DNA of 64,000 bases from Croceicoccus sp. (lineage in GTDB: Bacteria > Pseudomonadota > Alphaproteobacteria > Sphingomonadales > Sphingomonadaceae): positions 62,001-126,000 of the forward strand of contig NZMY01000034.1 in NCBI GenBank assembly GCA_002694745.1, in the 5' to 3' direction. Positions within the stretch are counted from its first letter, which is position 1; each line of letters starts with the position of its first letter. The position numbers were made by a program, and so were the translations under genes. Positions 1 through 64,000 of the stretch are shown piece after piece. The notes beneath the pieces are model-generated. The model made no database searches, was not told the DNA's origin, and saw nothing but the letters and a program-made list of their open reading frames with translations.

Positions 1-208
1 AATCGCTGCCCAGTACCAGCCGTCCGGGTGCATCGACCGCCGCCGCCTTGGCTTCCGCCAGCGCAAGCGCGATGTCGCCGGCCGCGGCACCCGTCATCGC
101 GGCCTCCAGCGCGCGCTCGTCGATGTCGGCAGGCCGCGCCTCGAACGCGACGCCCGCCTGTTCCAGCATGGCCTGCCGCGACGCGCTCTTGGATGCGAGC
201 ACGATCAT
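1..208 (-). CDS. maf: Maf-family nucleotide pyrophosphatase (partial, runs off the left edge)
   Basis: Only the N-terminal 69 codons are present. The protein opens MIVLASKSASRQAML, the phosphate-binding signature of Maf/YhdE proteins, continues with the conserved PADIDE segment, and breaks off at the LVLGSD strand. Maf proteins hydrolyse non-canonical or ordinary nucleoside triphosphates to monophosphates as cytoplasmic housecleaning enzymes. The ATG at 206-208 overlaps the ppsR stop as ATGA, so the two are co-translated. In alphaproteobacteria ppsR and maf are usual neighbours beside hemE. The specific subgroup (dTTP/UTP or m7GTP type) cannot be decided from this fragment. Confidence 0.93.
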   Translation of the reverse strand, partial: MIVLASKSASRQAMLEQAGVAFEARPADIDERALEAAMTGAAAGDIALALAEAKAAAVDAPGRLVLGSD

Positions 209-1050
209 ACCGGCTTGGGCCCCGTATTGCCTTTCGACAGGCCGCTCTGCCGTTCATTGACCAGATTGATGACTGCCGCCGCCGTTTCCTCGATCGATCG
301 GCGCGTGACGTCGATCACCGGCCAGCCATTGTCGGCGAACATGCGGCGCGCGAATTTCAGTTCCTTTTCGACCCGGTCGTGATCGACATAATCCGTCTCG
401 GGCGCCTGGTTGAGCGACAGCAGCCGATTGCGCCGGATCTGGATCAGCCGGTCGGGCGATGTCGTCAGCCCCACGACCAGCGGCCGGCGCAGGCCGAACA
501 GCGCCTTGGGCGGCGGGGATTCGACCACGATGGGGATATTGGCGGTGCGATAGCCGCGATTGGCCAGATAGATCGAGGTCGGCGTCTTGGACGTGCGCGA
601 CACGCCCGCCAGCACGATATCGGCCTCTTCCCATTCCTCCCACAGCAGGCCGTCGTCATGCGCGATGGTGAACTGGATCGCCTCGACCCGCGCGAAATAG
701 GCCTCGTCCATGCGGTGCTGGCGGCCGGGGCGGGCATGCGCTTCCTGTCCCAGCAGGCTGGACAGGCGGCGCGTCACCTCGTCCAGTGCGGACACGGTGG
801 CCAGCCCCGCCTCGTCGCATTTTGACTCCAGCCTTTCGCGGATCTCCTGGTTCGCCAGCGTGAACAGCACGAGGCCCGGATTGCGCACGATTTCGCCCAT
901 GATGCGGTCGAGATGCTGCTGCGAGCGGACCATCGGCCAGAAATGGCGGTCGACATCGGCTCCCTCGAACTGCGCCAGCGCCGCCTTGGCGATCATTTCC
1001 AGCGTCTCGCCCGTGGAGTCAGACAGAAGATGCAGGTGCAGGCGGGTCAT
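205..1050 (-). CDS. ppsR: Phosphoenolpyruvate synthase / pyruvate,phosphate dikinase regulatory protein (DUF299)
   Basis: A 281-residue protein of the DUF299 family, bifunctional kinase/pyrophosphorylases that switch PEP synthase or PPDK off and on using ADP and Pi. It begins MTRLHLHLLSDSTGETLE, the conserved start of the family. It carries the nucleotide-binding P-loop GVSRTSKTPTS (about residues 149-159) and the usual downstream IYLANRG. Length is normal for the family. The rickettsial RP001 gene next to the replication origin belongs, as far as I recall, to this family. It is transcribed away from hemE and directly overlaps maf (ATGA). Which target enzyme it regulates cannot be seen here. 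Confidence 0.95.
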   Translation of the reverse strand: MTRLHLHLLSDSTGETLEMIAKAALAQFEGADVDRHFWPMVRSQQHLDRIMGEIVRNPGLVLFTLANQEIRERLESKCDEAGLATVSALDEVTRRLSSLLGQEAHARPGRQHRMDEAYFARVEAIQFTIAHDDGLLWEEWEEADIVLAGVSRTSKTPTSIYLANRGYRTANIPIVVESPPPKALFGLRRPLVVGLTTSPDRLIQIRRNRLLSLNQAPETDYVDHDRVEKELKFARRMFADNGWPVIDVTRRSIEETAAAVINLVNERQSGLSKGNTGPKPV

Positions 1051-1386
1051 TGCGCTATGATCGATCCTGGTCGCCGTAACGGCCGGTTGGGGGTTGTGGA
1101 CGAATAGGGCGATAAATCATGGGACGATGCCGGGGACAAGCAAAACGACCGATTCCGTCCCCGCTGCGAGTCCCGAACGGGCCAGGTTCTGGACAGGGGG
1201 TCCGCTTCGCCCACAGCCTGTTCATAAGGCGAAGAACTAGCGTTTGACTCACGTCGCATGCGGATTCGGGTTCGGCAATTTGCAGTGGCCTTGCGGTGAT
1301 AATTCGGGCAATCGCGACAATCCCCACAATCCACAGGACCAACAGAGTCCTTCAACCAATTATAAGAATCTTTCTTTTGGAGATTT
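1051..1386. other. oriC: Candidate chromosomal replication origin (ppsR-hemE intergenic region)
   Basis: This 336-bp non-coding gap separates the leftward ppsR-maf unit from rightward hemE. In Caulobacter and Rickettsia the origin lies between hemE and the RP001 homologue, the same arrangement. Six GANTC sites (CcrM methylation motif) start at 1151, 1168, 1246, 1263, 1345 and 1366, several times the chance density. CCACA-type, DnaA-box-like motifs sit near 1095-1100 (reverse), 1210-1215, 1322-1327 and 1330-1335, but none is a perfect TTATCCACA. An A/T-richer stretch lies at about 1351-1386 just before hemE. The synteny and motifs are seen directly; origin function is inferred. Confidence 0.5.
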
Positions 1387-2415
1387 ATGGCAGGCCCTCT
1401 TCTCGAAACGCTCAAGGGCAGGAATCTCGACCGGCGCCCGATCTGGCTGATGCGGCAGGCGGGACGCTATCTGCCCGAATACCGCGAATTGCGCGCGGAA
1501 AAGGGCGGGTTTCTCGCGCTGGTCTATGACAGCGAGGCCGCGGCCGAGATCACGATGCAGCCGTTGCGGCGGTTCGGTTTCGACGGGGCGATCCTGTTTT
1601 CCGACATTCTGATCGTGCCCTATGCGATGGGCCAGAACCTCGAATTCCTGGCGGGCGAGGGGCCAAAGCTTTCGCCAAGGCTCGCCGATGGGGCGCTGAG
1701 GGCGCTGGAAGGGGTGCCAGAGCGCCTTTCGCCGATCTACCGCACCGTGGAGCTTGTGAAGGCGCAGTTGAGCCCACAGCAGACCATGCTGGGCTTTGCG
1801 GGCGCGCCGTGGACGGTCGCGACTTACATGGTCAATGGCGAGGGCAGCCGCGACCAGCATGAAACGCGCGAAATGGCCTATGCCGATCCGCAAGGGTTTC
1901 AGGCGATCATCGATGCCATCGCCGATGTCACCATCGACTATCTGGTCGGCCAGATCGAGGCCGGGGCCGAGGCGGTGCAGGTGTTCGACAGCTGGGCGGG
2001 CAGCCTTGCGCCCGACGAGTTCGGCCGCTGGGTGATCGCGCCCACCGCGCGCATCGTGGCCGCGGTGCGCCAGCGCTGTCCGGGCGTGCCGATCATCGGC
2101 TTTCCCAAGGGCGCGGGCGAGAAGCTGGTCGCCTATGCCAAGGAAACGCTGGTCGATGCGGTGGGTGTGGACGAGTCGGTGGATATCGCGTGGGCAGCGC
2201 GTGAACTGCCGGAAAACATGCCGCTGCAGGGCAATCTGGATCCGCTGCGGCTGATGGCGGGCGGCGCGGAGATGGAGAGCCGCGTGCGCTTCATCCTCGA
2301 CGCCTGCGCGCACCGGCCGCATGTGTTCAACCTGGGTCACGGGATCGGCCAGTTCACCCCGATCGAGCATGTCGAGAGCCTGCTTGCCACCGTGCGCGGC
2401 TGGCAGCGGCCCTGA
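1387..2415 (+). CDS. hemE: Uroporphyrinogen decarboxylase
   Basis: A 342-residue HemE, which removes four carboxyl groups from uroporphyrinogen III to give coproporphyrinogen III in heme synthesis, in the cytoplasm. The N-terminal signature PIWLMRQAGRYLPEYR is at residues 18-33. Other family landmarks are ILFSDILIVPYAMGQ with the catalytic aspartate region, GFAGAPWTVATYM, and the C-terminal FNLGHGI. A GGAG Shine-Dalgarno at 1379-1382 supports the ATG chosen. Length is standard. It is the first rightward gene beyond the putative origin, followed by hemJ after 134 bp. Confidence 0.98.
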   Translation: MAGPLLETLKGRNLDRRPIWLMRQAGRYLPEYRELRAEKGGFLALVYDSEAAAEITMQPLRRFGFDGAILFSDILIVPYAMGQNLEFLAGEGPKLSPRLADGALRALEGVPERLSPIYRTVELVKAQLSPQQTMLGFAGAPWTVATYMVNGEGSRDQHETREMAYADPQGFQAIIDAIADVTIDYLVGQIEAGAEAVQVFDSWAGSLAPDEFGRWVIAPTARIVAAVRQRCPGVPIIGFPKGAGEKLVAYAKETLVDAVGVDESVDIAWAARELPENMPLQGNLDPLRLMAGGAEMESRVRFILDACAHRPHVFNLGHGIGQFTPIEHVESLLATVRGWQRP

Positions 2416-2549
2416 TTTGCATCGCCCATCGGACCATCGTCGATCAGGCCGCCGTTCCTCAGGCTAGCGATCGGGCGATTGCCCTCACTACCCCCTTCAA
2501 CCTCCCGTTCCGCGCCGCTATCAAGGCGGCCATGCAAGAGGCGCTTTCC

Positions 2550-2975
2550 ATGATCTACCTCTGGCTCAAGGCAGGCCATATCATCTTCGTGGTGTTCTGG
2601 CTGGCGGGGCTGTTCATGCTGCCGCGCCAGATGATCTACATGCATCCCGCCGCGCCCGGCTCGGACGAGGAAGCGCTGTGGGCCAAGCGGACCGGCCTGC
2701 TGCGCAAGATCATCCTGACGCCCAGTCTGGTCGTGGTGTGGGTGCTGGGGCTGGCGCTGGCCTATGTGCAGGGTGTCTGGGGCGAATCCTGGCTGCATGC
2801 CAAGCTGCTGCTGGTCGTGCTGATGACCGCCTATCACGGGATCATGGTCGGCAAGGCGAAAAAGATGGCGCGGGGCGATCGTCCGCTTTCGGAAAAGCAG
2901 CTGCGCATGTGGGGCGAGGTGCCGGGCATATTGCTGGCGCTGATCGTGGTGCTGGTGGTCGTCAAACCGTTCTAG
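2550..2975 (+). CDS. hemJ: Protoporphyrinogen oxidase HemJ (CopD/UPF0093 family)
   Basis: A 141-residue integral membrane protein matching HemJ, which oxidises protoporphyrinogen IX to protoporphyrin IX. It opens with LKAGHIIFVVFWLAGLFMLP, containing the conserved heme-ligand histidine, and has further membrane segments around ILTPSLVVVWVLGLALAY, LLLVVLMTAYHG and the C-terminal LLALIVVLVVV. An upstream in-frame ATG exists at 2532, but an AGAGG motif eight bases before the ATG at 2550 and the family's usual start favour the shorter form. Its position next to hemE fits a heme-biosynthesis role. Confidence 0.93.
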   Translation: MIYLWLKAGHIIFVVFWLAGLFMLPRQMIYMHPAAPGSDEEALWAKRTGLLRKIILTPSLVVVWVLGLALAYVQGVWGESWLHAKLLLVVLMTAYHGIMVGKAKKMARGDRPLSEKQLRMWGEVPGILLALIVVLVVVKPF

Positions 2976-3209
2976 GCCGCCCGCATCGCCGGTTTTGCGA
3001 CCAGTGGTGGACACATAAGCGGCGAAGGGCGATTGACCTTGCGCCGCGGCGGCCTTATCTTGGGCCTTGTCTTTTAGCGACCCTCGCGCACCATGCGGGG
3101 TTCTCGCTCCAGCCTTTACAAACCGAATAACGTCCTGCCTTCGCCGAACTGCGTGCGAATTTCCGGTTCAAGGACGCCAAGCGGATCTCCTTAATCGGAA
3201 TAACAGAAT

Positions 3210-4463
3210 ATGCATCTCAAGGAACTCAAGCAGAAAACCCCCGCCGAACTGGTCGAAATGGCCGAAGAGCTGGGCGTGGAGGGCGCGTCGACCCTGCGGC
3301 GTCAGGACATCATGTTCGGCATCCTGAAAGAGGTTGCCGAGGATGAGGAAATCCTGGGCATCGGCACGATCGAAGTGCTGCCCGACGGTTTCGGCTTCCT
3401 GCGCAGCCCCGAGGCGAACTATCTCGCCGGGCCCGACGACATCTATGTCTCGCCCAACCAGGTCCGCAAGTTCCAGCTGCGCACCGGGGATACGGTCGAG
3501 GGCGAGATTCGCGCGCCCCGCGACGGCGAACGCTATTTCGCGCTGACCAAGCTGCTCAAGGTCAATTTCGACGACCCCGACGTGGTCCGTCACCGCGTTA
3601 ATTTCGACAATCTCACCCCGCTCTATCCGGACGAGAAGCTGGTGCTCGACACCGTGGATCCGACCGTGAAGGACAAGTCGGCGCGGGTGATCGACATCAT
3701 CTCGCCGCAGGGCAAGGGCCAGCGCGCGCTGATCGTGGCGCCGCCGCGCACCGGCAAGACCGTGCTGCTGCAGAACATCGCCAAGGCAATCACCGACAAC
3801 CATCCCGAAGTGTTCCTGCTGGTCCTGCTGGTCGACGAACGGCCCGAGGAAGTGACCGACATGCAGCGCAGCGTGAAGGGCGAAGTCATCTCCTCGACCT
3901 TCGACGAACCTGCGCAGCGTCACGTGCAGGTCGCCGAAATGGTGATCGAAAAGGCCAAGCGACTGGTCGAGCACAAGAAGGACGTGGTGATCCTGCTCGA
4001 TTCGATCACGCGCCTCGGCCGTGCCTACAACACCGTGGTCCCGTCCTCGGGCAAGGTGCTGACCGGCGGTGTCGACGCGAACGCATTGCAGCGCCCCAAG
4101 CGCTTCTTCGGCGCGGCGCGCAATATCGAGGAGGGCGGCTCGCTCTCCATCATCGCGACCGCGCTGATCGACACCGGCAGCCGCATGGACGAGGTGATCT
4201 TCGAAGAGTTCAAGGGCACCGGCAACTCGGAAATCGTGCTCGACCGCAAGGTCGCGGACAAGCGCATCTTCCCCGCACTGGATGTCGGCAAGTCCGGCAC
4301 CCGCAAGGAAGAGCTGCTGGTCAACAAGGAACAGCTGTCCAAGATGTGGGTTCTGCGCCGCATCCTGATGCAGATGGGCACGATCGATTCGATGGAATTC
4401 CTTCTCGACAAGATGAAGGATTCGAAGACCAACGAAGACTTCTTCGCCACCATGAACCAGTGA
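3210..4463 (+). CDS. rho: Transcription termination factor Rho
   Basis: A 417-residue hexameric RNA helicase that terminates untranslated transcripts. The N-terminal Rho_N helical domain ([20 protein letters not shown]) is followed by the cold-shock-like RNA-binding domain with DGFGFLRS (about residues 59-66) and the RecA-type ATPase with Walker A APPRTGKT at 177-184. The Q-loop/R-loop region [15 protein letters not shown] is intact. The 234-bp leader before it is long, as is common for autoregulated rho genes, but no specific rut element is claimed. It is conserved beside hemE/hemJ in this order. Confidence 0.98.
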
Positions 4464-4464
4464 T

Positions 4465-4483
4465 CTGCGGGGCCGGCCCGCAG
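4465..4483 (+). terminator. Short GC hairpin directly after rho
   Basis: Perfect 7-bp arms CTGCGGG (4465-4471) and CCCGCAG (4477-4483) with a 5-base loop begin one base after the rho stop. No T-tract follows, so it may pause or stabilise the mRNA end rather than act alone. The convergent glutamate-synthase-like gene ends at 4501, so a boundary is needed here. Confidence 0.4.
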
Positions 4484-4500
4484 ACCATGCGACCGGCCCT

Positions 4501-6114
4501 TCAGACCATGCGAAACGTCTCTGCGCTCGCCGCTTTCCAGTGGCGGGCGTATTGCGTGTTGTCGGGGTCTTCCACCAGCACGCCGGGTTTCAGGAACCGA
4601 TAGAACTGGTCCATCGAATCGGACCGCACCGAATTCAGCCGCTCGCCAATGTGATGCGGCTGGATCTGCCATGGATCGTCCAGCCCCATCGCAACCACGA
4701 TCTCGCGCAGCCCGTGCAGGGTCTGGCGCTGGAACCGCGCGACCCGTTCCGCCTTGTCCTCCACCACCAGCCCGCGCTGGCGCGTGGCGTCCTGCGTGGC
4801 GACACCGGTGGGGCATTCATCGGTGTGGCATTTCATCGATTGCACGCAGCCCAGCGCAAACATGAAGGCGCGCGCGGCATTGCTCCAGTCCGCGCCCAGC
4901 CCGAAATTCATCGCCAGCCCCGCGCCCGAATGCACCTTGCCTGCCGCCGCGATCTTCACCTGCGGCTTCAGCCCCGATCCGACCAGCATGTTGCGCACCA
5001 TGATCAGCCCCTCGCGCATCGGCATGCCGACACGGTTGGACAATTCGACGGGGGCCGCGCCAGTGCCGCCTTCGCCGCCGTCGACGACGATGTAATCGAC
5101 CGTGATGCCGGTCTCCAGCATGGCCTTGGCGATGGCCATCACCTCGTGCGGCTGTCCCACGCACAGCTTCAGCCCGACCGGCTTGCCGCCCGCCATCTCG
5201 CGCAGCCGGGCGCACCATTCGATCATCTCGATCGGCGTGGAAAAGGCCGAATGCCCGGGAGGCGACAGGCAATCCTCACCCACCGGCACGCCGCGCGCTT
5301 CGGCGATCTCGTCGGTCACCTTGCTGCCCGGCAGCAATCCGCCATGGCCGGGCTTCGCGCCCTGGCTCAGCTTGACCTCGATCATCCTGACCGTGTCGGC
5401 CTGCGCATTCTCGGCGAACAGGCCGGGATCGAAACTGCCGTCCTTGTTGCGGCAGCCGAAATAGCCGCTGCCCAGTTCCCACACCAGATCGCCGCCATGC
5501 GCCTTGTGATAGCGCGAGATGCCGCCTTCGCCGGTGTCGTGATAGAACCCGCCGCTGGATGCGCCCTTGTTCAGCGCCATGACCGCATTGGCCGACAGCG
5601 ATCCAAAGCTCATCGCCGAAATATTGAGCAGCGATGCGGAATAGGGCCGGCTGCACTGGTCCGATCCGACCTTACAGCGCCATTCCTTCGGTGCCTCCTT
5701 GGTGGGCGCGATGGAATGGCCAAGCCACTCATATTCCTCGGAATACACATCCAGCTCAGTGCCGAACGGATGCGAATCGAGCTGACCCTTCGCCCGCGCG
5801 TAGATCAGCGCTCGCTGGTCATGGTTGAAGGGCCGCCCTTCCAGATCGGATTCGATCAGATAGGAGCGGAAATAGGGCCGGAAATCCTCCATCAACCAGC
5901 GAAAGCGCGCGATCAGCGGATAATTGCGCCGCAGCGTGTGCCGGGTCTGGAAGAAATCCCACACCGCAATCAGCAGCAGCGGCACGGTGAGATAGGCGAG
6001 CCAGCGCACGCCAGGCCAGACCAGCGCAACCGCGGTTAGCACCACCAGCACCGCCGGCACCGCAAAGCGCGTGTAAAGATCAGCGGAGCGGCGCCAGCTG
6101 GCCCTGTTCTGCAT
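4501..6114 (-). CDS. FMN-binding glutamate synthase family protein (membrane-anchored GltB2 domain)
   Basis: A 537-residue protein with two N-terminal hydrophobic segments (about residues 16-33 and 36-51), then the FMN-binding glutamate-synthase domain. Conserved pieces include ISAMSFGSLSANAVMALN, GEGGISRYH, SQGAKPGHGG, VDGGEGGTGAAP and the cysteine cluster GCVQSMKCHTDECPTG, which in this family binds an Fe-S centre. It lacks the amidotransferase domain of true GltB. Such stand-alone proteins are annotated as ferredoxin-dependent or FMN-binding glutamate synthases; the real substrate is not established. It converges on rho and is followed closely upstream by the hydrolase gene. Confidence 0.9.
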   Translation of the reverse strand: MQNRASWRRSADLYTRFAVPAVLVVLTAVALVWPGVRWLAYLTVPLLLIAVWDFFQTRHTLRRNYPLIARFRWLMEDFRPYFRSYLIESDLEGRPFNHDQRALIYARAKGQLDSHPFGTELDVYSEEYEWLGHSIAPTKEAPKEWRCKVGSDQCSRPYSASLLNISAMSFGSLSANAVMALNKGASSGGFYHDTGEGGISRYHKAHGGDLVWELGSGYFGCRNKDGSFDPGLFAENAQADTVRMIEVKLSQGAKPGHGGLLPGSKVTDEIAEARGVPVGEDCLSPPGHSAFSTPIEMIEWCARLREMAGGKPVGLKLCVGQPHEVMAIAKAMLETGITVDYIVVDGGEGGTGAAPVELSNRVGMPMREGLIMVRNMLVGSGLKPQVKIAAAGKVHSGAGLAMNFGLGADWSNAARAFMFALGCVQSMKCHTDECPTGVATQDATRQRGLVVEDKAERVARFQRQTLHGLREIVVAMGLDDPWQIQPHHIGERLNSVRSDSMDQFYRFLKPGVLVEDPDNTQYARHWKAASAETFRMV

Positions 6115-6122
6115 GGCTGCGC

Positions 6123-6821
6123 TTACGCCAGATGCTTGCCGAAGAACTCCGCGGTGCGCTTGTCCGCCAGCTGTGCGCCCTGCTCATCGCGGCGCTTGCC
6201 GGATTGCGTGGCAAAGCCGTGATCCAGCCCCTCGTAATCATGCAGGGTCACGCGCGGGTGATCGTCCAGCCCTTCGTGCATCGCCTTTTGCGCATCCGCA
6301 TCGACAAAGCCGTCCGCCGTCGGGATATGCAGCATCAGCGGCTTGGCGATGGCATGGCTCTCGTTCAGCATCTTGTCGATCATCACGCCGTAATATCCGA
6401 CCGAGGCATCCACGTCGGTGCGCGCCGCCATCATATAGGCAAGCCGTCCGCCCGCGCAGTATCCGACGCAGCCGACCTTTTGCACGCCTTCCTCGCGGCG
6501 GACCCAGTGGACCGTCGATTCCAGGTCCTTCACCGCCTGGTCGAAGTCGAACTTGCCGAAATAGTCGAACGCCTGCTGCATCTCGTCCTCGACATCGGGG
6601 TCGAGTTCGATCCCCGGCTCAAACCGCCAGAACAGGTCGGGCGCGACGGCGAGATATCCGTCCTTGGCCAGCAGGTCGCACTTTTCCCGAATTCCGGCAT
6701 TCACGCCAAAGATCTCCTGAATGACGACGATCGCCGCCTTAGGCGTAGAGGAGGGCCGGGCGACATAGACGCCAAAGCTGCCGTCATTCTCAAGCGTGGG
6801 AACCGATTGGGCGAATTCCAT
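6123..6821 (-). CDS. Dienelactone hydrolase family protein
   Basis: A 232-residue alpha/beta hydrolase. It has the family signature IQEIFGVN near residue 37, the nucleophile elbow GYCAGGRLAY (Cys nucleophile), and the late histidine in YEGLDHGFA, giving the Cys-Asp-His triad of dienelactone hydrolases. Two close ATGs exist (6827 and 6821). AAGGAG lies only three bases before the first but nine before the second, so 6821 is preferred. Substrate is unknown; genome-wide many paralogues act on lactones or esters. It is separated by only a few bases from the downstream FMN protein and is probably in the same transcript. Confidence 0.9.
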   Translation of the reverse strand: MEFAQSVPTLENDGSFGVYVARPSSTPKAAIVVIQEIFGVNAGIREKCDLLAKDGYLAVAPDLFWRFEPGIELDPDVEDEMQQAFDYFGKFDFDQAVKDLESTVHWVRREEGVQKVGCVGYCAGGRLAYMMAARTDVDASVGYYGVMIDKMLNESHAIAKPLMLHIPTADGFVDADAQKAMHEGLDDHPRVTLHDYEGLDHGFATQSGKRRDEQGAQLADKRTAEFFGKHLA

Positions 6822-6939
6822 GGCCATTCTCTCCTTATGCGGTTGCGGGTGCTCGACCCAACCTAGGAAGCACCATTGGACATTGCCACCCGTCTGTGAC
6901 AGCGTGCACCCATGCATAAGGTTCCACGGGGTTAAGCCA

Positions 6940-7197
6940 ATGAAAGTGAATGTCGAATTCGATTGCTCGCCGGAAGAGGCGCGGCGCTTTCTTGGCCTGC
7001 CCGATGTCACGCGCGTGAATGAATATTACGTCGACACCATCATCAACACGATGAAGGGGACCGGAAATGTCGAGCAGATGCAGGAAATGATCAAGCAGTT
7101 CACCCCGATGGGTGAGCTGGGCCTGAAAATGTTCCAGCAGCTGATGGAAACCGGCGCGCAGGCGGCTTTCGGCAAGGGCGCCAAATCCACGAACTAG
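6940..7197 (+). CDS. Small conserved alphaproteobacterial protein (DUF6489-like)
   Basis: An 85-residue soluble protein beginning MKVNVEFDCSPEEARRFLGLPDV. It has a charged N-terminal half and a methionine/glutamine-rich helical tail (VEQMQEMIKQFTPMGE). Proteins with this opening recur in Sphingomonadales just before mnmE; I believe the family is DUF6489, but no function is established. The family-typical start at 6940 is chosen over in-frame upstream codons, which overlap the hydrolase promoter. It is upstream of mnmE with a 51-bp gap and may share its promoter. Confidence 0.78.
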   Translation: MKVNVEFDCSPEEARRFLGLPDVTRVNEYYVDTIINTMKGTGNVEQMQEMIKQFTPMGELGLKMFQQLMETGAQAAFGKGAKSTN

Positions 7198-7248
7198 GCC
7201 TGATCGCAGCATAGGGGCTGGATTTCGCCGCGCCGGGTGGGCACTGGC

Positions 7249-8547
7249 ATGGCCATGGCTGTCGACGACACGATCTTCGCCCTTTCCAGCGGCAATCCGC
7301 CCGCCGGCATTGCCGTGATCCGCATCAGCGGTCCGCGTGCCTCGTCGGTATTGCAGAGCCTGGGTGGACGCATTCCGCAGCCCCGCCGCGCCAGCGTGAT
7401 GCAGCTGCGCGATCCCGCCGACGCCAGCCTTCTTGACGAAACGCTGGTCCTGTTCCTGCCGGGCCCCCGCAATGCGACCGGCGAGGACTGTGCCGAGCTT
7501 CATTTGCACGGCGGCCGCGCGCTTGTGGCGAGGGTTCAGGAGGTTCTCGCATCGCTCGACGGATTGCGGCGCGCCGAACCGGGCGAGTTCACGCTGCGCG
7601 CCTTTCGCAATGGAAGGATTGATCTGGCCGAGGCCGAAGGGCTCGCCGATCTGCTGAGCGCGGAGACCGAACTGCAATTGCGCAATGCACAGGCGCTGAG
7701 CGGCGGAGCCTTTTCGCGGCGGGTCGGTGAGTGGCGGGACGAGGTGCTGTCGCTTTCGGCGCGGATCGAAACCCTGATCGACTTTTCGGATGAGGACGAC
7801 GCGGATGCCATCGAGCTGGACATGGCACGGGAGTGCGCCGTCTTGGCAGAAAGACTGGGCGAATGGCTGCACTCGCCGCGCGCGGAGGTGCTGCGCGAGG
7901 GGTTTCGCGTTGCCATTGGCGGGCCTCCAAACGCAGGAAAAAGTAGCCTGTTCAATGCTTTGATAGAGGATGAGGCGGCCATCGCAACGCCCATCGCGGG
8001 CACTACGCGTGACGCGCTGCATCGGCCCATCGCCTTGGGTGGCATCCCCTTCCTGTTCGTCGACACGGCGGGACTTCGCGACCGCACCGACGATACGATC
8101 GAGGCCATCGGCATAGAGCGGGCAGGCGCGGAACTCGCGCGCGCGGACCTTGTGCTATGGCTTGGCGAAAAGGGGCAGGGACCGGAGAATAGCTGGCAGA
8201 TCGAGACCAAGATCGATCTTCGAATCTCGCCGGCGGAGAAGATGGCGTCCGCCGATTTTTCGGTTTCTGCCGCGACGGGGGAGGGGGTCGACGCGCTTCG
8301 GACGGCTTTGATCGCAAGAGCAGCCGAAGCGATGCCTAAACCCGGCCAGATCGCGATCAACGAGCGGCAGGCCTCGCTGATCGAACAGGCGAGGGATAAT
8401 CTTGTCGAGGCTGGCCATCTGTCCGATCCCTTACTGATCGCCGAGTGTCTCCGCCGGGTGAGGAGTGCATTCGATCGGCTGCTGGGCAATACCGGCACGG
8501 AAGACATGCTCGACGCACTGTTCGGACGCTTCTGTATCGGCAAATAG
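7249..8547 (+). CDS. mnmE: tRNA modification GTPase MnmE (TrmE)
   Basis: About 432 residues. With MnmG it installs the (carboxymethyl)aminomethyl group on U34 of certain tRNAs. The N-terminal folate-binding domain opens [19 protein letters not shown]; then a helical domain; then the inserted G domain with Walker [11 protein letters not shown], the TAGTTRD switch, DTAGLRD, and a G4 written TKID instead of the usual NKxD. It ends in CIGK, the catalytic-cysteine tail of the family. Starts at 7237, 7249 and 7255 are all possible; 7249 best matches homologues. The stop is immediately followed by a parS palindrome. Confidence 0.96.
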
Positions 8548-8548
8548 A

Positions 8549-8564
8549 TGTTCCACGTGGAACA
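8549..8564. promoter_or_regulatory. parS: parS site 1 (perfect palindrome)
   Basis: TGTTCCACGTGGAACA is a perfect 16-bp palindrome of the ParB-binding parS class (consensus TGTTTCACGTGAAACA). The symmetry extends to 22 bp (8546-8567). It starts two bases after the mnmE stop, in the 68-bp gap before mnmG, and is the only site of the group outside a reading frame. Confidence 0.9.
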
Positions 8565-8615
8565 TCTACGCCTTTCTTCTTTGACCGTGATGCGCGCGAA
8601 CGGTATGGGCCGAAC

Positions 8616-10478
8616 ATGCATAATTTCGACGTCATTGTGGTCGGCGGAGGTCACGCCGGATGCGAAGCGGCCGCCGCCGCCGGACGTATGGGCGCGTCCA
8701 CCGCGCTTGTCACCTTCGACAAGAGCAAGACTGGGGCGATGTCCTGCAATCCGGCCATCGGCGGATTGGGCAAGGGACATCTGGTTCGCGAGGTCGACGC
8801 GTTCGACGGATTGATCGCCCGCGCCGCCGATCAAGCGGCGATCCATTATCGCATGCTCAACCGCTCAAAGGGCAGCGCCGTTCAGGGGCCGAGGGTACAG
8901 GCCGACCGCACCCTCTTTCGCCAGGCAATTCAGGCGATGATGTCCGAGACTCCGAACGTAACCGAGATCGAGGGCGAGGTGGCCGCACTGGTCATGTCGG
9001 GCGGTCGCGCGTGCGGCGTCGAACTGGCCAGTGGCCAGCGGTTGATGGCATCCGCGATCATCCTCTGCACCGGTACGTTTCTGGGGGGACGCCTCTTCCG
9101 GGGCGAGGAAAGGCTCGAAGGTGGGCGGATCGGCGAGAACAGTGCCCACCGGCTGGCCGCGCAATTGCGCGAAGCCAATCTACCCATGGCACGCCTCAAG
9201 ACAGGCACGCCACCGCGGCTCGATGGACGGACCATAGATTGGCAGCAGTTGCAACGGCAGGAGTCCGACGTCGAGCAATGGCTGATGTCGCCGCTGACGG
9301 GGAGCCGCCGGAATCCGCAATTATTTTGTGCGATCACCCGCACGAATGAACGAGCGCATGATATAGTCCGAGGTGGGCTCGACAGATCGCCGCTATTTTC
9401 GGGAGCCATCGATTCACGCGGTCCCCGATATTGTCCTTCCATCGAAGACAAGATCCACCGTTTCGGCGACCGTGACGGACACCAGATTTTCCTCGAACCG
9501 GAGGGTCTGGATAATGCGCTGATCTATCCCAACGGTATCAGCACATCGCTGCCCGTCGACATTCAGGAAGCGATGCTGAAGGCCATCGCTGGCCTCGAAC
9601 AGGTTCGCGTTATCGAGCCCGGATATGCTGTCGAGTATGATCATATCGATCCGCGCGCTCTCACGTCGACGTTGGAGCTCAAGGCCATGCCCGGCCTGTA
9701 TTGCGCCGGTCAGATCAATGGCACTACCGGCTATGAGGAAGCAGCCGCGCAAGGCCTGCTCGCCGGGCTCCACAGTGCTGCTGTTGTATTGGGACGCGAA
9801 GGGCCAAGGCTCGACAGGGCAAATAGCTACATGGCTGTAATGGTCGACGATCTTACATTGCAGGGCGTATCGGAACCCTATCGCATGCTGACCGCCCGCG
9901 CCGAATATCGGCTTCGCCTGCGCGCCAATAACGCATCCTCGCGTCTCACACCGATCGGGATCGATATCAGTTGTATAGGCAAGCAGCGCCGGGAATGGTT
10001 CGAAGCAAGGGAGAAGCAGGCCTTTGCGGTGCAGGATTGGCTGTCGCACTCTTGGTCGCGCGCCGATATTGTTTCACGTGGAACATCGGTCGCGCTGAGC
10101 GCAAGCGGCACGCGCCCACTGCGGGACTGGGCCCGGTTCGAAGAAATCCGCGACAAGATCGGCGATTGGGCCATGGAGGATGGCGTGGCGAGCGATAGCG
10201 ACCTGATGGAGGAGGTGAGCGAAAATCTTCTCTACGCCCCCTATCTCGAGCGACAGGATGCAGAGCTTCGCGACCTGCGTGCAGCCGAAGGGCTGACGAT
10301 TCCGAAGCACTTCGAATATGGCGCGCTCCCCGGCCTGTCTAACGAGATGAAGGAGCGTCTTTCGAATGCTAGGCCGGAAACCGTGTCTGCGGCCGGGCGT
10401 GTTCCGGGCGTGACTCCCTCTGCGCTCGCCGCCTTGGTTGTGAACATACGCAAGTATGAAAATGACCGGGCAGCATGA
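8616..10478 (+). CDS. mnmG: tRNA uridine-5-carboxymethylaminomethyl modification enzyme MnmG (GidA)
   Basis: A 620-residue FAD protein, partner of MnmE in wobble-uridine modification. It starts [19 protein letters not shown], the dinucleotide-binding motif. Further landmarks are TGTFLGG, the NGISTSLP stretch and [20 protein letters not shown]. The reading frame is open further upstream, but that extension crosses the end of mnmE and the parS site, so the ATG at 8616 is chosen. Length is typical. Codons encoding SRGTS at about residue 487 contain a second parS site. It overlaps rsmG by ATGA. Confidence 0.97.
10070..10085. promoter_or_regulatory. parS: parS site 2 (inside mnmG)
   Basis: TGTTTCACGTGGAACA differs from a perfect palindrome at one position, combining the two half-site variants TGTTTCAC and GTGGAACA. 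It lies wholly inside the mnmG coding sequence and is 1.5 kb from site 1. Confidence 0.87.
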
Positions 10479-11155
10479 CAAGGCCGGATATTGAGGTAAA
10501 TCGGCAGGACCGTCAGCAGGCTCTGGATTGGATAAATTCTCGACTTGGCGCAACGGATGCGCAAATCGAGCATTTGCATATGTTCGTTCGCATGCTCCTT
10601 GAGGAAGCCGAGGAACAAAATCTCATCGCCGCCGCGACGCGCCGGATTATCTGGTCGCGCCATATTCTCGACAGCGCCCAGCTGCTTGATCATGTTCCAC
10701 GTGAAACATCTATGTCATGGATCGATTTGGGGTCGGGGGCTGGGCTTCCCGGAATCGTCCTCGCGATCCTTCGGCCAGCCGATCAGTTTACTTTGGTCGA
10801 ACGCCGCCCATTACGCATCTCATGGCTGGAACGTGCGATTGACCGGCTCGAACTGCGCAATGCGCATGTCTGCGGTACCGCCGTTGCTGCCGTCCCTGAC
10901 CAGAAATTCGACGTTATCACCGCCCGCGCGTTCGCTCCGATGCCCAAGCTCTTGGCGATGGCCGGGCGCTTCGCTACCAAGGATACGTTGTGGCTGCTTC
11001 CCAAAGGACGGTCTGCGAATGACGAGGTGGCGGCAATTCCATCTTGGCAGAATACGTTCCACGTGGAACCTTCAGTTACGGACAGCGAATCGGGAATCAT
11101 AGTAGGTCGCATTGATCCCAAGGCGATCGGTCCCAAAGGCGGGGTGCGTCGATGA
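10475..11155 (+). CDS. rsmG: 16S rRNA (guanine(527)-N7)-methyltransferase RsmG (GidB)
   Basis: A 226-residue SAM-dependent enzyme that methylates G527 of 16S rRNA. The SAM-binding motif [14 protein letters not shown], the following [13 protein letters not shown] and the [13 protein letters not shown] segment are characteristic. It starts within the mnmG stop (ATGA, 10475-10478) and ends within the parA start (ATGA, 11152-11155), so it is translationally coupled on both sides. Two parS palindromes lie inside the gene, encoding HVPRETS and TFHVE. Length is ordinary. Confidence 0.96.
10693..10708. promoter_or_regulatory. parS: parS site 3 (inside rsmG)
   Basis: TGTTCCACGTGAAACA is within one base of a perfect palindrome and matches the classical consensus at 15 of 16 positions. 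It is within the rsmG reading frame, 0.6 kb from site 2. Confidence 0.9.
11055..11070. promoter_or_regulatory. parS: parS site 4 (near the end of rsmG)
   Basis: CGTTCCACGTGGAACC keeps the fully palindromic 14-bp core GTTCCACGTGGAAC (11056-11069) but lacks the flanking T and A. It is about 80 bp before the parA start, inside rsmG. Confidence 0.82.
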
Positions 11156-11928
11156 TTGTTATTGCAATCGCCAACCAGAAGGGCGGCGTGGGAAAGACGA
11201 CCACAGCCATCAATCTTGCCACCGCCTTTGCGGCGTCGGGCTGGCGGACATTGCTGATCGACCTCGATCCGCAGGGGAACGCCTCGACCGGGCTAGGCAT
11301 AGCGCGTGCAGATCGCGAAAATTCTAGCTTCGAGCTGCTGATCGACGGAGCGTCGCTGTCCGAATGTGCACGTGAAACGTCGATCCCGCTCCTCGACATC
11401 GTCCCGGCGACGGTCGACCTATCCGGGGCCGAAATCGAACTGGTATCGGCCGAGAACCGCACGCAGCGCCTGCGCGACGGTCTGACGGATCACGCCAAAT
11501 ATGACATCGCCTTCATCGATTGCCCGCCTTCGCTGGGCCTGCTGACTCTCAACGGCCTGGTCGCGGCGGACAAGCTGCTCGTCCCCCTGCAATGCGAGTT
11601 CTTCGCGCTCGAGGGTCTCAGCCAGCTGTTGCAAACCGTCGAGCAGGTACAGCAGCGCTTTAACGAGGATCTGGGCATCGTGGGCATCACGCTCACCATG
11701 TTCGACCGGCGCAACCGGCTGACAGACCAGGTAGCGGAGGATGTCCGCGAAGTGCTGGGCGACCTTGTCTTCGACACGGTCGTGCCGCGCAATGTGCGCC
11801 TGTCCGAAGCGCCGAGCCACGGCGTGCCCGCCCTCGTCTATGATCACAATTGCGCCGGTTCGCGGGCCTATATGGACCTTGCGCGCGAACTTATTGACCG
11901 GCTGCCCAAACGGAGGAAAGCGGCATGA
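11152..11928 (+). CDS. parA: Chromosome partitioning ATPase ParA (Soj)
   Basis: A 258-residue Walker-type ATPase that moves ParB-parS complexes toward the opposite pole. The deviant Walker A KGGVGKTT lies at residues 10-17 directly after the N-terminal strand [21 protein letters not shown] follows, and YDIAFIDCPPSLGLLT forms the Walker B region. The protein is a short, chromosome-type ParA with no N-terminal DNA-binding domain. It is coupled to rsmG and parB by ATGA overlaps. A degenerate parS-like half-site lies inside the gene at about 11364-11379. Confidence 0.97.
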   Translation: MIVIAIANQKGGVGKTTTAINLATAFAASGWRTLLIDLDPQGNASTGLGIARADRENSSFELLIDGASLSECARETSIPLLDIVPATVDLSGAEIELVSAENRTQRLRDGLTDHAKYDIAFIDCPPSLGLLTLNGLVAADKLLVPLQCEFFALEGLSQLLQTVEQVQQRFNEDLGIVGITLTMFDRRNRLTDQVAEDVREVLGDLVFDTVVPRNVRLSEAPSHGVPALVYDHNCAGSRAYMDLARELIDRLPKRRKAA

Positions 11929-12902
11929 GCAAGACCGCGGCAAAGGAAGACACCAAGCCAACCGCAAAGCGCCGCGCGGCGCTGGGCCGGGGGCTGGGCG
12001 CCTTGCTCGGCGATGCGCAGCGCGAGGAACCGGTCTCGCGTCCGCAGGCTTCCCACAATGCAAAGGCACCCGCGCCCGCGCCGGCGGAGGGCGTGACAAG
12101 TGGCCTTGCCCTGCTGGCGATAGCCTCGATCGAACCGCATCCGGAAAACCCGCGCGTCGAGTTCGAGGAAGGCGCTCTGGAAGAGCTCGCGGGCTCCATC
12201 GCCTCGCGCGGTGTGATTCAGCCGGTGATCGTGCGTCCGGCCAGCGGCGGCCGCTATCAGCTGGTCGCTGGCGAACACCGCTGGAGGGCTGCGCAGAAGG
12301 CGCAACTCCATGAAATTCCAGCAATAATTCGCGAACTGGACGACCGCGAGGTCACCGCTCTGGCGTTGATTGAGAACATCCAGCGCGAAGACCTCAACCC
12401 GGTCGAGGAAGCGCGCGCCTATCACCGCCTGTCCGACCGCGACGGCATGGCGCAGGCCGAGATTGCCCGACTAGTCGACAAGTCGCGCAGCCATGTCACC
12501 AATCTGATGCGCCTGCTTGCCCTGCCGCAGCCGGTGCTGGCGATGGTGGAGAAGGGCGCGCTGTCGATGGGCCACGCCCGCGCGCTGATCAATTGCCCCG
12601 ATGCCGAGGCGATTGCCGAAAAGGCCGTCGCCAAGAAGCTGTCGGTCCGCGATGTCGAGAAGCTGGTCCGCAAGCAGGCTGCGGGCGAAACCGCACAGCC
12701 CGCCCGCCGCGTGGCGCGTGAACCGCGCGGTCCGGAAAACGCCGATATCGCGGCGGTGCAGACTCAACTGGAAGACGCGCTGGGCCTGCCCGTGTCGATT
12801 CAGGTCGACGCGGATCCGGCATCGGGCACGGTGACGATTCGCTACAAGACGCTCGACCAGCTCGATCTGGTCTGTCAGCGCCTGACGGGCGGCGAAATCT
12901 AG
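11925..12902 (+). CDS. parB: Chromosome partitioning protein ParB (Spo0J)
   Basis: A 325-residue CTP-dependent DNA clamp that loads at parS. The N-terminal tail carries LGRGLGALLGD, the usual ParA-stimulating segment. The CTPase domain includes LVAGEHRWRAAQ and ALIENIQREDLNPVEEA. A helix-turn-helix around QAEIARLVDKSRSHVTNLMR reads parS, and a C-terminal dimerisation domain follows. It starts within the parA stop and its stop overlaps the convergent downstream gene by 3 bp. With four nearby parS sites it forms a complete ParABS system. Confidence 0.97.
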   Translation: MSKTAAKEDTKPTAKRRAALGRGLGALLGDAQREEPVSRPQASHNAKAPAPAPAEGVTSGLALLAIASIEPHPENPRVEFEEGALEELAGSIASRGVIQPVIVRPASGGRYQLVAGEHRWRAAQKAQLHEIPAIIRELDDREVTALALIENIQREDLNPVEEARAYHRLSDRDGMAQAEIARLVDKSRSHVTNLMRLLALPQPVLAMVEKGALSMGHARALINCPDAEAIAEKAVAKKLSVRDVEKLVRKQAAGETAQPARRVAREPRGPENADIAAVQTQLEDALGLPVSIQVDADPASGTVTIRYKTLDQLDLVCQRLTGGEI

Positions 12903-13381
12903 ATTCGCTGCGAAAGAATGCTCGCAAGTGCTTCAAGCCCCTTGCGATCTTCCTCGTCGAAGAAGTCCGGTTCGGGGCTGTCGCAGTCGATCACGGCGAT
13001 GGCCTCGCCCCCGCGCATGACGGGCACCACCAGTTCCGACCGGCTGCGCGCGTCGCATGCGATATGGCCGGGGAAGGCGTGGACATCGGGCACCAGCTGG
13101 CTGTCCCCTGTCTCTGCCGCCGCGCCGCAAACGCCCTTGCCAAAGGGAATGCGGATACAGGCAGGCAGGCCGACGAACGGCCCCAGCACCAGTTCGCCCC
13201 CGACCGAACGATAGAACCCGCCCCAGTTCAGCCCGGGCACGAAATGCCAGATCAGCGCGGCGACATTGGCCATGTTGGCCACGCCATCGGGCTCGCCCGC
13301 GGTGATGGCATCGGCGGCTTCGCAAAGCTCGCGATAGCGCAAGGGTTTGTCGGCAGGGTTGCTGGGCTGAAAGCTGAACAT
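12899..13381 (-). CDS. msrC: GAF-domain free methionine-(R)-sulfoxide reductase (fRMsr)
   Basis: A 160-residue GAF-domain protein closely matching fRMsr/MsrC, which reduces free methionine-R-sulfoxide using three cysteines. The cysteines are visible in the expected places: LPACIRIPFGKGVCG and HIACDARSRSELVVPV, followed by AVIDCDSPEPDFFDEED. Length is typical. It converges on parB with a 3-bp overlap of the two stop codons and diverges from the sugar dehydrogenase gene across an 80-bp gap. No regulatory element was recognised in that gap. Confidence 0.9.
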   Translation of the reverse strand: MFSFQPSNPADKPLRYRELCEAADAITAGEPDGVANMANVAALIWHFVPGLNWGGFYRSVGGELVLGPFVGLPACIRIPFGKGVCGAAAETGDSQLVPDVHAFPGHIACDARSRSELVVPVMRGGEAIAVIDCDSPEPDFFDEEDRKGLEALASILSQRI

Positions 13382-13461
13382 GGACGCGCCTTTACCCCCG
13401 TCGCCACCCGCTTGGCAATGCGTCGTTGCCGCCTCGCGATCCGCGCTCTATCTAGGGCCGC

Positions 13462-14871
13462 ATGTCATCCACGCTCCGCAAGACCCTCATCATCGCCCTT
13501 GTCGTCATCGTCGCCATCGTGGCGGTCGGCTGGTATCTGCTGCAGCCAACTAAAGCCAAATATGGCGATGAGGAACTGACCGGCACCGACCCGCTGATCG
13601 CCGCGATCGAGGAGGAGACGATCCCCTCCATCGGCATCATGGATCCGGTGGGCTGGGCCGACGGCGAAAGCCCGACTCCGGCCGAAGGGCTGAACGTCAC
13701 GCGCTTTGCCGAGGGGCTGCAGCATCCCCGGTCGATGCTGGTGCTCGACAACGGCGACGTGCTGGTGGCCGAAACCAATCGCCAGCCCGGACCGCCCGCC
13801 AGCTTCACCGACCGGGTGGCGGGCTGGCTGATGGGCAGGGCAGGGGCGGGCGTACCCTCGGCCGATCGGATCGTCCTGCTGCGCGATACCGACGGCGACG
13901 GCGCGGCCGACAGCCAGAGCGTGCTGCTCGACGGCCTCAAGTCCCCCTTCGGCATGGCCACGCGCGACGGACGGCTGATCGTCGCCAATACCGATGCGGT
14001 GCTGTCCTTCCCCTTCACCCCCGGCGACACGACCATCGCCAAGGGCGAGGAATGGCAGCTGATGGCGCTTCCCGGCGGCGGCAACCATTGGGCGCGCAAC
14101 CTGCTGCTCAGCCCCGATGGCGAGCGGCTGTATGTGACGGTCGGATCGGCCAGCAATATCGGCGAAAACGGCATGGCGGCAGAGGAAGGCCGCGCCGCGA
14201 TCTACGAATATGACTTTACCACCCAGACGAGCCGCCAGTTCGCCAGCGGTCTGCGCAACCCGATGGGCCTGGCCTTCAATCCCGCCAGCGGCGAATTGTG
14301 GACCACGGTGAACGAGCGCGACATGCTCGGCCCCGACGTGCCGCCCGATTACCTGACCAACGTGCCGATCGGCGCGCAATATGGCTGGCCGTGGATCTAC
14401 TGGCGCTTCACCTATGACGAGCGGGTGGAAGCGCCCATGCCGCAATATCTGCAGGAATATACGCGCTGGCCCGAATATGGCCTTGGCGCGCATGTCGCGC
14501 CGCTGGGGCTGGTGTTCGCGAATGACGGCGCGCTAGGCGAACCGTTCACCAGCGGGGCCTTCGTGGCGCGGCACGGGTCATGGAACCGTTCGCCGCCAGC
14601 GGGTTACGACGTGATCTTCGTACGCTTTGACGAACGCGGCAATCCGCTGGACGAACCGCCGCTGACGGTGCTGTCGGGCTTTCTGGGCGAGGATCTGGAA
14701 ACGACCCATGGCCGCCCGACATGGCTGGCGTGGGACACGCGCGGCGGGCTGCTGGTCACCGACGACACGGCGGGGATCGTCTGGCGCGTCACCGGCACGC
14801 CGGCACCCACGCCGGGCGAGGCCGATCAGTCCAGCACAACCCCCGCGCGGCCCGCCAGCTCGGCGATGTAA
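13462..14871 (+). CDS. PQQ-dependent sugar (sorbosone-type) dehydrogenase, membrane-anchored
   Basis: A 469-residue protein with an N-terminal signal anchor (TLIIALVVIVAIVAVGWYLL) and a six-bladed beta-propeller of the L-sorbosone/GDH-B type. Supporting segments are GLQHPRSMLVLDNGDVLVAET, GNHWARNLLLSPDGERLYVTVGS, FASGLRNPMGLAFNP and VARHGSWNRSPPAGYDV. It should face the periplasm and oxidise an aldose or similar substrate using PQQ; the real substrate is unknown. No PQQ synthesis genes are in the window. Its last 46 bp overlap the 3' end of the opposite-strand ATPase gene. Confidence 0.88.
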   Translation: MSSTLRKTLIIALVVIVAIVAVGWYLLQPTKAKYGDEELTGTDPLIAAIEEETIPSIGIMDPVGWADGESPTPAEGLNVTRFAEGLQHPRSMLVLDNGDVLVAETNRQPGPPASFTDRVAGWLMGRAGAGVPSADRIVLLRDTDGDGAADSQSVLLDGLKSPFGMATRDGRLIVANTDAVLSFPFTPGDTTIAKGEEWQLMALPGGGNHWARNLLLSPDGERLYVTVGSASNIGENGMAAEEGRAAIYEYDFTTQTSRQFASGLRNPMGLAFNPASGELWTTVNERDMLGPDVPPDYLTNVPIGAQYGWPWIYWRFTYDERVEAPMPQYLQEYTRWPEYGLGAHVAPLGLVFANDGALGEPFTSGAFVARHGSWNRSPPAGYDVIFVRFDERGNPLDEPPLTVLSGFLGEDLETTHGRPTWLAWDTRGGLLVTDDTAGIVWRVTGTPAPTPGEADQSSTTPARPASSAM

Positions 14872-15650
14872 TGCCGTGCGACGCGGCCTGACCGCGCGCC
14901 CCGGCGACGCGACCAGTTCAGCGCCTCGTCACGGTTCCAGTCCAGCCCGTAATGCGCGGCATAGCCCGCCACGATGGCGAGGTAATCGTCCTGGTCGCAG
15001 GCGTGGAAGCCCACGGGCAGCCCGAACCGGTCGGCCAGCGCCAGCGCATCGTCCATGTCGTCGCGCGCATTGACGGGATCGTCCTGCTGCCCCTGCGTGC
15101 GGGCGAGGATGTTGCGCCGGTTGCTGGTCACCGCAATTCGCACATTGGCAGGCCGGGGAGTCACGCCCCCCTCAAGCAGCGACCGCAGTGCCCGCGCATC
15201 CTCCTCGCGGTCGAAACCGATATCATCGATGAACACCAGATAGCGCCGCACCCGCCCCTTCAGCAGGGCGAACAAAACAGGCAGCGTATGCAGCGCATCG
15301 CCCGCCGCCTGCACCAGCGCGATATCCCCATCCGCCTGCGCCGCCAGCACCGAAGAGCGCACCAGCGCCGACTTCCCCATCCCGCGCGCGCCCCACAGCA
15401 GCATGTCATGCGCCTCGGCCCCCTGCGCAAGGCGGCGGACATTGGCGGACACCGTGTCGCGCTGGCGGTCGATCCCGCGCAGCAGGTCCAACGCGGGCGC
15501 GGCAATCCGGTCCTGCCCGTGCAGCACCGATCCGTCCCAGCCATAGGCGGGAAACGCGTCGGGATCGGTCGGCCCGTCACTCGCAGGCGCCATCCGTTCC
15601 AAAGCGGCGGCGATGCGGGCAAGCAGGGAATTGGTTTCGCTGTCGGACAT
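14826..15650 (-). CDS. DUF815 family AAA ATPase
   Basis: A 274-residue cytoplasmic ATPase. Walker A is GARGMGKSALV (about residues 88-98); Walker B is YLVFIDDIGFD; sensor 1 is IAVTSNRRN; and RRGARSGRVARHYIAEL forms the C-terminal arginine-rich helix. The family is conserved in proteobacteria but its cellular function is not established. Normal length. It is convergent with, and overlaps by 46 bp, the sugar dehydrogenase gene, and is divergent from the Sua5 gene with about 64 bp between. Confidence 0.85.
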   Translation of the reverse strand: MSDSETNSLLARIAAALERMAPASDGPTDPDAFPAYGWDGSVLHGQDRIAAPALDLLRGIDRQRDTVSANVRRLAQGAEAHDMLLWGARGMGKSALVRSSVLAAQADGDIALVQAAGDALHTLPVLFALLKGRVRRYLVFIDDIGFDREEDARALRSLLEGGVTPRPANVRIAVTSNRRNILARTQGQQDDPVNARDDMDDALALADRFGLPVGFHACDQDDYLAIVAGYAAHYGLDWNRDEALNWSRRRGARSGRVARHYIAELAGRAGVVLD

Positions 15651-15714
15651 GGTGGATGGCGGCCTTCAATCGGTTGATCTTGTCGCTGGCTGCCAGAGCC
15701 TATAGCGAGCCCGA

Positions 15715-16674
15715 ATGAGCGCTGCCAATGCCGATCCCGCCGGACCCGCGATCCTCCCCATGGGCGAGGATGCGCTTGGGCGCGCGTTGAACGAACTCAC
15801 GGCAGGCCACCCGGTCGCAGTCCCGACCGAGACGGTCTACGGCCTCGCCGCCCGCGCCGACAGCGACAGCGCGGTGGCGGCGATCTATGCGGCGAAAGGG
15901 CGGCCCAGCTTCAACCCGCTGATCGTGCATGTCGCTGACAGCGAGGCGGCTAGCACTATCGCGCAGTTCAATACCCGCGCCCAGCGATTGGCCGAACGGT
16001 TCTGGCCCGGTCCGCTGACGATGGTCCTCCCGCGCAGGCCCGATGCGCCGCTGGCCGATGCCGTCACGGCAGGCTTGCCCACGGTGGCGATCCGCTGTCC
16101 CGCGCATCCCGCGATGCAGGCGCTGCTGCGGCTATGCCCGTTCCCGCTGGCCGCGCCCTCCGCCAATCGCAGCGGTGCGATCAGCCCCAGCACGGCACAG
16201 CATGTCGCCCAATCCCTGCGCGGGCGGATCGGGCTGGTCATCGACGGAGGCGCGACGCAGCAAGGGATCGAATCGACCATCGTCGCGCTGGACCCGCAAG
16301 GCTGGCGCATCCTGCGGCCCGGCCCCATCGATGCGCAGGCGCTCGAACAAATCCTCGGCACCGCGCCAACATCCGCAAAAACGGACGGCTCGATCGAAGC
16401 CCCTGGCCAGCTCGCCAGCCACTACGCCCCCGGCAAGCCGGTGCGCCTCGACGCCCGCGGAGCGCAGGCGGACGAATACCACATCGGCTTCGGCCCCGTT
16501 CGCGGCGACATCACCCTGTCGGAAAGCGGCGATCTGTTCGAAGCCGCGGCACGCCTCTATGCCTGCCTGCACCACGCTGCGGAAAGCGCACAGCCGCGCA
16601 TCGCCGTCGCACCCGTCCCGCGAACAGGCATCGGCGCGGCCATCAACGACCGGCTGTCACGCGCGGCTGCCTGA
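15715..16674 (+). CDS. L-threonylcarbamoyladenylate synthase (Sua5/TsaC type)
   Basis: A 319-residue enzyme making threonylcarbamoyl-AMP from threonine, bicarbonate and ATP for the universal t6A37 tRNA modification. The YrdC fold shows PTETVYGLAA, KGRPSFNPLIVHV, FWPGPLTMVLPR, and the SANRSG motif. The extra C-terminal part (LASHYAPGKPVRL onward) is the Sua5 domain, so it is the long Sua5 form rather than short TsaC. The start ATG is at the head of the conserved region. It is a single gene between divergent and convergent neighbours. Confidence 0.95.
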   Translation: MSAANADPAGPAILPMGEDALGRALNELTAGHPVAVPTETVYGLAARADSDSAVAAIYAAKGRPSFNPLIVHVADSEAASTIAQFNTRAQRLAERFWPGPLTMVLPRRPDAPLADAVTAGLPTVAIRCPAHPAMQALLRLCPFPLAAPSANRSGAISPSTAQHVAQSLRGRIGLVIDGGATQQGIESTIVALDPQGWRILRPGPIDAQALEQILGTAPTSAKTDGSIEAPGQLASHYAPGKPVRLDARGAQADEYHIGFGPVRGDITLSESGDLFEAAARLYACLHHAAESAQPRIAVAPVPRTGIGAAINDRLSRAAA

Positions 16675-16682
16675 AGGTTCGA

Positions 16683-17009
16683 TCAGCGGTCGGGCTCGAC
16701 CGGCAGGGTGGGGATGATCTCCTGCATCTCGGCATAGATCCGGCGCGCTTCCTCACACGCCTTCTCGTCGCCTTCGTTGCAGTCCTTCATTTCCTTGCCG
16801 TATTGCCGCTCCAGCTTGCCCAGCCGCTCTTCGCGCTTGCGGATTTCGCGGCCGCGGTTCTCGTCCGCCTCGCTCTGGCTGGTGGTCACCGCATCGACCG
16901 CGCTGCCCGCGGCCTTCACCGGAAGGGTCACGACATCGACCACGGTGCCAAGGCAACCGGTCAGCAAGGGGGCAGTCATCAGAACCGGCAGGACCAGGCG
17001 TGCACGCAT
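16683..17009 (-). CDS. Small lipoprotein of unknown function
   Basis: A 108-residue protein with a lipoprotein signal peptide (LVLPVLMTAPLLTGC, lipobox LLTGC at residues 15-19). A short hydrophobic TVVDVVTLPVKAAGSAVDAVT segment follows, then a strongly charged helical tail rich in E, K and R, plausibly a coiled coil (REERLGKLERQYGKEMKD). Small lipoproteins of this pattern are common in Sphingomonadales and may belong to DUF6726; function is unknown. It converges on the Sua5 gene with an 8-bp gap. Confidence 0.75.
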   Translation of the reverse strand: MRARLVLPVLMTAPLLTGCLGTVVDVVTLPVKAAGSAVDAVTTSQSEADENRGREIRKREERLGKLERQYGKEMKDCNEGDEKACEEARRIYAEMQEIIPTLPVEPDR

Positions 17010-17074
17010 CGGGGCATTCTCCTTCGAATGCCGCCTAGCATGCCGGATCCGTATGGACGAAGAATGAACCGCCC

Positions 17075-17110
17075 TTATTTGCCGGAAATTGTCGTTATTT
17101 GCCGGAAATT
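17075..17110. repeat. Tandem 20-bp repeat, two copies
   Basis: TTATTTGCCGGAAATT occurs at 17075-17090 and again at 17095-17110, a 20-bp period. It abuts the stop codon (17112-17114) of the DUF2807 gene, in its short 3' region before the lipoprotein promoter. No function is evident. Confidence 0.7.
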
Positions 17111-17111
17111 A

Positions 17112-17918
17112 TCAGGCCGGTTCGCACACCAGCCGGCCCGATCCCACGCCCTTGACGGTGCAGCGCGCGCGGCCCTTCACCGTGACATTGCCGGAACCCG
17201 CCATGCTGGCCGACACATCGCCGTCGCTGGCGAAAACCGCATTGCCCGAACCCGCCATGCTGACATTCGCGCTTTCGACGCTGACGCCCTCCAGACCGAC
17301 ATTGCCCGAACCCGCGATCTTCAGCGACAGGCTTTTGGCCGAACCCTTGCCGCTGACGGAGCCGGAGCCCAGCATCTGCACCTTCAGCTGATCGACCTCG
17401 ATCTCGCCGCACTGGACATTGCCCGATCCGGCGACCGCGATCTTGGCCTTGCCGCCCCGAATCGCCGCGCAATGCACCGAACCCGATCCGGCCAGAGAGA
17501 TCTTGCGCAGCTTGGGCAGGGTGATCTTCACCATCGCGGTGCCGTTCTGGCGCTTTCCGGTGACGCGCATGATCGACAGCTTGCCGTCGTCCAGCTGGAA
17601 CCGGATCGCATCGGCGGCATCCTCGTCGCCGTCGACGGTGATGGCGGTGTCCTCGCCGGTTTCGATCACGACATCATCGGGGCCCATCACCGCGACATGG
17701 CGAATCCCGGCATCGGCCAGGTCCAGCTCGCCCAGCGGGACGCCCGCCTCGCACGCGACGCGCATCGTCTCGCCGATATTTGAGAAATTGCCGAAATTGC
17801 CGACGTTCTTCATGTCGATATCGAACTTGTCGAGGTTCGAGAACGCCTTGGTCATGGCGACCCCGGCCATGGCCGAGATGAAATCGCCGAGATTGTCGAA
17901 TTGCCGGTTATTGGACAT
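17112..17918 (-). CDS. DUF2807 (head GIN) domain protein lacking a signal peptide
   Basis: A 268-residue protein whose C-terminal two-thirds is a DUF2807-type repeat sheet: the turn AGSGN/GSGSV recurs about every 19-20 residues (LAGSGSVHC, VAGSGNVQC, LGSGSVSG, IAGSGNVGL, MAGSGNAVF, MAGSGNVTV). Most DUF2807 proteins are exported, but this one starts MSNNRQFDNLGDFISAMAGV with no hydrophobic core, suggesting a cytoplasmic location or unusual export. A GGAG motif six bases upstream supports the start at 17918. Function unknown. It is followed by an exact tandem DNA repeat. Confidence 0.8.
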   Translation of the reverse strand: MSNNRQFDNLGDFISAMAGVAMTKAFSNLDKFDIDMKNVGNFGNFSNIGETMRVACEAGVPLGELDLADAGIRHVAVMGPDDVVIETGEDTAITVDGDEDAADAIRFQLDDGKLSIMRVTGKRQNGTAMVKITLPKLRKISLAGSGSVHCAAIRGGKAKIAVAGSGNVQCGEIEVDQLKVQMLGSGSVSGKGSAKSLSLKIAGSGNVGLEGVSVESANVSMAGSGNAVFASDGDVSASMAGSGNVTVKGRARCTVKGVGSGRLVCEPA

Positions 17919-18042
17919 CACATGCTCCACAACTGTATTACAGCGGCAATACACCACCGGCGCGAGTCGCCGCAAGCCGGGCGTCGTCCCGTTCGGCGAA
18001 GGCATCACATGGCTCTGCGAACGACGTGGGCGCGTCGATACG

Positions 18043-18077
18043 AAAAAGGGCCGCCGGATCGCTCCGACGGCCCCTTT
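18043..18077 (-). terminator. Intrinsic terminator of carD
   Basis: Read on the minus strand, a GGGGCCGTCGGA arm, a GCGA loop and TCCGGCGGCCC are followed by TTTTT, a classic hairpin plus T-tract. It lies about 40 bp past the carD stop codon. Confidence 0.8.
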
Positions 18078-18115
18078 CGGCTGGCCTTGCGGCCATCAAA
18101 TGCGGCAGCGACCGA

Positions 18116-18646
18116 TCAGGCGGGCTGCTGCTCGTAATATTTGGGCGCGTATTCGTTCAGGATCTCGAGGATCTTGGCGAGCGCGGCCGGTTCGTCGGTC
18201 TTTTCCATCGCGGCCAGTTCGCGCGCAAGGCGGCTGGACGCGGCTTCGAAGATCTGACGCTCGGAATAGCTCTGTTCCGGCTGGTCGTCGGCGCGGAACA
18301 GGTCGCGGGTCACTTCGGCGATCGACACCAGGTCGCCCGAATTGATCTTCGCTTCATATTCCTGGGCGCGGCGCGACCACATGGTGCGCTTTACCTTCGG
18401 CTTGGACTTTAGGACGTCCATCGCCTCGCGAAGGGTCTTGTCCGACGACAGCTTGCGCATGCCGATCGATTCAACCTTGTTGACCGGAACGCGCAGGGTC
18501 ATGCGTTCCTTCTCAAAACGCAGCACGTAAAGTTCGAGCTGCATGCCGGCGATCTCTTGGCTTTGCAGTTCGATCACGCGGCCAACGCCGTGCTTGGGGT
18601 AAACGACATAGTCACCGACGTCGAAGGCAAGTGCCTTGGCAGTCAT
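18116..18646 (-). CDS. carD: CarD family transcriptional regulator
   Basis: A 176-residue RNA polymerase-binding regulator. The N-terminal CarD/TRCF interaction domain shows FDVGDYVVYPKHGVGRVIEL; the helical DNA-binding C-terminal part includes RKLSSDKTLREAMDVLK and TMWSRRAQEYEAKINSG. CarD stabilises open complexes at rRNA and other promoters in many bacteria. The frame is open upstream to a TTG, but the ATG at 18646 gives the family's usual MTAKALAF start. It is downstream of fdxA on the same strand across a 330-bp gap containing two hairpins, and has its own terminator. Confidence 0.94.
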   Translation of the reverse strand: MTAKALAFDVGDYVVYPKHGVGRVIELQSQEIAGMQLELYVLRFEKERMTLRVPVNKVESIGMRKLSSDKTLREAMDVLKSKPKVKRTMWSRRAQEYEAKINSGDLVSIAEVTRDLFRADDQPEQSYSERQIFEAASSRLARELAAMEKTDEPAALAKILEILNEYAPKYYEQQPA

Positions 18647-18874
18647 GCAGAGTCCTTTCTCTGGCAATCCTTCCCGTTCAAGCCTCAACCGGGCTCTGGC
18701 GTAGAAAAGACGGCAAATGCCGCCTGTCCGGGGGGGCCAAAACTCCTTCCTGCGCCGAAACGATCGGCCCAATGTGAAGCTGTGCCTGCGGGAATTTTCG
18801 CCTTTCCTGACGAGACCGGACGGAGTAATTTCCGCCAGCCGTGGCGTTTTTTACCATAAAATGACGGTGAAAGC

Positions 18875-18903
18875 GAGTCTTGTGCGCAAAACGCACAAGA
18901 CTC
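18875..18903. repeat. Perfect 12-bp inverted repeat with 5-base loop
   Basis: Arms GAGTCTTGTGCG (18875-18886) and CGCACAAGACTC (18892-18903) flank the loop CAAAA. Each arm ends in a GANTC site. No T-tract follows on either strand, so it may be an operator or an RNA stem rather than a terminator. Confidence 0.75.
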
Positions 18904-18952
18904 TCGCGCCAACCGCGACTTGCACGGTTAACGCGGAGTCATTTTCCACTGG

Positions 18953-18974
18953 CTGGACGGAAAAATCCGTCCGG
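18953..18974 (-). terminator. Hairpin after fdxA
   Basis: GGACGGA (18955-18961) pairs with TCCGTCC (18966-18972) around an AAAA loop, extended by one wobble and one further pair. It begins three bases beyond the fdxA stop on the minus strand. There is no long T-tract, so strength is uncertain. Confidence 0.5.
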
Positions 18975-18976
18975 AA

Positions 18977-19315
18977 TCAGTCGCCTTCGCCAGGCTCGGT
19001 CGTGAAATACTTGTCGAACTTGCCTTCCTCGCCCTTATGCTCGTCGGCATCGGCGGGGGGTTCGCGCTTGACCGTGATGTTCGGCCATTCGGCGGAATAC
19101 TGGGTGTTGATTTCCAGCCATTTTTCCAGACCGTTCTCGGTATCGGGAAGGATCGCTTCGGCCGGGCATTCCGGCTCGCACACGCCGCAATCGATGCACT
19201 CGCTGGGATTGATCACCAGCATGTTCTCACCCTCATAGAAGCAGTCGACGGGGCAAACCTCGACGCAGTCCATGTATTTGCATTTGATGCAGGCATCGGT
19301 GACGACGTAAGTCAT
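18977..19315 (-). CDS. fdxA: Ferredoxin FdxA (3Fe-4S/4Fe-4S type)
   Basis: A 112-residue soluble electron carrier. Nine cysteines fall in the seven-iron ferredoxin pattern: C9, C12, C17, C21 and C25 ([19 protein letters not shown]), then C40, C43, C46 and C50 ([12 protein letters not shown]). The acidic C-terminal extension (about 55 residues after the second cluster, including SAEWPNIT) is typical of alphaproteobacterial FdxA. It lies downstream of the S4 gene on the same strand and upstream of carD. Partners are not known. Confidence 0.95.
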
Positions 19316-19384
19316 TTCAATCTATCCCTCAGTGGCCCCGAGTGGCTTTTCCTTCCGGTCTGCTATGGGCGCGATTCCGGATCG

Positions 19385-19693
19385 TCAAGCGATTGGCTTC
19401 TCTTGCGTGTGGTTCGCAAGATCGCGGTAATGGCTTTGCGCCTCCACCGCGGGCCCGCGCCGCGCGGGCAGCGAATCGAGCGCAATGACGCGGATCGCCT
19501 TGCCCACCGGCACGGTCAGCACGTCGCCCGCGCAGACCGGCTGCGCGATGCGGGTCACACGCTCGCCATTGCGGCGAATATGGCCCGCCGCGACGATCGC
19601 CTGCGCCGCGCCGCGGCTGGGGGCAAAGCGCAGCATCCACAGCAACCGGTCGATCCGCAGCGAAGCCTTGGGACCGGTCGCCGCATCCGTCAC
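19385..19693 (-). CDS. S4-domain RNA-binding protein (Hsp15-like)
   Basis: A 102-residue protein with one S4 domain: SLRIDRLLWMLRFAPSRGAA and AAGHIRRNGERVTR, then the beta segment AGDVLTVPVGKAIRVIAL. Hsp15 proteins bind stalled 50S subunits carrying peptidyl-tRNA. The start is a GTG at 19693 overlapping the helicase stop (GTGA), which gives exactly the family length; longer readings of this frame lie inside the helicase gene and are out-of-frame artefacts. The close coupling to an RNA helicase suggests a joint role in RNA or ribosome metabolism, by inference. Confidence 0.88.
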   Translation of the reverse strand: MTDAATGPKASLRIDRLLWMLRFAPSRGAAQAIVAAGHIRRNGERVTRIAQPVCAGDVLTVPVGKAIRVIALDSLPARRGPAVEAQSHYRDLANHTQEKPIA

Positions 19694-22263
19694 GAAAGCA
19701 GCTCCGCCAGATCGGCAAAGGGATTGCCCGCGGCGGGGCGGGGCGCGGGGCGGGCCGGGCTGGGCCGGTGGCCGCCCTTCGCGGGCCGGGCGGTGCGCGT
19801 ATCCTGAACGCGGCGCGGCCTCCAGCGCCAGCGCGGCGGCGTCGGCGGGCCAAAGCGCCCCTCGGGCCACTGCGCGGGCGCGTCGGCGGTAAAGCCCGCC
19901 TGCCGCAGCAGATGGGCATAGGCCCGCGTGGTCAGCCCCATCGACAGCGCCATGGTGGGGTCGAGCGCGAAACGCGGCGGATTGCGGTGCCGCTTGCGGC
20001 CCGCGTCGGTCCACCGCATCCGCCTTTGGTGCGCGGCATGCAGTAGCCGTTCGGCCAGATCGACGCGAACGAACCGGTCCCCGGCCTTGCGATAGCCCAG
20101 CGGCAACCGTCCCTTGGCGGGCAGCGCCGCCGCCATGGCCGCATCGGGCGCGGCAAAATCCTGCCTTGCCAATCGCGCAAGCGCCGTCCAGTGATCGAGC
20201 GGTTTCGCACGCAGCATCGCGGGCATGAATACGTCGAGCGCCCCGACCTTGACGCCAAGCCGCCGCAACATTTGCCGCTGCTCGACCGACAATTCGCCAA
20301 GCCCCGACGATTCGCGGTCGACGACCCCGCCTTGTTCGGACAGGCGGATCAGCAGGGCGCGCAGCTCGGGACCAGACGACAGCTCCTTCGCCGCCGCCGC
20401 CACGCGCCTCAGCGGTTCGAGAAGTTCCAGCTCCTTGTCCATCCAGACAGCGAGTGCGGCCTCAATCTCGGCGCGGCGTGCCGGGTTCAGCAGGGCAAGG
20501 CCGGGGGCAAGGCTGATCGATGGCTCCAGCATGGCTTTTCCTGGGCCCAGACGTGCCAGATCGTGGCCATTCCATGTCAGATGCTCGCCATTCCAGGCCA
20601 TATTGCGCCCCTCCGCCAGATCGCCCAGCAGTTCGCGCGCATGCTTGTCGAGCAGCGCCGGCAGATGCTTCTCCGCCGCCGCCAGCAACAGGCGGCGCAT
20701 CTCCATCCGGGCCTGCGGATCGACATGGAAGGTGAAACCCTCCAGCCGTCCGATTTCTTCCCCATCAACCAGAACCGCGTCGTTTTCGCCCAGCTTGACT
20801 GGCAGCAGCCCCGCATCCGCGCCCAGCTTGCGCATCAGCACCGCTGTCCGGCGATTGACGAAACGCTCGGTCAGCCGCGCATGCAATGCCTCGGACAGCT
20901 TGCGTTCGACACTGCGGGCGCGCTCGGCCATTTCTTCGCGCTGAAGCAGCCAGTCGGGCCGCTGCGCGATATAGGACCAGCTGCGGATGGCGGCGATGCG
21001 GCCCTGCAGCGTGCCGATATCGCCGCCGGTGCGATCCAGTTCGGCGATGCGCGCGGCGGCGAAATCATGGGCGATATGGCCAGTGCCGGTGGACAGATCA
21101 TGCCACAGCCGCGCCACGAAGCGCGCATGATGCTCCGCTCCCGTCTGCCTGAAATCGGGCAGCGAGCACGCATCCCAGAATCGGCGCACCATCGCCTTGC
21201 CCCTCGCCACCTGCGCAATCGCGGGCTCTGACGACAGCATGCGCGCAACGGTCAGGTCTATCGCCTCAGGCGCAGCGGCCAATGCGGGGTGGTCGGGCGG
21301 GGCTTCCAGATCCTCGATCAACGTCGCTAGCGAATCCAGCCGGGGCCGCGCATCGCGCCAGTACAACCGCTGAAGCGGCGGAAAGCTGTGATTCTCGATC
21401 GCGAAAATCTCGTCATCGCGGAACTCGGCGCGCGCTTCGCCGGCCAGGACCCCGAACGTCCCGTCGGTCTGGTGCCTGCCCGCGCGTCCCGCGATCTGTG
21501 CCATCTCGGCAATGGTCAGCCTGCGCCGCCGTTCGCCATCGAACTTGTCGAGGCTCGCGAAGGCAACATGACGCACGTCGAGGTTGAGACCCATGCCAAT
21601 GGCGTCGGTGGCGACGATATAGTCGACCTCACCAGACTGGAACATTTCAACCTGCGCATTTCGCGTCTGCGGTGAAAGCGCGCCCATGACGACCGCTGCG
21701 CCGCCCCGGAAACGCCGCAGCATCTCAGCAACCGCATAGACTTGCTCCGCCGAGAAGGCGACAACCGCGCTGCGCGGCGGCAGGCGCGACAGCTTGACCG
21801 CACCCGCATGGCTCAGCGTCGAAAAGCGGGGGCGGGTGATGATTTCGGCATCGGGCTCAAGCGCCCTCACCATCGGCGTCAGCGAGGACGAGCCGAGGAT
21901 CATCGTCTCCTCCCGCCCACGGGCATTCAACAGGCGGTCGGTAAAGACATGCCCCCGCTCGCGGTCGGCACCCAGCTGCGCCTCGTCGATGGCGATGAAG
22001 GCGAGATCGGCATCGCGGTCCATCGCTTCCATCGTGCACAGTTTCCACCGCGCGCCCGGCGGCTCGATCCGCTCTTCACCCGTGATCAGCGCGACATTGC
22101 CCGCGCCCTTGATCGCGACCACGCGGTCATAGACTTCACGCGCCAGCAACCGCAGGGGAAAGCCGATCGCACCGCTGGAATGCGCGCAAAGCCGTTCCAC
22201 GGCCAAATGCGTCTTGCCGGTATTGGTGGGGCCCAGAACGGCCTTGATGGCGGGCGAACTCAT
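19690..22263 (-). CDS. Suv3-like DEAD/DEAH-box RNA helicase
   Basis: About 857 residues. The N-terminal half is an SF2 helicase: Walker A LGPTNTGKTHLA, the variant Walker B FIAIDEAQLG (DEAQ rather than DEAD), motif III LGSSSLTPM, then ATDAIGMGLNLDV and QIAGRAGRH. The layout is that of the mitochondrial Suv3/alphaproteobacterial helicase family, with a long C-terminal region of unclear role. The start ATG 22263 (MSSPAIKAVLGPTNTGKTH) is chosen because Suv3-like proteins begin close to motif I; the frame is open to 22353. It is coupled to the S4 gene downstream. Confidence 0.9.
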   Translation of the reverse strand: MSSPAIKAVLGPTNTGKTHLAVERLCAHSSGAIGFPLRLLAREVYDRVVAIKGAGNVALITGEERIEPPGARWKLCTMEAMDRDADLAFIAIDEAQLGADRERGHVFTDRLLNARGREETMILGSSSLTPMVRALEPDAEIITRPRFSTLSHAGAVKLSRLPPRSAVVAFSAEQVYAVAEMLRRFRGGAAVVMGALSPQTRNAQVEMFQSGEVDYIVATDAIGMGLNLDVRHVAFASLDKFDGERRRRLTIAEMAQIAGRAGRHQTDGTFGVLAGEARAEFRDDEIFAIENHSFPPLQRLYWRDARPRLDSLATLIEDLEAPPDHPALAAAPEAIDLTVARMLSSEPAIAQVARGKAMVRRFWDACSLPDFRQTGAEHHARFVARLWHDLSTGTGHIAHDFAAARIAELDRTGGDIGTLQGRIAAIRSWSYIAQRPDWLLQREEMAERARSVERKLSEALHARLTERFVNRRTAVLMRKLGADAGLLPVKLGENDAVLVDGEEIGRLEGFTFHVDPQARMEMRRLLLAAAEKHLPALLDKHARELLGDLAEGRNMAWNGEHLTWNGHDLARLGPGKAMLEPSISLAPGLALLNPARRAEIEAALAVWMDKELELLEPLRRVAAAAKELSSGPELRALLIRLSEQGGVVDRESSGLGELSVEQRQMLRRLGVKVGALDVFMPAMLRAKPLDHWTALARLARQDFAAPDAAMAAALPAKGRLPLGYRKAGDRFVRVDLAERLLHAAHQRRMRWTDAGRKRHRNPPRFALDPTMALSMGLTTRAYAHLLRQAGFTADAPAQWPEGRFGPPTPPRWRWRPRRVQDTRTARPAKGGHRPSPARPAPRPAAGNPFADLAELLS

Positions 22264-22486
22264 CGCTTCACAAATGTGGCATCGCATCCTGATGCCTGCA
22301 AGGCGCACGGTCCAAAGCTTCCCCAATCGCGCCAAATCAACGGCTTGCCGCACGCAGGGCGCGTCCTATCGATAGGGACGAGAATTTGAACGCTGCTTAA
22401 GTTTCGGGCCGGCAATATTGGCGGCACGAAGAATGCAACGGATCGGCGATATTGCCCGCAGGCCAGACAGGAATGCCCGAACGCAA

Positions 22487-24001
22487 ATGACCGAAGCCAG
22501 CGACAACCGCCTAAGCATCTCGCGCAGGGAGCGCGTCGCGCATGACTCTAATGCTGCCCAAGGTGCCACGATGGCCGAAAAATGGGTCGGCGATCTCGGT
22601 TCCGACATCGGCAGCGCGCGCTGGTTCCGCTCGCTTGGGCTGCTGATCGCGCTGATCATCGTGACCTTTGCGTTCTGGCCGGATTTCTCGGCGCTTCATG
22701 CCGCCGCTCCCTCGCGACTGACCCAGGAAGAGCGCGACGAATATCGCAGCCAGATGATTACCCCGCTGGCGCTGGGCGCGGATAGCGGGCGGCGGATGGG
22801 CCCCTCGCGCCTGGTCGTGCCGCTGGCCAATGCGCCCGAACGGCCCATCGTCGAATTGACCGCGACTCTGGGCAAGGACGATTCGCTGGCCGCCATGCTG
22901 CGCCGCGCCGGGGTCAGCGGAACCGATGCCTCGCGAGTCGAGGAACTGATCGGCAATGCCCTGCCGCTGGAAGACCTTGCTGGCGGCACCAGCTTCGACA
23001 TTCGGCTTGGCCGCCGCGCCAATCCCAGCCAGCCAAGACCGCTCGAAAACCTGACCTTCCGCGCGCGCCTCGACCTTGAACTCGCGGTTGCGCGCGAAGG
23101 CGGGCCTCTCGCGCTCGAACGACGGGCGATCCGGGTCGACGACACGCCTCTGCGGATTACCGGCACGGTCGGTTCGGGCCTCTATCGCGCCGCCCGCGCC
23201 GCCGGAGCGCCCGCGAAATCGGTGCAGCAATATCTGAAGGCCTTGGGCGATGCGCTTGATATCAATCGCGAAGTCGGGGCCGGCGACACCTTCGACATGG
23301 TCATCGAATACAAGCGTGCCGAAACCGGCGAGGTCGAGGTGGGCGACGTGCTCTATGCCGGGCTCGACCGCCGCGGATCGCCGCGTGCGCAATTGCTGCG
23401 CTGGGGCAAGGACGGGCGGTTCTACGATGCCAACGGGCAGGGCGAACTGCGCGAAGGGCTGATCCGTCCGGTCAACGGCGCGGTCGGCTCGGGCTTCGGC
23501 ATGCGCCGCCACCCGATCCTCAAGATTCGCCGCCCGCACAACGGGCTCGATTTCCGGGCACGTTCGGGTCAGCCGATCTTCGCGGTTACCGACGGCACCG
23601 TCATCATGGCGGGGCGCAACGGCGGCTTCGGCAATTTCGTGAAGCTGAGCCATGGCGGCGGGCTAGCCACTGGCTATGCGCATATGAGCCGGATCGCGGT
23701 CAATCGCGGCCAGCGGGTCAAGCGCGGTCAGGTCATCGGCTATGTCGGCTCCACGGGCCTGTCGACCGGCCCGCATCTGCATTATGAGATGTATCGCAAT
23801 GGGCGGGTCATCAATCCGGCCTCGGTCGATTTCGTCGTGCGGCAACAGCTGTCGGCGGCGGAACTGCGCCAGTTCCGCAGCCAACTGGTCGAACTGAAAA
23901 AGGTGAAACCGGGCGCGGCGCTCGAACCGCTGGTCCCTGCGAGCGCGCAGACCGCAGAGCCGGAGCGCGAGGCCGATCGCCTGTCGAACGCCCCGGCCTG
24001 A
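22487..24001 (+). CDS. M23 family metallopeptidase (LytM domain), membrane-anchored
   Basis: About 504 residues: an N-terminal membrane segment (FRSLGLLIALIIVTFAF), a long periplasmic region, then a LytM/peptidase M23 domain. Its zinc ligands are visible in RHPILKIRRPHNGLDF and GPHLHYE. Such enzymes cut peptidoglycan cross-links or activate amidases during division. The start is uncertain: ATG 22487 is used, but ATG 22571, with AAGGTG five bases before it, is also good. It is divergent from the helicase gene and followed by hemB after 60 bp. Confidence 0.88.
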   Translation: MTEASDNRLSISRRERVAHDSNAAQGATMAEKWVGDLGSDIGSARWFRSLGLLIALIIVTFAFWPDFSALHAAAPSRLTQEERDEYRSQMITPLALGADSGRRMGPSRLVVPLANAPERPIVELTATLGKDDSLAAMLRRAGVSGTDASRVEELIGNALPLEDLAGGTSFDIRLGRRANPSQPRPLENLTFRARLDLELAVAREGGPLALERRAIRVDDTPLRITGTVGSGLYRAARAAGAPAKSVQQYLKALGDALDINREVGAGDTFDMVIEYKRAETGEVEVGDVLYAGLDRRGSPRAQLLRWGKDGRFYDANGQGELREGLIRPVNGAVGSGFGMRRHPILKIRRPHNGLDFRARSGQPIFAVTDGTVIMAGRNGGFGNFVKLSHGGGLATGYAHMSRIAVNRGQRVKRGQVIGYVGSTGLSTGPHLHYEMYRNGRVINPASVDFVVRQQLSAAELRQFRSQLVELKKVKPGAALEPLVPASAQTAEPEREADRLSNAPA

Positions 24002-25051
<1,050 letters not shown>

Positions 25052-25056
25052 GCGCG

Positions 25057-25632
25057 ATGGAGCTTGCGCCCTTCAGTGTCGAGACCGAGCGGCTGGTCCT
25101 GCGCGACTGGACCGATGCGGACCGCGAGGAATTTCTGCGGCACACCAATACGCCCGCTGTCATGCAATGGCTGGGCGGCGTCATGGACGCGGCCAAGGCC
25201 GGATCGGCGATGGACCGTCTGCTGGCATATCAGCGCGATCATGGCTTTACCTTCTGGGTGGTGTCGCGAAAGGACGATGGCGGTCATCTTTCCGGCGAAG
25301 TGCTGGGCTTTTGCGGACTGAAGCGCGCCAATCTGCCGCCCGGACCAGTCGGCGACGTGGAAATCGGCTGGCGCCTACGTGAGGACGCGTGGGGACATGG
25401 TTATGCAAGGGAAGCCGCGCAGGCTTCGTTGAGGCTGGCGTTCGAACGTTTTGACGCGCCGCATGTCATCGCGCTGACCGTCATGGACAATAGGCCCAGC
25501 TGGGGCCTGATGGAGCGGCTGGGCATGAAGCGGCGCCCGGACCTCGATTTCCGGGCCGAGGGCGAGGCGGCCTGGGCCGAGAATATCTCGGCCTGGTCGA
25601 TCACCCGCCGCGAATGGGAGGAAACGCAATGA
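25057..25632 (+). CDS. GNAT family N-acetyltransferase (RimJ/RimL-like)
   Basis: A 191-residue GNAT protein: ETERLVLRDWTDADREEF opening, acetyl-CoA loop EIGWRLREDAWGHGYAREAA, and the conserved MDNRPSWGLMERLGM near the end. The substrate cannot be inferred; members of this subgroup acetylate protein N-termini or small molecules. The chosen start is the ATG at 25057; a TTG nine bases upstream would overlap the hemB stop (TTGA) and is possible. Its stop overlaps the start of the next gene as ATGA, so hemB, this gene and the hexapeptide protein form one operon. Confidence 0.88.
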   Translation: MELAPFSVETERLVLRDWTDADREEFLRHTNTPAVMQWLGGVMDAAKAGSAMDRLLAYQRDHGFTFWVVSRKDDGGHLSGEVLGFCGLKRANLPPGPVGDVEIGWRLREDAWGHGYAREAAQASLRLAFERFDAPHVIALTVMDNRPSWGLMERLGMKRRPDLDFRAEGEAAWAENISAWSITRREWEETQ

Positions 25633-26201
25633 ATCGCCCCGACGTCACCATACTGACGATCCATGGCAAGACGCCTCGTATCCATCCCTCGGCCTTTATC
25701 GCGCCGGGGTGCCGGATCATCGGCGATGTCGAGATCGGGCCCGACGTCAGCATCTGGTACAATTGCGTGATCCGGGCCGACGTCAATTTCATCCGGATCG
25801 GCGCGCGCACCAATGTGCAGGATGGCAGCGTGATCCACTGCGACAGCCCTAAACCCGGGCAAGCAGAAGGCTGGCCGACCATCATCGGCGAGGACGTGCT
25901 GATCGGCCACATGACGATGGTTCACGGCTGCACGATCGAACGTGCGGGCTTTGTCGGGCTGGGCGCCATCGTGATGAATGGCGTTCTTATCGGGGAACAG
26001 GGCATGGTCGGCGCCGGTGCGATGGTGACGGAAAACAAGCGGATCGCTCCGCGCGAATTATGGGTCGGTCGTCCGGCAAAGCCCGTTCGCGAATTGCCGG
26101 AAAGCGCCCTTGCCGGCATGGCGGAGGGCGTCGCTCATTACGTCGAGAATGGCCGCAACCACGCAAAAGCAATAGAGGCACAACTCGCCGCAAAGGATTG
26201 A
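25629..26201 (+). CDS. Gamma-class carbonic anhydrase-like hexapeptide protein
   Basis: A 190-residue left-handed beta-helix protein. Hexapeptide repeats run from HPSAFIAPGCRIIGDVEIGPDVSIWYN through VLIGEQGMVGAG. Metal-ligand histidines occur in GSVIHC and IGHMTMVHGC, matching gamma carbonic anhydrase-like proteins (YrdA/CaiE group). The end region ELWVGRPAKPVRE is typical. Enzyme activity is not guaranteed for this group. The start at 25629 lies within the acetyltransferase stop (ATGA); a slightly longer frame (from 25614) overlaps that gene and is less likely. Confidence 0.9.
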   Translation: MNRPDVTILTIHGKTPRIHPSAFIAPGCRIIGDVEIGPDVSIWYNCVIRADVNFIRIGARTNVQDGSVIHCDSPKPGQAEGWPTIIGEDVLIGHMTMVHGCTIERAGFVGLGAIVMNGVLIGEQGMVGAGAMVTENKRIAPRELWVGRPAKPVRELPESALAGMAEGVAHYVENGRNHAKAIEAQLAAKD

Positions 26202-26280
26202 TTAACACGGATAAGCCTAAGATTGACACCGGGTGCCATTTTTTCGGAAATGACACTCGTTTCCTTGGGGGGTCGCATCC

Positions 26281-27399
26281 TTGTCTGTGTTGGTCGTTGC
26301 CGGAACACGTCCGGAATTCATAAAACTCGTGCCTGTCATGCAGGCATTGGCGCGCCATGGCGGGCCGACCGCGCGTTTTTGCCATACCGGCCAGCACGAG
26401 GATCTGGGGCAGGGCATGCTCGACGCGGCGGGTATCGTGCCCGATGAGCGGCTGCTGCGGCCTGCCGCTTCGGATGTCGGCGCCTTACTGGCAGGTTTGA
26501 CGACCGCCATCGGCGCAGCGCTCGACCGTCAGCGCCCGCAGGCTGTGGTGGTGCAGGGTGACACGGCAAGCGCGATGGCGGGCGCGATGGCGGCGTTTCA
26601 TCGCCAGATCCCGGTCGCCCATGTCGAAGCGGGTCTTCGCTCGGGCGATATCACGCGCCCTTGGCCCGAAGAAGGCTATCGCCGGATGATCGCGCGCCTT
26701 GCCCACTGGCATTTCGCGCCGACCGCCGCCGCGGCAAACGCTCTTGTCGCCGAGGGTGTGCCGGCCGACAGCGTCGAAACGGTGGGCAATACCGTGATCG
26801 ATGCGCTTTACTGGGCCTTGTCCTGTCTCGACCGCGACGAAAGGCTTTCGCACGAAGCGCTCCCCCTTGTCGAACGCGCGTCAAAGCGTCCCATCGTGCT
26901 TGCGACCGTGCATCGGCGCGAAACCGGCGCGGATGAGCTTGCCGCGATTGCGGAAGGTTTCAGGGCCCTGGTCGCGCGCGAAAAGGTGGAACTGATCGTC
27001 CCGCTGCATCCACGCGCGGAAAACGCGGTGCTGCGCGATCTCCTGGCTCGCTTACCGCGGGTCCAGATTGTCGAGCCGCTGAACTATTTCGCTTTCGTTC
27101 GCCTGATGCGCGAAAGCAGGCTGATCATATCGGACAGCGGCGGAATACAAGAGGAAGCGACAGCAATGGGGCGGCCTCTGCTGGTGCTTCGCCGCGAAAC
27201 CGAACGGCCCGAAGCCGTGGAATCGGGTGCCGCGCGGCTCGTCGGTTCCGATCCCGAACTGCTGCTGGCCGAGGCACAGCATGCGCTGGCCGCGCCCATG
27301 CCACTGCCTAGCCGGGTGTTCGGCGATGGCATGGCGTCTGAACGGATTGCGGCAAGGCTGGGCCTCGACCTGCTCACCGCCCGAATGCGCGCGGCCTAA
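26281..27399 (+). CDS. wecB: UDP-N-acetylglucosamine 2-epimerase (non-hydrolysing)
   Basis: A 372-residue epimerase converting UDP-GlcNAc to UDP-ManNAc for surface polysaccharide. Landmarks are LVVAGTRPEFIKLVPV, HVEAGLRSGD, GNTVIDAL, TVHRRE and SDSGGIQEEATAMGRP. The start is a TTG at 26281 with a GGGGGG run seven bases upstream; no ATG fits. No other polysaccharide genes are nearby, so it is a lone gene. A TTGACA at 26223 followed after 17 bp by GGAAAT, and an imperfect inverted repeat (26233-26256), may form its promoter. Confidence 0.93.
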   Translation: MSVLVVAGTRPEFIKLVPVMQALARHGGPTARFCHTGQHEDLGQGMLDAAGIVPDERLLRPAASDVGALLAGLTTAIGAALDRQRPQAVVVQGDTASAMAGAMAAFHRQIPVAHVEAGLRSGDITRPWPEEGYRRMIARLAHWHFAPTAAAANALVAEGVPADSVETVGNTVIDALYWALSCLDRDERLSHEALPLVERASKRPIVLATVHRRETGADELAAIAEGFRALVAREKVELIVPLHPRAENAVLRDLLARLPRVQIVEPLNYFAFVRLMRESRLIISDSGGIQEEATAMGRPLLVLRRETERPEAVESGAARLVGSDPELLLAEAQHALAAPMPLPSRVFGDGMASERIAARLGLDLLTARMRAA

Positions 27400-28991
27400 T
27401 CCCTGATCATGGCCTGCAGCGCGTCGATCCGGTCCGCTTCATGCGCGGGCTTGTCGCGCCTTATGCGGTGAATGCGGGGAAAGCGCATCGCAAGGCCCGA
27501 CTTGTGCCGCTTGCTGGCGTGAACCGAATCGAATGCGACTTCCAGCACCAGCGACTTGTCGGTTTCGCGCACTGGGCCGAACCGCTTGACCGTGTTCTGC
27601 CGGACGTGACGATCAAGCCATTTCAACTCCTCGTCCGTAAAACCGAAATAGGCTTTTCCGACCGGCAGCAGTTCCGCGCCGCGATCCGGATCGCCGTCCC
27701 AGCAGCCGAACGTGAAATCGGAGTAAAAACTCGACCTCTTGCCGCTGCCGCGCTGGGCATACATCAGGACACAGTCTATCAGCAGCGGGTCGCGCTTCCA
27801 CTTGTACCACAGGCCCGACCGGCGGCCCGCCACATACGGCGAATCGCGTTTCTTGAGCATGATCCCCTCGATAGCGGAATCGCGGGCCTTCTCACGCATT
27901 TGCGATAATGTAGTGAAATCCTCTGCTTGGATGACGGATGACAGATCAAATCTATCATCGTCGAGCCGATTCATGAGAGATTCGAGCGCAGCCCTTCTTT
28001 CGCGCCATTCTCGTTCGCGCAGATCCTCACTATCGGCCAGCAACACGTCGTAAAGGCGAACGAAAGCGGGATAGTCCCGCATCATCTTTTTCGACACGGT
28101 CTTGCGCCCCAATCGCTGCTGCAACGCATTGAAGCTGGCCGCACCGCCTTCTTCCCCGCCCTGATGACTGCCACGCACCAGCAATTCGCCGTCCAGCACC
28201 GCAGGGAAGGGAAGGGCATCTGCGATTTCGGGGAAACTGTCTGAAATATCGTCGCCAGAGCGCGAATAGACGCGGGTTTTCCCGGCCGTATGGACGATCT
28301 GGACTCGGATGCCGTCCCATTTCCACTCCGCTGCATAATCGGCGAGGTCGACTTCGCGCTCTTCGAGTGGATGCGCCAGCATGAACGGTCGGAACAGCGG
28401 GACGAGATCGAGGCGCGGCGGATCTGCGCCCTTCGCGGCCCAGTCGAACAAAGGCTCGTAGGGCGCGTCGACGCCGTGCCAGTATTCCTCGACATCCTCG
28501 ACATTGACGTCGAAGGCCTGCGCGAAGGCGGTCTTCGCAAGCCGCGCGGACACCCCAATCCGCATTGCGCCCGTCGCCAGCTTGATCAGCGCATAGCGTC
28601 CGTTCGCTTCAAGCCGGTCGAGCAGCCGCGGCAGTTCCACCGCCACATTGGCCCGCGTCATGCCGCGCAGCAGCGCCACTGTCTCGTCCAGCGAGGGCGC
28701 GGGCGGCTGCTCGCCCAGCGGTTCGGGCCACAGCAGGCTGGCGGTTTCGGCGGTATCGCCGACATAATCGCGCGACAAAGTATAAAGCACCGGGTCGACG
28801 CGTTCGGTGAGCAGGTTGCGGATGATGCTGGACTTGACCGCCGGAAAGTCGAGCTCGCCCGTCAGCGCCGCCAAGGCCCAGCCGCGATCCGGATCGGGCG
28901 TGGCGCGCAGGTAATCGGCGATCAGCTCCAGCTTGCGATTACGCGAATTGGTATAGGTCAGCCGGTCGAGGAGGGCTGCGAAGGCCTGCAT
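27396..28991 (-). CDS. ATP-dependent DNA ligase (ligase-associated damage-response type)
   Basis: A 531-residue DNA ligase. The N-terminal DNA-binding region runs from MQAFAALLDRLTYTNSRNRK. The nucleotidyltransferase active-site lysine is K224 in AEWKWDGIRVQ, followed by YSRSGDDIS, LDGELLV, EGIMLKKRDSPY and LWYKWKRDPL (motifs III-V). The family (TIGR04120-type, 'cisplatin damage response ligase') is normally encoded with an MBL-fold exonuclease, an Lhr-like helicase and a PdeM phosphoesterase. Here the exonuclease is upstream with a 12-bp gap; the other two partners are not in the window. Its end overlaps wecB by a few bases. Confidence 0.93.
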   Translation of the reverse strand: MQAFAALLDRLTYTNSRNRKLELIADYLRATPDPDRGWALAALTGELDFPAVKSSIIRNLLTERVDPVLYTLSRDYVGDTAETASLLWPEPLGEQPPAPSLDETVALLRGMTRANVAVELPRLLDRLEANGRYALIKLATGAMRIGVSARLAKTAFAQAFDVNVEDVEEYWHGVDAPYEPLFDWAAKGADPPRLDLVPLFRPFMLAHPLEEREVDLADYAAEWKWDGIRVQIVHTAGKTRVYSRSGDDISDSFPEIADALPFPAVLDGELLVRGSHQGGEEGGAASFNALQQRLGRKTVSKKMMRDYPAFVRLYDVLLADSEDLREREWRERRAALESLMNRLDDDRFDLSSVIQAEDFTTLSQMREKARDSAIEGIMLKKRDSPYVAGRRSGLWYKWKRDPLLIDCVLMYAQRGSGKRSSFYSDFTFGCWDGDPDRGAELLPVGKAYFGFTDEELKWLDRHVRQNTVKRFGPVRETDKSLVLEVAFDSVHASKRHKSGLAMRFPRIHRIRRDKPAHEADRIDALQAMIRD

Positions 28992-29003
28992 CAGTCGTCC
29001 CCC

Positions 29004-30005
29004 CTAATCATCTTCGTCCTCATAGCCGACAAGCGCCAGTGCTCGGGCACGCCGCTGATGCAACTGGCACCAGCGCAGCAGCGCCTCCTCGCGCCCATGG
29101 GTGATCCAGCTTTCCTGCGGGTCGACTTCCTGGATCGTGGCGGTCAGCTCGTCCCAGTCGGCATGGTCCGAGATGATCAGCGGCAGTTCGACATTGCGCT
29201 GGCGGGCGCGCTGGCGAACCCGCATCCAGCCCGAGGCCATCGCGGTGATCGGATCGGGCAGGCGCCGGCTCCACCGATCGTTGAGCGCGGAGGGCGGGCA
29301 GACGACAATGCGGCCGCGCATCTCGTCCTTGTTTGCGCCCGTGGCGGGGCGCAGTTCGCCCAGCGGGACGCCGTGATCTTCGTACAGCGCGCACATCTTT
29401 TCCAGCGCGCCATGCAGGTAGATCGGGTCGTGATGGCCCAGCCGCCGCAATTCGGCGATCACCCGCTGCGCCTTGCCCAGCGCATAGGCGCCCACAGCGA
29501 CGCAGCGATCGGGCGCGGCGGCAAGCGCCTCGGTCAGCTTGGCGATCTCCTCTTCGATCGGCGGGTGGCGGAAAACCGGCAGGCCGAAGGTCGCCTCGGT
29601 AATGAAGATGTCGCAGGGGACCACCTCGAAGGGCGGGCAGGTCGGGTCGGGGCGGCGCTTGTAGTCGCCGGTGACAACGACGCGTTCACCCGCATGTTCG
29701 AGCAGGATCTGCGCGCTTCCCAGCACATGGCCCGCCGGATACCAACTCGCGGTTACGCCGCAGCCGAGATCGACGGGTTTGCGCATGGGCACGCCCACGC
29801 CTTCCTCGCCGGTGTTATAGCGCAGTCCCATGATCGCCAGCGTCTCGGGCGTGGCGAACACCTCGCCATGTCCCCCGCGCGCATGATCGGCATGGCCATG
29901 GGTGATAAGCGCGCGTTCGACGGGCCTTGCCGGATCGATCCAGGCATTACAGGGCACGACGTGAATGCCGTGCGGTTCTGCGCGGATCCAGCCGAAGTCA
30001 CGCAT
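29004..30005 (-). CDS. Ligase-associated DNA damage response exonuclease (metallo-beta-lactamase fold)
   Basis: A 333-residue metal-dependent nuclease of the SNM1/CPSF-like group. The metal site is THGHADHARGG (H36, H38, D40, H41). VVTGDYKRRPDPTC holds another ligand, and ISDHADWDEL and ITHGREEAL form the beta-CASP-like end. It fits the family named for its pairing with the ATP-dependent ligase (TIGR04122-type). The two genes are 12 bp apart and should be one operon processing broken DNA ends, by inference. It is divergent from dnaQ. Confidence 0.92.
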   Translation of the reverse strand: MRDFGWIRAEPHGIHVVPCNAWIDPARPVERALITHGHADHARGGHGEVFATPETLAIMGLRYNTGEEGVGVPMRKPVDLGCGVTASWYPAGHVLGSAQILLEHAGERVVVTGDYKRRPDPTCPPFEVVPCDIFITEATFGLPVFRHPPIEEEIAKLTEALAAAPDRCVAVGAYALGKAQRVIAELRRLGHHDPIYLHGALEKMCALYEDHGVPLGELRPATGANKDEMRGRIVVCPPSALNDRWSRRLPDPITAMASGWMRVRQRARQRNVELPLIISDHADWDELTATIQEVDPQESWITHGREEALLRWCQLHQRRARALALVGYEDEDD

Positions 30006-30123
30006 GGCAATGGCGGAGGGGTGAACGAGCGAGCGGCATGGTGGTAAAATGCGCCGTCACGAAGCTTCGTTCCTCATGCCGGTTATGCTTGCCTCTCGCG
30101 CCGGTCGGGCGCATAAAATCGCC

Positions 30124-30840
30124 ATGCGCGAGATTGTCTTTGATACCGAGACGACCGGACTCGACCCGCGTAATGGCGACCGCCTTGTCGAGATCGGCTG
30201 CATCGAAATGATAAACCGCGTGGCCACGGGAAACGTGTTCCACGCCTATTTCAATCCCGACCGGTCGATGCCGGCCGAGGCAGAGGCCGTGCACGGCCTG
30301 TCGGCGACGTTTCTGTCGGACAAGCACCGCTTTCACGAGCGGGTGGACGAGCTGCTGGAATTCATCGGCGATTCGCCGCTGGTCGCGCATAATGCGGGCT
30401 TCGACTTCGGATTTCTGAATGCTGAGCTGGAATTCTGCCAGCGCACCGCGGTGTGCATGACGCGCATGGTCGATACGGTCGCGATCGCGCGGCGCAAGCA
30501 TCCCGGGGCAAAGCTGTCGCTCGACGCCCTTTGTACGCGCTATGGCATCGACCGGTCTCACCGGACCAAGCACGGCGCCTTGCTCGACGCCGAATTGCTG
30601 GCACAGCTCTATGTCGAGCTGACCGGCGGGCGGCAGATCGGGCTGGAACTGGCGGCAGAAGTAGCCGCCCCCGCGCAGCAGACCACCGCACAGCCGGTGC
30701 GGCTCGACCGGCCCTATCGCGAACCGCGCCCGCATTTTGCCAGCGATGCCGAATTGGCGGCACATTCGGCCTTTATAGCGACCTTGACCGACCCCATCTG
30801 GGATATGGGCGTCGCCGGCCCTTCGAGAAGGAGGGCATGA
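30124..30840 (+). CDS. dnaQ: DNA polymerase III epsilon subunit (3'-5' proofreading exonuclease)
   Basis: A 238-residue proofreading exonuclease. ExoI is FDTETTGLDP with the catalytic D7 and E9; ExoII is AHNAGFDFGFLNAEL; ExoIII is SHRTKHGALLDAELLAQLY. The C-terminal extension past the exonuclease domain is consistent with a true DnaQ binding the alpha subunit. Start ATG 30124 gives the usual MREIVFDTETTG opening; upstream codons read through the divergent gene's promoter. In many alphaproteobacteria dnaQ lies with coaE near maf; here it is about 30 kb away. Confidence 0.95.
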   Translation: MREIVFDTETTGLDPRNGDRLVEIGCIEMINRVATGNVFHAYFNPDRSMPAEAEAVHGLSATFLSDKHRFHERVDELLEFIGDSPLVAHNAGFDFGFLNAELEFCQRTAVCMTRMVDTVAIARRKHPGAKLSLDALCTRYGIDRSHRTKHGALLDAELLAQLYVELTGGRQIGLELAAEVAAPAQQTTAQPVRLDRPYREPRPHFASDAELAAHSAFIATLTDPIWDMGVAGPSRRRA

Positions 30841-30909
30841 GCGACGGACCCAAATGGCGGTAAGCCCCCCGCCACGATAAGGGGCGAGAATAAGACGAAG
30901 GAGTAGTCG

Positions 30910-31494
30910 ATGGATATTCGCGTTTCCGGTCACCAGGTCGAAACCGGTGCAGCCCTTCAGGAACACGCCACGGAGCGGCTTACGGGAATCGTCGACAAGT
31001 ATTTCAACAGGGCGCTTTCATCGCAGGTCACATTGGGGCGAGGGCCGCACGAAAGCTTTACCGCCGACATCGTCACCCATGTCATGCAGGGCCTGATCGT
31101 AAAGGGCCACGGCGAGGCGCAGGAAGCACATCAGGCGGTCGACAACGCGCTCAACAAGATCGAGAAGCAGCTGCGACGCTACAAGCGGCGACTGAAGGAC
31201 CGGCACGAACAGGCCGATCATGCGCTGCGCGAGGAAGTGGCGGCCTATACCGTGTTCGCCGGTTCCGAACAGGACAGCGCAAACGACGACGAAGAGGCGA
31301 GCGACGCCCCTGCCATCGTGGCAGAGACCCGCACCGACATTCCCGAAACATCCGTTTCCGATGCGGTCATGATGCTGGATCTGCGCGACACGCCTGCCCT
31401 GTTCTTCAAAAATGCTGGAACTGGGCGGCATAATATGGTCTATCGCCGATCCGACGGGACGATCGGATGGGTTGAACCGTCCGCGACCAGCTGA
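30910..31494 (+). CDS. hpf: Ribosome hibernation promoting factor HPF (long form)
   Basis: A 194-residue long HPF. The N-terminal RaiA domain opens MDIRVSGHQVETGAALQEHA and contains AHQAVDNALNKIEKQLRRYKRRLKDRH. After an acidic linker, the C-terminal dimerisation domain reads MLDLRDTPALFFKNAG and DGTIGWVEP. Long HPF dimerises 70S ribosomes into inactive 100S particles in starved cells. AAGGAG lies six bases before the ATG. The downstream 261-bp gap to ptsN carries several short hairpins. HPF followed by ptsN is a common proteobacterial arrangement. Confidence 0.95.
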   Translation: MDIRVSGHQVETGAALQEHATERLTGIVDKYFNRALSSQVTLGRGPHESFTADIVTHVMQGLIVKGHGEAQEAHQAVDNALNKIEKQLRRYKRRLKDRHEQADHALREEVAAYTVFAGSEQDSANDDEEASDAPAIVAETRTDIPETSVSDAVMMLDLRDTPALFFKNAGTGRHNMVYRRSDGTIGWVEPSATS

Positions 31495-31664
31495 TCTCGG
31501 GATGCGCCTGCATCCGGATCGGGCAATGCAACGCCCCTTGCCGCATCATTTGCATGCAGGCCTTAGCGATTTGCCAAGGCTTGTCTGCGATAAGGCGCGA
31601 GTGAGGGGCCTTGCCCGTTTGTCGGGCTCACGGCATTCGCCTGCACGGCGCGTCCCTCGCGACG

Positions 31665-31701
31665 GACCCGCCATGCGGGTCGCGGCCTGCCATTTGCAGG
31701 C
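31665..31701. repeat. Two adjacent short hairpins upstream of ptsN
   Basis: GACCCGC/GCGGGTC (31665-31681, 3-base loop) is followed at once by GCCTGC/GCAGGC (31685-31701, 5-base loop). They lie in the hpf-ptsN gap, about 55 bp before the ptsN start. The role is unknown; attenuation or mRNA stabilisation is possible. Confidence 0.5.
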
Positions 31702-31755
31702 ACCCGGAACTTGGATGGCCCCCGGCGGGGCTGCAGACATGATGATACCGAAACG

Positions 31756-32217
31756 ATGACATCGCTATTCGTACTCGATCCGGTGGCAGTTGGCCGCTGT
31801 GACGCCGAAGACAAGCAGGGCGTGCTCGAGGCGCTCGCATCCCGTTTCGCCGAGGTTTACGCGCTCGACCGCGATTCCGTGCTCGAAGCGCTCGAAGAGC
31901 GGGAAAAGCTGGGCAGCACGGGGTTCGGGCGCGGCACCGCTATTCCCCATGCCCGGATCGACGCCCTGTCGCAGCCGGTCTGCGTATTTCTGCGCCTTTC
32001 TTCACCCGTTTCTTTCGATTCCGCCGACGGCATGCCGGTGGAACTGGTGTTCGGCCTGCTCTCGCCCGAAAAGTCGGGTGCTATGCATCTCCATGCCCTC
32101 GCGGCGATAAGCCGGACGATGCGCGACGACCGTATGCGCGACCGTCTGGCGGAGGCACCGGGCGACGAAGCCGTCTACGCCCTGCTTGCCAATGTGTCCG
32201 AGCGGGATGCCGCCTGA
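31756..32217 (+). CDS. ptsN: PTS IIA-like nitrogen regulatory protein PtsN (IIA-Ntr)
   Basis: A 153-residue EIIA-Ntr protein, the phosphate-accepting end of the nitrogen PTS. The phosphorylated histidine is in FGRGTAIPHARID. The segments VCVFLRLSSPVSFDSADGMPVELVFGLL and LHALAAISRTMRD match the family. The ATG at 31756 starts the domain properly; earlier in-frame codons are possible but add non-conserved residues. It follows hpf as in many proteobacteria and overlaps the downstream thioesterase gene by 11 bp. Confidence 0.93.
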   Translation: MTSLFVLDPVAVGRCDAEDKQGVLEALASRFAEVYALDRDSVLEALEEREKLGSTGFGRGTAIPHARIDALSQPVCVFLRLSSPVSFDSADGMPVELVFGLLSPEKSGAMHLHALAAISRTMRDDRMRDRLAEAPGDEAVYALLANVSERDAA

Positions 32218-32716
32218 CTCTTCGGCCGTGACCGGGGAATCGGCTGGCGGTGCGGCGCTTCACTGGCGCGCGCTGGAGCGGCTGTATGCTTCGGCTCCGA
32301 TAAACCGGCTTTTCCGGTCGAGTCTTTCGATCGGGCGTGAGGGCGCGGCCACAATCCTGTTCGACGTGGACGACAATGTCTTTCACGCGGCAGGCGCGGC
32401 GCATGGCACGATCTATTTCAAGATGCTGGACGATGCGGCGTTCTATGCCGCTAATACGCTGATCAGCGACCGCTTCCTGCTGACCACGTCGTTCAACCTG
32501 CAGTTTCTGCGCCCGATCAGGCACGGCCGCATACGCGCCGAAGGCAAATGGATCAGCGGCCGCCGACGCGTGCTGGTCGCCGAAGCGCGCCTGCTGGACG
32601 AAGAGGACGAGGAAGTGGGCCGCGGAACGGGCACATTCATGCGGTCCCAGATCCCGCTCTCTGGACTGCCGGGATATCGCGCGGACGAATCGTCCCCGTC
32701 CGAATCGGGCGAATAA
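32207..32716 (+). CDS. PaaI-family (hotdog fold) thioesterase
   Basis: A 169-residue hotdog-fold protein: LERLYASAPINRLFRSSLSIG, AAHGTIYFKMLDDAAFYAAN (the long helix with its preceding HG) and SFNLQFLRPIRHGRIRAEGKWISG are typical of the PaaI/YiiD-like thioesterases, which hydrolyse acyl-CoA. The true substrate is unknown. Start choice is uncertain: ATG 32207 overlaps the ptsN stop by 11 bp, and ATG 32186 lies further inside ptsN. It is followed four bases later by the DUF1491 gene, so hpf-ptsN-thioesterase-DUF1491 may be one transcript. Confidence 0.82.
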   Translation: MPPDSSAVTGESAGGAALHWRALERLYASAPINRLFRSSLSIGREGAATILFDVDDNVFHAAGAAHGTIYFKMLDDAAFYAANTLISDRFLLTTSFNLQFLRPIRHGRIRAEGKWISGRRRVLVAEARLLDEEDEEVGRGTGTFMRSQIPLSGLPGYRADESSPSESGE

Positions 32717-32720
32717 GGCA

Positions 32721-33044
32721 ATGGATCATCGCTTGCCGGCGCATATCGAAGTTTCCGGCCTTGCAAGATCGGTAAACCAGGCGGGTGGCTTCGCAACAAT
32801 TCTGCACAAGGGAGAGCGAGACGCAGGGACCATTCTGATCGCCACGCGCCACCACGACGAAGCATTATGTCTTTACGAGCGGATTCCCGACTTGGAGGGA
32901 AACCGGCGCTGGACCAAAACGCGTGAAGAAATTATTGAAAAAGAACGCGAATTTTCCGAGTATCTGGAAAGACGAGCGAAGCAGGACCCCGATTGCTGGA
33001 TAATCGATCTCGAAATCGCACAGGTGGAACGCTTTATCGGTTAA
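32721..33044 (+). CDS. DUF1491 family protein
   Basis: A 107-residue soluble protein matching DUF1491: RLPAHIEVSGLARSVNQAGGF, LHKGERDAGTILIATR, LYERIPDLEG and DPDCWIIDLEIAQVERFI. The family is confined mainly to alphaproteobacteria and has no established function. Length is typical. It begins four bases after the thioesterase stop and is probably co-transcribed with it. Confidence 0.9.
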   Translation: MDHRLPAHIEVSGLARSVNQAGGFATILHKGERDAGTILIATRHHDEALCLYERIPDLEGNRRWTKTREEIIEKEREFSEYLERRAKQDPDCWIIDLEIAQVERFIG

Positions 33045-33265
33045 TTCGGAACCTTTGGGTTGACACATTCTCGCCACAAACACAGATAGCGCCCGCAACG
33101 GACGGGCGTAGGCAGTCATGCAATGCAGATCGGCATTGGATGATGAGCGCGCAGACGGGGAACGACCGGCAGGGTCTTTTCGGCAGGCCATAGCAACGCA
33201 CCTGGTGGTGCAGGCTCGCTGATACTCTGCGACAGGCGCGTTCACCGCATACGATCGACTTATTG

Positions 33266-33940
33266 ATGGGCCGTAAGGTTAAAGGCGCCAGCGCGCTGTC
33301 GCTGGCTGTCATGGCGGGCATCGCCCTCTTTGGATTCGAGGGTACCCGCGCAAATGCCGAGATGGGCAATTATGTTCCCGTCGAAGCGATCGAACAGGTG
33401 ACGCAGTCCGTCACCGAAGCGCAGGACGACAAGGACACGCCTTCGGGTTTCGTGTCGCAGCCGGTCGTCCAGACGATCCCGGAAACGCCCGAGGTGGATA
33501 GCCAGAACGCGGTGCCGATGGCATCGAATCTTGGCGATTACCTGTCGGGAATTCCGACGCCTGCGAACCTGGACAAGCAGCTGAACTGCCTGGCGGGCGC
33601 AATCTATCACGAATCCAAGGGTGAGCCGCTGGACGGTCAGCTGGCCGTTGCCCGCGTGATCGTGGCAAGGGCGGAATCGCCCCGGTTCCCGTCGAGCTAT
33701 TGCGGCGTGGTGTTTCAGCGCCACCAGTTCTCGTTCGTGCGCGGAAAGGCGATGCCCGCGATCAACAAATCGAGCCGGGCATGGCAGCGGGCGCAAAAGC
33801 TGGCGCTGATCGCCGATCAGGACGGCTGGAAAAGCGAGGCCGAAGGCGCGCTGTATTTCCACGCCAATTACGTCAAGCCGCGCTGGAGCAGCAAGATGAC
33901 GCGGCTGGCGCAGATCGATAACCACATCTTCTATCGCTGA
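33266..33940 (+). CDS. Cell wall hydrolase (SleB domain), secreted
   Basis: A 224-residue exported protein: signal peptide SALSLAVMAGIALFGFEG ending near ANAE, a low-complexity linker, then the Hydrolase_2/SleB domain LNCLAGAIYHESKGEPLDGQLAVARVIVAR with the presumed catalytic glutamate, plus SYCGVVFQRHQFSF and ALYFHANYVKP. SleB enzymes cleave the glycan strand of peptidoglycan. A TTG three bases before the ATG is possible as a start. A TTGACA at 33060, with a weak -10-like CAGATA 17 bp on, lies in the 218-bp gap upstream. Confidence 0.9.
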   Translation: MGRKVKGASALSLAVMAGIALFGFEGTRANAEMGNYVPVEAIEQVTQSVTEAQDDKDTPSGFVSQPVVQTIPETPEVDSQNAVPMASNLGDYLSGIPTPANLDKQLNCLAGAIYHESKGEPLDGQLAVARVIVARAESPRFPSSYCGVVFQRHQFSFVRGKAMPAINKSSRAWQRAQKLALIADQDGWKSEAEGALYFHANYVKPRWSSKMTRLAQIDNHIFYR

Positions 33941-34006
33941 TCGCGCCTAAGGCGCGTTCACGTTTCCCCCCGCACCGGCCCGTCCCCCCCACAGGGCCGG
34001 ATGCGT

Positions 34007-34051
34007 AAAGGGCCGCTGGCCAATCCCCCCGAATATGGCCGGCGGCCCTTT
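34007..34051. terminator. Bidirectional terminator between the SleB and exonuclease III genes
   Basis: Perfect 10-bp arms AAAGGGCCGC (34007-34016) and GCGGCCCTTT (34042-34051), with further GC pairing inside, lie between two convergent genes. T-runs of three follow each arm, so it could stop both transcripts. Confidence 0.7.
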
Positions 34052-34069
34052 CTCGTTCTTGTTGAAACT

Positions 34070-34846
34070 TCAGTCGCGCAGTTCGACCCAGACCGGCGCA
34101 TGGTCGCTGGCCTTTTCGCGGCCGCGATAGGCCTTGTCGACGCCGCTGGCGACCAGCCGGTCGGCCAACTCGGGCGAAAGCAATGCGTGGTCGATGCGGA
34201 AACCATGGTCGCGCTGCCATGCGCCTGCCTGGTAATCCCAGAACGTCCAGATGCCGCCGCGCGGATGGTGCAGGTCGATCGCGTCGGTCCAGCCGTCGCC
34301 GATCAGGCGAAAATACGCATCGCGCGATTCCGGCTGCATCAGCGCATCGCTGGCCATGGCCTTGGGGGACCAGACGTCCTTGTCTTCGGGAATCACATTG
34401 TAATCGCCGATCACGACAGTCGGGATCTCCGCCGCCCGCAGTTCCGCCATGCGGCTGCGCAAGCGCTTCATCCATGCCAGCTTGTAGTCGAACTTGGGGC
34501 CAGGAACCGGATTGCCGTTGGGCAGATAGATGCACACCACGCGCACGCCACTGAAATCGGCTTCCAGATAGCGTGAATGCGTATCCTCGTCGTCACCGGG
34601 CAGGCCGCGCAGCACCTCGGTCGCGGGCTGGTCGCCGCGCGACAGGATGGCGACGCCGTTGAACCCCTTCTGCCCGTGCCAGATCGGCGTATAGCCGGTG
34701 CCCTCGAACTCATGCGCCGGGAAAGTCTCGTCGCTGGATTTGATTTCCTGCAGGCAGGCGACGTCAGGCTGCGTTTCTTCCAGCCATTCCAGAAGGCGGG
34801 GCAGGCGCGCCTTCACCCCGTTGATGTTGAAGCTGGCAATCCGCAT
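34070..34846 (-). CDS. xthA: Exodeoxyribonuclease III
   Basis: A 258-residue AP endonuclease/3'-5' exonuclease. Catalytic segments: SFNINGVKARL, CLQEIKS, GYDYNVIPEDKDVW-like IGDYNVIPEDKDVW, and SDHAPVWVEL at the end. It cuts abasic sites and removes blocked 3' ends in base-excision repair. Start ATG 34846 with MRIASFNINGVK is the family's standard opening. It lies downstream of the A-type carrier gene by nine bases on the same strand and converges on the SleB gene across a strong inverted repeat. Confidence 0.96.
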   Translation of the reverse strand: MRIASFNINGVKARLPRLLEWLEETQPDVACLQEIKSSDETFPAHEFEGTGYTPIWHGQKGFNGVAILSRGDQPATEVLRGLPGDDEDTHSRYLEADFSGVRVVCIYLPNGNPVPGPKFDYKLAWMKRLRSRMAELRAAEIPTVVIGDYNVIPEDKDVWSPKAMASDALMQPESRDAYFRLIGDGWTDAIDLHHPRGGIWTFWDYQAGAWQRDHGFRIDHALLSPELADRLVASGVDKAYRGREKASDHAPVWVELRD

Positions 34847-34855
34847 GCGCCGCTA

Positions 34856-35188
34856 TCAAACGGCGAAGCTGGAGCCGCAGCCGCATCCCGCCGCGGCATT
34901 CGGATTTTCGACCTTGAATGCCGAACCGCCCAGCGATTCCACGTAATCGACAATGCTGCCGCGCACGAGATCGAGGCTGACCTCGTCCACCGCCAGCGTC
35001 ACGCCATCGGTTTCGGCGGTGACGTCGTCGGCCTCGACCGCGTCGGTCAGGCCAAAGCGATATTGAAAGCCCGAACAGCCGCCCCCTTCGACGGCCAGGC
35101 GCAATATGGCAGGCTTGCCCTGCTTGCTGGCGATCAGGGCCACGCGTCTTGCGGCATCGGGGCTGAGGCGGATCGGCTGAATGTCCAT
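34856..35188 (-). CDS. erpA: A-type iron-sulfur carrier (ErpA/IscA family)
   Basis: A 110-residue Fe-S assembly protein. It has the A-type pattern LAVEGGGCSGFQYRFGL and the C-terminal NPNAAAGCGCGSSF, giving the three conserved cysteines (CSG and CGCG). These proteins carry [4Fe-4S] clusters from the Suf or Isc scaffold to target enzymes. Which A-type subfamily it belongs to (ErpA, IscA or SufA) cannot be fixed by motif alone; the symbol is tentative. It is immediately upstream of xthA and about 25 kb from the suf operon. Confidence 0.9.
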   Translation of the reverse strand: MDIQPIRLSPDAARRVALIASKQGKPAILRLAVEGGGCSGFQYRFGLTDAVEADDVTAETDGVTLAVDEVSLDLVRGSIVDYVESLGGSAFKVENPNAAAGCGCGSSFAV

Positions 35189-35246
35189 GGCTGACAGATA
35201 GGGCTCGCCGCCCCCCGCGGCAAGCCATGCAGGTTTGGGCGTGGGG

Positions 35247-35678
35247 TCAGGCGCTGCGGATATAATTCCTCATCTCGCTCGCTTCCTGCTCGATCTGGTC
35301 GATATGGGCCTTCACGAGATCTCCGATCGAGACGAAATCGATCATCCGTCCGTCCTTCACCACGGGCAGGTGCCTGATGCGCCGCATCGTCATCAGGCCC
35401 AGTGCCTCAGGCTCGGACATATCGGGCGTGGCGGTCACGGCGGGCGACGTCATCGCATCGCTCACCGGGGCCGACAACGCATCCGCTCCCAACTCGTCAA
35501 GACAGCGAATGACGTCGCGTTCGGAAAAAATGCCCTGCACCGTACCCATCTCGTCAATCACCGGCATCGCGCCGATCCGATGCTCACGCAGCAGAGCGAC
35601 CGCTTCCGATACGGAATGATCGGCGCGGCACGTCACGACGCCAGCGTCGCGGTGGGCGATGATATGAGCGATATTCAT
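35247..35678 (-). CDS. CBS-domain protein
   Basis: A 143-residue protein of two tandem CBS domains: HIIAHRDAGVVTCRADHSVSEA with GAMPVIDEMGTVQGIFSERDVIR, then MTSPAVTATPDMSEPEALGLM with RIRHLPVVKDGRMIDFVSIGDLV. Stand-alone CBS pairs bind adenine nucleotides and regulate other proteins; the target is unknown. Length is standard for the group. It has its own upstream region (35679-35829) shared with the divergent small membrane protein gene. Confidence 0.9.
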   Translation of the reverse strand: MNIAHIIAHRDAGVVTCRADHSVSEAVALLREHRIGAMPVIDEMGTVQGIFSERDVIRCLDELGADALSAPVSDAMTSPAVTATPDMSEPEALGLMTMRRIRHLPVVKDGRMIDFVSIGDLVKAHIDQIEQEASEMRNYIRSA

Positions 35679-35829
35679 AGGCCTTCCTTCCCCGTTTCAA
35701 GCGAGGACCAGCCGGTCGCGCGGGATCTTACTTGCCCCGCTTGTAATGCGGCAGGCCGATCCGACGCCATATAATGCCACTTATCGCGTTCGCTTGCCAG
35801 TGTGCTCGGCAATCGCCATCTTGCAGGGC

Positions 35830-36138
35830 ATGACTGGACGCTCCCCGCTCGACGATCCCCACAATGCCGCCTTTGCCTGGGGCCGGTACAAGCGGATGAT
35901 GAAAGGCATGCTGGCCCTGACCCTGACGACCATCGGGATCGTGCTGGCATGGCTGACCTATGAGAACGGCATGCTCTCGATTCATTTCTACATCGCCTGG
36001 GGTCTGGGGATCGGCTTCATGATGATGCTGGTCGCGGCACTGATGGGCTTGGTGTTCCTGTCGAACGGAACCGGCCATGACGAATCGATCGACGACCGTC
36101 TGGGCGATGAAGCCAAGGAGACCTGGAACGACCGCTAG
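35830..36138 (+). CDS. Small two-helix membrane protein of unknown function
   Basis: A 102-residue protein with a charged N-terminal segment, two membrane helices ([17 protein letters not shown] and [23 protein letters not shown]) and a polar acidic tail ([15 protein letters not shown]). Conserved proteins of this form occur in Sphingomonadales without assigned function. ATG 35830 is chosen; the frame is open earlier, but those codons lie in the promoter region shared with the CBS gene. Its stop overlaps the convergent 2Fe-2S protein gene by 4 bp. Confidence 0.75.
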
Positions 36139-36590
36139 GTCGAGGGTCTTTCTGCCGGATAGAGCCGATAGTCCTCTACCGGAACGCCGCCTATCAGATG
36201 TTCCTGGATGATGCGTTCCAGCACGGGCGGCTTGCAGCCCCAGTACCACACGCTCTCAGGATAGACGACCGCGACCGGGCCCGCGACGCAGACCCGCAGG
36301 CAATTGGCCTTGGTGCGCATGATACCGCCATTGCGGTCCAGCCCAAGCTCGGCCAGCCGCGATTTCAGATAGTCCCAGCTTTCGATCCCGGTGCCGACGG
36401 GGCAGCATTTGGCCTTCGTCTGGTCGGCGCACAGGAAGATATGCCGCGTGAAAGGCGCGCCGCCGCCGATCGCGGCAAGGCCTGCCGATGCCTGCGGCAG
36501 GGCGACATGCGGACGGACGGGCAGCGACGGTTCGAAATCCTGCCTGTCTCCGTCGTCCGTTCGGTCAGAGGCGTCCGGTGATCCGGGCAA
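36135..36590 (-). CDS. Thioredoxin-like 2Fe-2S ferredoxin domain protein
   Basis: A 151-residue protein with the [2Fe-2S] thioredoxin-like fold: [14 protein letters not shown] near residue 51, [23 protein letters not shown] near residue 89. The four cysteines C-x8-C and C-x3-C correspond to the usual cluster ligands, and [22 protein letters not shown] is the typical end. The first 45 residues are non-conserved and charged, so a shorter start is possible. The 3' end of popZ overlaps this gene by 26 bp on the same strand. The electron partner is unknown. Confidence 0.85.
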
Positions 36591-37446
36591 TTTCCCGCTC
36601 TACGATCTTTTCGACCAGCCCCGGCATGTTGTCGTCCAGCCATTGCTTCAGCATGGGCCGGAGCATGTCGCGCACCATGTCCTCCAGCGGATTGGGCGCC
36701 GCCTTGCCGGACGACGCGCTTTCGCCATGTGCCGCCTGCTCAAGCGCCGAGAAGCGTGCGCGCAAGGCCTCTGCCGCTGCGCCAGCGATAAGGCCCTCAG
36801 ACGCGCCTGCGTTAGGTGAATCGTTCGCATCATCCTGCGCTATCGGTTCGGGCTCCCCGGCCACATCAGTCTCGGCATCGGGCTGAACATCCTCGGCATG
36901 ACGCGACAGCTCCTCGTCGCCGTCATGCGGATCCTGCTGAAGATCGTTGCCGGGCTGCTCAAAGCCGTGGTGCGGAGCCGCTTCCCGATAGTCGGCGGTA
37001 TCGCCCGACTCCACGGCCGACCACTGCGGGTTGCCGGTTTCGGGATCGGGTGGAGGCAGGATGATCGGCTCCTCCTCGTCCGCATCGCCGCTCGAAGTCG
37101 CGTCTTCGGCAACGTGCCCTTCTTCCATGTCGTCGTCATCGACGAAGGCATCGCTGTCGAGACTGCGCAGATCGAACACGTCGCTGCGCGAATCGTCGAA
37201 CGATCCCTCTTCTGCTGCCGGCTCGGGAGCGGCGCTTTCAGGCGCGCGTGCGCCGAAGGGCGAGTGACGCTGAAACGAATAGGGAGAAAAGCTGGCGGGC
37301 CGCTCGGGAACCGGCTCACCATTCTCGCGCGCGGCGTCGCGCGCGAATGTGTCAGGCGATCGGCGCGGCCCGTCTTCGCGCGATATCACTTGCTTGATCG
37401 ACCGCAGAATATCCTCGACCGATGCCTCGCCGTCCTTCTGCGCCAT
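36565..37446 (-). CDS. popZ: PopZ-family polar organiser (DUF2497)
   Basis: A 293-residue protein with the PopZ layout: a short N-terminal helix with [13 protein letters not shown] (residues 9-21), a long acidic, proline-rich disordered middle, and the C-terminal helical oligomerisation region [20 protein letters not shown] through [16 protein letters not shown]. In Caulobacter PopZ forms a polar microdomain that anchors ParB-bound origins. The middle is longer and more acidic than in many PopZ proteins. It sits between tolC and the 2Fe-2S gene. Given parABS in the same window, a shared segregation role is plausible. Confidence 0.88.
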
Positions 37447-37461
37447 GTCCTGATCCCTCGA

Positions 37462-38928
37462 TTACTCGCCGGGGATTGTCGCGTCTTGTGCGGGCGTGTC
37501 AACGGTGCGTGTCGCCTCGGCCACAGGATCCGGTTCGAAACGGAAGTCGAAAATCGCATCGTCGACCGATTCGTAATAGACCGTCGGATCGTAAAGCGGT
37601 CTGCCAACGTCGAGATTGAGGTCCTCCGCCTCGGCCATGCCCATGGCGGCGAGCAGCGAGAAACCCGCCACATAGGCATTGCGCCGTGCGGTCACCAGCT
37701 GGACTTCCGCGCGCAGCAATTCCTGCTCGGCGTCGAGTATGTCGAGGATCGTGCGATTGCCGACCGAATTCTCGGCCCGCACGCCCTCAAGGCTCAATTG
37801 CGCGGCGGACACCGCCGAGGTTGTCGATTCGATCACCTCCAGCGAAGCCTGCCACGCGGTATAGGCGCTGCGGACCTGCGCGATCACGTCGCGTTCGATG
37901 GCGATCTCGGTCTCGAACGCCGAGGCGGCACGGGCCTGCGCCTGCCGTTCCTGCGCGGCGGGTAGGCCGCCCTGAAAGATCGGGATGCTGAAACGCGCAC
38001 CGGCCTGCGCCGAGGTTTCGCGCTGCGCGAAATCCGCGCCGATGATGCCGTCGCCCAAGGTGCCGAGATAGTCGGTATAGTCGCCGGCGGTGAAAAGCGA
38101 AACGCGCGGCAGGCGGCCCGAACCGGCAACCTCGATCTCGTAACGCGCGGCCTGCACTCTTTCTCGTGCCGCCAGAAGGTCCGGATTGCTTTCGAGAGCG
38201 ATGGCAACCGCCGTTTGAGGATCGTCAGGCAGACCGGGCAGCGGCGGGGGCGCTTCCAGCGCGGTGGGCGCTTCCCCGACGAGCTGAACATAGCGCTCGC
38301 GGCTGCCGATCAGATTGGCCTGCGCGGTGGTGAGGTCGCTGCGCGCGATCGCGAGGCGGGATTCGGACTGCGCCACGTCGGTCCGGGTCACGTCGCCGAT
38401 TTCGAACCGGTCGCCGGTCGCTTCCAGGTTCACGCTAAGCGCGTCCACGTTCTGCAGGTTCAGGCCCACCACCGCCTCGTCACGGATCACGTCCATATAG
38501 GCGGCGACGACCTGGCTGAAGACGGATGCTTCGGTCGCGCGCAAATCGGCACGGCCGGCCTGCACACGCTGCTTGGCGGCAAGGATCGAATTCTTGACCG
38601 CGCCCCCCGAATAGATCGGGACGTTCAGTTCCACGTTGGTCCTGAAGATGCGGTCCGGCGCCGAAAACGAGTTCTCGCTCACCTTCAGCGTTTCCGCATA
38701 CTGGCCCTGCGCGCCAATGTCGGGCAGCCCCGCCGATTTCTGGATCGGCACGTTTTCGTCGGTTGCGCGCAGATCCGCACGCGCGGCCAGCAGGGTGGGA
38801 TTGGTGTTGTAGGCGTTGGCAAGGGCGCCGCGCAGCGTATCGGCCTGCGCGGGCGCAGCCACGACTGCGACTGCCGCACATGCAAGCAGAGCGCGCCTCA
38901 TTCCTGTAACCCCACCCCTGAACGGCAT
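37462..38928 (-). CDS. TolC-family outer membrane efflux channel
   Basis: A 488-residue outer membrane channel protein. A signal peptide (MRRALLACAAVAVVAAPAQA after a short n-region) is followed by two TolC halves, each with long coiled helices: TLRGALANAYNTNPTLLAAR, VYSGGAVKNSIL-like IYSGGAVKNSILAAKQ and FSIPIFQGGLPAAQERQAQ. It is the outer exit duct of type I secretion or RND/MFS efflux. GGAG six bases before ATG 38928 supports that start, which overlaps the stop of the methyltransferase gene by one base (TGATG). No pump genes are adjacent. Confidence 0.93.
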   Translation of the reverse strand: MPFRGGVTGMRRALLACAAVAVVAAPAQADTLRGALANAYNTNPTLLAARADLRATDENVPIQKSAGLPDIGAQGQYAETLKVSENSFSAPDRIFRTNVELNVPIYSGGAVKNSILAAKQRVQAGRADLRATEASVFSQVVAAYMDVIRDEAVVGLNLQNVDALSVNLEATGDRFEIGDVTRTDVAQSESRLAIARSDLTTAQANLIGSRERYVQLVGEAPTALEAPPPLPGLPDDPQTAVAIALESNPDLLAARERVQAARYEIEVAGSGRLPRVSLFTAGDYTDYLGTLGDGIIGADFAQRETSAQAGARFSIPIFQGGLPAAQERQAQARAASAFETEIAIERDVIAQVRSAYTAWQASLEVIESTTSAVSAAQLSLEGVRAENSVGNRTILDILDAEQELLRAEVQLVTARRNAYVAGFSLLAAMGMAEAEDLNLDVGRPLYDPTVYYESVDDAIFDFRFEPDPVAEATRTVDTPAQDATIPGE

Positions 38929-39617
38929 CAGAAACTCCAGCCTTTCTCTTTCTTGAATTCGGCCAGCACGGGAATGCCCGTTTCCACCAGCGGCTGGAGC
39001 GCGATGGGCGCATTCGCCTCGGTCCCGGCCTTGCGGCCAATCGCAATGCGCGTCACCCCGCGATCGGTGACGCCCGTCACAAGGCGGCCGTCCGCGGCAA
39101 GCTGGGCCGCGATCGCTTTCGGCAAATGCTCTACGGCGCCGTCGATCACGATCAAATCGTAAGGCCCGTTCCTCTTGAACCCGTCAGTCAGCGCACCCTC
39201 ATGCCAGTCGCCCGTCCTGCTTCCGGCAATGCCGGTCAGGCGGGCATCGGATTCGACGACATCCAGCGAGGCGACCATCGGGGCAAGCAGAGCCGCGAGA
39301 TATCCGGTCGCGCCCCCGATCAGGAGTGCCTTGTCGGTATCCGCCGGACGTGCCGTCTGAAGCAACATCGCCTGCGCGAATGGAGCCGACAGGGCGCGCC
39401 CTTCGCCAAGCGAAACCGATCGGTCCATATAGGCGATCGCACGCTGGTCTGCGGCGACATATTGTTCGCGCGGGGTGCTGGCCATCGCGGCCAGAACGCG
39501 CGGGTCGTTGATCCCGCTGGGGCGCAACTGGCTGTCGATCATCGCCTTGCGCGCAGCGGCGAAATTCTCGCCGCTTGCGGGGGTAAGCTCGGGCTGGGGT
39601 GTCGCGGCACTGGCCAT
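38928..39617 (-). CDS. Protein-L-isoaspartate O-methyltransferase-like protein
   Basis: A 229-residue SAM-dependent methyltransferase of the PCMT family: ARKAMIDSQLRPSGINDPRVL, REQYVAADQRAIAYMD, ALLIGGATGYLAALLA (SAM loop, with GGATGY where true PCMT has GxGTGY) and LIVIDGAVEHLP. In Sphingomonadales this gene regularly precedes tolC, and several such homologues deviate from the enzymatic PCMT motif, so activity is uncertain. ATG 39617 is chosen; the frame is open to 39749 but the extension is not conserved. It is coupled to tolC by TGATG. Confidence 0.85.
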   Translation of the reverse strand: MASAATPQPELTPASGENFAAARKAMIDSQLRPSGINDPRVLAAMASTPREQYVAADQRAIAYMDRSVSLGEGRALSAPFAQAMLLQTARPADTDKALLIGGATGYLAALLAPMVASLDVVESDARLTGIAGSRTGDWHEGALTDGFKRNGPYDLIVIDGAVEHLPKAIAAQLAADGRLVTGVTDRGVTRIAIGRKAGTEANAPIALQPLVETGIPVLAEFKKEKGWSF

Positions 39618-39844
39618 GGCAAAATCTCTCACGCGGATCGTGCCCGTATTGCGGGCCGGAAGGTTACGGAGTGCGGCGCAAAAAACGGTTTCACCCGGTA
39701 CTGCCTGCGCCAACGGCGCTGCTCTAGTGCATTGCGGCATGAACGCCAAGAGCCCCGCTGCGAGCGCCGGATGACTTGGCAGGGACGTAGCTTGCCCTTA
39801 CAGGGCGCACCATATCTACGGTTCTGGAACGGGAAGGCGCGCGC

Positions 39845-41371
39845 ATGTCCGATATGGTGGTGATCGAGGAAGAGCATCTGGTCGAGAGCATCGCCGATGC
39901 GCTGCAATATATCAGCTTCTATCACCCAATGGACTACATCAAGGCGCTGGGTGAGGCCTATGAGGCCGAGATGAACCCCGCCGCCAAGGACGCCATCGCG
40001 CAGATCCTGACCAATTCCAAGATGTGCGCCGAGGGGCACCGCCCGATCTGCCAGGACACCGGCATCGTCAACGTGTTCCTGAAATGGGGCCAGAACTGCC
40101 GGCTCAATTCCGACAAGTCGTTGCAGGATGTCGTCGATGAAGGCGTGCGGCGCGGCTACAACAACCCCGAAAACAAGCTGCGCGCCTCGGTGCTGGCCGA
40201 TCCGGCGTTCACCCGCCGCAATACCAAGGACAACACGCCCTGCGTGCTGGATGTCGAGATGGTGCCGGGCAATACGGTGTCGATCGACGTCGCGGCCAAG
40301 GGCGGCGGCAGCGAGGCGAAGTCCAAGTTCAAGATGATGAACCCCAGCGACAATATCGTCGACTGGGTGCTTGAGATGATCCCGCAGATGGGCGCGGGCT
40401 GGTGCCCGCCCGGCATGCTGGGCATCGGCATCGGCGGCACTGCCGAACATTGCGTCAAGCTGGCCAAGAAAAGCCTGATGGCCCCGATCGACATGGGCCA
40501 GTTGAAGGCGCGCGGACCGCAGAACGATATCGAGAAGCTGCGGATCGAGATCTTCGACAAGGTCAATGCAATGGGCATGGGCGCGCAGGGGCTGGGCGGT
40601 CTGGCGACCGTGCTGGACGTCAAGATCCTCGACTGGCCGTGCCATGCGGCGAACAAGCCGATGGCGATGATCCCCAATTGTGCCGCGACGCGCCACGCGC
40701 ATCTGACGCTGGACGGCAGCGGTCCGGCCTTCATCCCCGCGCCCGACCTGTCCGCATGGCCCGATGTGGGCTGGAAGCCGTCGAAGGAAGCCAGGCGCGT
40801 CGACCTCGACAATCTGACCCGCGAGGAAGTGCAGAGCTGGAAGAATGGCGACCGGCTGCTGCTGTCGGGTTCGATGCTGACGGGCCGCGACGCCGCGCAC
40901 AAGCGCATCGCCGACATGCTGGACAAGGGCGAGGAACTGCCCGTCGAGTTCAAGAATCGCGCGATCTATTACGTCGGCCCGGTCGATCCGGTACTGGGCG
41001 AGGTCGTCGGCCCGGCTGGCCCGACCACCGCGACGCGCATGGACAAGTTCACCGACATGATGCTCGACCTTGGCCTGATCGCCATGATCGGCAAGGCCGA
41101 GCGCGGACAGGGCGCGACCGAGGTGATCGCGAAGCACAAGGTCGCCTATCTGATGGCAGTCGGCGGCGCGGCCTATCTGGTGTCGCGCGCGATCAAGGAC
41201 GCGAAGGTCGTTGCCTTCGAGGATCTGGGCATGGAAGCGATTTACGAGTTCCGGGTGGAAGACATGCCCGTGACCGTGGCGGTCGATAGCGAGGGCAACA
41301 ATGTCCATACGCTCGCTCCGCTGGTCTGGCGCGACAAGATCGCCAAGGAACATCTGCTGCCGGTGAAATAG
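39845..41371 (+). CDS. fumA: Class I fumarate hydratase (iron-sulfur)
   Basis: A 508-residue, oxygen-sensitive fumarase interconverting fumarate and malate in the TCA cycle. Cluster cysteines are visible in GHRPICQDTGI, GAGWCPPGMLGIGIGG and MIPNCAATRHAH. The C-terminal swivel domain starts near GREEVQSWKNGDRLLLSG-like sequence and ends with VWRDKIAKEHLLPV. The single-chain form matches FumA/FumB rather than split subunits. It has no close operon partner; the next gene starts 128 bp downstream. The [4Fe-4S] cluster would be supplied by the Suf system encoded 20 kb away. Confidence 0.96.
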   Translation: MSDMVVIEEEHLVESIADALQYISFYHPMDYIKALGEAYEAEMNPAAKDAIAQILTNSKMCAEGHRPICQDTGIVNVFLKWGQNCRLNSDKSLQDVVDEGVRRGYNNPENKLRASVLADPAFTRRNTKDNTPCVLDVEMVPGNTVSIDVAAKGGGSEAKSKFKMMNPSDNIVDWVLEMIPQMGAGWCPPGMLGIGIGGTAEHCVKLAKKSLMAPIDMGQLKARGPQNDIEKLRIEIFDKVNAMGMGAQGLGGLATVLDVKILDWPCHAANKPMAMIPNCAATRHAHLTLDGSGPAFIPAPDLSAWPDVGWKPSKEARRVDLDNLTREEVQSWKNGDRLLLSGSMLTGRDAAHKRIADMLDKGEELPVEFKNRAIYYVGPVDPVLGEVVGPAGPTTATRMDKFTDMMLDLGLIAMIGKAERGQGATEVIAKHKVAYLMAVGGAAYLVSRAIKDAKVVAFEDLGMEAIYEFRVEDMPVTVAVDSEGNNVHTLAPLVWRDKIAKEHLLPVK

Positions 41372-41498
41372 GCAGCGGTGGGTGATTTCCTGTCCAAGGG
41401 GCGCAATTTTAGCCTCTTGGAACACCCATCTTCGACCAAGCGCCCATCGGGTTCGACCGGCGACTTGCGCCCTATGGCGCGGTTGAAACCGTCGTCCT

Positions 41499-42845
41499 AT
41501 GGATCGGAGGATGGAGAACACCGAAGCCGATCGACTTGAAGAGGGCCAGCCGCGCGTTCCGCTTGTGAACGTGTTGCTGTCGATGGTTGCCTTCTGGGCA
41601 TGCTATTTCGTTCTGGCGACGGCCCGCAGCTATCTGATCGGCTTCGAGTTCCAGGACGAGTTGCTGTTGCTGCGCCTTGTCGTGATCCTGGCCAGCCTTG
41701 CGGTGACCGTGCTGCTGTGGCTGCTGCTGCGCGGGTTCGACAATCGCCGCCTTGGCCTGCGCTTTGCCGTCGCCTTCGTCGCCGCGCTGCCGGCATCGCT
41801 GCTCCTTGCCGTAATCAATACCGAAGTGTTCCGTGAGGTCGAGGAACGCGCGATCTTTCGGTTGAGCCAGGAACAGGGCGTGACGGTCCGCCGCGATCAG
41901 ACAGGCAACATTCTTGTCGATGTGCCGCAAATTCCCGACGATCTCGAAGAGTTGGATCCGGGCCTTCCCGGCGAGGTCCGCAAAGCCATGGAAAGCGCTG
42001 CCAGCGGTGAGGGCCAGGATGGCGAGCCCATCGTCATAGACAAGGAGACGCAGCGCAACCTGTTGTGGGTCCAGCTGACCGACATCGCGCTGGGCCGCTA
42101 TTTCCTTCTGCTGGCATGGGCGGCTCTCTATTTCGCGATGACGCAGGCCGAACATGCCCGCGTCGCCGAGCGGCGTGAGGGCGAATACAAGCGCGCGGCC
42201 AAGGCGGCCGAACTCAAGTCGCTGCGATATCAGGTCAATCCGCATTTCCTGTTCAACACGCTCAATTCGCTGTCGGCATTGGTCATGGTCGGACGCAACG
42301 ACCAGGCCGAATCGATGATCCAGATGATCAGCACCTTCTATCGCCGCTCGTTGACAGGCGATCCGGTGGGCGACGTGCCGCTGGCGGAGGAAATCGAATT
42401 GCAGCGGACCTATCTGCAGATTGAATCGGTCCGGTTTCCCGATCGGCTGCGCACGGTCATCGATGTGCCCGAAACACTGGAAAGCGCACGCGTACCCGGC
42501 ATGATCCTGCAGCCGCTGATCGAGAATTCGGTCAAATATGCGGTCGCACCGGTCAACCGGCCGATCACCATCTTTATCTCGGCGATCGAGGAATATGGGC
42601 GGCTGGTCATCACCGTCGCCGACAACGGACCCGGATCGGGGGAAAAGAATGCGCCGCGCAAGGGCGATACGGCCGCCGCTCATGCATCCGGCGGCAGGAA
42701 CGGCTTTGGCATAGGGCTGGCGAATGTACGCAACCGGCTGGAAACGCGTTTCGGCAAGGATGTGTCGGTTGTCAGCGGGGATACGGGTCACGGCTGGCGG
42801 ACAGTCATCCGCATGCCGTTGGAGCGGAATGTTCGGGGGGAATAG
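41499..42845 (+). CDS. LytS/AlgZ-type sensor histidine kinase
   Basis: A 448-residue membrane histidine kinase. It has N-terminal membrane helices (VNVLLSMVAFWACYFVLA, LVVILASLAVTVLLWLLL, AVAFVAALPASLLLAVI), an extracytoplasmic or cytoplasmic loop of about 110 residues, and another helix (YFLLLAWAALYFAMT). The kinase follows: the phospho-accepting histidine is in LRYQVNPHFLFNTLNSLSAL (His_kinase family), and the ATP-binding end includes VADNGPGSG and NGFGIGLANVRNRLE. ATG 41499 is used; ATG 41511 directly follows GGAGG with no spacing. It is two bases from the response regulator gene, forming one two-component operon. Confidence 0.92.
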   Translation: MDRRMENTEADRLEEGQPRVPLVNVLLSMVAFWACYFVLATARSYLIGFEFQDELLLLRLVVILASLAVTVLLWLLLRGFDNRRLGLRFAVAFVAALPASLLLAVINTEVFREVEERAIFRLSQEQGVTVRRDQTGNILVDVPQIPDDLEELDPGLPGEVRKAMESAASGEGQDGEPIVIDKETQRNLLWVQLTDIALGRYFLLLAWAALYFAMTQAEHARVAERREGEYKRAAKAAELKSLRYQVNPHFLFNTLNSLSALVMVGRNDQAESMIQMISTFYRRSLTGDPVGDVPLAEEIELQRTYLQIESVRFPDRLRTVIDVPETLESARVPGMILQPLIENSVKYAVAPVNRPITIFISAIEEYGRLVITVADNGPGSGEKNAPRKGDTAAAHASGGRNGFGIGLANVRNRLETRFGKDVSVVSGDTGHGWRTVIRMPLERNVRGE

Positions 42846-42848
42846 ACC

Positions 42849-43616
42849 ATGACCGAAGCGGTCGGGAAAGAGCAGGTTTTATCGACGCTGATCGTCGACG
42901 ACGAGCCACTGGCGGTCGAACGCATGCAGGTCATCTGCTCGCGGCTCGATTGCCTGCGCATCGTGGGCACGGCCGGCGATGGCGCCGCGGCCTTGCGCAT
43001 GATCGATGCGCTGAGGCCTGAGCTGGTGCTGCTCGACATGACCATGCCCGAGGCCGACGGATTGTCGGTCGCGCGGCGCATCGCCGAGGTCGTGCCCGAT
43101 GCGGCAGAACGCCCCGCCGTGGTCTTCGTCACCGCGCATGACAGCTTCGCGGTCGAGGCGTTCGATCTCGATGCGGTCGATTACGTCCTGAAGCCCGTGG
43201 CGCAGGACCGGCTTGAGCGTGCGATCGCGCGCGCCGTCGCGCGCCGAGGCAGTGGACCGGCTCAGGATGGCGAACGCAAGCAGGCATGGATTTCGGAATT
43301 CTGGGTCCCGCACCGCTCCGAACTGCTGCGCGTGGGTGCCGATGAAGTGCACCGCATCGATGCAGAGCGCGATTACGTGCGCCTGCACGTTCCGGGCGGA
43401 AGTCATCTGCTGCTGGAGACGATCACCTCGCTCGAGCAGAGACTGGATCCGGACAAGTTCATCCGCGTCCACCGCTCGACGATCCTGCGCCGGGACACGA
43501 TCACGGGGCTTCGCCACGACGGGCTGGGCGTCTGGTCCGCCGAGCTTGGAGAAAAGGAACCGGTGCGGATCGGGCGCACTTTCCTCAAATCGGTAAAGGC
43601 GATGGCCGGCCGATAA
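42849..43616 (+). CDS. LytTR-family response regulator
   Basis: A 255-residue response regulator. The receiver domain shows LIVDDEPLAVERMQ, the phospho-accepting aspartate in LVLLDMTMPEADG and FVTAHDSFAVEAFDLDAVDYVLKPV. The LytTR DNA-binding domain follows (WVPHRSELLRVGADEVHRIDAERDYVRLHV, LEQRLDPDKFIRVHRSTILRR). It should receive phosphate from the kinase just upstream. Regulon unknown; LytTR direct repeats were not confidently found at the operon's own promoter. The gene converges on urcA. Confidence 0.94.
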   Translation: MTEAVGKEQVLSTLIVDDEPLAVERMQVICSRLDCLRIVGTAGDGAAALRMIDALRPELVLLDMTMPEADGLSVARRIAEVVPDAAERPAVVFVTAHDSFAVEAFDLDAVDYVLKPVAQDRLERAIARAVARRGSGPAQDGERKQAWISEFWVPHRSELLRVGADEVHRIDAERDYVRLHVPGGSHLLLETITSLEQRLDPDKFIRVHRSTILRRDTITGLRHDGLGVWSAELGEKEPVRIGRTFLKSVKAMAGR

Positions 43617-43651
43617 AGCGCGTGAAGCGCGGCACATCGGCATCGGCAGCC

Positions 43652-43679
43652 AAAAAAATGGCCGGCGCAGCGGCCGGCC
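43652..43679 (-). terminator. Intrinsic terminator downstream of urcA
   Basis: On the minus strand GGCCGGC, a CGCTGC loop and GCCGGCC form a 7-bp perfect stem followed by ATTTTTTT. It lies about 100 bp past the urcA stop in the convergent gap with the LytTR gene. Confidence 0.85.
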
Positions 43680-43775
43680 CAAGGGGAAAAATCGTATTAT
43701 TGTCCGCCTGTGGGGCGGAGGGCATAGCCGGCCCGGGGGACTGAACCGGACCGGCTATTTACAGACGGCTCGGGA

Positions 43776-44075
43776 TCAGCCGCCGTAACGGGCATCGCTG
43801 ATGGCAGCGGCGAACTGCTGTTCGCTCTTCTTCAGCGCGACTTTCATGCAAGCGCTGCGGCGGTTGGCTTCTGCCGCGCCGCGAACGCGGTTGTCGGAAC
43901 AGACGCTCTTGGCGGCTCGCTCGATGCGGTGCTTCAATTCTTTCTGACCGGCTTCGGTGGTCAGATCGAGTCCTGCGTAGGACGCGTGTGCGGTGTTCGA
44001 TTCCTCGGCCATTGCAACCTGCGGGGCGGCCATGGCGAGAACCGGCAGTGCAGCCATGATCATCAGCTTTTTCAT
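43776..44075 (-). CDS. UrcA family secreted protein
   Basis: A 99-residue exported protein: signal peptide MKKLMIMAALPVLAMAAPQVAMA, then the UrcA signature YAGLDLTTEAGQKELKHRIERAAKSVC with cysteines near residues 64 and 82 that probably form a disulfide. UrcA-type proteins are abundant in Sphingomonadales and of unknown function. A GGAGGAG Shine-Dalgarno eight bases before the ATG fixes the start at 44075. The gene lies next to the LytS/LytTR operon, convergent with it, and has a strong terminator. Confidence 0.9.
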   Translation of the reverse strand: MKKLMIMAALPVLAMAAPQVAMAEESNTAHASYAGLDLTTEAGQKELKHRIERAAKSVCSDNRVRGAAEANRRSACMKVALKKSEQQFAAAISDARYGG

Positions 44076-44336
44076 GGGTCTATCTCCTCCTTTACTGCGG
44101 CTTTCCGGTGCTCTCCGGTGCCTCGCCATTCTGGATAGCGGAGCTGCCGGTGTCGCGCCGCAACCGCTCGGCAAAGGTCTGCATCGGCTCTGCCAGCGGC
44201 ATGACCCCTCCACCAACGACCGACCGGGTCCGGCGAACGACATGAAGTTTTACAGAACGATGACAGGGGACAAGAATCGGAAAGAGCTGTTCGGTGCCGC
44301 TTCCCAAGCGGTCGGGGTTCGCGTTAAGCATCGAAG

Positions 44337-44615
44337 GTGGCTCTGGTGCTTCTCTTTCTGCTCGGCGTGGGCAATTTCGTCATGCACAAGGCCGTGCTGG
44401 AAAGCGGCCATCCGCTATTGGGCCAGATGCCGTGGTTCGTGCACATGCTGGGGGGGCGTTTCGGGCTGGTGGTCGAGTTTCTGCTGCTGACGGCAGCGAT
44501 GCTGGTAAACCAGAACACCGAAGGCAGCAGCGCGACGGGCGCGGCGCTTGCCTATCTGGGATATACCATCGCCAATGCGCTGGCCGCCTGGCTGATCATC
44601 ACGCGGCGTGTGTAG
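44337..44615 (+). CDS. Small membrane protein of unknown function
   Basis: A 92-residue protein with three probable membrane helices (ALVLLFLLGVGNFVMHKAVL, FGLVVEFLLLTAAMLV and LAYLGYTIANALAAWLII). The start is a GTG; GTG 44337 or GTG 44346 (with AAGG eight bases upstream) are both possible. No domain is recognised. It precedes the lipid kinase gene by about 50 bp on the same strand and may be co-transcribed. Confidence 0.7.
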   Translation: MALVLLFLLGVGNFVMHKAVLESGHPLLGQMPWFVHMLGGRFGLVVEFLLLTAAMLVNQNTEGSSATGAALAYLGYTIANALAAWLIITRRV

Positions 44616-44667
44616 TGCGGCAGGGACAATCACGGGAACCGGCCCGCGCTTCGCGGGATTACGGATA

Positions 44668-45546
44668 ATGATGAAAAGCCAAGATATATGGTTGGTCAAC
44701 AACCCGGCGAGCGGGAGCAATGATCAGGATGCGCTGGATGCGCTGACGGGCCAATGCGACGATGCCGGACTTTGTCTGACGCGCCGCATCGCGTTTCCCC
44801 ATCAGGATCTGCCGGCGCCCGGCGAACTCGACGCGGCCGGTATCCGCACGGTGGCGGTCTTTGCGGGCGATGGAACGGTCAATGCGCTGGTGACTGCACT
44901 GCAAGGCTGGAGCGGCGCTATACTGGTGCTGCCAGGCGGCACGATGAACCTTCTTTCGAAGCGGCTGCACGGCCCGCGATCCAGCGACGAGATCGTGCAG
45001 TCGCTGATCCGCGGCGATGCGCGCCGAATTCGGCCCTCCATCGTCCATTGCGTGACGGGGAGCGATACGGAGGACGCGCCTACAGGGACAGCGCTTGCCG
45101 AAGTGCTGGCAGGTCCCGCCACGGCCTGGAGCGAAGCGCGCGAGGCGTTTCGCGACCGCGACATCGCCGCTGTGGTCGAGGATGCCATCGAGGCCGCCTC
45201 TCAGTCGATCGACGGCGTGCGCGTGCATTGCGCCGATCCCGCGAAGGGGCGCGGCGATGGCTATCCCCTGCTCATGGTCACGCCGCAGCGCGAGGAATTT
45301 TCGGTGAAGGCCTATCATGCCGACCGGTTCATGGAATATGCGCAGCAGGGCATGGCCATACTCGGTCACCGGTTCCGCGACGGGCCGCACGAAGAACTTG
45401 GGAAATTTTCGCAGATGATGGTCAAGAGCGCGGACGAAACCGCCATTCCCATGCTGATCGATGGCGAGCCGGTTCACGGTTCGGGATCGGTCCGCTTTCT
45501 GCTGGGCGAATGCGGTGTCGACCTGATCGCGACAGGCGAACGCTGA
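44668..45546 (+). CDS. Diacylglycerol/lipid kinase family protein
   Basis: A 292-residue DAGK-catalytic-domain protein: IWLVNNPASGS near the start, then the glycine-rich ATP site VFAGDGTVNALVTAL and LPGGTMNLLSKRL, which are family signatures. The C-terminal beta-sandwich is less conserved. Such enzymes phosphorylate diacylglycerol, sphingosine-type or related lipids; in sphingolipid-containing Sphingomonadales the substrate is open. Two adjacent ATGs (44668, 44671) are possible starts. Its stop overlaps the phosphoesterase start (TGATG), a tight two-gene pair. Confidence 0.88.
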   Translation: MMKSQDIWLVNNPASGSNDQDALDALTGQCDDAGLCLTRRIAFPHQDLPAPGELDAAGIRTVAVFAGDGTVNALVTALQGWSGAILVLPGGTMNLLSKRLHGPRSSDEIVQSLIRGDARRIRPSIVHCVTGSDTEDAPTGTALAEVLAGPATAWSEAREAFRDRDIAAVVEDAIEAASQSIDGVRVHCADPAKGRGDGYPLLMVTPQREEFSVKAYHADRFMEYAQQGMAILGHRFRDGPHEELGKFSQMMVKSADETAIPMLIDGEPVHGSGSVRFLLGECGVDLIATGER

Positions 45547-46409
45547 TGCCCGGTCGTAGCAAGGCGCTCATCTTCCACCTGTCGGATATTCATTTCGGCC
45601 TGGTCGATCAATCCGCGATCGCGTGGGCCAAGGCAGAGATTGCGCGGCGGAAGCCCGATGCCGTGGCCATCACCGGCGATCTGACCATGCGCGCGCGCCA
45701 CCGCGAGTTCGATGCGGCGACAACATGGATCAATTCTCTCGACGTGCCGGTCACGGTCGAGGTCGGCAACCACGACATGCCCTATTTCAACCTGTTTGAG
45801 CGTTTTACCGACCCTTACCGCCGTTTTCGCGGCATGAAGGACAAGGTCGAGGCGGAGATCGATCTGCCGGGCCTGGCCATCGTGTCGCTCAACACCGCAC
45901 CGCGCGCCCAGTGGCGCTGGCCGTGGAGCTATGGCTATGTCACCGATCACCAGCTTGCAAAGGCGCTGAAGGCGATCGACGCCTTGCCGCCGGGTACGAA
46001 AATCGTCGTCGCATGCCACCACCCGCTGGTCGAAGCGGGCACGCGCGGCAAAGCACTGACCAAGGGCGGCGACCATGCCTTGGCGGAGTTTGCGAAACGC
46101 AATGTCGTCGCGGTGCTGTCGGGCCATGTGCATGACGCCTTCGACATGATCGCCAAGACACCGAATGGTCCGATCCGCATGATCGGGGCGGGAACATTGT
46201 CGCAGCGGGTGCGCTCAACGCCGCCCAGCTTCAATGAATTGCATTGGGACGGCAACGATTTTGAAGTCGTTGTTCGCAACCTGGAGGAAGTGCCGACGCC
46301 CGACATGCAGATCGACGACGTGCCCGAAGACGCGATGCCGCCGCGCAGGCCGGATGAGCCGGTGGCGCCTGTGGGACGCGTGCCCGCGGAAGATCCGCCG
46401 GTTCACTGA
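45546..46409 (+). CDS. Calcineurin-type metallophosphoesterase
   Basis: A 287-residue metal-dependent phosphoesterase. Motifs in order: HLSDIHFG (metal 1), AITGDLTMRARHREF, VGNHDMP, VVACHHPLV and LSGHVHD, i.e. the complete D-H, GD, GNHD, H, GH-H set. No membrane segment; a proline-rich acidic tail (VPTPDMQIDDVPEDAMPPRRP) is unusual. It starts within the stop of the lipid kinase gene (TGATG), implying a joint pathway, possibly opposing lipid phosphorylation; that link is inference. It converges on rpsI across a terminator. Confidence 0.9.
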   Translation: MPGRSKALIFHLSDIHFGLVDQSAIAWAKAEIARRKPDAVAITGDLTMRARHREFDAATTWINSLDVPVTVEVGNHDMPYFNLFERFTDPYRRFRGMKDKVEAEIDLPGLAIVSLNTAPRAQWRWPWSYGYVTDHQLAKALKAIDALPPGTKIVVACHHPLVEAGTRGKALTKGGDHALAEFAKRNVVAVLSGHVHDAFDMIAKTPNGPIRMIGAGTLSQRVRSTPPSFNELHWDGNDFEVVVRNLEEVPTPDMQIDDVPEDAMPPRRPDEPVAPVGRVPAEDPPVH

Positions 46410-46450
46410 TCACTGGCCAACTGACTAGGGCTCATTTGAGAGCCACAAAT

Positions 46451-46487
46451 AAAAAGGGCGGCCCCGAAACGGGTGCCGCCCTTCCTT
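46451..46487. terminator. Terminator between the phosphoesterase gene and rpsI
   Basis: AAGGGCGGC (46454-46462) pairs with GCCGCCCTT (46475-46483), extended by inner CCCG/CGGG pairing. Minus-strand reading ends in TTTTT, plus-strand reading in CCTTTT, so it can serve both convergent transcripts. Confidence 0.85.
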
Positions 46488-46509
46488 TTGCATAAGCCGG
46501 TGAGGCGTA

Positions 46510-47025
46510 TCAGCGCTTGCTGAACTGGAAGCTGCGGCGTGCCTTCGCACGGCCGTACTTCTTGCGCTCCACCACGCGGCTGTCGCGGGTGAGGAAGCCC
46601 TCGGCCTTGATCGCACCGCGCAGCGCGGGTTCGAAGCGCGACAGCGCCTGCGAGATACCGTGCTTGACGGCGCCGGCCTGACCCGACAGACCGCCGCCCT
46701 TGACGGTGGCGATGATGTCGTACTGGCCGTTGCGATCGGTGACGTCGAACGGCTGGTTGATCACCAGGCGCAGCGTGGGACGTGCGAAATACACTTCCTG
46801 ATCGCGGCCATTGACGGTGATCTTGCCCGTGCCGGGCTTGAGCCACACGCGGGCCACGGCATCCTTGCGCCGGCCGGTGGCATAGGCGCGGCCCTGCTTG
46901 TCCACTTCCTTGTCGCGCAGCGGCATGGTGGGAGCGGCAGGAGCCTGCTGTTCGGTTTCAGCCAGATCGGCGTTGTCAGTCAGATCCTTGAGGTCCGACA
47001 GGTCTTTCACTTCGTTCTCGGACAT
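46510..47025 (-). CDS. rpsI: 30S ribosomal protein uS9
   Basis: A 171-residue uS9. The conserved core begins [21 protein letters not shown] at about residue 44 and ends with the [17 protein letters not shown] tail that reaches the P-site tRNA. The first 43 residues are an acidic, non-conserved extension typical of Sphingomonadales uS9. ATG 47025 overlaps the rplM stop (TGATG); a GTG three bases earlier (47028) is also possible. A strong terminator follows at 46451-46487. Always paired with rplM. Confidence 0.97.
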
Positions 47026-47504
47026 CACGCGCTAACCTTGTTCTTGCGATTGCGGGCGGCGATATCGAGCACTTCGGGCTGCTGCCCGTCATGCGGATGC
47101 TCGGTACCGGCATAGAGGTGCAGCGCCTTCATCTGCTGACGGCCCAGCGGACCGCGCGGGATCATGCGCTCGACAGCCTTTTCAAGGACGCGTTCCGGGA
47201 AACGGCCTTCCAGCACCTTGGCGGGGCTGGTTTCCTTGATGCCGCCGGCATAGCCGGTGTGCTTGTAGTAACGCTTGTCCTGCAGCTTGTTGCCGGTGAA
47301 GCGCACCTTGTCCGCATTGATGACGATCACGTGATCGCCGCAATCGACGTGCGGGGTGAAGCTCGGCTTGTGCTTGCCGCGCAGGATGTTGGCGATGATG
47401 GTGGCAACACGGCCGACCACCAGACCTTCGGCATCGATAATATGCCATTTTTTCTCGACCTCGGCCGGTTTGATCGACCGGGTCTGGGTGCTGAGCGCCT
47501 TCAT
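47025..47504 (-). CDS. rplM: 50S ribosomal protein uL13
   Basis: A 159-residue uL13, early 50S assembly protein. Landmarks: [57 protein letters not shown] and [15 protein letters not shown]. The longer form reflects the C-terminal extension seen in alphaproteobacteria. It heads the rplM-rpsI operon, overlapping rpsI by TGATG. A near-perfect palindrome GATCACGTGATC at 47325-47336 is coding and not parS. Confidence 0.98.
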
Positions 47505-47664
47505 GGCTTTCAGTTCCTTTGGTTGAATTGTCAGTGCACCGCGCAGGCCGAACCGATTCGGCGCTGCCGCGAAGTGGGCGCGCTTTTGCCTTTCGCGGCC
47601 CCGAAGTCAAGCGAAACAGGGGGATTGCCGAGAGGTAAAATGATACCTTTGGGCGATCAGGCGC

Positions 47665-47883
47665 TCAGTGACGCCCTCTTGGCGGACCGGCCAGTGCGTT
47701 ATCCCGCCGCCACTCGCCATGGCAGATCGCCATGCACAGCACCCCGATCAGAACCAGCAGTCCATAGATGGCAAGCGGCTCCGTGCCGCCCTGCTTCAGC
47801 CTTTCGATGATGATGCCAAATGGAAACAGCCCCGCTGCAAACCAGGCGAGGTAACGCAGTGCACGCGCGTGCTCTTCAAACAT
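47665..47883 (-). CDS. Small membrane protein of unknown function
   Basis: A 72-residue protein with two hydrophobic stretches (YLAWFAAGLFPFGIIIERL and AIYGLLVLIGVLCMAICHG) and a basic tail. ATG 47883 is the reasonable start: MFEEHARALRYLAWFAAG; the frame is open upstream only through the next gene. No domain recognised. It lies between rplM and cutA on the same strand; a role is not suggested by context. Confidence 0.6.
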   Translation of the reverse strand: MFEEHARALRYLAWFAAGLFPFGIIIERLKQGGTEPLAIYGLLVLIGVLCMAICHGEWRRDNALAGPPRGRH

Positions 47884-47987
47884 GTAATCCGTGGTCCTGT
47901 CAGTGATACGATCCGTCTCGCTGGATAAGGGCGCGGTCTTCACAAATGCTGAACGCAGCGGCGAACCGCGCCCGATTTGCGATGAAT

Positions 47988-48302
47988 TCAGATGCCCACC
48001 AGCCAGTCGCGCATCGAGGGGCCGGTTTCGTCGCAGTGCCATCCGCTGATGGCGGGCGTATCGTATGGGTGGATGGCTTCCAGCCTGGCGATGGCGGCGC
48101 CAAGCAGATCGCTCCGCGTTTTCATTAGCGCCGCGCATTCGCGGCCCTCGCCGCGCTCGCCGTTCCAGATATAGAGTGAACGGATCGGCATCAGATTGGC
48201 GCAGGCGATCAGCCCTTCGTCCAGCAGTTGGCTGGCAATGGCGGCGGCGCTGTCCTCATCGCCGAAGGGCGACCAGATCAGCGCAGCGCCCCGCTCGCTC
48301 AT
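47988..48302 (-). CDS. cutA: Divalent-cation tolerance protein CutA
   Basis: A 104-residue CutA1-family trimeric protein: IASQLLDEGLIACANLMPIRSLYIWNGE, ALMKTRSDLLGAAIARLEAIHPYDTPAI, which holds the conserved HPYxTP site. The family was linked to copper tolerance but its function is not firmly established. It overlaps the heme A synthase stop (ATGA at 48299-48302), so it is co-translated with a cytochrome-oxidase maturation protein. Length is standard. Confidence 0.93.
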   Translation of the reverse strand: MSERGAALIWSPFGDEDSAAAIASQLLDEGLIACANLMPIRSLYIWNGERGEGRECAALMKTRSDLLGAAIARLEAIHPYDTPAISGWHCDETGPSMRDWLVGI

Positions 48303-49411
48303 CGAAGGACGCTGCCCGGCATGCGGTCGCGAAAGCCCAGCGCGTGCGCCCCCCATACGGTCACGCAGACCAGCAGGGCACCGAAAAACTGATGCGCCAC
48401 GGCCACCCACAGCGATACGCCGGTCCATACGGTCGCGATGCCCAGCAGGATCTGCAGACCGACAACCGAATGGATCGCGACCGATATCGGCCGCTTTGTC
48501 GCTCGCAGCTTGCGGGCGAGGACGATCAGGAATCCCAGCGCGACCCATGCCCACCAGCGATGGATGAAATGCACCATGAACGGGTCGGCGGTCAGCGTAT
48601 GCCACAGGCCCTGAGAAACATCGACACCTTCGGGAAAAAGCGATCCCTGCATCAGCGGCCAGCTGTTCAGCAAGCCGCCGCCCGCCACATAGCCCGCGTT
48701 CAAACCCGCCATCCATGCACCGTACAGCAATTGCATGGCCAAGACGCACAGGACGACGATGGAAAAGCCGCGCAGACCGGCGCGCGGCTGGCCTTCCGCG
48801 AAATTGCCAAGATCCAGCGCTGTCCACACCAGACCACCCAATGTGAAGAACGCGGTCATCAGATGGATCGACAGCCAGTAATGGCTGACATCGGTGCGGC
48901 CCAGCTCCTGCGCCTCGGCCCCGACGCCCGAACTGACCATCAGCCAGCCGAAAACGCCTTGCAGTCCCCCCAGTGCCAGCAGCGCCAGCAGCCGCGGCTT
49001 GAACCCGATGGGAATGGCGTCGCGCATCCAGAAATAGATCAGCGGCACCACGAATGCGACGCCGATCAATCGTCCCAGCAGGCGGTGCGCCCATTCCCAG
49101 AAAAAGATGAACTTGTATTCCGCCAGCGTCATGCCGGCAGGCCCGTTCACCTGCGTATATTCCGGGATCTGACGATAGGCGTCGAACTCGGCCTGCCATG
49201 CCGCTTCGCTGAGCGGGGGAAGTGCACCGGTGATCGGCTTCCATTCGGTGATGGACAGGCCGGATTCGGTCAACCTTGTGATGCCGCCGACCAGCACCAT
49301 AGCCACGACCAGTGCCGCCATGACATAGAGCCAGCGGGCGATCGCAATGGGGCGCGCGGGACCGTAGTTCGCCACCGCTTCCAGCGGAATTCCGTCGTTC
49401 TGGGTTCTCAC
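48299..49411 (-). CDS. ctaA: Heme A synthase (COX15/CtaA)
   Basis: A 370-residue inner-membrane enzyme oxidising heme O to heme A for cytochrome c oxidase. Eight predicted membrane helices; signatures are GGITRLTESGLSITEWKP, IYFWMRDAIP-adjacent helices, EYKFIFFWEWAHRLLGRLIG, SIHLMTAFFTLGG and HRWWAWVALGFL, with the paired heme-ligand histidines. Type matches the COX15 (alphaproteobacterial) branch. It is divergent from the merC-type gene; the Zur-like box lies about 70 bp upstream of this start. Confidence 0.95.
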   Translation of the reverse strand: MRTQNDGIPLEAVANYGPARPIAIARWLYVMAALVVAMVLVGGITRLTESGLSITEWKPITGALPPLSEAAWQAEFDAYRQIPEYTQVNGPAGMTLAEYKFIFFWEWAHRLLGRLIGVAFVVPLIYFWMRDAIPIGFKPRLLALLALGGLQGVFGWLMVSSGVGAEAQELGRTDVSHYWLSIHLMTAFFTLGGLVWTALDLGNFAEGQPRAGLRGFSIVVLCVLAMQLLYGAWMAGLNAGYVAGGGLLNSWPLMQGSLFPEGVDVSQGLWHTLTADPFMVHFIHRWWAWVALGFLIVLARKLRATKRPISVAIHSVVGLQILLGIATVWTGVSLWVAVAHQFFGALLVCVTVWGAHALGFRDRMPGSVLR

Positions 49412-49480
49412 GATGCGGCGCTTTTGCCAGAAATCGCGGAATTCGCAAGTGCCCGCAAGGGAGGCATTGCTTTTGGCTGA

Positions 49481-49495
49481 TGTTACATTATATCA
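49481..49495. promoter_or_regulatory. Candidate Zur box before the MerC-type gene
   Basis: TGTTACATTATATCA is an imperfect palindrome that matches the Zur-type pattern TGTTATANTATAACA at all but two positions. It stands in the divergent ctaA/merC gap, only 10 bp before the merC ATG at 49505, where it would overlap a promoter. The site is seen; Zur binding is inferred. Confidence 0.55.
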
Positions 49496-49504
49496 TGCAC
49501 TGCA

Positions 49505-49909
49505 ATGAAGCCCTCCCCGCCCTTTTGCTCGCACGGCCCCGTCCGCGATGCGCGCTCCCGCCTCGACAGGTTGGGGATCGTGCTGTCGGGCGCGTGTGCG
49601 GTGCATTGCGTGGTCGGGCTGGCGCTGGTCGGCCTGCTGGGCCTGGGCGGGCCTTTGCTGCTGGCTCCGGAGATCCATGAATATGGCCTTGTCGCCGCGA
49701 TTGTCGTCGGTGCCTTGACCATTGGCATCGGCGCGCTGCGCCATGGGCGGATGCGGCCGCTGGTGCTGGGAGGGATCGGGATCGCGCTGATGGCGATTGC
49801 CGTGGCCGGTCCGCACGGGCTGGCCGAAGCGGTGCTGACGATTGCCGGGGTCGCTGTGCTGGCCTTGGGACATGTCTTCAACATACGGGCCTGTTCGCTG
49901 CCGCGCTGA
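49505..49909 (+). CDS. MerC-domain membrane protein
   Basis: A 134-residue protein with four membrane helices ([63 protein letters not shown] and [19 protein letters not shown]). The cysteine pair in the first helix (SGACAVHC) is the MerC metal-binding hallmark. MerC was defined as a mercuric-ion transporter, but no mer genes are here; the Zur-like box just upstream suggests a zinc-responsive role. There is no Shine-Dalgarno before the ATG, and the box sits 10 bp away, hinting at a leaderless mRNA. Confidence 0.85.
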
Positions 49910-49956
49910 GTGGAGGCCGGGACCCTGTTCCACTTGAACTGCGGCCCGCCGGCGCT

Positions 49957-50979
49957 ATGTCGCCTAGCATGGCTCCGAACACGAACATGATCGCGATCAC
50001 GGTGAACGGGGAAACCCGCCGCGTGCCCGAAAACACCAGCATTGCGCATCTAGCCCGCATGCTGGAACTCGACCCGGCGAAAGTCGCGGTCGAGTGCAAT
50101 CGCCACGTGATCCCGCGAACGACGCTGGAAACCGTGACCCTGCACGAAGGCGACGAGCTGGAAATCGTGCATTTCGTGGGAGGCGGCGATCATCAGGACG
50201 CGGTGAAGGCGGACGACAGCTGGACCGTGGCGGGGCGCACGTTCCGTTCGCGGCTGATCGTGGGCACGGGCAAGTACAAGGACTTTGCCCAGAACGCCGC
50301 CGCGCTGGACGCGAGCGGGGCGGAGATCGTGACCGTCGCGGTGCGCCGCGTGAACGTATCCGATCCCAAGGCGCCGATGCTGACCGATTTCATCGACCCG
50401 AAAAAGGTGACCTATCTGCCCAATACCGCGGGCTGCTTCACGGCGGATGATGCGATCCGCACGCTGCGGCTGGCGCGTGAGGCGGGCGGCTGGGACCTCG
50501 TCAAGCTGGAGGTGCTGGGCGAGGCGAAGACGCTGTATCCCGACATGCGCGAGACGCTGAAGGCGACCGAGGTGCTGGCCAAGGAAGGTTTCCTGCCGAT
50601 GGTCTATTGCACCGACGATCCGATCGCGGCCAAGCAGCTGGAAGACGCGGGCGCGGTGGCGGTGATGCCGCTGGGCGCGCCGATCGGGTCGGGGCTGGGC
50701 ATCCAGAACCGCGTGACGATCCGCCTGATCGTCGAGGGGGCCAGCGTGCCCGTGCTGGTCGATGCGGGCGTCGGCACCGCTTCGGATGCAGCCGTGGCGA
50801 TGGAGCTGGGCTGTGACGGCGTGCTGATGAACACCGCCATTGCCGAGGCGAAGGACCCGATCCTGATGGCCCGCGCCATGAAACTGTCGGTCGAGGCGGG
50901 CCGCGCGTCCTATCTGGCGGGACGGATGGCCAAGCGCCGCTATGCCGATCCGTCGAGCCCGCTGGCGGGGCTGATCTAG
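49957..50979 (+). CDS. thiSG: ThiS-ThiG fusion: sulfur carrier plus thiazole synthase
   Basis: About 340 residues joining two thiamine enzymes. Residues 11-77 form ThiS ([12 protein letters not shown], ending [10 protein letters not shown]), whose C-terminal Gly-Gly normally carries the sulfur as a thiocarboxylate. ThiG, the thiazole synthase TIM barrel, follows from about residue 88 ([32 protein letters not shown]-like [35 protein letters not shown]). Such bifunctional proteins are known in alphaproteobacteria. Starts 49957, 49969 and 49987 are all open; none has a clear Shine-Dalgarno. No other thi genes or TPP riboswitch adjoin. Confidence 0.9.
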
Positions 50980-51109
50980 CGATAGCCGAGCCGCGTTAAG
51001 CCCTTGCTTTAACCCGATGCTAACCCTCTGCCGCGAAACATGGCGGCATTGGGGCGGCCCCTGACGAATCGCGCAGGGGTTATGGCCGGGCAAGCAGGGG
51101 AATTACCGG

Positions 51110-51655
51110 ATGGGCTATCTCGACACGGCGAACATGGCCATTGCCGAGATGCGCGAGTTCGCCGAATTCGATCCGGCGGAGCAGCGCTATATCAGGCGCA
51201 GTCTGGACGTGGGTCTTGCCCGTGCCGACGCGTTCGAGCGCTGGGCGCGGGACGAGCGGGACACGACCTCGATCCGGCGGCAATATCTGGCCTATCAGGA
51301 ACTGAACGCGCTGCGCGGGGCGGTGCCCAGTTCGCGCAATGACACGCGGCTCGACAGCTATATCGGGCGGCTGGTGCGCGTGTCGGTGTTCGACCTTGGC
51401 GAGGGGTGCCTGTTCGGCTTTCCCGCCTATCGTTTTCTGTACGAGCGGCTGCTGGGCCCGGATTCGCGTCCGTGGCTGCCTGCCGCCTTCTGCGCCGCCG
51501 CCGCGTTGCCGCAGATCGCGCCCGACCGCCGCAAGCAATTGCTCCATTCGATCAGCGAAGCGGCCGCCTGCGCACCGGGCTGGTCGCGCCGCCAGCCGGG
51601 GTTCTATCCCGACTTCGTGCCCGCGGACGAGGAAATGGGCATGGGCGAGGGCTGA
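51110..51655 (+). CDS. Conserved hypothetical protein, no recognised domain
   Basis: A 181-residue soluble protein starting MGYLDTANMAIAEMREFAEF. It is rich in Arg, Ala and Asp with arginine-rich helices in the first half (EQRYIRRSLDVGLARADAF) and aromatic-rich segments later (FGFPAYRFLYERLL, PGFYPDFVP). No signal peptide or membrane segment. It matches no family I can name. It is a lone gene after thiSG, in a GC-rich region, with codon use like its neighbours. Confidence 0.65.
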   Translation: MGYLDTANMAIAEMREFAEFDPAEQRYIRRSLDVGLARADAFERWARDERDTTSIRRQYLAYQELNALRGAVPSSRNDTRLDSYIGRLVRVSVFDLGEGCLFGFPAYRFLYERLLGPDSRPWLPAAFCAAAALPQIAPDRRKQLLHSISEAAACAPGWSRRQPGFYPDFVPADEEMGMGEG

Positions 51656-51872
51656 ACGCCCGCCCTGGGTGGCCCCTTGGGATCCCCTCGAAAAGTGACA
51701 AAGGTGACACGTCCTACAGGGGCTGTAACCCTGCCCGGCCCCGCGGAAATTCACGGGTTTCGGTCCAAAAGCGACACATCGGGGGGTGCGGGGAATTTCG
51801 ACGATGGCAAAGAGCGCTGGGCCTGATGGCTAGCGCCGGATCGGCGTGTAGGACAGTGTTAACAGGCCGCCG

Positions 51873-52499
51873 TCAATCCAGCAGCAGAGCGAGGCTGACC
51901 CGCGCGGTGCCTGTGCGCAGCAGGCCGATGCTGCGTGCCGCCGCAGAGGAAAGGTCGATCACCCGGTCGCCGTGGAACGGGCCGCGATCGTTGATGCGGA
52001 CCACGACATCCTCGCCATTGCCGGAATTGGTCACGCGCACCCGGCTGCCCAGCGGAAGCGTGCGATGGGCCGCGGTCAGCCGCGCGGGATCGAAGATCTC
52101 GCCGCTGGCGGTGGGGTTGCCTGCCAGCTCACGCCCGTAATAGCTCGCCTCGCCGGTGCCGAAATGGCTTTCGTCGCTTGGGCTTTCGTCGCCAGCGGAC
52201 ACCGCATTGGTGGCTGCAAGGGCAACCGGCTGTGCTTCCACGCTGGCCATGCCGCCGCCCAGCCGGACGATGTCGGGCGAGTTGCTGGTCTGGATCAGGG
52301 CGAAGGACAGGATCGCGGCGACACCGGCGAGCGCCCCAGTCGACACCGCCAGCAATTGCCCCTGCGACTTGAGCCGTAGCAGCACGCGAAGCCGCTCGCG
52401 GCGGCTGGGTAGATGATGCGCCGGATCATGGCCGGACGAGTTGGCGCTTATGAAGGATTCACGACGGGCGGGAAGGGCGGTTTCGGTATGATGGTCCAT
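51873..52499 (-). CDS. rlpA: RlpA-family septal ring protein (double-psi beta-barrel)
   Basis: A 208-residue protein: a cytoplasmic charged start, one membrane anchor (LAVSTGALAGVAAILSFALI near residue 50), a linker, then the RlpA domain GEASYYGRELAGNPTASGEIF, AAHRTLPLGSRVRVTN and VVVRINDRGPFHGDRVIDLS. Pseudomonas RlpA is a lytic transglycosylase acting on naked glycan at the septum. Here the lipobox is missing and a transmembrane anchor takes its place, so activity is uncertain. It stands alone, with a 217-bp gap to the hypothetical gene. Confidence 0.85.
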   Translation of the reverse strand: MDHHTETALPARRESFISANSSGHDPAHHLPSRRERLRVLLRLKSQGQLLAVSTGALAGVAAILSFALIQTSNSPDIVRLGGGMASVEAQPVALAATNAVSAGDESPSDESHFGTGEASYYGRELAGNPTASGEIFDPARLTAAHRTLPLGSRVRVTNSGNGEDVVVRINDRGPFHGDRVIDLSSAAARSIGLLRTGTARVSLALLLD

Positions 52500-52581
52500 A
52501 CCGAACCAACGGGCGGTCCCCCCCCTTATGTTCCGAAATAACGGGCCGCCCGCCCTGAAGCGCTTGCCCTCGAGGGGACGC

Positions 52582-52743
52582 TCAGCGCATGTAGTTTACA
52601 TAGATCCCGTGAACCAGCCCCGGCAGATAGAGGATAAGGGTAAGGACGAGATTGATCAGGAATGTCTTGCCCAGCCCATGCTTGAGCGCAACGCCCAGCG
52701 GCGGCAAGAGAATGGTAGCAATCAGTGTCAGCAAAGCCATCAT
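52582..52743 (-). CDS. YqaE/Pmp3-family small membrane protein
   Basis: A 53-residue proteolipid with two membrane helices (LLTLIATILLPPLGVALKHG and LINLVLTLILYLPGLVHGIYV), the hallmark layout of YqaE/Pmp3 peptides (helix, PP turn, short loop, helix). Members affect membrane potential and stress tolerance. AGGAG eight bases before the ATG at 52743 fixes the start; longer frames are unlikely. A small gene between rlpA and the acyl-CoA synthetase. Confidence 0.88.
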   Translation of the reverse strand: MMALLTLIATILLPPLGVALKHGLGKTFLINLVLTLILYLPGLVHGIYVNYMR

Positions 52744-52914
52744 CGGCATGTCTCCTTCCTGAAGAGAAGCCGTCGGTGGCCTCGTTGTTCCTGCGCAGCG
52801 AAATCGTGTCCGCGAGAATGCCCGAGAGAATGCCGGCCGGATGTCCGCCTTCGTGACCATGGGTTCCGCAAGGCGGTCGCCGCTTCCACAGCCCGCGCAG
52901 CCCTGCAACCCGAC

Positions 52915-54762
52915 TTAGCGATACATCGCGTTCAGCCGTTCGCCATAGCGTTCGCGCAGCTTGTGGCGGCGGATTTTGATCGAGGGGGTCATTTCCTCGT
53001 TCTCGATGCTGAAGGGCTCGTCTGCGATCATGATGCGGCGGACCTTTTCGATGACGGACAGGTCGGCGTTCACCCGGTCGACCGCGGCGCGGATCGCGGC
53101 GCCGAACTCGGCGTCGTCGCGCCAATCGGTCCAATCGCCGGTGCGGCCGTTCTCCCTGGCCCATTCGGCGGCCCATTCGGTATCGGGGACGATCAGGCCG
53201 ACGAGGTATGGCTTGCGGTCGCCCGATACCATCGCCTGCCCGATCTCGGGCTGAAGGGTCAGCATGCCCTCGACGCGCTGGGGCGCGACATTGTCGCCCT
53301 TGTCGTTGATGATCATGTCCTTCTTGCGGTCGGTGATGACGATCCGTCCGCGATTGTCGATATGGCCGATGTCGCCGGTGTGCAGCCAGCCGTCCTTCAA
53401 TGTGCGGGCGGTTTCCTCGGCATTGCGCCAGTATCCGTGCATCACCAGCTCGCCGCGCACCAGGATCTCGCTGTCCTCGGCGATGCGGACCTCGACGCCT
53501 CTTAAGGGCGTGCCGACGGTGTCCATCTTGAGGCCGGTGCTGGGCCGGTTGACGCTGATGATGGGGCCTGCCTCGGTCTGGCCGTAACCCTGCAGCAGCG
53601 GCATGCCGAGGCCGGTGAAGAAATAGCCGATCTCGGGCGTGAGCGGCGCGCCGCCCGATACCAGCGCCTTGACCCGCCCGCCGAACTTGGCGCGGGCCTT
53701 GGGGCGCAGCACGCGTTCCAGCAGCATGTCCTCGGCGCTGTCGATCAGCGGGCGCGACTTGCCTTCGCCCTTGCGTTCGGACAGGCGGCTGGCGCGCTGA
53801 GCCATGGTCTCGGCAAGCTTGCCCTGTTTGGCGAGCTGTTTGAGGATGCGGGTGCGCAGAACCTCGAACAGGCGGGGGACGACGACCATGATCGTCGGGC
53901 GCACTTCCTCGATATTGCCGGCCAGCTTGTCGAGCCCTTCGGAATAGAAGATCTCGGCCCCGAGCGCGATCGGGAAGGCCTGCCCGCCGGTGTGTTCATA
54001 GGCGTGGCTGAGGGGGAGGAAGGAGAGAAAGCGCTCCTCGCTCCACCCGAAATCGTTGGCGATCACGTCGCCAGCGCCCGCCGCATTGTGCAGCAGCGCG
54101 CCATGGTGCTGGCGCACGCCGCGCGGGCTGCCTCCGGTGCCGCTGGTGTAGATGATGCAGGCGGGGTCCTCGCGCGTGATGCCTGCGATGCGCGCATTGA
54201 CGGCGCGGCGGGCGGCGTCGGCGTCGCCCTGCATCAGCGCCGCCATGTCGTGATAATTGGTCGCTTGCGGCGGGCGGATCGGCTCCATCGCGATGATGTG
54301 GTCGGCGCGGTTGCTGGCGGCGACGGCGGGCATCAGGTTCTTGGCGAGTTTCGGCCCGGACAGGATGACGGCGCGCGCGCCCGAATTTTCCAGCACGTGC
54401 TGATGATCGTGGACCGTGTTGGTCGTATAGGCGGGCACGGTGATGAGGCCCGCGGCCATGATGGCAAGGTCGGCGATGCACCATTGCGGGCGGTTCTCGC
54501 TGACCAGCAGGACGCGGTCGCCCTTGTCGAGGCCAAGGCCGACCAGCGATTCCGCCAGCAGGCACACCTGCCGCGCCGCGTCCGCCCAGCTGATCGAGCG
54601 CCATTCGCCGTCGGTCTTGGCGTAGAGGAAGGGCCTGTCGCCCAGCACGTCCGCGCGCGACAGGAACAGCGCGACGAGGTTCTGCGCATTCTCGATATCG
54701 GCAAGGGTAAAGCCGTGCGGGCCGGGGCGGTCCGCTGTTCTGCCGGGATTAGCGTGCGCCAT
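52915..54762 (-). CDS. Long-chain acyl-CoA synthetase (AMP-forming)
   Basis: A 615-residue ANL-superfamily ligase. The P-loop is IIYTSGTGGSPRGVRQHH; then FLPLSHAYEHTGGQ, LLQGYGQTEAGPI, the WLHTGDIG hinge-region motif and ITDRKKDMIINDKGDNVAPQ. Sequence is closest to the FAA1-like long-chain fatty-acid CoA ligases. It activates fatty acids for beta-oxidation or lipid synthesis in the cytoplasm or at the inner membrane. ATG 54762 is preferred; the longer frame adds a charged, non-conserved N-terminus. The gene is upstream of the pmp3 gene on the same strand. Confidence 0.93.
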   Translation of the reverse strand: MAHANPGRTADRPGPHGFTLADIENAQNLVALFLSRADVLGDRPFLYAKTDGEWRSISWADAARQVCLLAESLVGLGLDKGDRVLLVSENRPQWCIADLAIMAAGLITVPAYTTNTVHDHQHVLENSGARAVILSGPKLAKNLMPAVAASNRADHIIAMEPIRPPQATNYHDMAALMQGDADAARRAVNARIAGITREDPACIIYTSGTGGSPRGVRQHHGALLHNAAGAGDVIANDFGWSEERFLSFLPLSHAYEHTGGQAFPIALGAEIFYSEGLDKLAGNIEEVRPTIMVVVPRLFEVLRTRILKQLAKQGKLAETMAQRASRLSERKGEGKSRPLIDSAEDMLLERVLRPKARAKFGGRVKALVSGGAPLTPEIGYFFTGLGMPLLQGYGQTEAGPIISVNRPSTGLKMDTVGTPLRGVEVRIAEDSEILVRGELVMHGYWRNAEETARTLKDGWLHTGDIGHIDNRGRIVITDRKKDMIINDKGDNVAPQRVEGMLTLQPEIGQAMVSGDRKPYLVGLIVPDTEWAAEWARENGRTGDWTDWRDDAEFGAAIRAAVDRVNADLSVIEKVRRIMIADEPFSIENEEMTPSIKIRRHKLRERYGERLNAMYR

Positions 54763-54915
54763 GGTTCGCCTGTCGACCTCTTCCTCTGCGTGTTCCGGTC
54801 CTGGCCCGCGCAAACCGGTGTCTGCGCAAGGTTGGCCCGTGTTGCTGCGGGAAACTAGGATGGGCCGCGCGTTCGGGCAAGGCGGGAACGGCGGAGCTGT
54901 GTGGATCGCGGGCGA

Positions 54916-56658
54916 TCAGGGCGTGACCATGGCGCCTTCGCTGCGGGGATCGGCGGCGCCGATGGGCTGTCCGTCAACCCATTCGACCGCGTTCGCCTTC
55001 AGCCGGCCCGGCATGGTCCTCGCGTCCTCGTGCCCCAATGCACGAAAGGCGGGGAGCATGGCTTCGAGGTCGGTGCCTTCCTCGACGAGCAGGGTGTCGC
55101 CGGGGGAATAGAGGAAGGGCAGCGCGATCGCCTGCTGTGCGGTGAGGCCCCAGTCGACCACGCCGATGATCGCCTTGGCGACCTGCACGATGATCGTGGT
55201 GCCGCCCGCCGCACCCACGGCGAGCCGCGGCTTGCCGTCGGGGCCATAGACGATGGTCGGCGACATGGACGAACGGGGGCGCTTGCCCGCCTCGACCCGG
55301 TTGGCGACGGGCTGGCCGTTTTCGGAGGGCGCGCGCGAGAAATCGGTGAGTTCGTTGTTGAGGTAGAAGCCGTTCACGAACAGGCCCGATCCGAACGCCG
55401 CCTCGATCGTGGAGGTTTCGCTGACGATCATGCCGCCCTTGTCGGTGACGACGAAATGGCTGGTGCCGTGTTCGGGCTGCTCCGCCTGCGGCGCGAAGGC
55501 GAGCGAGACGCCCTCGGGCGTGCCCGCGCTGGCCGATGCCATGGTGCTGCCCATGTCGATGAGCGCGCTGCGGCGGGCGAGGTAGTCGGGGTCGGTCAGG
55601 CCCTTTACCGGGACCTGCACGTAATCGGGGTCGGCCAGATATTGCTCGCGGTCGGCATAGGCGAGGCGCTGGGATTCGGCGAACAGGTGCCAGCCGACGG
55701 GATCGCCCGGGCCATGCGCGGCCATGTCGAAGCGTTCGAGCTGCTTCAGGATCGCGAACACCGTCGTCGCGCCCGAGGAGGGCGGGCCCATCCCGCAGAT
55801 GCGATAGACGCGGTAGGTGCCGCACACCGCATCGCGTTCGACCGGGCGATAGCTGGCGAGATCCTGAACGGTCAGATCGCCGGGATTGGCGGGCGCGTTC
55901 TGGACCGCACCCGAAATGTCGGCGGCGTTGTCGCCGGTGTAGAAGGCCTTTGGCCCGCCGGCGGCGATGCGTTCCAGCGTGGCGGCGAAGGCGGGGTTGC
56001 GGATGGTCGATCCGATGGGGGCGGCCTGACCGCCGGGATAGAACAGCGCGCGCGCCTCTGCCGACAGCGCGCCGGTGCGGTCGGCGGCGGCCAGCGTGTT
56101 ATGCAGGCGCGGCGTGACGTCGAAACCGTCCCGCGCCAGTTCGATGGCGGGCTGGAAGATCTGCGCCCATGGCAGTTTGCCGTGCTTTTCATGCGCCATC
56201 GCCATCATCGCGACATTGCCGGGCACGCCGGTGCTGAGGCCGCCGACCCATGCCTCGACAAAGGACATCGGCTGGCCGTCCTTCATGAAGCGGTCGGGCG
56301 TGGCCGAGGCGGGCGCGGTTTCGCGGCCGTCATAGGTGACCGGCTGGCCGTTTCCCGGATCGAGCACGAGGAAACCGCCGCCGCCGATGCCGGAGCTTTG
56401 CGGTTCGACCACGTTGAGCGCGAGCAGCACGGCAAAGCCCGCGTCCACCGCATTGCCGCCTTCGCGCAGGATGCGCGCGCCTGCATCGGCGGCGCGGCGG
56501 TCGGCGGCGCTGACCATGCCGACTGCGTGGCCGCTCTGTTCTGCTGCGGGCGGTGGCGCGGGGGCGGGCGGGGCGGTCGCCAGATCGGAAGGCGCGGCGC
56601 ATGCGGCCAGCAGGGCGGGAGCCAGCAGGGAGGCGACAAGGCGCAGTTTCATGATCAT
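54916..56658 (-). CDS. ggt: Gamma-glutamyltransferase, lipoprotein form
   Basis: A 580-residue GGT precursor that self-cleaves. The catalytic threonine is T399 in PEHGTSHFVV; the substrate-binding signature GMGPPSSGATTV is at 290-300; PSSG is intact. The N-terminus is a lipoprotein signal with lipobox LAAC (C20), followed by a proline/alanine-rich linker. It hydrolyses or transfers gamma-glutamyl groups of glutathione at the cell surface. Its ATG overlaps the pyrD stop (ATGA), an odd pairing of periplasmic and pyrimidine-synthesis genes. Start could also be M3. Confidence 0.94.
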   Translation of the reverse strand: MIMKLRLVASLLAPALLAACAAPSDLATAPPAPAPPPAAEQSGHAVGMVSAADRRAADAGARILREGGNAVDAGFAVLLALNVVEPQSSGIGGGGFLVLDPGNGQPVTYDGRETAPASATPDRFMKDGQPMSFVEAWVGGLSTGVPGNVAMMAMAHEKHGKLPWAQIFQPAIELARDGFDVTPRLHNTLAAADRTGALSAEARALFYPGGQAAPIGSTIRNPAFAATLERIAAGGPKAFYTGDNAADISGAVQNAPANPGDLTVQDLASYRPVERDAVCGTYRVYRICGMGPPSSGATTVFAILKQLERFDMAAHGPGDPVGWHLFAESQRLAYADREQYLADPDYVQVPVKGLTDPDYLARRSALIDMGSTMASASAGTPEGVSLAFAPQAEQPEHGTSHFVVTDKGGMIVSETSTIEAAFGSGLFVNGFYLNNELTDFSRAPSENGQPVANRVEAGKRPRSSMSPTIVYGPDGKPRLAVGAAGGTTIIVQVAKAIIGVVDWGLTAQQAIALPFLYSPGDTLLVEEGTDLEAMLPAFRALGHEDARTMPGRLKANAVEWVDGQPIGAADPRSEGAMVTP

Positions 56659-57692
56659 TCGGTTCCCACGGCGTCGGCGATGGTGGCAAAGCCGTCGCGC
56701 CGCATCAGCGGGGGCAGGCCGCGCACGATGCTGGAGGCGATCCCCGGCCCTTCATAGACCATCGCGCTGTAAAGCTGGACGAGGCTGGCGCCCGCGCGGA
56801 TGCGTTCCCACGCGTCCTCTGCCGTGGCGATGCCGCCGATGCCGATCAGCGGGATGGAGCCCCCAGTGGCCTTGCGGAAGTCGCGCAGCCTTTCGAGCGC
56901 CATTTGCTTAAGCGGTGCGCCCGACAATCCTCCGCTCTCGCCCGCATGGGCCGAATGCAGCGGGGGGCGTTCGATGGTGGTGTTCGCGATCATCAGCGCG
57001 CCCAGACCCTTTTCGACCGCGATGCGCGCGATGGCGTCGATGTCGGCGGGCTGCAGATCGGGCGCGACTTTCAGGAACACGGGCACGTCGCAGCCGCGCG
57101 CCGCCATCACCACGTCGAGCAGACCGCCCAGTGCCTCAGGGTCTTGCAGCGCGCGCAGGCCGGGGGTGTTGGGGCTGGAGATATTGACCGCGAGGTATTG
57201 CGCATGCGGCGCCATGGTGCGCGCCATGATCGCATAGTCGCCGACGCGGTCGGTGCTGTCCTTGTTCGCGCCGATATTGATGCCGACGACGCCGTGGCCG
57301 TCGATGCGGCGCTTCACGCGCTGTTCGACGATGGCCGCGCCGTCATTGTTGAAACCCATGCGGTTGATGACCGCGCGGTCCTCGGCCAGGCGGAACAGGC
57401 GCGGTTTGGGATTGCCCTGCTGCGGGCGCGGGGTGACCGAACCCACCTCGGTAAAGCCAAAGCCGCAGCGCAGCAGCGCATCGGGCACTTCGCCGTTCTT
57501 GTCGAAGCCCGCCGCCATGCCGACCGGATTGCGAAAATGCAGCCCCGCGACCGTCATCTCAAGCGCCGGATCGTGTCTTGGCGGGCTGGCCAGCAGCGAG
57601 GAGGGCAGCGACTTCAGCGTCGAGAGCGCCAGCCCGTGCGCGGTCTCGGCGTCGAGGCGGAAGATCAGCGGGCGAAGCAGCGAATAGACCAT
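56655..57692 (-). CDS. pyrD: Dihydroorotate dehydrogenase (quinone), class 2
   Basis: A 345-residue membrane-associated flavoprotein catalysing the fourth step of pyrimidine synthesis. The class 2 N-terminal helices (VYSLLRPLIFRLDAETAHGL) precede the FMN barrel: NPVGMAAGFDKNGE, FTEVGSVTPRPQQGNPKPRLFRL, RMGFNND, and INISSPNTPGLR-like VNISSPNTPGLR. The catalytic serine is in NISSPNTPG. ATG 57692 is chosen; the open frame to 57800 has no conserved content. Overlaps the ggt start. Confidence 0.97.
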   Translation of the reverse strand: MVYSLLRPLIFRLDAETAHGLALSTLKSLPSSLLASPPRHDPALEMTVAGLHFRNPVGMAAGFDKNGEVPDALLRCGFGFTEVGSVTPRPQQGNPKPRLFRLAEDRAVINRMGFNNDGAAIVEQRVKRRIDGHGVVGINIGANKDSTDRVGDYAIMARTMAPHAQYLAVNISSPNTPGLRALQDPEALGGLLDVVMAARGCDVPVFLKVAPDLQPADIDAIARIAVEKGLGALMIANTTIERPPLHSAHAGESGGLSGAPLKQMALERLRDFRKATGGSIPLIGIGGIATAEDAWERIRAGASLVQLYSAMVYEGPGIASSIVRGLPPLMRRDGFATIADAVGTE

Positions 57693-57817
57693 AGGCCATA
57701 TTGCGTATGCGAGAGCGGGCGCGCTGTCGAACGGTTTTCCGGCTGCATTTGCCTCTTTGCGCGCGATGCGGCAGTTAGGAAGAAATAGTTTCTTTTGCAC
57801 CTAACGGAGGCATCCCC

Positions 57818-59722
57818 TTGATCCATTTTCCGCGCCTGACGGCCTGCCTGCTTGGCGGCAGCGCCGCGCTTGCCCTTTCCGCCTGCGCCGCCACCACCGA
57901 CATGGCGGAAGCGCCCCCCGCGCCCGCCCCCGCCGCGCAGCCTGCGGCGACCAGCCCGGCGATCACCTCTGCCATTCCGGCGGCGCAGATGGCCGCGGTC
58001 GATGCGGCCATCGCGGCGAACGACATTAATGCGTTCTTCCAGGCCTATGAGGATGCGGGCCTTGCCTTCAGCCCCGAGACCAAGACCTATCGCGGCATTC
58101 GCGACGAGGATTACGGGAAGTGGGACGATCCCTCGCTGGAGGCCGACCTGCGCGAGGCGGCGATGGACCGCGCGTTTCTCGCCCGGATGGAGCAGGGTTT
58201 CGACCTGAACACGCTGGAGGGGCAGGATGCCTTGTCCTATCGCCTGTTCAAATCCGCGGTCGACCGCCAGCAAAGCCTCGTCCCGTTTCGCGAGAACGGC
58301 TATCTCTTCAACCAGATGTTCGGCGCGCAGAGCGGGATCCCCTCGTTCCTCGTCAACATGCACCGCGTCAGCGACAAGGCGGAGGCCGAGGCCTATATCG
58401 AGCGGATCGCCGGGATCGGTCCGCATCTCGACGCGCTGACCAAGCGCGCGGTGGAACGGGCCGAGGCGGGCGTGATGCCGCCGCGCTGGGTCTATCCCTA
58501 TGTCATTTCCGACATCGACAATCTGATCACGCCCGCCGCGCCGATGCATGAGGGCAATGCGATCCTCGACGATTTCCGCGAGAAGGTCGCCGCGCTCGAT
58601 CTGCCGCAGGCCGAGAAGGACACGCTGGTCGCCGATGCGGTCGCGGCATGGGAAGCGAGCGGGCTGCCGGCCTATCGCCTGCTGCGCGCGGTGATGGTGC
58701 AGCAGCAGGCAAAGGCCGGGACCGACGACGGCGTCTGGCGCCTGCCGCAGGGCGAGGCCTATTATGCGGCGCTGCTGAAGAACTATACCACCACCGAACT
58801 CAGCGCCGATCAGATCCACCAGATCGGCCTCTCCAACATCGAGCGTATTCACGGCGAGATGCGCGCGATCATGGAGCAGGTGGGCTTCGAAGGGACGCTG
58901 CAGGAATTCTTCGAATATACCCGCACCGATCCGCGTTTCTATGCCGACAGCCGCGAGGAATATCTGGGCAAGGTCGATGTCGCGCTGGACGCGATGGAAG
59001 CCGAACTGCCGAAATATTTCGAAGTCCTGCCGCAGGACGCGCTGCAGGTGAAGCCGGTCGAGGCGTTCCGCGAGAAATCGGCGGGCAAGGCGTTCTATTC
59101 GCGCCCCGCGCCCGACGGATCGCGTCCGGGCATCTATTACGTCAATCTCTACAAGCTCGATTCGATGAGCCTGAACGAGCTGGAGGCACTGGCCTTCCAC
59201 GAAGGGCTGCCGGGGCATCATCTGCAGCTGTCGGTGCAGACCGGGCTGGGCGAACTGCCGCCGTTTCGCCGTTTCGGGGGCGTCACCGCCTATTCGGAAG
59301 GCTGGGGCCTGTATTCCGAGAAGCTGGCCAAGGACATGGGGTTCTATACCGATCCCTATTCGGATTTCGGCCGCTTGCAGATGGAATTGTGGCGCGCGGC
59401 GCGGCTGGTGGTCGACACCGGCATCCATTCCAAGCGCTGGAGCCGCGAGCAGGCGATCCAGTATCTGACCGATAATACGCCCAATCCCGCGGGCGACATC
59501 ACCAAGGCGATCGAACGCTATATCGTCTATCCGGGGCAGGCGACCGCCTATATGATCGGAAAGCTGAAGATCGAGGAACTGCGCGACAAGGCGCAGGCCG
59601 CGCTTGGCGACGCGTTCGACATTCGCGCGTTCCACACCGTGATCCTTGAGAACGGGCCGGTGCCGCTGAACATCATGGAAGAGAATGTCGATGCGTGGAT
59701 TGCCGAAGTAAGGGCATCCTAA
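57818..59722 (+). CDS. DUF885 family metallopeptidase-like lipoprotein
   Basis: A 634-residue exported protein: signal peptide with lipobox ALSAC (C23), Ala/Pro-rich linker, then the DUF885 catalytic fold. The zinc site is FHEGLPGHHLQ (H461, E462, H467/H468) with a downstream acidic partner in AYSEGWGLYSEKLA. The family resembles M32-like carboxypeptidases; the substrate is not known. The start is a TTG at 57818 with a strong CGGAGG seven bases upstream; no ATG fits the signal peptide. It is divergent from pyrD. Confidence 0.9.
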   Translation: MIHFPRLTACLLGGSAALALSACAATTDMAEAPPAPAPAAQPAATSPAITSAIPAAQMAAVDAAIAANDINAFFQAYEDAGLAFSPETKTYRGIRDEDYGKWDDPSLEADLREAAMDRAFLARMEQGFDLNTLEGQDALSYRLFKSAVDRQQSLVPFRENGYLFNQMFGAQSGIPSFLVNMHRVSDKAEAEAYIERIAGIGPHLDALTKRAVERAEAGVMPPRWVYPYVISDIDNLITPAAPMHEGNAILDDFREKVAALDLPQAEKDTLVADAVAAWEASGLPAYRLLRAVMVQQQAKAGTDDGVWRLPQGEAYYAALLKNYTTTELSADQIHQIGLSNIERIHGEMRAIMEQVGFEGTLQEFFEYTRTDPRFYADSREEYLGKVDVALDAMEAELPKYFEVLPQDALQVKPVEAFREKSAGKAFYSRPAPDGSRPGIYYVNLYKLDSMSLNELEALAFHEGLPGHHLQLSVQTGLGELPPFRRFGGVTAYSEGWGLYSEKLAKDMGFYTDPYSDFGRLQMELWRAARLVVDTGIHSKRWSREQAIQYLTDNTPNPAGDITKAIERYIVYPGQATAYMIGKLKIEELRDKAQAALGDAFDIRAFHTVILENGPVPLNIMEENVDAWIAEVRAS

Positions 59723-59761
59723 GAACGACTCGCAAGAGTTAATCATCGCTTGCATCCGCGT

Positions 59762-59820
59762 GGGTGCGTCACTAGCTGCAATTCGGAACGATTTGGTCCG
59801 AATTAGCGAGTGACGCACCC
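59762..59820. promoter_or_regulatory. Nested inverted repeat directly before the suf regulator start
   Basis: Outer arms GGGTGCGTCACT (59762-59773) and AGTGACGCACCC (59809-59820) are 12/12 complementary. Then GCT/AGC (59775-59777 with 59805-59807) and an inner AATTCGGA/TCCGAATT pair (59780-59787 with 59797-59804) close on a 9-base loop. The outer arm ends at the base before the ATG. It could be a nested operator, an mRNA hairpin occluding the start, or both. The structure is seen; any function is inferred. Confidence 0.6.
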
Positions 59821-60234
59821 ATGCGCCTTTCCAATCTAGCCGATTATGCCGTGGTCGCCATGCGCGCCGCCGCCGGCCATTGCGGATCGCAGATGTGGAG
59901 CGCGGCGCAATTGGCCGACCAGACCGGCCTGCCCGCACCGACGGTGCAGAAGCTGGTCAGCCGGCTGAGCGCGGCGGGGCTCTTGCGGTCCACGCGCGGG
60001 GCGAATGGCGGGATCCGGCTGGCGCGGCCTGCCGCGGCGATCAATCTCGCCGATATTATCGAGGCGGTGGAAGGACCCATCGCCATGACCCAGTGCAGCG
60101 ACGGCCCCAGCGGCTGCACCATCGAACACAGCTGCGGCGCACGGCCGCATTGGCCCCAGGTCAATCGCGCCATTCGCGGCGCGCTTGAGAATATCACGCT
60201 CGCCGATCTGGCGAAGGAGGATGTGGCGGCATGA
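59821..60234 (+). CDS. Rrf2-family Fe-S regulator (IscR/SufR-like)
   Basis: A 137-residue transcription regulator of the Rrf2 family. The winged-helix domain is [19 protein letters not shown], then [33 protein letters not shown]. Three cysteines C92, C99 and C105 match the cluster ligands of E. coli IscR (C92, C98, C104). It is the first gene of the suf operon, overlapping sufB (ATGA), and should repress the operon when cluster supply is adequate, through the nested inverted repeat before it. No ribosome site is visible before the ATG. Confidence 0.92.
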
Positions 60235-61757
60235 ACGACGCCCTTAAGAATGAAACGGTAGAGCAGGTTCGCGCTTCGCAGGAAGAGGCGATCGAGAAGG
60301 ACCGCGCCGCGCGTGAAGCGGCCAAGTCGCTCGAGACTTATGAATTCGGCTTTCACTCGGACATCGAGCAGGAATTCGCCGACAAGGGCCTGTCGGAAGA
60401 CACCGTCCGCTTCATCTCGGCCAAGAAGGAAGAGCCGGAGTGGATGCTGGAATGGCGTCTGAAGGCCTATCGCCACTGGCTGACGCTGACCCCGCCCGAC
60501 TGGGCGAAGCTGAACATTCCGCCGATCGACTATCAGGACGCCTATTACTACGCGGCGCCCAAGAAGAAGCCCAAGCTGGAATCGCTCGACGAGCTCGATC
60601 CCGAGATCAAGTCGGTCTATGACAAGCTGGGCATTCCGATCGAGGAGCAGAAGGTGCTGGCGGGCGTCGAGGGCGCGCGCAAGGTGGCGGTGGACGCGGT
60701 GTTCGACAGCGTCTCGGTCGCCACGACCTTTCGCAAGGAGCTTGAGGAAGCGGGTGTCATCTTCCGCTCCATCAGCGAAGCGATCAAGGAATACCCCGAC
60801 CTGGTGAAGAAGTGGCTGGGCAAGGTCGTGCCCATGCAGGACAATTTCTTTGCCACGCTGAACTGCGCGGTCTTTTCGGACGGCACCTTCGTCTACATTC
60901 CCAAGGGCGTGCGCTGCCCGATGGAGCTGTCGACCTATTTCCGCATCAATGCGGAGAACACCGGCCAGTTCGAGCGCACGCTGATCGTGGCCGAGGAGGG
61001 GAGCTATGTCTCCTACCTAGAGGGCTGCACCGCGCCGATGCGCGACGAGAACCAGCTGCATGCCGCGGTGGTGGAACTGGTCGCGCTGGACGATGCCGAG
61101 ATCAAGTACTCGACCGTGCAAAACTGGTATCCCGGCGATGCCGAGGGTAAGGGGGGCATCTATAATTTCGTGACCAAGCGCGCGCTGTGCCAGGGCAGGA
61201 ATTCCAAGGTTTCGTGGACGCAGGTGGAAACCGGCAGCGCGGTGACGTGGAAATACCCGTCCTGCGTGCTGAACGGCGAAAACTCGGTAGGCGAGTTCTA
61301 CTCGGTCGCGGTGACCAACAATTTCCAGCAGGCCGATACCGGCACCAAGATGATCCACAACGGGAAGAACACCCGTTCGACGATCATTTCCAAGGGTATC
61401 AGCGCGGGCAAGTCCAACAACACCTATCGCGGGCTGCTCCGCGTGGGGGCGAATGCGGACAATGTGCGCAATTTCACCCAGTGCGATTCGCTGCTGCTGT
61501 CCGACACCAGCGGCGCGCATACCGTGCCCTATATCGAGGTGAAGAACCCCACCGCCCAGATCGAGCACGAGGCGACCACGTCGAAGATCAGCGACGACCA
61601 GCTGTTCTATGCGATGCAGCGCGGGCTGGGCGAGGAAGAGGCCGTGGCGCTGATCGTCAACGGCTTTGCCAAGGAGGTCCTCAAGGAACTCCCGATGGAA
61701 TTCGCGGTCGAGGCGCAGAAGCTGCTCGCGATCTCGCTTGAGGGGAGCGTGGGGTGA
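60231..61757 (+). CDS. sufB: Fe-S cluster assembly scaffold SufB
   Basis: A 508-residue SufB, the scaffold of the SufBCD complex where clusters assemble. The beta-helix core contains [87 protein letters not shown] and [11 protein letters not shown], which are strongly conserved. Longer than E. coli SufB because of an N-terminal extension of about 20-30 residues with high Lys/Glu content. It begins within the regulator stop (ATGA) and its stop overlaps the next small gene. Confidence 0.97.
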
Positions 61758-62014
61758 TGTTCGGCTATATTCTGGCCGCACTTTTCGCCTGTGTTGCGTG
61801 GTTGCAGCTGAGGTTAGCTTGGCGGGACTATCACAGTGGAATTTCGCGCGTTCGTATGATGCTGTTTGTGGATAGGAGTGGGCTCGCGATCTCGCGTTCT
61901 GATCGCCCGCGAATGTTTGCTTATGCTGTCGTTTGGAATGCCGTGATTGGCTTCGCGGCGGCTGCTGGAGCTATCTGGCTGCTGAATTTTGCTATTGCCT
62001 GGAATGCCTCATGA
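61757..62014 (+). CDS. Small membrane protein inserted between sufB and sufC
   Basis: An 85-residue protein with two membrane helices ([22 protein letters not shown] and AYAVVWNAVIGFAAAAGAIWLLNFAIAW) around a basic loop. Its codons (GCT, GTT, TTT, CGT, GGT) are more A/T-ending than those of the neighbouring suf genes, suggesting a different history. ATG 61757 overlaps the sufB stop (TGATG); a GTG three bases earlier is possible. No family recognised. The position inside the operon argues for co-expression with Suf, but a role is unknown. Confidence 0.7.
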   Translation: MFGYILAALFACVAWLQLRLAWRDYHSGISRVRMMLFVDRSGLAISRSDRPRMFAYAVVWNAVIGFAAAAGAIWLLNFAIAWNAS

Positions 62015-62559
62015 CCGACCGTAAAACCCTCCAGATCAAGCCCGCGTCCGAGCAGGACGATGCCGCGCCCGTCATCAAGAAGAAGGGCCGCGGGTGGGAG
62101 ATTTCGGAATCCCGCCTCGACACGCTGCACGATCGTGCGCGCGAGATGCGGCGTGAGCCTTCCGAGGCGCACAAGGCGCTCGCCGACAAGTTCGCAGAGG
62201 CGGACATGGGCAAATACAGCTTCAAGCGGTTTGCCGTGGTCGGATCGGCCATCGTCGATTTCAACTGCCACAACCTCGGCATGGCGATCATCATCGAAGA
62301 CGATGTGAGCGGCGAAGGCGAGAACCCGGCTCTGCTCACCCGCCGCGACAAGAGCCTTGAGGCCGTGGGCATCAAGGTGATGCGCATCAAGGCGAGCGAC
62401 ATCCTTGGGGACATGGACGCGGTGCTCGACCGGATCACCGCCGGCATGCGCATCCGCATCGGCGAACGCCGCGAGGCGCGCACCAGGCACTTCGAACAGA
62501 AGCGCGGAACCGGGCAGGGCTACAAGCCCCGCAATTTCCGCGCCGGCCCGCGAGACTAA
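62011..62559 (+). CDS. DUF559-like protein within the suf operon
   Basis: A 182-residue soluble protein. The C-terminal two-thirds resemble DUF559 (Vsr/endonuclease-like fold): REPSEAHKALADKFAEADMGKYSFKRFAVVGSAIVDFNCHNL, an IIIEDD acidic stretch and GIKVMRIKASDIL. The canonical DUF559 lysine and aspartate spacing is only partly kept, so nuclease activity is uncertain. The N-terminal 40 residues are Lys/Glu-rich. ATG 62011 overlaps the previous stop (ATGA). Homologous proteins in suf operons have been noted in related bacteria, but a role is not established. Confidence 0.72.
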   Translation: MTDRKTLQIKPASEQDDAAPVIKKKGRGWEISESRLDTLHDRAREMRREPSEAHKALADKFAEADMGKYSFKRFAVVGSAIVDFNCHNLGMAIIIEDDVSGEGENPALLTRRDKSLEAVGIKVMRIKASDILGDMDAVLDRITAGMRIRIGERREARTRHFEQKRGTGQGYKPRNFRAGPRD

Positions 62560-62576
62560 GGACCGAGAGACAACTG

Positions 62577-63317
62577 ATGCTGAAAATCGAAAACCTCCAC
62601 GCCGAAATAGACGGCAAGCAGATCCTCAACGGCCTGACGCTGGAAGTCGGCGCGGGCGAGGTGCATGCGATCATGGGCCCCAATGGCGCGGGCAAGTCGA
62701 CGCTGGCCTATGTGCTGGGCGGCCGTCCGGGTTACGAGGTGACGCAAGGCAGCGTGACCTTCAACGGACAGGACATGCTGGAGCTTGAACCGCATGAGCG
62801 GGCCGCTGCCGGGCTGTTCCTGGGCTTTCAGTATCCGGTCGAGATTCCCGGCGTCTCCAACGTACAGTTCCTGCGCGAGGCGCTGAATTCGCAGCGCAAG
62901 GCACGCGGTGAGGAACCGCTGACCGGCGGCGAATTCCTGAAGCTCGCCAAGGAAAAGGCCGCGCTCTTGAAGCTCGACATGGAAATGCTGAAGCGCAACG
63001 TGAACGTCGGCTTTTCGGGCGGCGAGAAGAAGTGCGCCGAGATGGTGCAGATGGGCATTCTCGATCCCAAGCTGGCGGTGCTGGACGAGACCGACTCCGG
63101 TCTCGACATCGATGCGCTGCGCACGGTGGGCGAGGGGATCAATGCGATCATGCGCCAGCCCGACAAGGGCGTGCTGCTGATCACGCACTACCAGCGCCTG
63201 CTCGATTATGTGCAGCCCGACAAGGTGCATATTCTGGCCAAGGGCCGGATCGTGAAAACCGGCGGGCCCGAACTGGCGCTGGAGCTTGAGCGCGAGGGTT
63301 ACGAGGCGGTCGCATGA
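62577..63317 (+). CDS. sufC: Fe-S cluster assembly ATPase SufC
   Basis: A 246-residue ABC-type ATPase powering SufBCD rearrangement. Walker A is IMGPNGAGKSTLAYVLGG; the SufC-type signature is NVGFSGGEKKCAEM; Walker B and the following acid are LAVLDETDSGLDIDAL. LITHYQRLLDYVQPDKVHIL gives the H-loop. The ATG at 62577 is 17 bases after the DUF559 stop. It overlaps sufD by four bases (ATGA). Confidence 0.97.
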   Translation: MLKIENLHAEIDGKQILNGLTLEVGAGEVHAIMGPNGAGKSTLAYVLGGRPGYEVTQGSVTFNGQDMLELEPHERAAAGLFLGFQYPVEIPGVSNVQFLREALNSQRKARGEEPLTGGEFLKLAKEKAALLKLDMEMLKRNVNVGFSGGEKKCAEMVQMGILDPKLAVLDETDSGLDIDALRTVGEGINAIMRQPDKGVLLITHYQRLLDYVQPDKVHILAKGRIVKTGGPELALELEREGYEAVA

Positions 63318-64000
63318 GCGATGTAGCGACCCTTCCCACGACGCGCGACGAGGATTGGCGCTATGCCGATGCCGCCGCGCTGCGCGATCTGACGGCGGAG
63401 ACGCTGGACGGCTGGCACGAGATTACGCTGACCGCCGGTGAGGCGCAGGTGCAGACCTATGTGCTGGACGACAGCGCGCCGGGCGTGACCCGCGTGCGGC
63501 TGGCGCTGGGCGAAGGCGCGCGGGCCGAGATCTATGCCATCGCCTCGGCCAGCGACTACACGCGGCTGGAGGTCGAGGTGACGCTGGCCAAGGGTGCGCA
63601 TTTCGAATTCGGCGGCGTGACCATCGGCGGCGGCGAGGGGACCCGCGAATTCGTCACCCGCGTCCGCCATGCCGAGCCGGAAGCGACCAGCAACCAGACC
63701 ATCCGTGCGGTTCACTGGAACCGTGCCACCGGCAATTTCCTGGGCCGGATCGAAGTGGTGAAGGACGCGCAGAAGACCGATGCTGCGCAGAATTTCCGCG
63801 CGATCCTGCTGGAAAAGGGTGCCAGCGCGAACACCAAGCCCGAGCTGGAAATCTTTGCCGACGATGTGAAATGCGCCCACGGCGCGGCCATCGGCGCATT
63901 GGACGACAGCGCGGGTTACTACATGGCGGCACGCGGAATCCCGCCGCATGTTGCCCGCCGCTTGCAGGTGCAGGCCTTCGTCGCCGATGCCTTCGTGGCG
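63314..64000 (+). CDS. sufD: Fe-S cluster assembly protein SufD (partial, runs off the right edge)
   Basis: The first 229 codons of SufD, open to the end of the window. It starts within the sufC stop (ATGA). The conserved SufD/SufB C-terminal core is entered: FLGRIEVVKDAQKTDAAQNF, LLEKGASANTKPELEIFADD, VKCAHGAAIGALDD, and the MAARGIPPHVARRLQVQAF segment. In SufB-D complexes the conserved cysteine-histidine pair in DDVKCAHGA helps bind the nascent cluster. Further suf genes (sufS, sufT, etc.) are expected beyond the window. Confidence 0.95.
   Translation, partial: MSDVATLPTTRDEDWRYADAAALRDLTAETLDGWHEITLTAGEAQVQTYVLDDSAPGVTRVRLALGEGARAEIYAIASASDYTRLEVEVTLAKGAHFEFGGVTIGGGEGTREFVTRVRHAEPEATSNQTIRAVHWNRATGNFLGRIEVVKDAQKTDAAQNFRAILLEKGASANTKPELEIFADDVKCAHGAAIGALDDSAGYYMAARGIPPHVARRLQVQAFVADAFVA

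Follow-up and report, generated by a model that had tools for sequence, protein, structure and literature searches.

Is the non-coding gap between ppsR and hemE in this Croceicoccus DNA a chromosomal replication origin, and, if it is, what part might its GANTC sites play there? The window, by which we mean the whole 64,000-base stretch analyzed here, covers positions 62001 to 126000 of contig C57, which belongs to a genome of 4.02 Mb in 59 unordered contigs. In its hemE protein it shares 92% identity with a Croceicoccus MAG and 86% with Croceicoccus mobilis, which makes the source a sphingomonad. An earlier note on this DNA had described the gap as a candidate oriC lying between a leftward ppsR and a rightward hemE, and both flanking genes are borne out by NCBIfam matches over cut-off:

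205-1050, minus strand: ppsR (pyruvate, phosphate dikinase/PEP synthase regulator), left flank; NCBIfam PRK05339.1, E 1.3e-98, over cut-off
1051-1386, no strand: very probable oriC, the non-coding gap between the divergent ppsR and hemE; 336 bp, with conserved blocks across 63 unique aligned gaps
1387-2415, plus strand: hemE (uroporphyrinogen decarboxylase), right flank; TIGR01464, E 5.4e-116, over cut-off

This arrangement is widely shared. Of the 72 hemE loci of the first round, counting that of the window, 71 have ppsR beyond the gap, the exception being L067. The divergent pair was also looked for in 40 other alphaproteobacterial families; 33 have it, and the remaining 7 lack it within the 1.4 kb taken. 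These 40 loci, one per family, were chosen by hand, with strong hemE matches favored, from the 198 of 241 genomes that gave a hemE match. We take ppsR to be the COG1806 gene. The origins of Caulobacter crescentus and Rickettsia prowazekii are placed between hemE and COG1806 in PMC1914354, and on that description they have the same flanking genes as our gap, in agreement with the earlier suggestion that the gap corresponds to the origin position in these organisms.

To the right of hemE, the genes mnmE, mnmG and rsmG, a gene for a ParA-type ATPase and parB were identified with NCBIfam at 7237-12902, and parS-like sites fall at 8550-11069, so that the par cluster placed some 7 kb away by the earlier note is indeed there. 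Its statement that most nearby rightward genes read away from the gap holds in part only, as the long open reading frames at 4501-6114 and 6123-7010 are, by eye, on the minus strand. The partitioning features are as follows:

8550-8563, no strand: parS-like site GTTCCACGTGGAAC; pattern search
10071-10084, no strand: parS-like site; pattern search
10694-10707, no strand: parS-like site; pattern search
11056-11069, no strand: parS-like site; pattern search
11152-11928, plus strand: ParA-type ATPase; ParA-superfamily NCBIfam matches, all listed ones below curated cut-offs
11925-12902, plus strand: parB; TIGR00180 over cut-off

The parS-like pattern GTTYCACGTGRAAC, presumably the parS consensus, was found at four places in the whole genome, all of them within window positions 8550-11069 and 7.2 to 9.7 kb from the gap. 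G036 is a single-contig relative of the same genus, and the 280 kb of it that were examined likewise contain four occurrences, 6.4 to 10.5 kb from hemE. Of the sites in the window, two are within rsmG, one is within mnmG, and one falls where mnmE and mnmG meet.

GC skew points to the same region at coarse scale. In the single-contig relatives G036 and G111, sampled in 20 stretches of 15 kb each, the skew switches sign near hemE and switches in the opposite sense about half a chromosome away. To one side of hemE the stretches have a skew below or close to zero, and to the other side mostly one above zero, although a few stretches run counter to this trend; the polarity of GGGNAGGG words in the sampled stretches broadly parallels it. 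On C57 itself, the mean skew is −0.024 on the left and +0.020 on the right, and the cumulative minimum, at 85,203, sits on a broad plateau 22 kb to the right of the gap; in G036 the cumulative minimum, also on a broad plateau, is at 1,546,024, 38 kb from hemE at 1,508,212. The skew that the earlier note would have had mark the origin does so as a coarse sign switch, near hemE in the two relatives and also present on C57, and not at the resolution of the fine minima. An origin profile, run over 154 kb of C57, gave the gap as its sole match, and it likewise found nothing else in 280 kb of G036.

Gene context, block conservation, parS-like clustering and the coarse skew switch in relatives thus all support the candidate, and we are confident that the gap is the chromosomal replication origin, of the hemE type. 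The origin itself is of a known kind and is not new, because hemE-linked oriC in Sphingomonadaceae has already been published: DoriC is reported to predict oriC near hemE for most members of the family, and the predicted origins of Sphingopyxis and other Sphingomonadaceae resemble this one in their position beside hemE, their conserved putative DnaA boxes and their putative unwinding element (PMC4741004). Two forks would depart from the gap, and ParABS would segregate the new origins, the parS sites lying 7 to 10 kb to the right.

The internal structure of the gap was examined in an alignment of 63 unique gaps, the window's own included, which were what was left of the 72 first-round loci after removal of L067, seven duplicate gaps and L074 (Caulobacterales). 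Their median pairwise identity is 57%, and they form 55 clusters at 90% identity. The earlier note had suggested looking for conserved motifs in this gap in related genomes, and the alignment has them, as conserved blocks amid freely varying sequence:

1095-1103, minus strand: DnaA-box-like element with two mismatches; relatives conserve TGTGGA
1111-1124, plus strand: conserved block GATAAATCATGGGA (consensus GCATAAACCACGGGA); alignment
1151-1155, no strand: GANTC, not positionally fixed (24 of 63 gaps)
1168-1172, no strand: GANTC, not positionally fixed (11 of 63 gaps)
1212-1227, plus strand: CACAGCCTGTTCATAA, in place of ACAGGCTGGGGATAA in near relatives or CAGCCTGTGGATAA in far relatives; alignments
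1244-1250, plus strand: TTGACTC, with TTGAC almost invariant; 19 of 63 gaps have the GANTC at 1246
1263-1268, plus strand: GATTCG, near-invariant CcrM-type site; GANTC in 63 of 63 and in 23 of 24 further gaps
1321-1350, plus strand: TCCCCACAATCCACAGGACCAACAGAGTCC, the main DnaA-box-like site CAATCCACA joined to CCAACAGANTCC; two mismatches in this genome
1351-1386, no strand: AT-rich end adjoining hemE, candidate unwinding element; composition
1366-1370, no strand: GANTC, not positionally fixed (12 of 63 gaps)

An exact search of the gap for the DnaA box TTATCCACA found none, as had been reported before, and matches with two mismatches were found at three places, with about one expected by chance according to a hand estimate. 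The whole genome has nine perfect boxes, none of them on C57. Across the 63 gaps, perfect boxes occur 6 times compared to 0.1 in shuffles, and TCCACA is conserved at 1330-1335. The segment at 1212-1227 is also DnaA-box-like, on the minus strand and with two mismatches in this genome. In relatives, the block at 1321-1350 reads TCCCCG..ATCCACAGGGCCAACAGANTCC and is followed by the AT-rich end, of which 1351-1380 is 73% AT, no other 30 bases of the gap being richer. The several CCACA motifs noticed earlier amount to four occurrences of CCACA or TGTGG, at 1095, 1211, 1324 and 1331. DnaA would bind several weak boxes, the best conserved of them at 1327-1335, and would then open the AT-rich stretch adjoining hemE.

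The CtrA-box patterns TTAA-N7-TTAA and TTAACCAT are nearly missing from these origins: with no mismatches allowed, the former was found once and the latter never in the 63 gaps. This is in keeping with the reported dispensability of CtrA in Sphingomonas melonis (PMC8116508) and differs from Caulobacter oriC, for which five CtrA sites are described (PMC1914354).

GANTC is concentrated in the gap as the earlier note had claimed, at several times the chance level. The six sites start at 1151, 1168, 1246, 1263, 1345 and 1366. The window as a whole holds 117 GANTC sites compared to about 300 in dinucleotide shuffles, a strong underrepresentation, and at this density approximately 0.6 would be expected in 336 bases; dinucleotide shuffles of the gap itself contain 1.8 on average, and six or more were reached in 15 of 5,000. 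C57 (156,461 bases) was scanned in steps of 20, and all the 336-base stretches richest in GANTC, those with seven, six or five sites, overlap the gap; the next ones listed have four. Seven control words of the same letters (e.g., GTNAC) occur no more than once each in the gap. The excess extends to the relatives, with about threefold more GANTC than in shuffles in sphingomonad gaps (294 versus 95.5, 124 versus 37.4, and 208 versus 61.3) and 1.5-fold more in the 33 gaps of other families (92 versus 62.5).

Total counts of the longer word GAKTCG are less telling. In the 33 gaps of other families, unlike in the sphingomonads, this word is not enriched in total counts (22 versus 17.6; standard deviation, 4.0). 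In sphingomonad gaps the mirror word CGAKTC/GAMTCG also exceeds the shuffles (64 versus 24.9, 37 versus 10.2, and 63 versus 18.4), the first of these values making it as overrepresented as GAKTCG itself (81 versus 25.8). Among the other palindromic 5-mers with a free center, six of seven are depleted in the 63 gaps and AGNCT is threefold over shuffles (165 versus 54), which we attribute to the AGGCT and AGACT contained in conserved blocks. Since AGNCT and the mirror word are enriched too, total enrichment is no proof of selection on GAKTCG, and we relied on position-wise tests.

Position by position, the emphasis that the earlier note had placed on GANTC survives in a narrower and stronger form: one of the six sites is near-invariant across sphingomonads, and the other five are not fixed. 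The GANTC at 1263-1267 is kept in all 63 aligned gaps, the window's own included, with N being G in 37, T in 25 and C in 1. The GANTC at 1345 is kept in 39 of 63. Pairs of GANTC 17 bases apart (1151/1168 and 1246/1263) were considered as a repeated unit and rejected, only 1263 being fixed. On a FastTree phylogeny of the 63 hemE proteins, the N of the 1263 site changed at least 13 times and its G, A, T and C 0 times each; the G that follows GANTC saw 4 changes, and each of the seven columns to the left and to the right saw 14 to 33. Independently of the alignment, 57 of 63 gaps and 21 of 24 further ones have a GANTC that begins at a distance of 16 or 17 bases from the GA of a preceding TTGAC or TTGAT.

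These further gaps come from a second set of 40 loci, reduced to 38 by removal of L157, which is cut by a contig end, and L159, which has no ppsR and no profile match. They were divided at a near-profile E value of 1e-20 into 24 near and 14 far loci, a split that is mildly circular, as the near profile contains the 1263 site itself. None of the 24 near gaps exceeds 79% identity in its best local match to the first set, and 23 of these gaps keep the GANTC at 1263 (N is G in 17, T in 5, and C in 1). The sole miss, L126, was retained in the count and carries the far-type CGACTC. GAKTCG in full is present at this site in 58 of 63 and 22 of 24 gaps.

The far loci represent a second group of sphingomonads with a layout of its own, in which a DnaA-box-like CCTGTGGATAACGGGGAT precedes a GANTC that aligns to one column. 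This GANTC is kept in 13 of 14 loci and then in all 19 test loci, hence 32 of 33, and its N is always C or A; the test set was 20 loci minus L211 (no ppsR and no match), L205 being kept although its stretch has no ppsR, and L160 was retained as the far-group miss. The far site is preceded by C, giving CGAMTC, in 11 of 14 and 14 of 19 (25 of 33). CGAMTC is the reverse complement of GAKTCG, so both groups carry one word, inverted in one relative to the other. In the far gaps it is followed by GTCAA at a spacing of 28 to 29 bases in 10 of 14 and 15 of 19 loci, compared to 16 to 17 in the near layout, a difference of about twelve bases. As CGAMTC is followed by GTCAA on one strand or the other in both, it is suggestive, from these motif orders, that the near and far layouts share an inverted segment. 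Of the 120 sphingomonad origins counted over both layouts, 118 have the GANTC in its fixed position. Most origins of the far group (L142-L156 and L201-L220) also have a conserved block, GTCAAnCTGTTGGCAA, after CGAMTC. This block resembles what we take to be the IHF core.

The apparently new part of this locus is thus the fixed GANTC at 1263-1267 in what are, from their sequences, very probable sphingomonad origins. Among the matches listed in a search of the open-access full-text literature, no report of such a site was found in the text that the search covered. The genome has a CcrM-like gene (L120:661-1812) and a GcrA-like gene. The CcrM-like gene has a RAMA domain over the Pfam cut-off and scores 606 bits to NF050803, under the curated 830. 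The GcrA-like gene is over the Pfam cut-off and under the NCBIfam cut-off, in a Pfam search that also matched Sulfolobus among 14 controls. GcrA is proposed to activate methylated YGAKTCG promoters in PMC7987155, where the motif is given as YGAKTCK in the introduction and as YGAKTCG in the discussion. The GAKTCG core of this motif is present in the window at 1263-1268; the preceding Y is not conserved, the window having G there and a pyrimidine being found in 25 of 63 and 13 of 24 gaps.

Most likely, the 1263 site is a methylation-marked element within oriC that is read by a protein in one orientation, although we regard the methylation-reading part of this interpretation as evenly balanced. 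The CcrM homologue would methylate the site, GcrA or another methylation-sensitive protein would read it, and a newly copied, hemimethylated origin would then behave differently from an old one. Judged by motif, GcrA may be considered the leading candidate reader. The tested CtrA-box patterns being absent from the origin, another once-per-cycle control would be expected in sphingomonads. More tentatively, and as a scheme that is less likely than not, we suggest that sphingomonad origins could be gated by a CcrM-methylated, GcrA-type GAKTCG, such that hemimethylation would report firing and a GcrA-like reader, together with the GTCAA/TTGAC half-site, would license or block the next round; this proposal draws on a single GAKTCG fixed within each of two layouts, in opposite orientations, in an origin without a CtrA-box pattern.

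It is conceivable, if on balance improbable, that the gap is oriC and that the fixed GAKTCG serves a protein indifferent to methylation, its overlap with GANTC being accidental. The orientation bias and the restriction of N, almost only G or T in the near group and only A or C in the far group, would be natural under this explanation, as would the flanking G in 58 of 63 gaps, which a symmetric methylation target alone would not need; however, four invariant bases around a variable N make up the CcrM pattern, and GANTC as a whole is in roughly threefold excess in sphingomonad gaps. We think it unlikely that the fixed site in oriC is mainly a GcrA-dependent promoter element of hemE, coupled to replication and not serving initiation. 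Such a role would fit the GAKTCG core of the proposed activation motif (PMC7987155), the GcrA homologue in the genome and the TTGAC or TTGAT that precedes the site, at 16 to 17 bases from GA to GA, in 57 of 63 gaps; yet a simple scan for an E. coli-type consensus, which does not model alphaproteobacterial promoters, found no sigma-70-like promoter at 1263, and in the far group the word points the other way and has a different spacing (28 to 29 bases) to GTCAA. The site was not adopted as a GcrA promoter because the Y is unmatched and no promoter is recognizable. That the gap is merely the divergent promoter region of ppsR and hemE, with its GANTC reflecting the intergenic enrichment described for most alphaproteobacterial chromosomes (PMC8116508) and the origin lying elsewhere, for which the local skew minimum 22 kb to the right would speak, is very improbable given the conserved blocks across the gap, the parS-like clustering and the skew switches near hemE in two relatives, the lack of a sigma-70-like promoter in the same E. 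coli-type scan, and the family prediction of the same place in PMC4741004.

The preferred reading, a methylation-marked element in oriC, invites comparison with better-known systems. Dam/SeqA control of oriC in gammaproteobacteria is mentioned in PMC11514494. Those origins have another methylase and another site, and the sphingomonad gap has one fixed site. The likeness to them lies in the clustering of methylation sites in the origin. Several GANTC are likewise described in the origins of C. crescentus and its close relatives in PMC3973325, where the proposal that CcrM takes part in initiation there is described along with its testing, and a review states that CcrM is not required for replication initiation in Caulobacter and that its overexpression disturbs chromosome number (PMC6090056). 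The GcrA/CcrM promoters with YGAKTCG described in PMC7987155 share with our locus the GAKTCG core around a CcrM site and the presence of CcrM and GcrA homologues, and they differ in that the 1263 site has no enriched Y and no recognizable promoter and lies inside an origin. A fixed GANTC is not mentioned in the text passages of PMC4741004 that describe the origins of Sphingopyxis and other Sphingomonadaceae. The fixed site bears on whether GANTC methylation acts directly on an alphaproteobacterial chromosomal origin, and a fixed GANTC whose N is nearly limited to two letters per group offers one exact position to mutate.

A few loci depart from the common arrangement. L067, from Sphingomicrobium lutaoense, is without ppsR upstream of hemE, and the far-layout profile still matches it at L067:4687-4996 (E 3.7e-28); by eye, the distance from the box to the next GANTC is about nine bases longer than in the far group. 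In L159 and L211, from two genomes of the family, hemE has neither ppsR nor an origin-profile match in the 1.1 kb upstream, and the origins of these two may have been relocated away from hemE. The ppsR-hemE gap is 675 bases long in L037 (Croceicoccus mobilis) and 574 in L057 (one Sphingomonadales MAG), compared to 291 to 376 in the rest of the 63, and these long gaps possibly reflect insertions or different ppsR starts.
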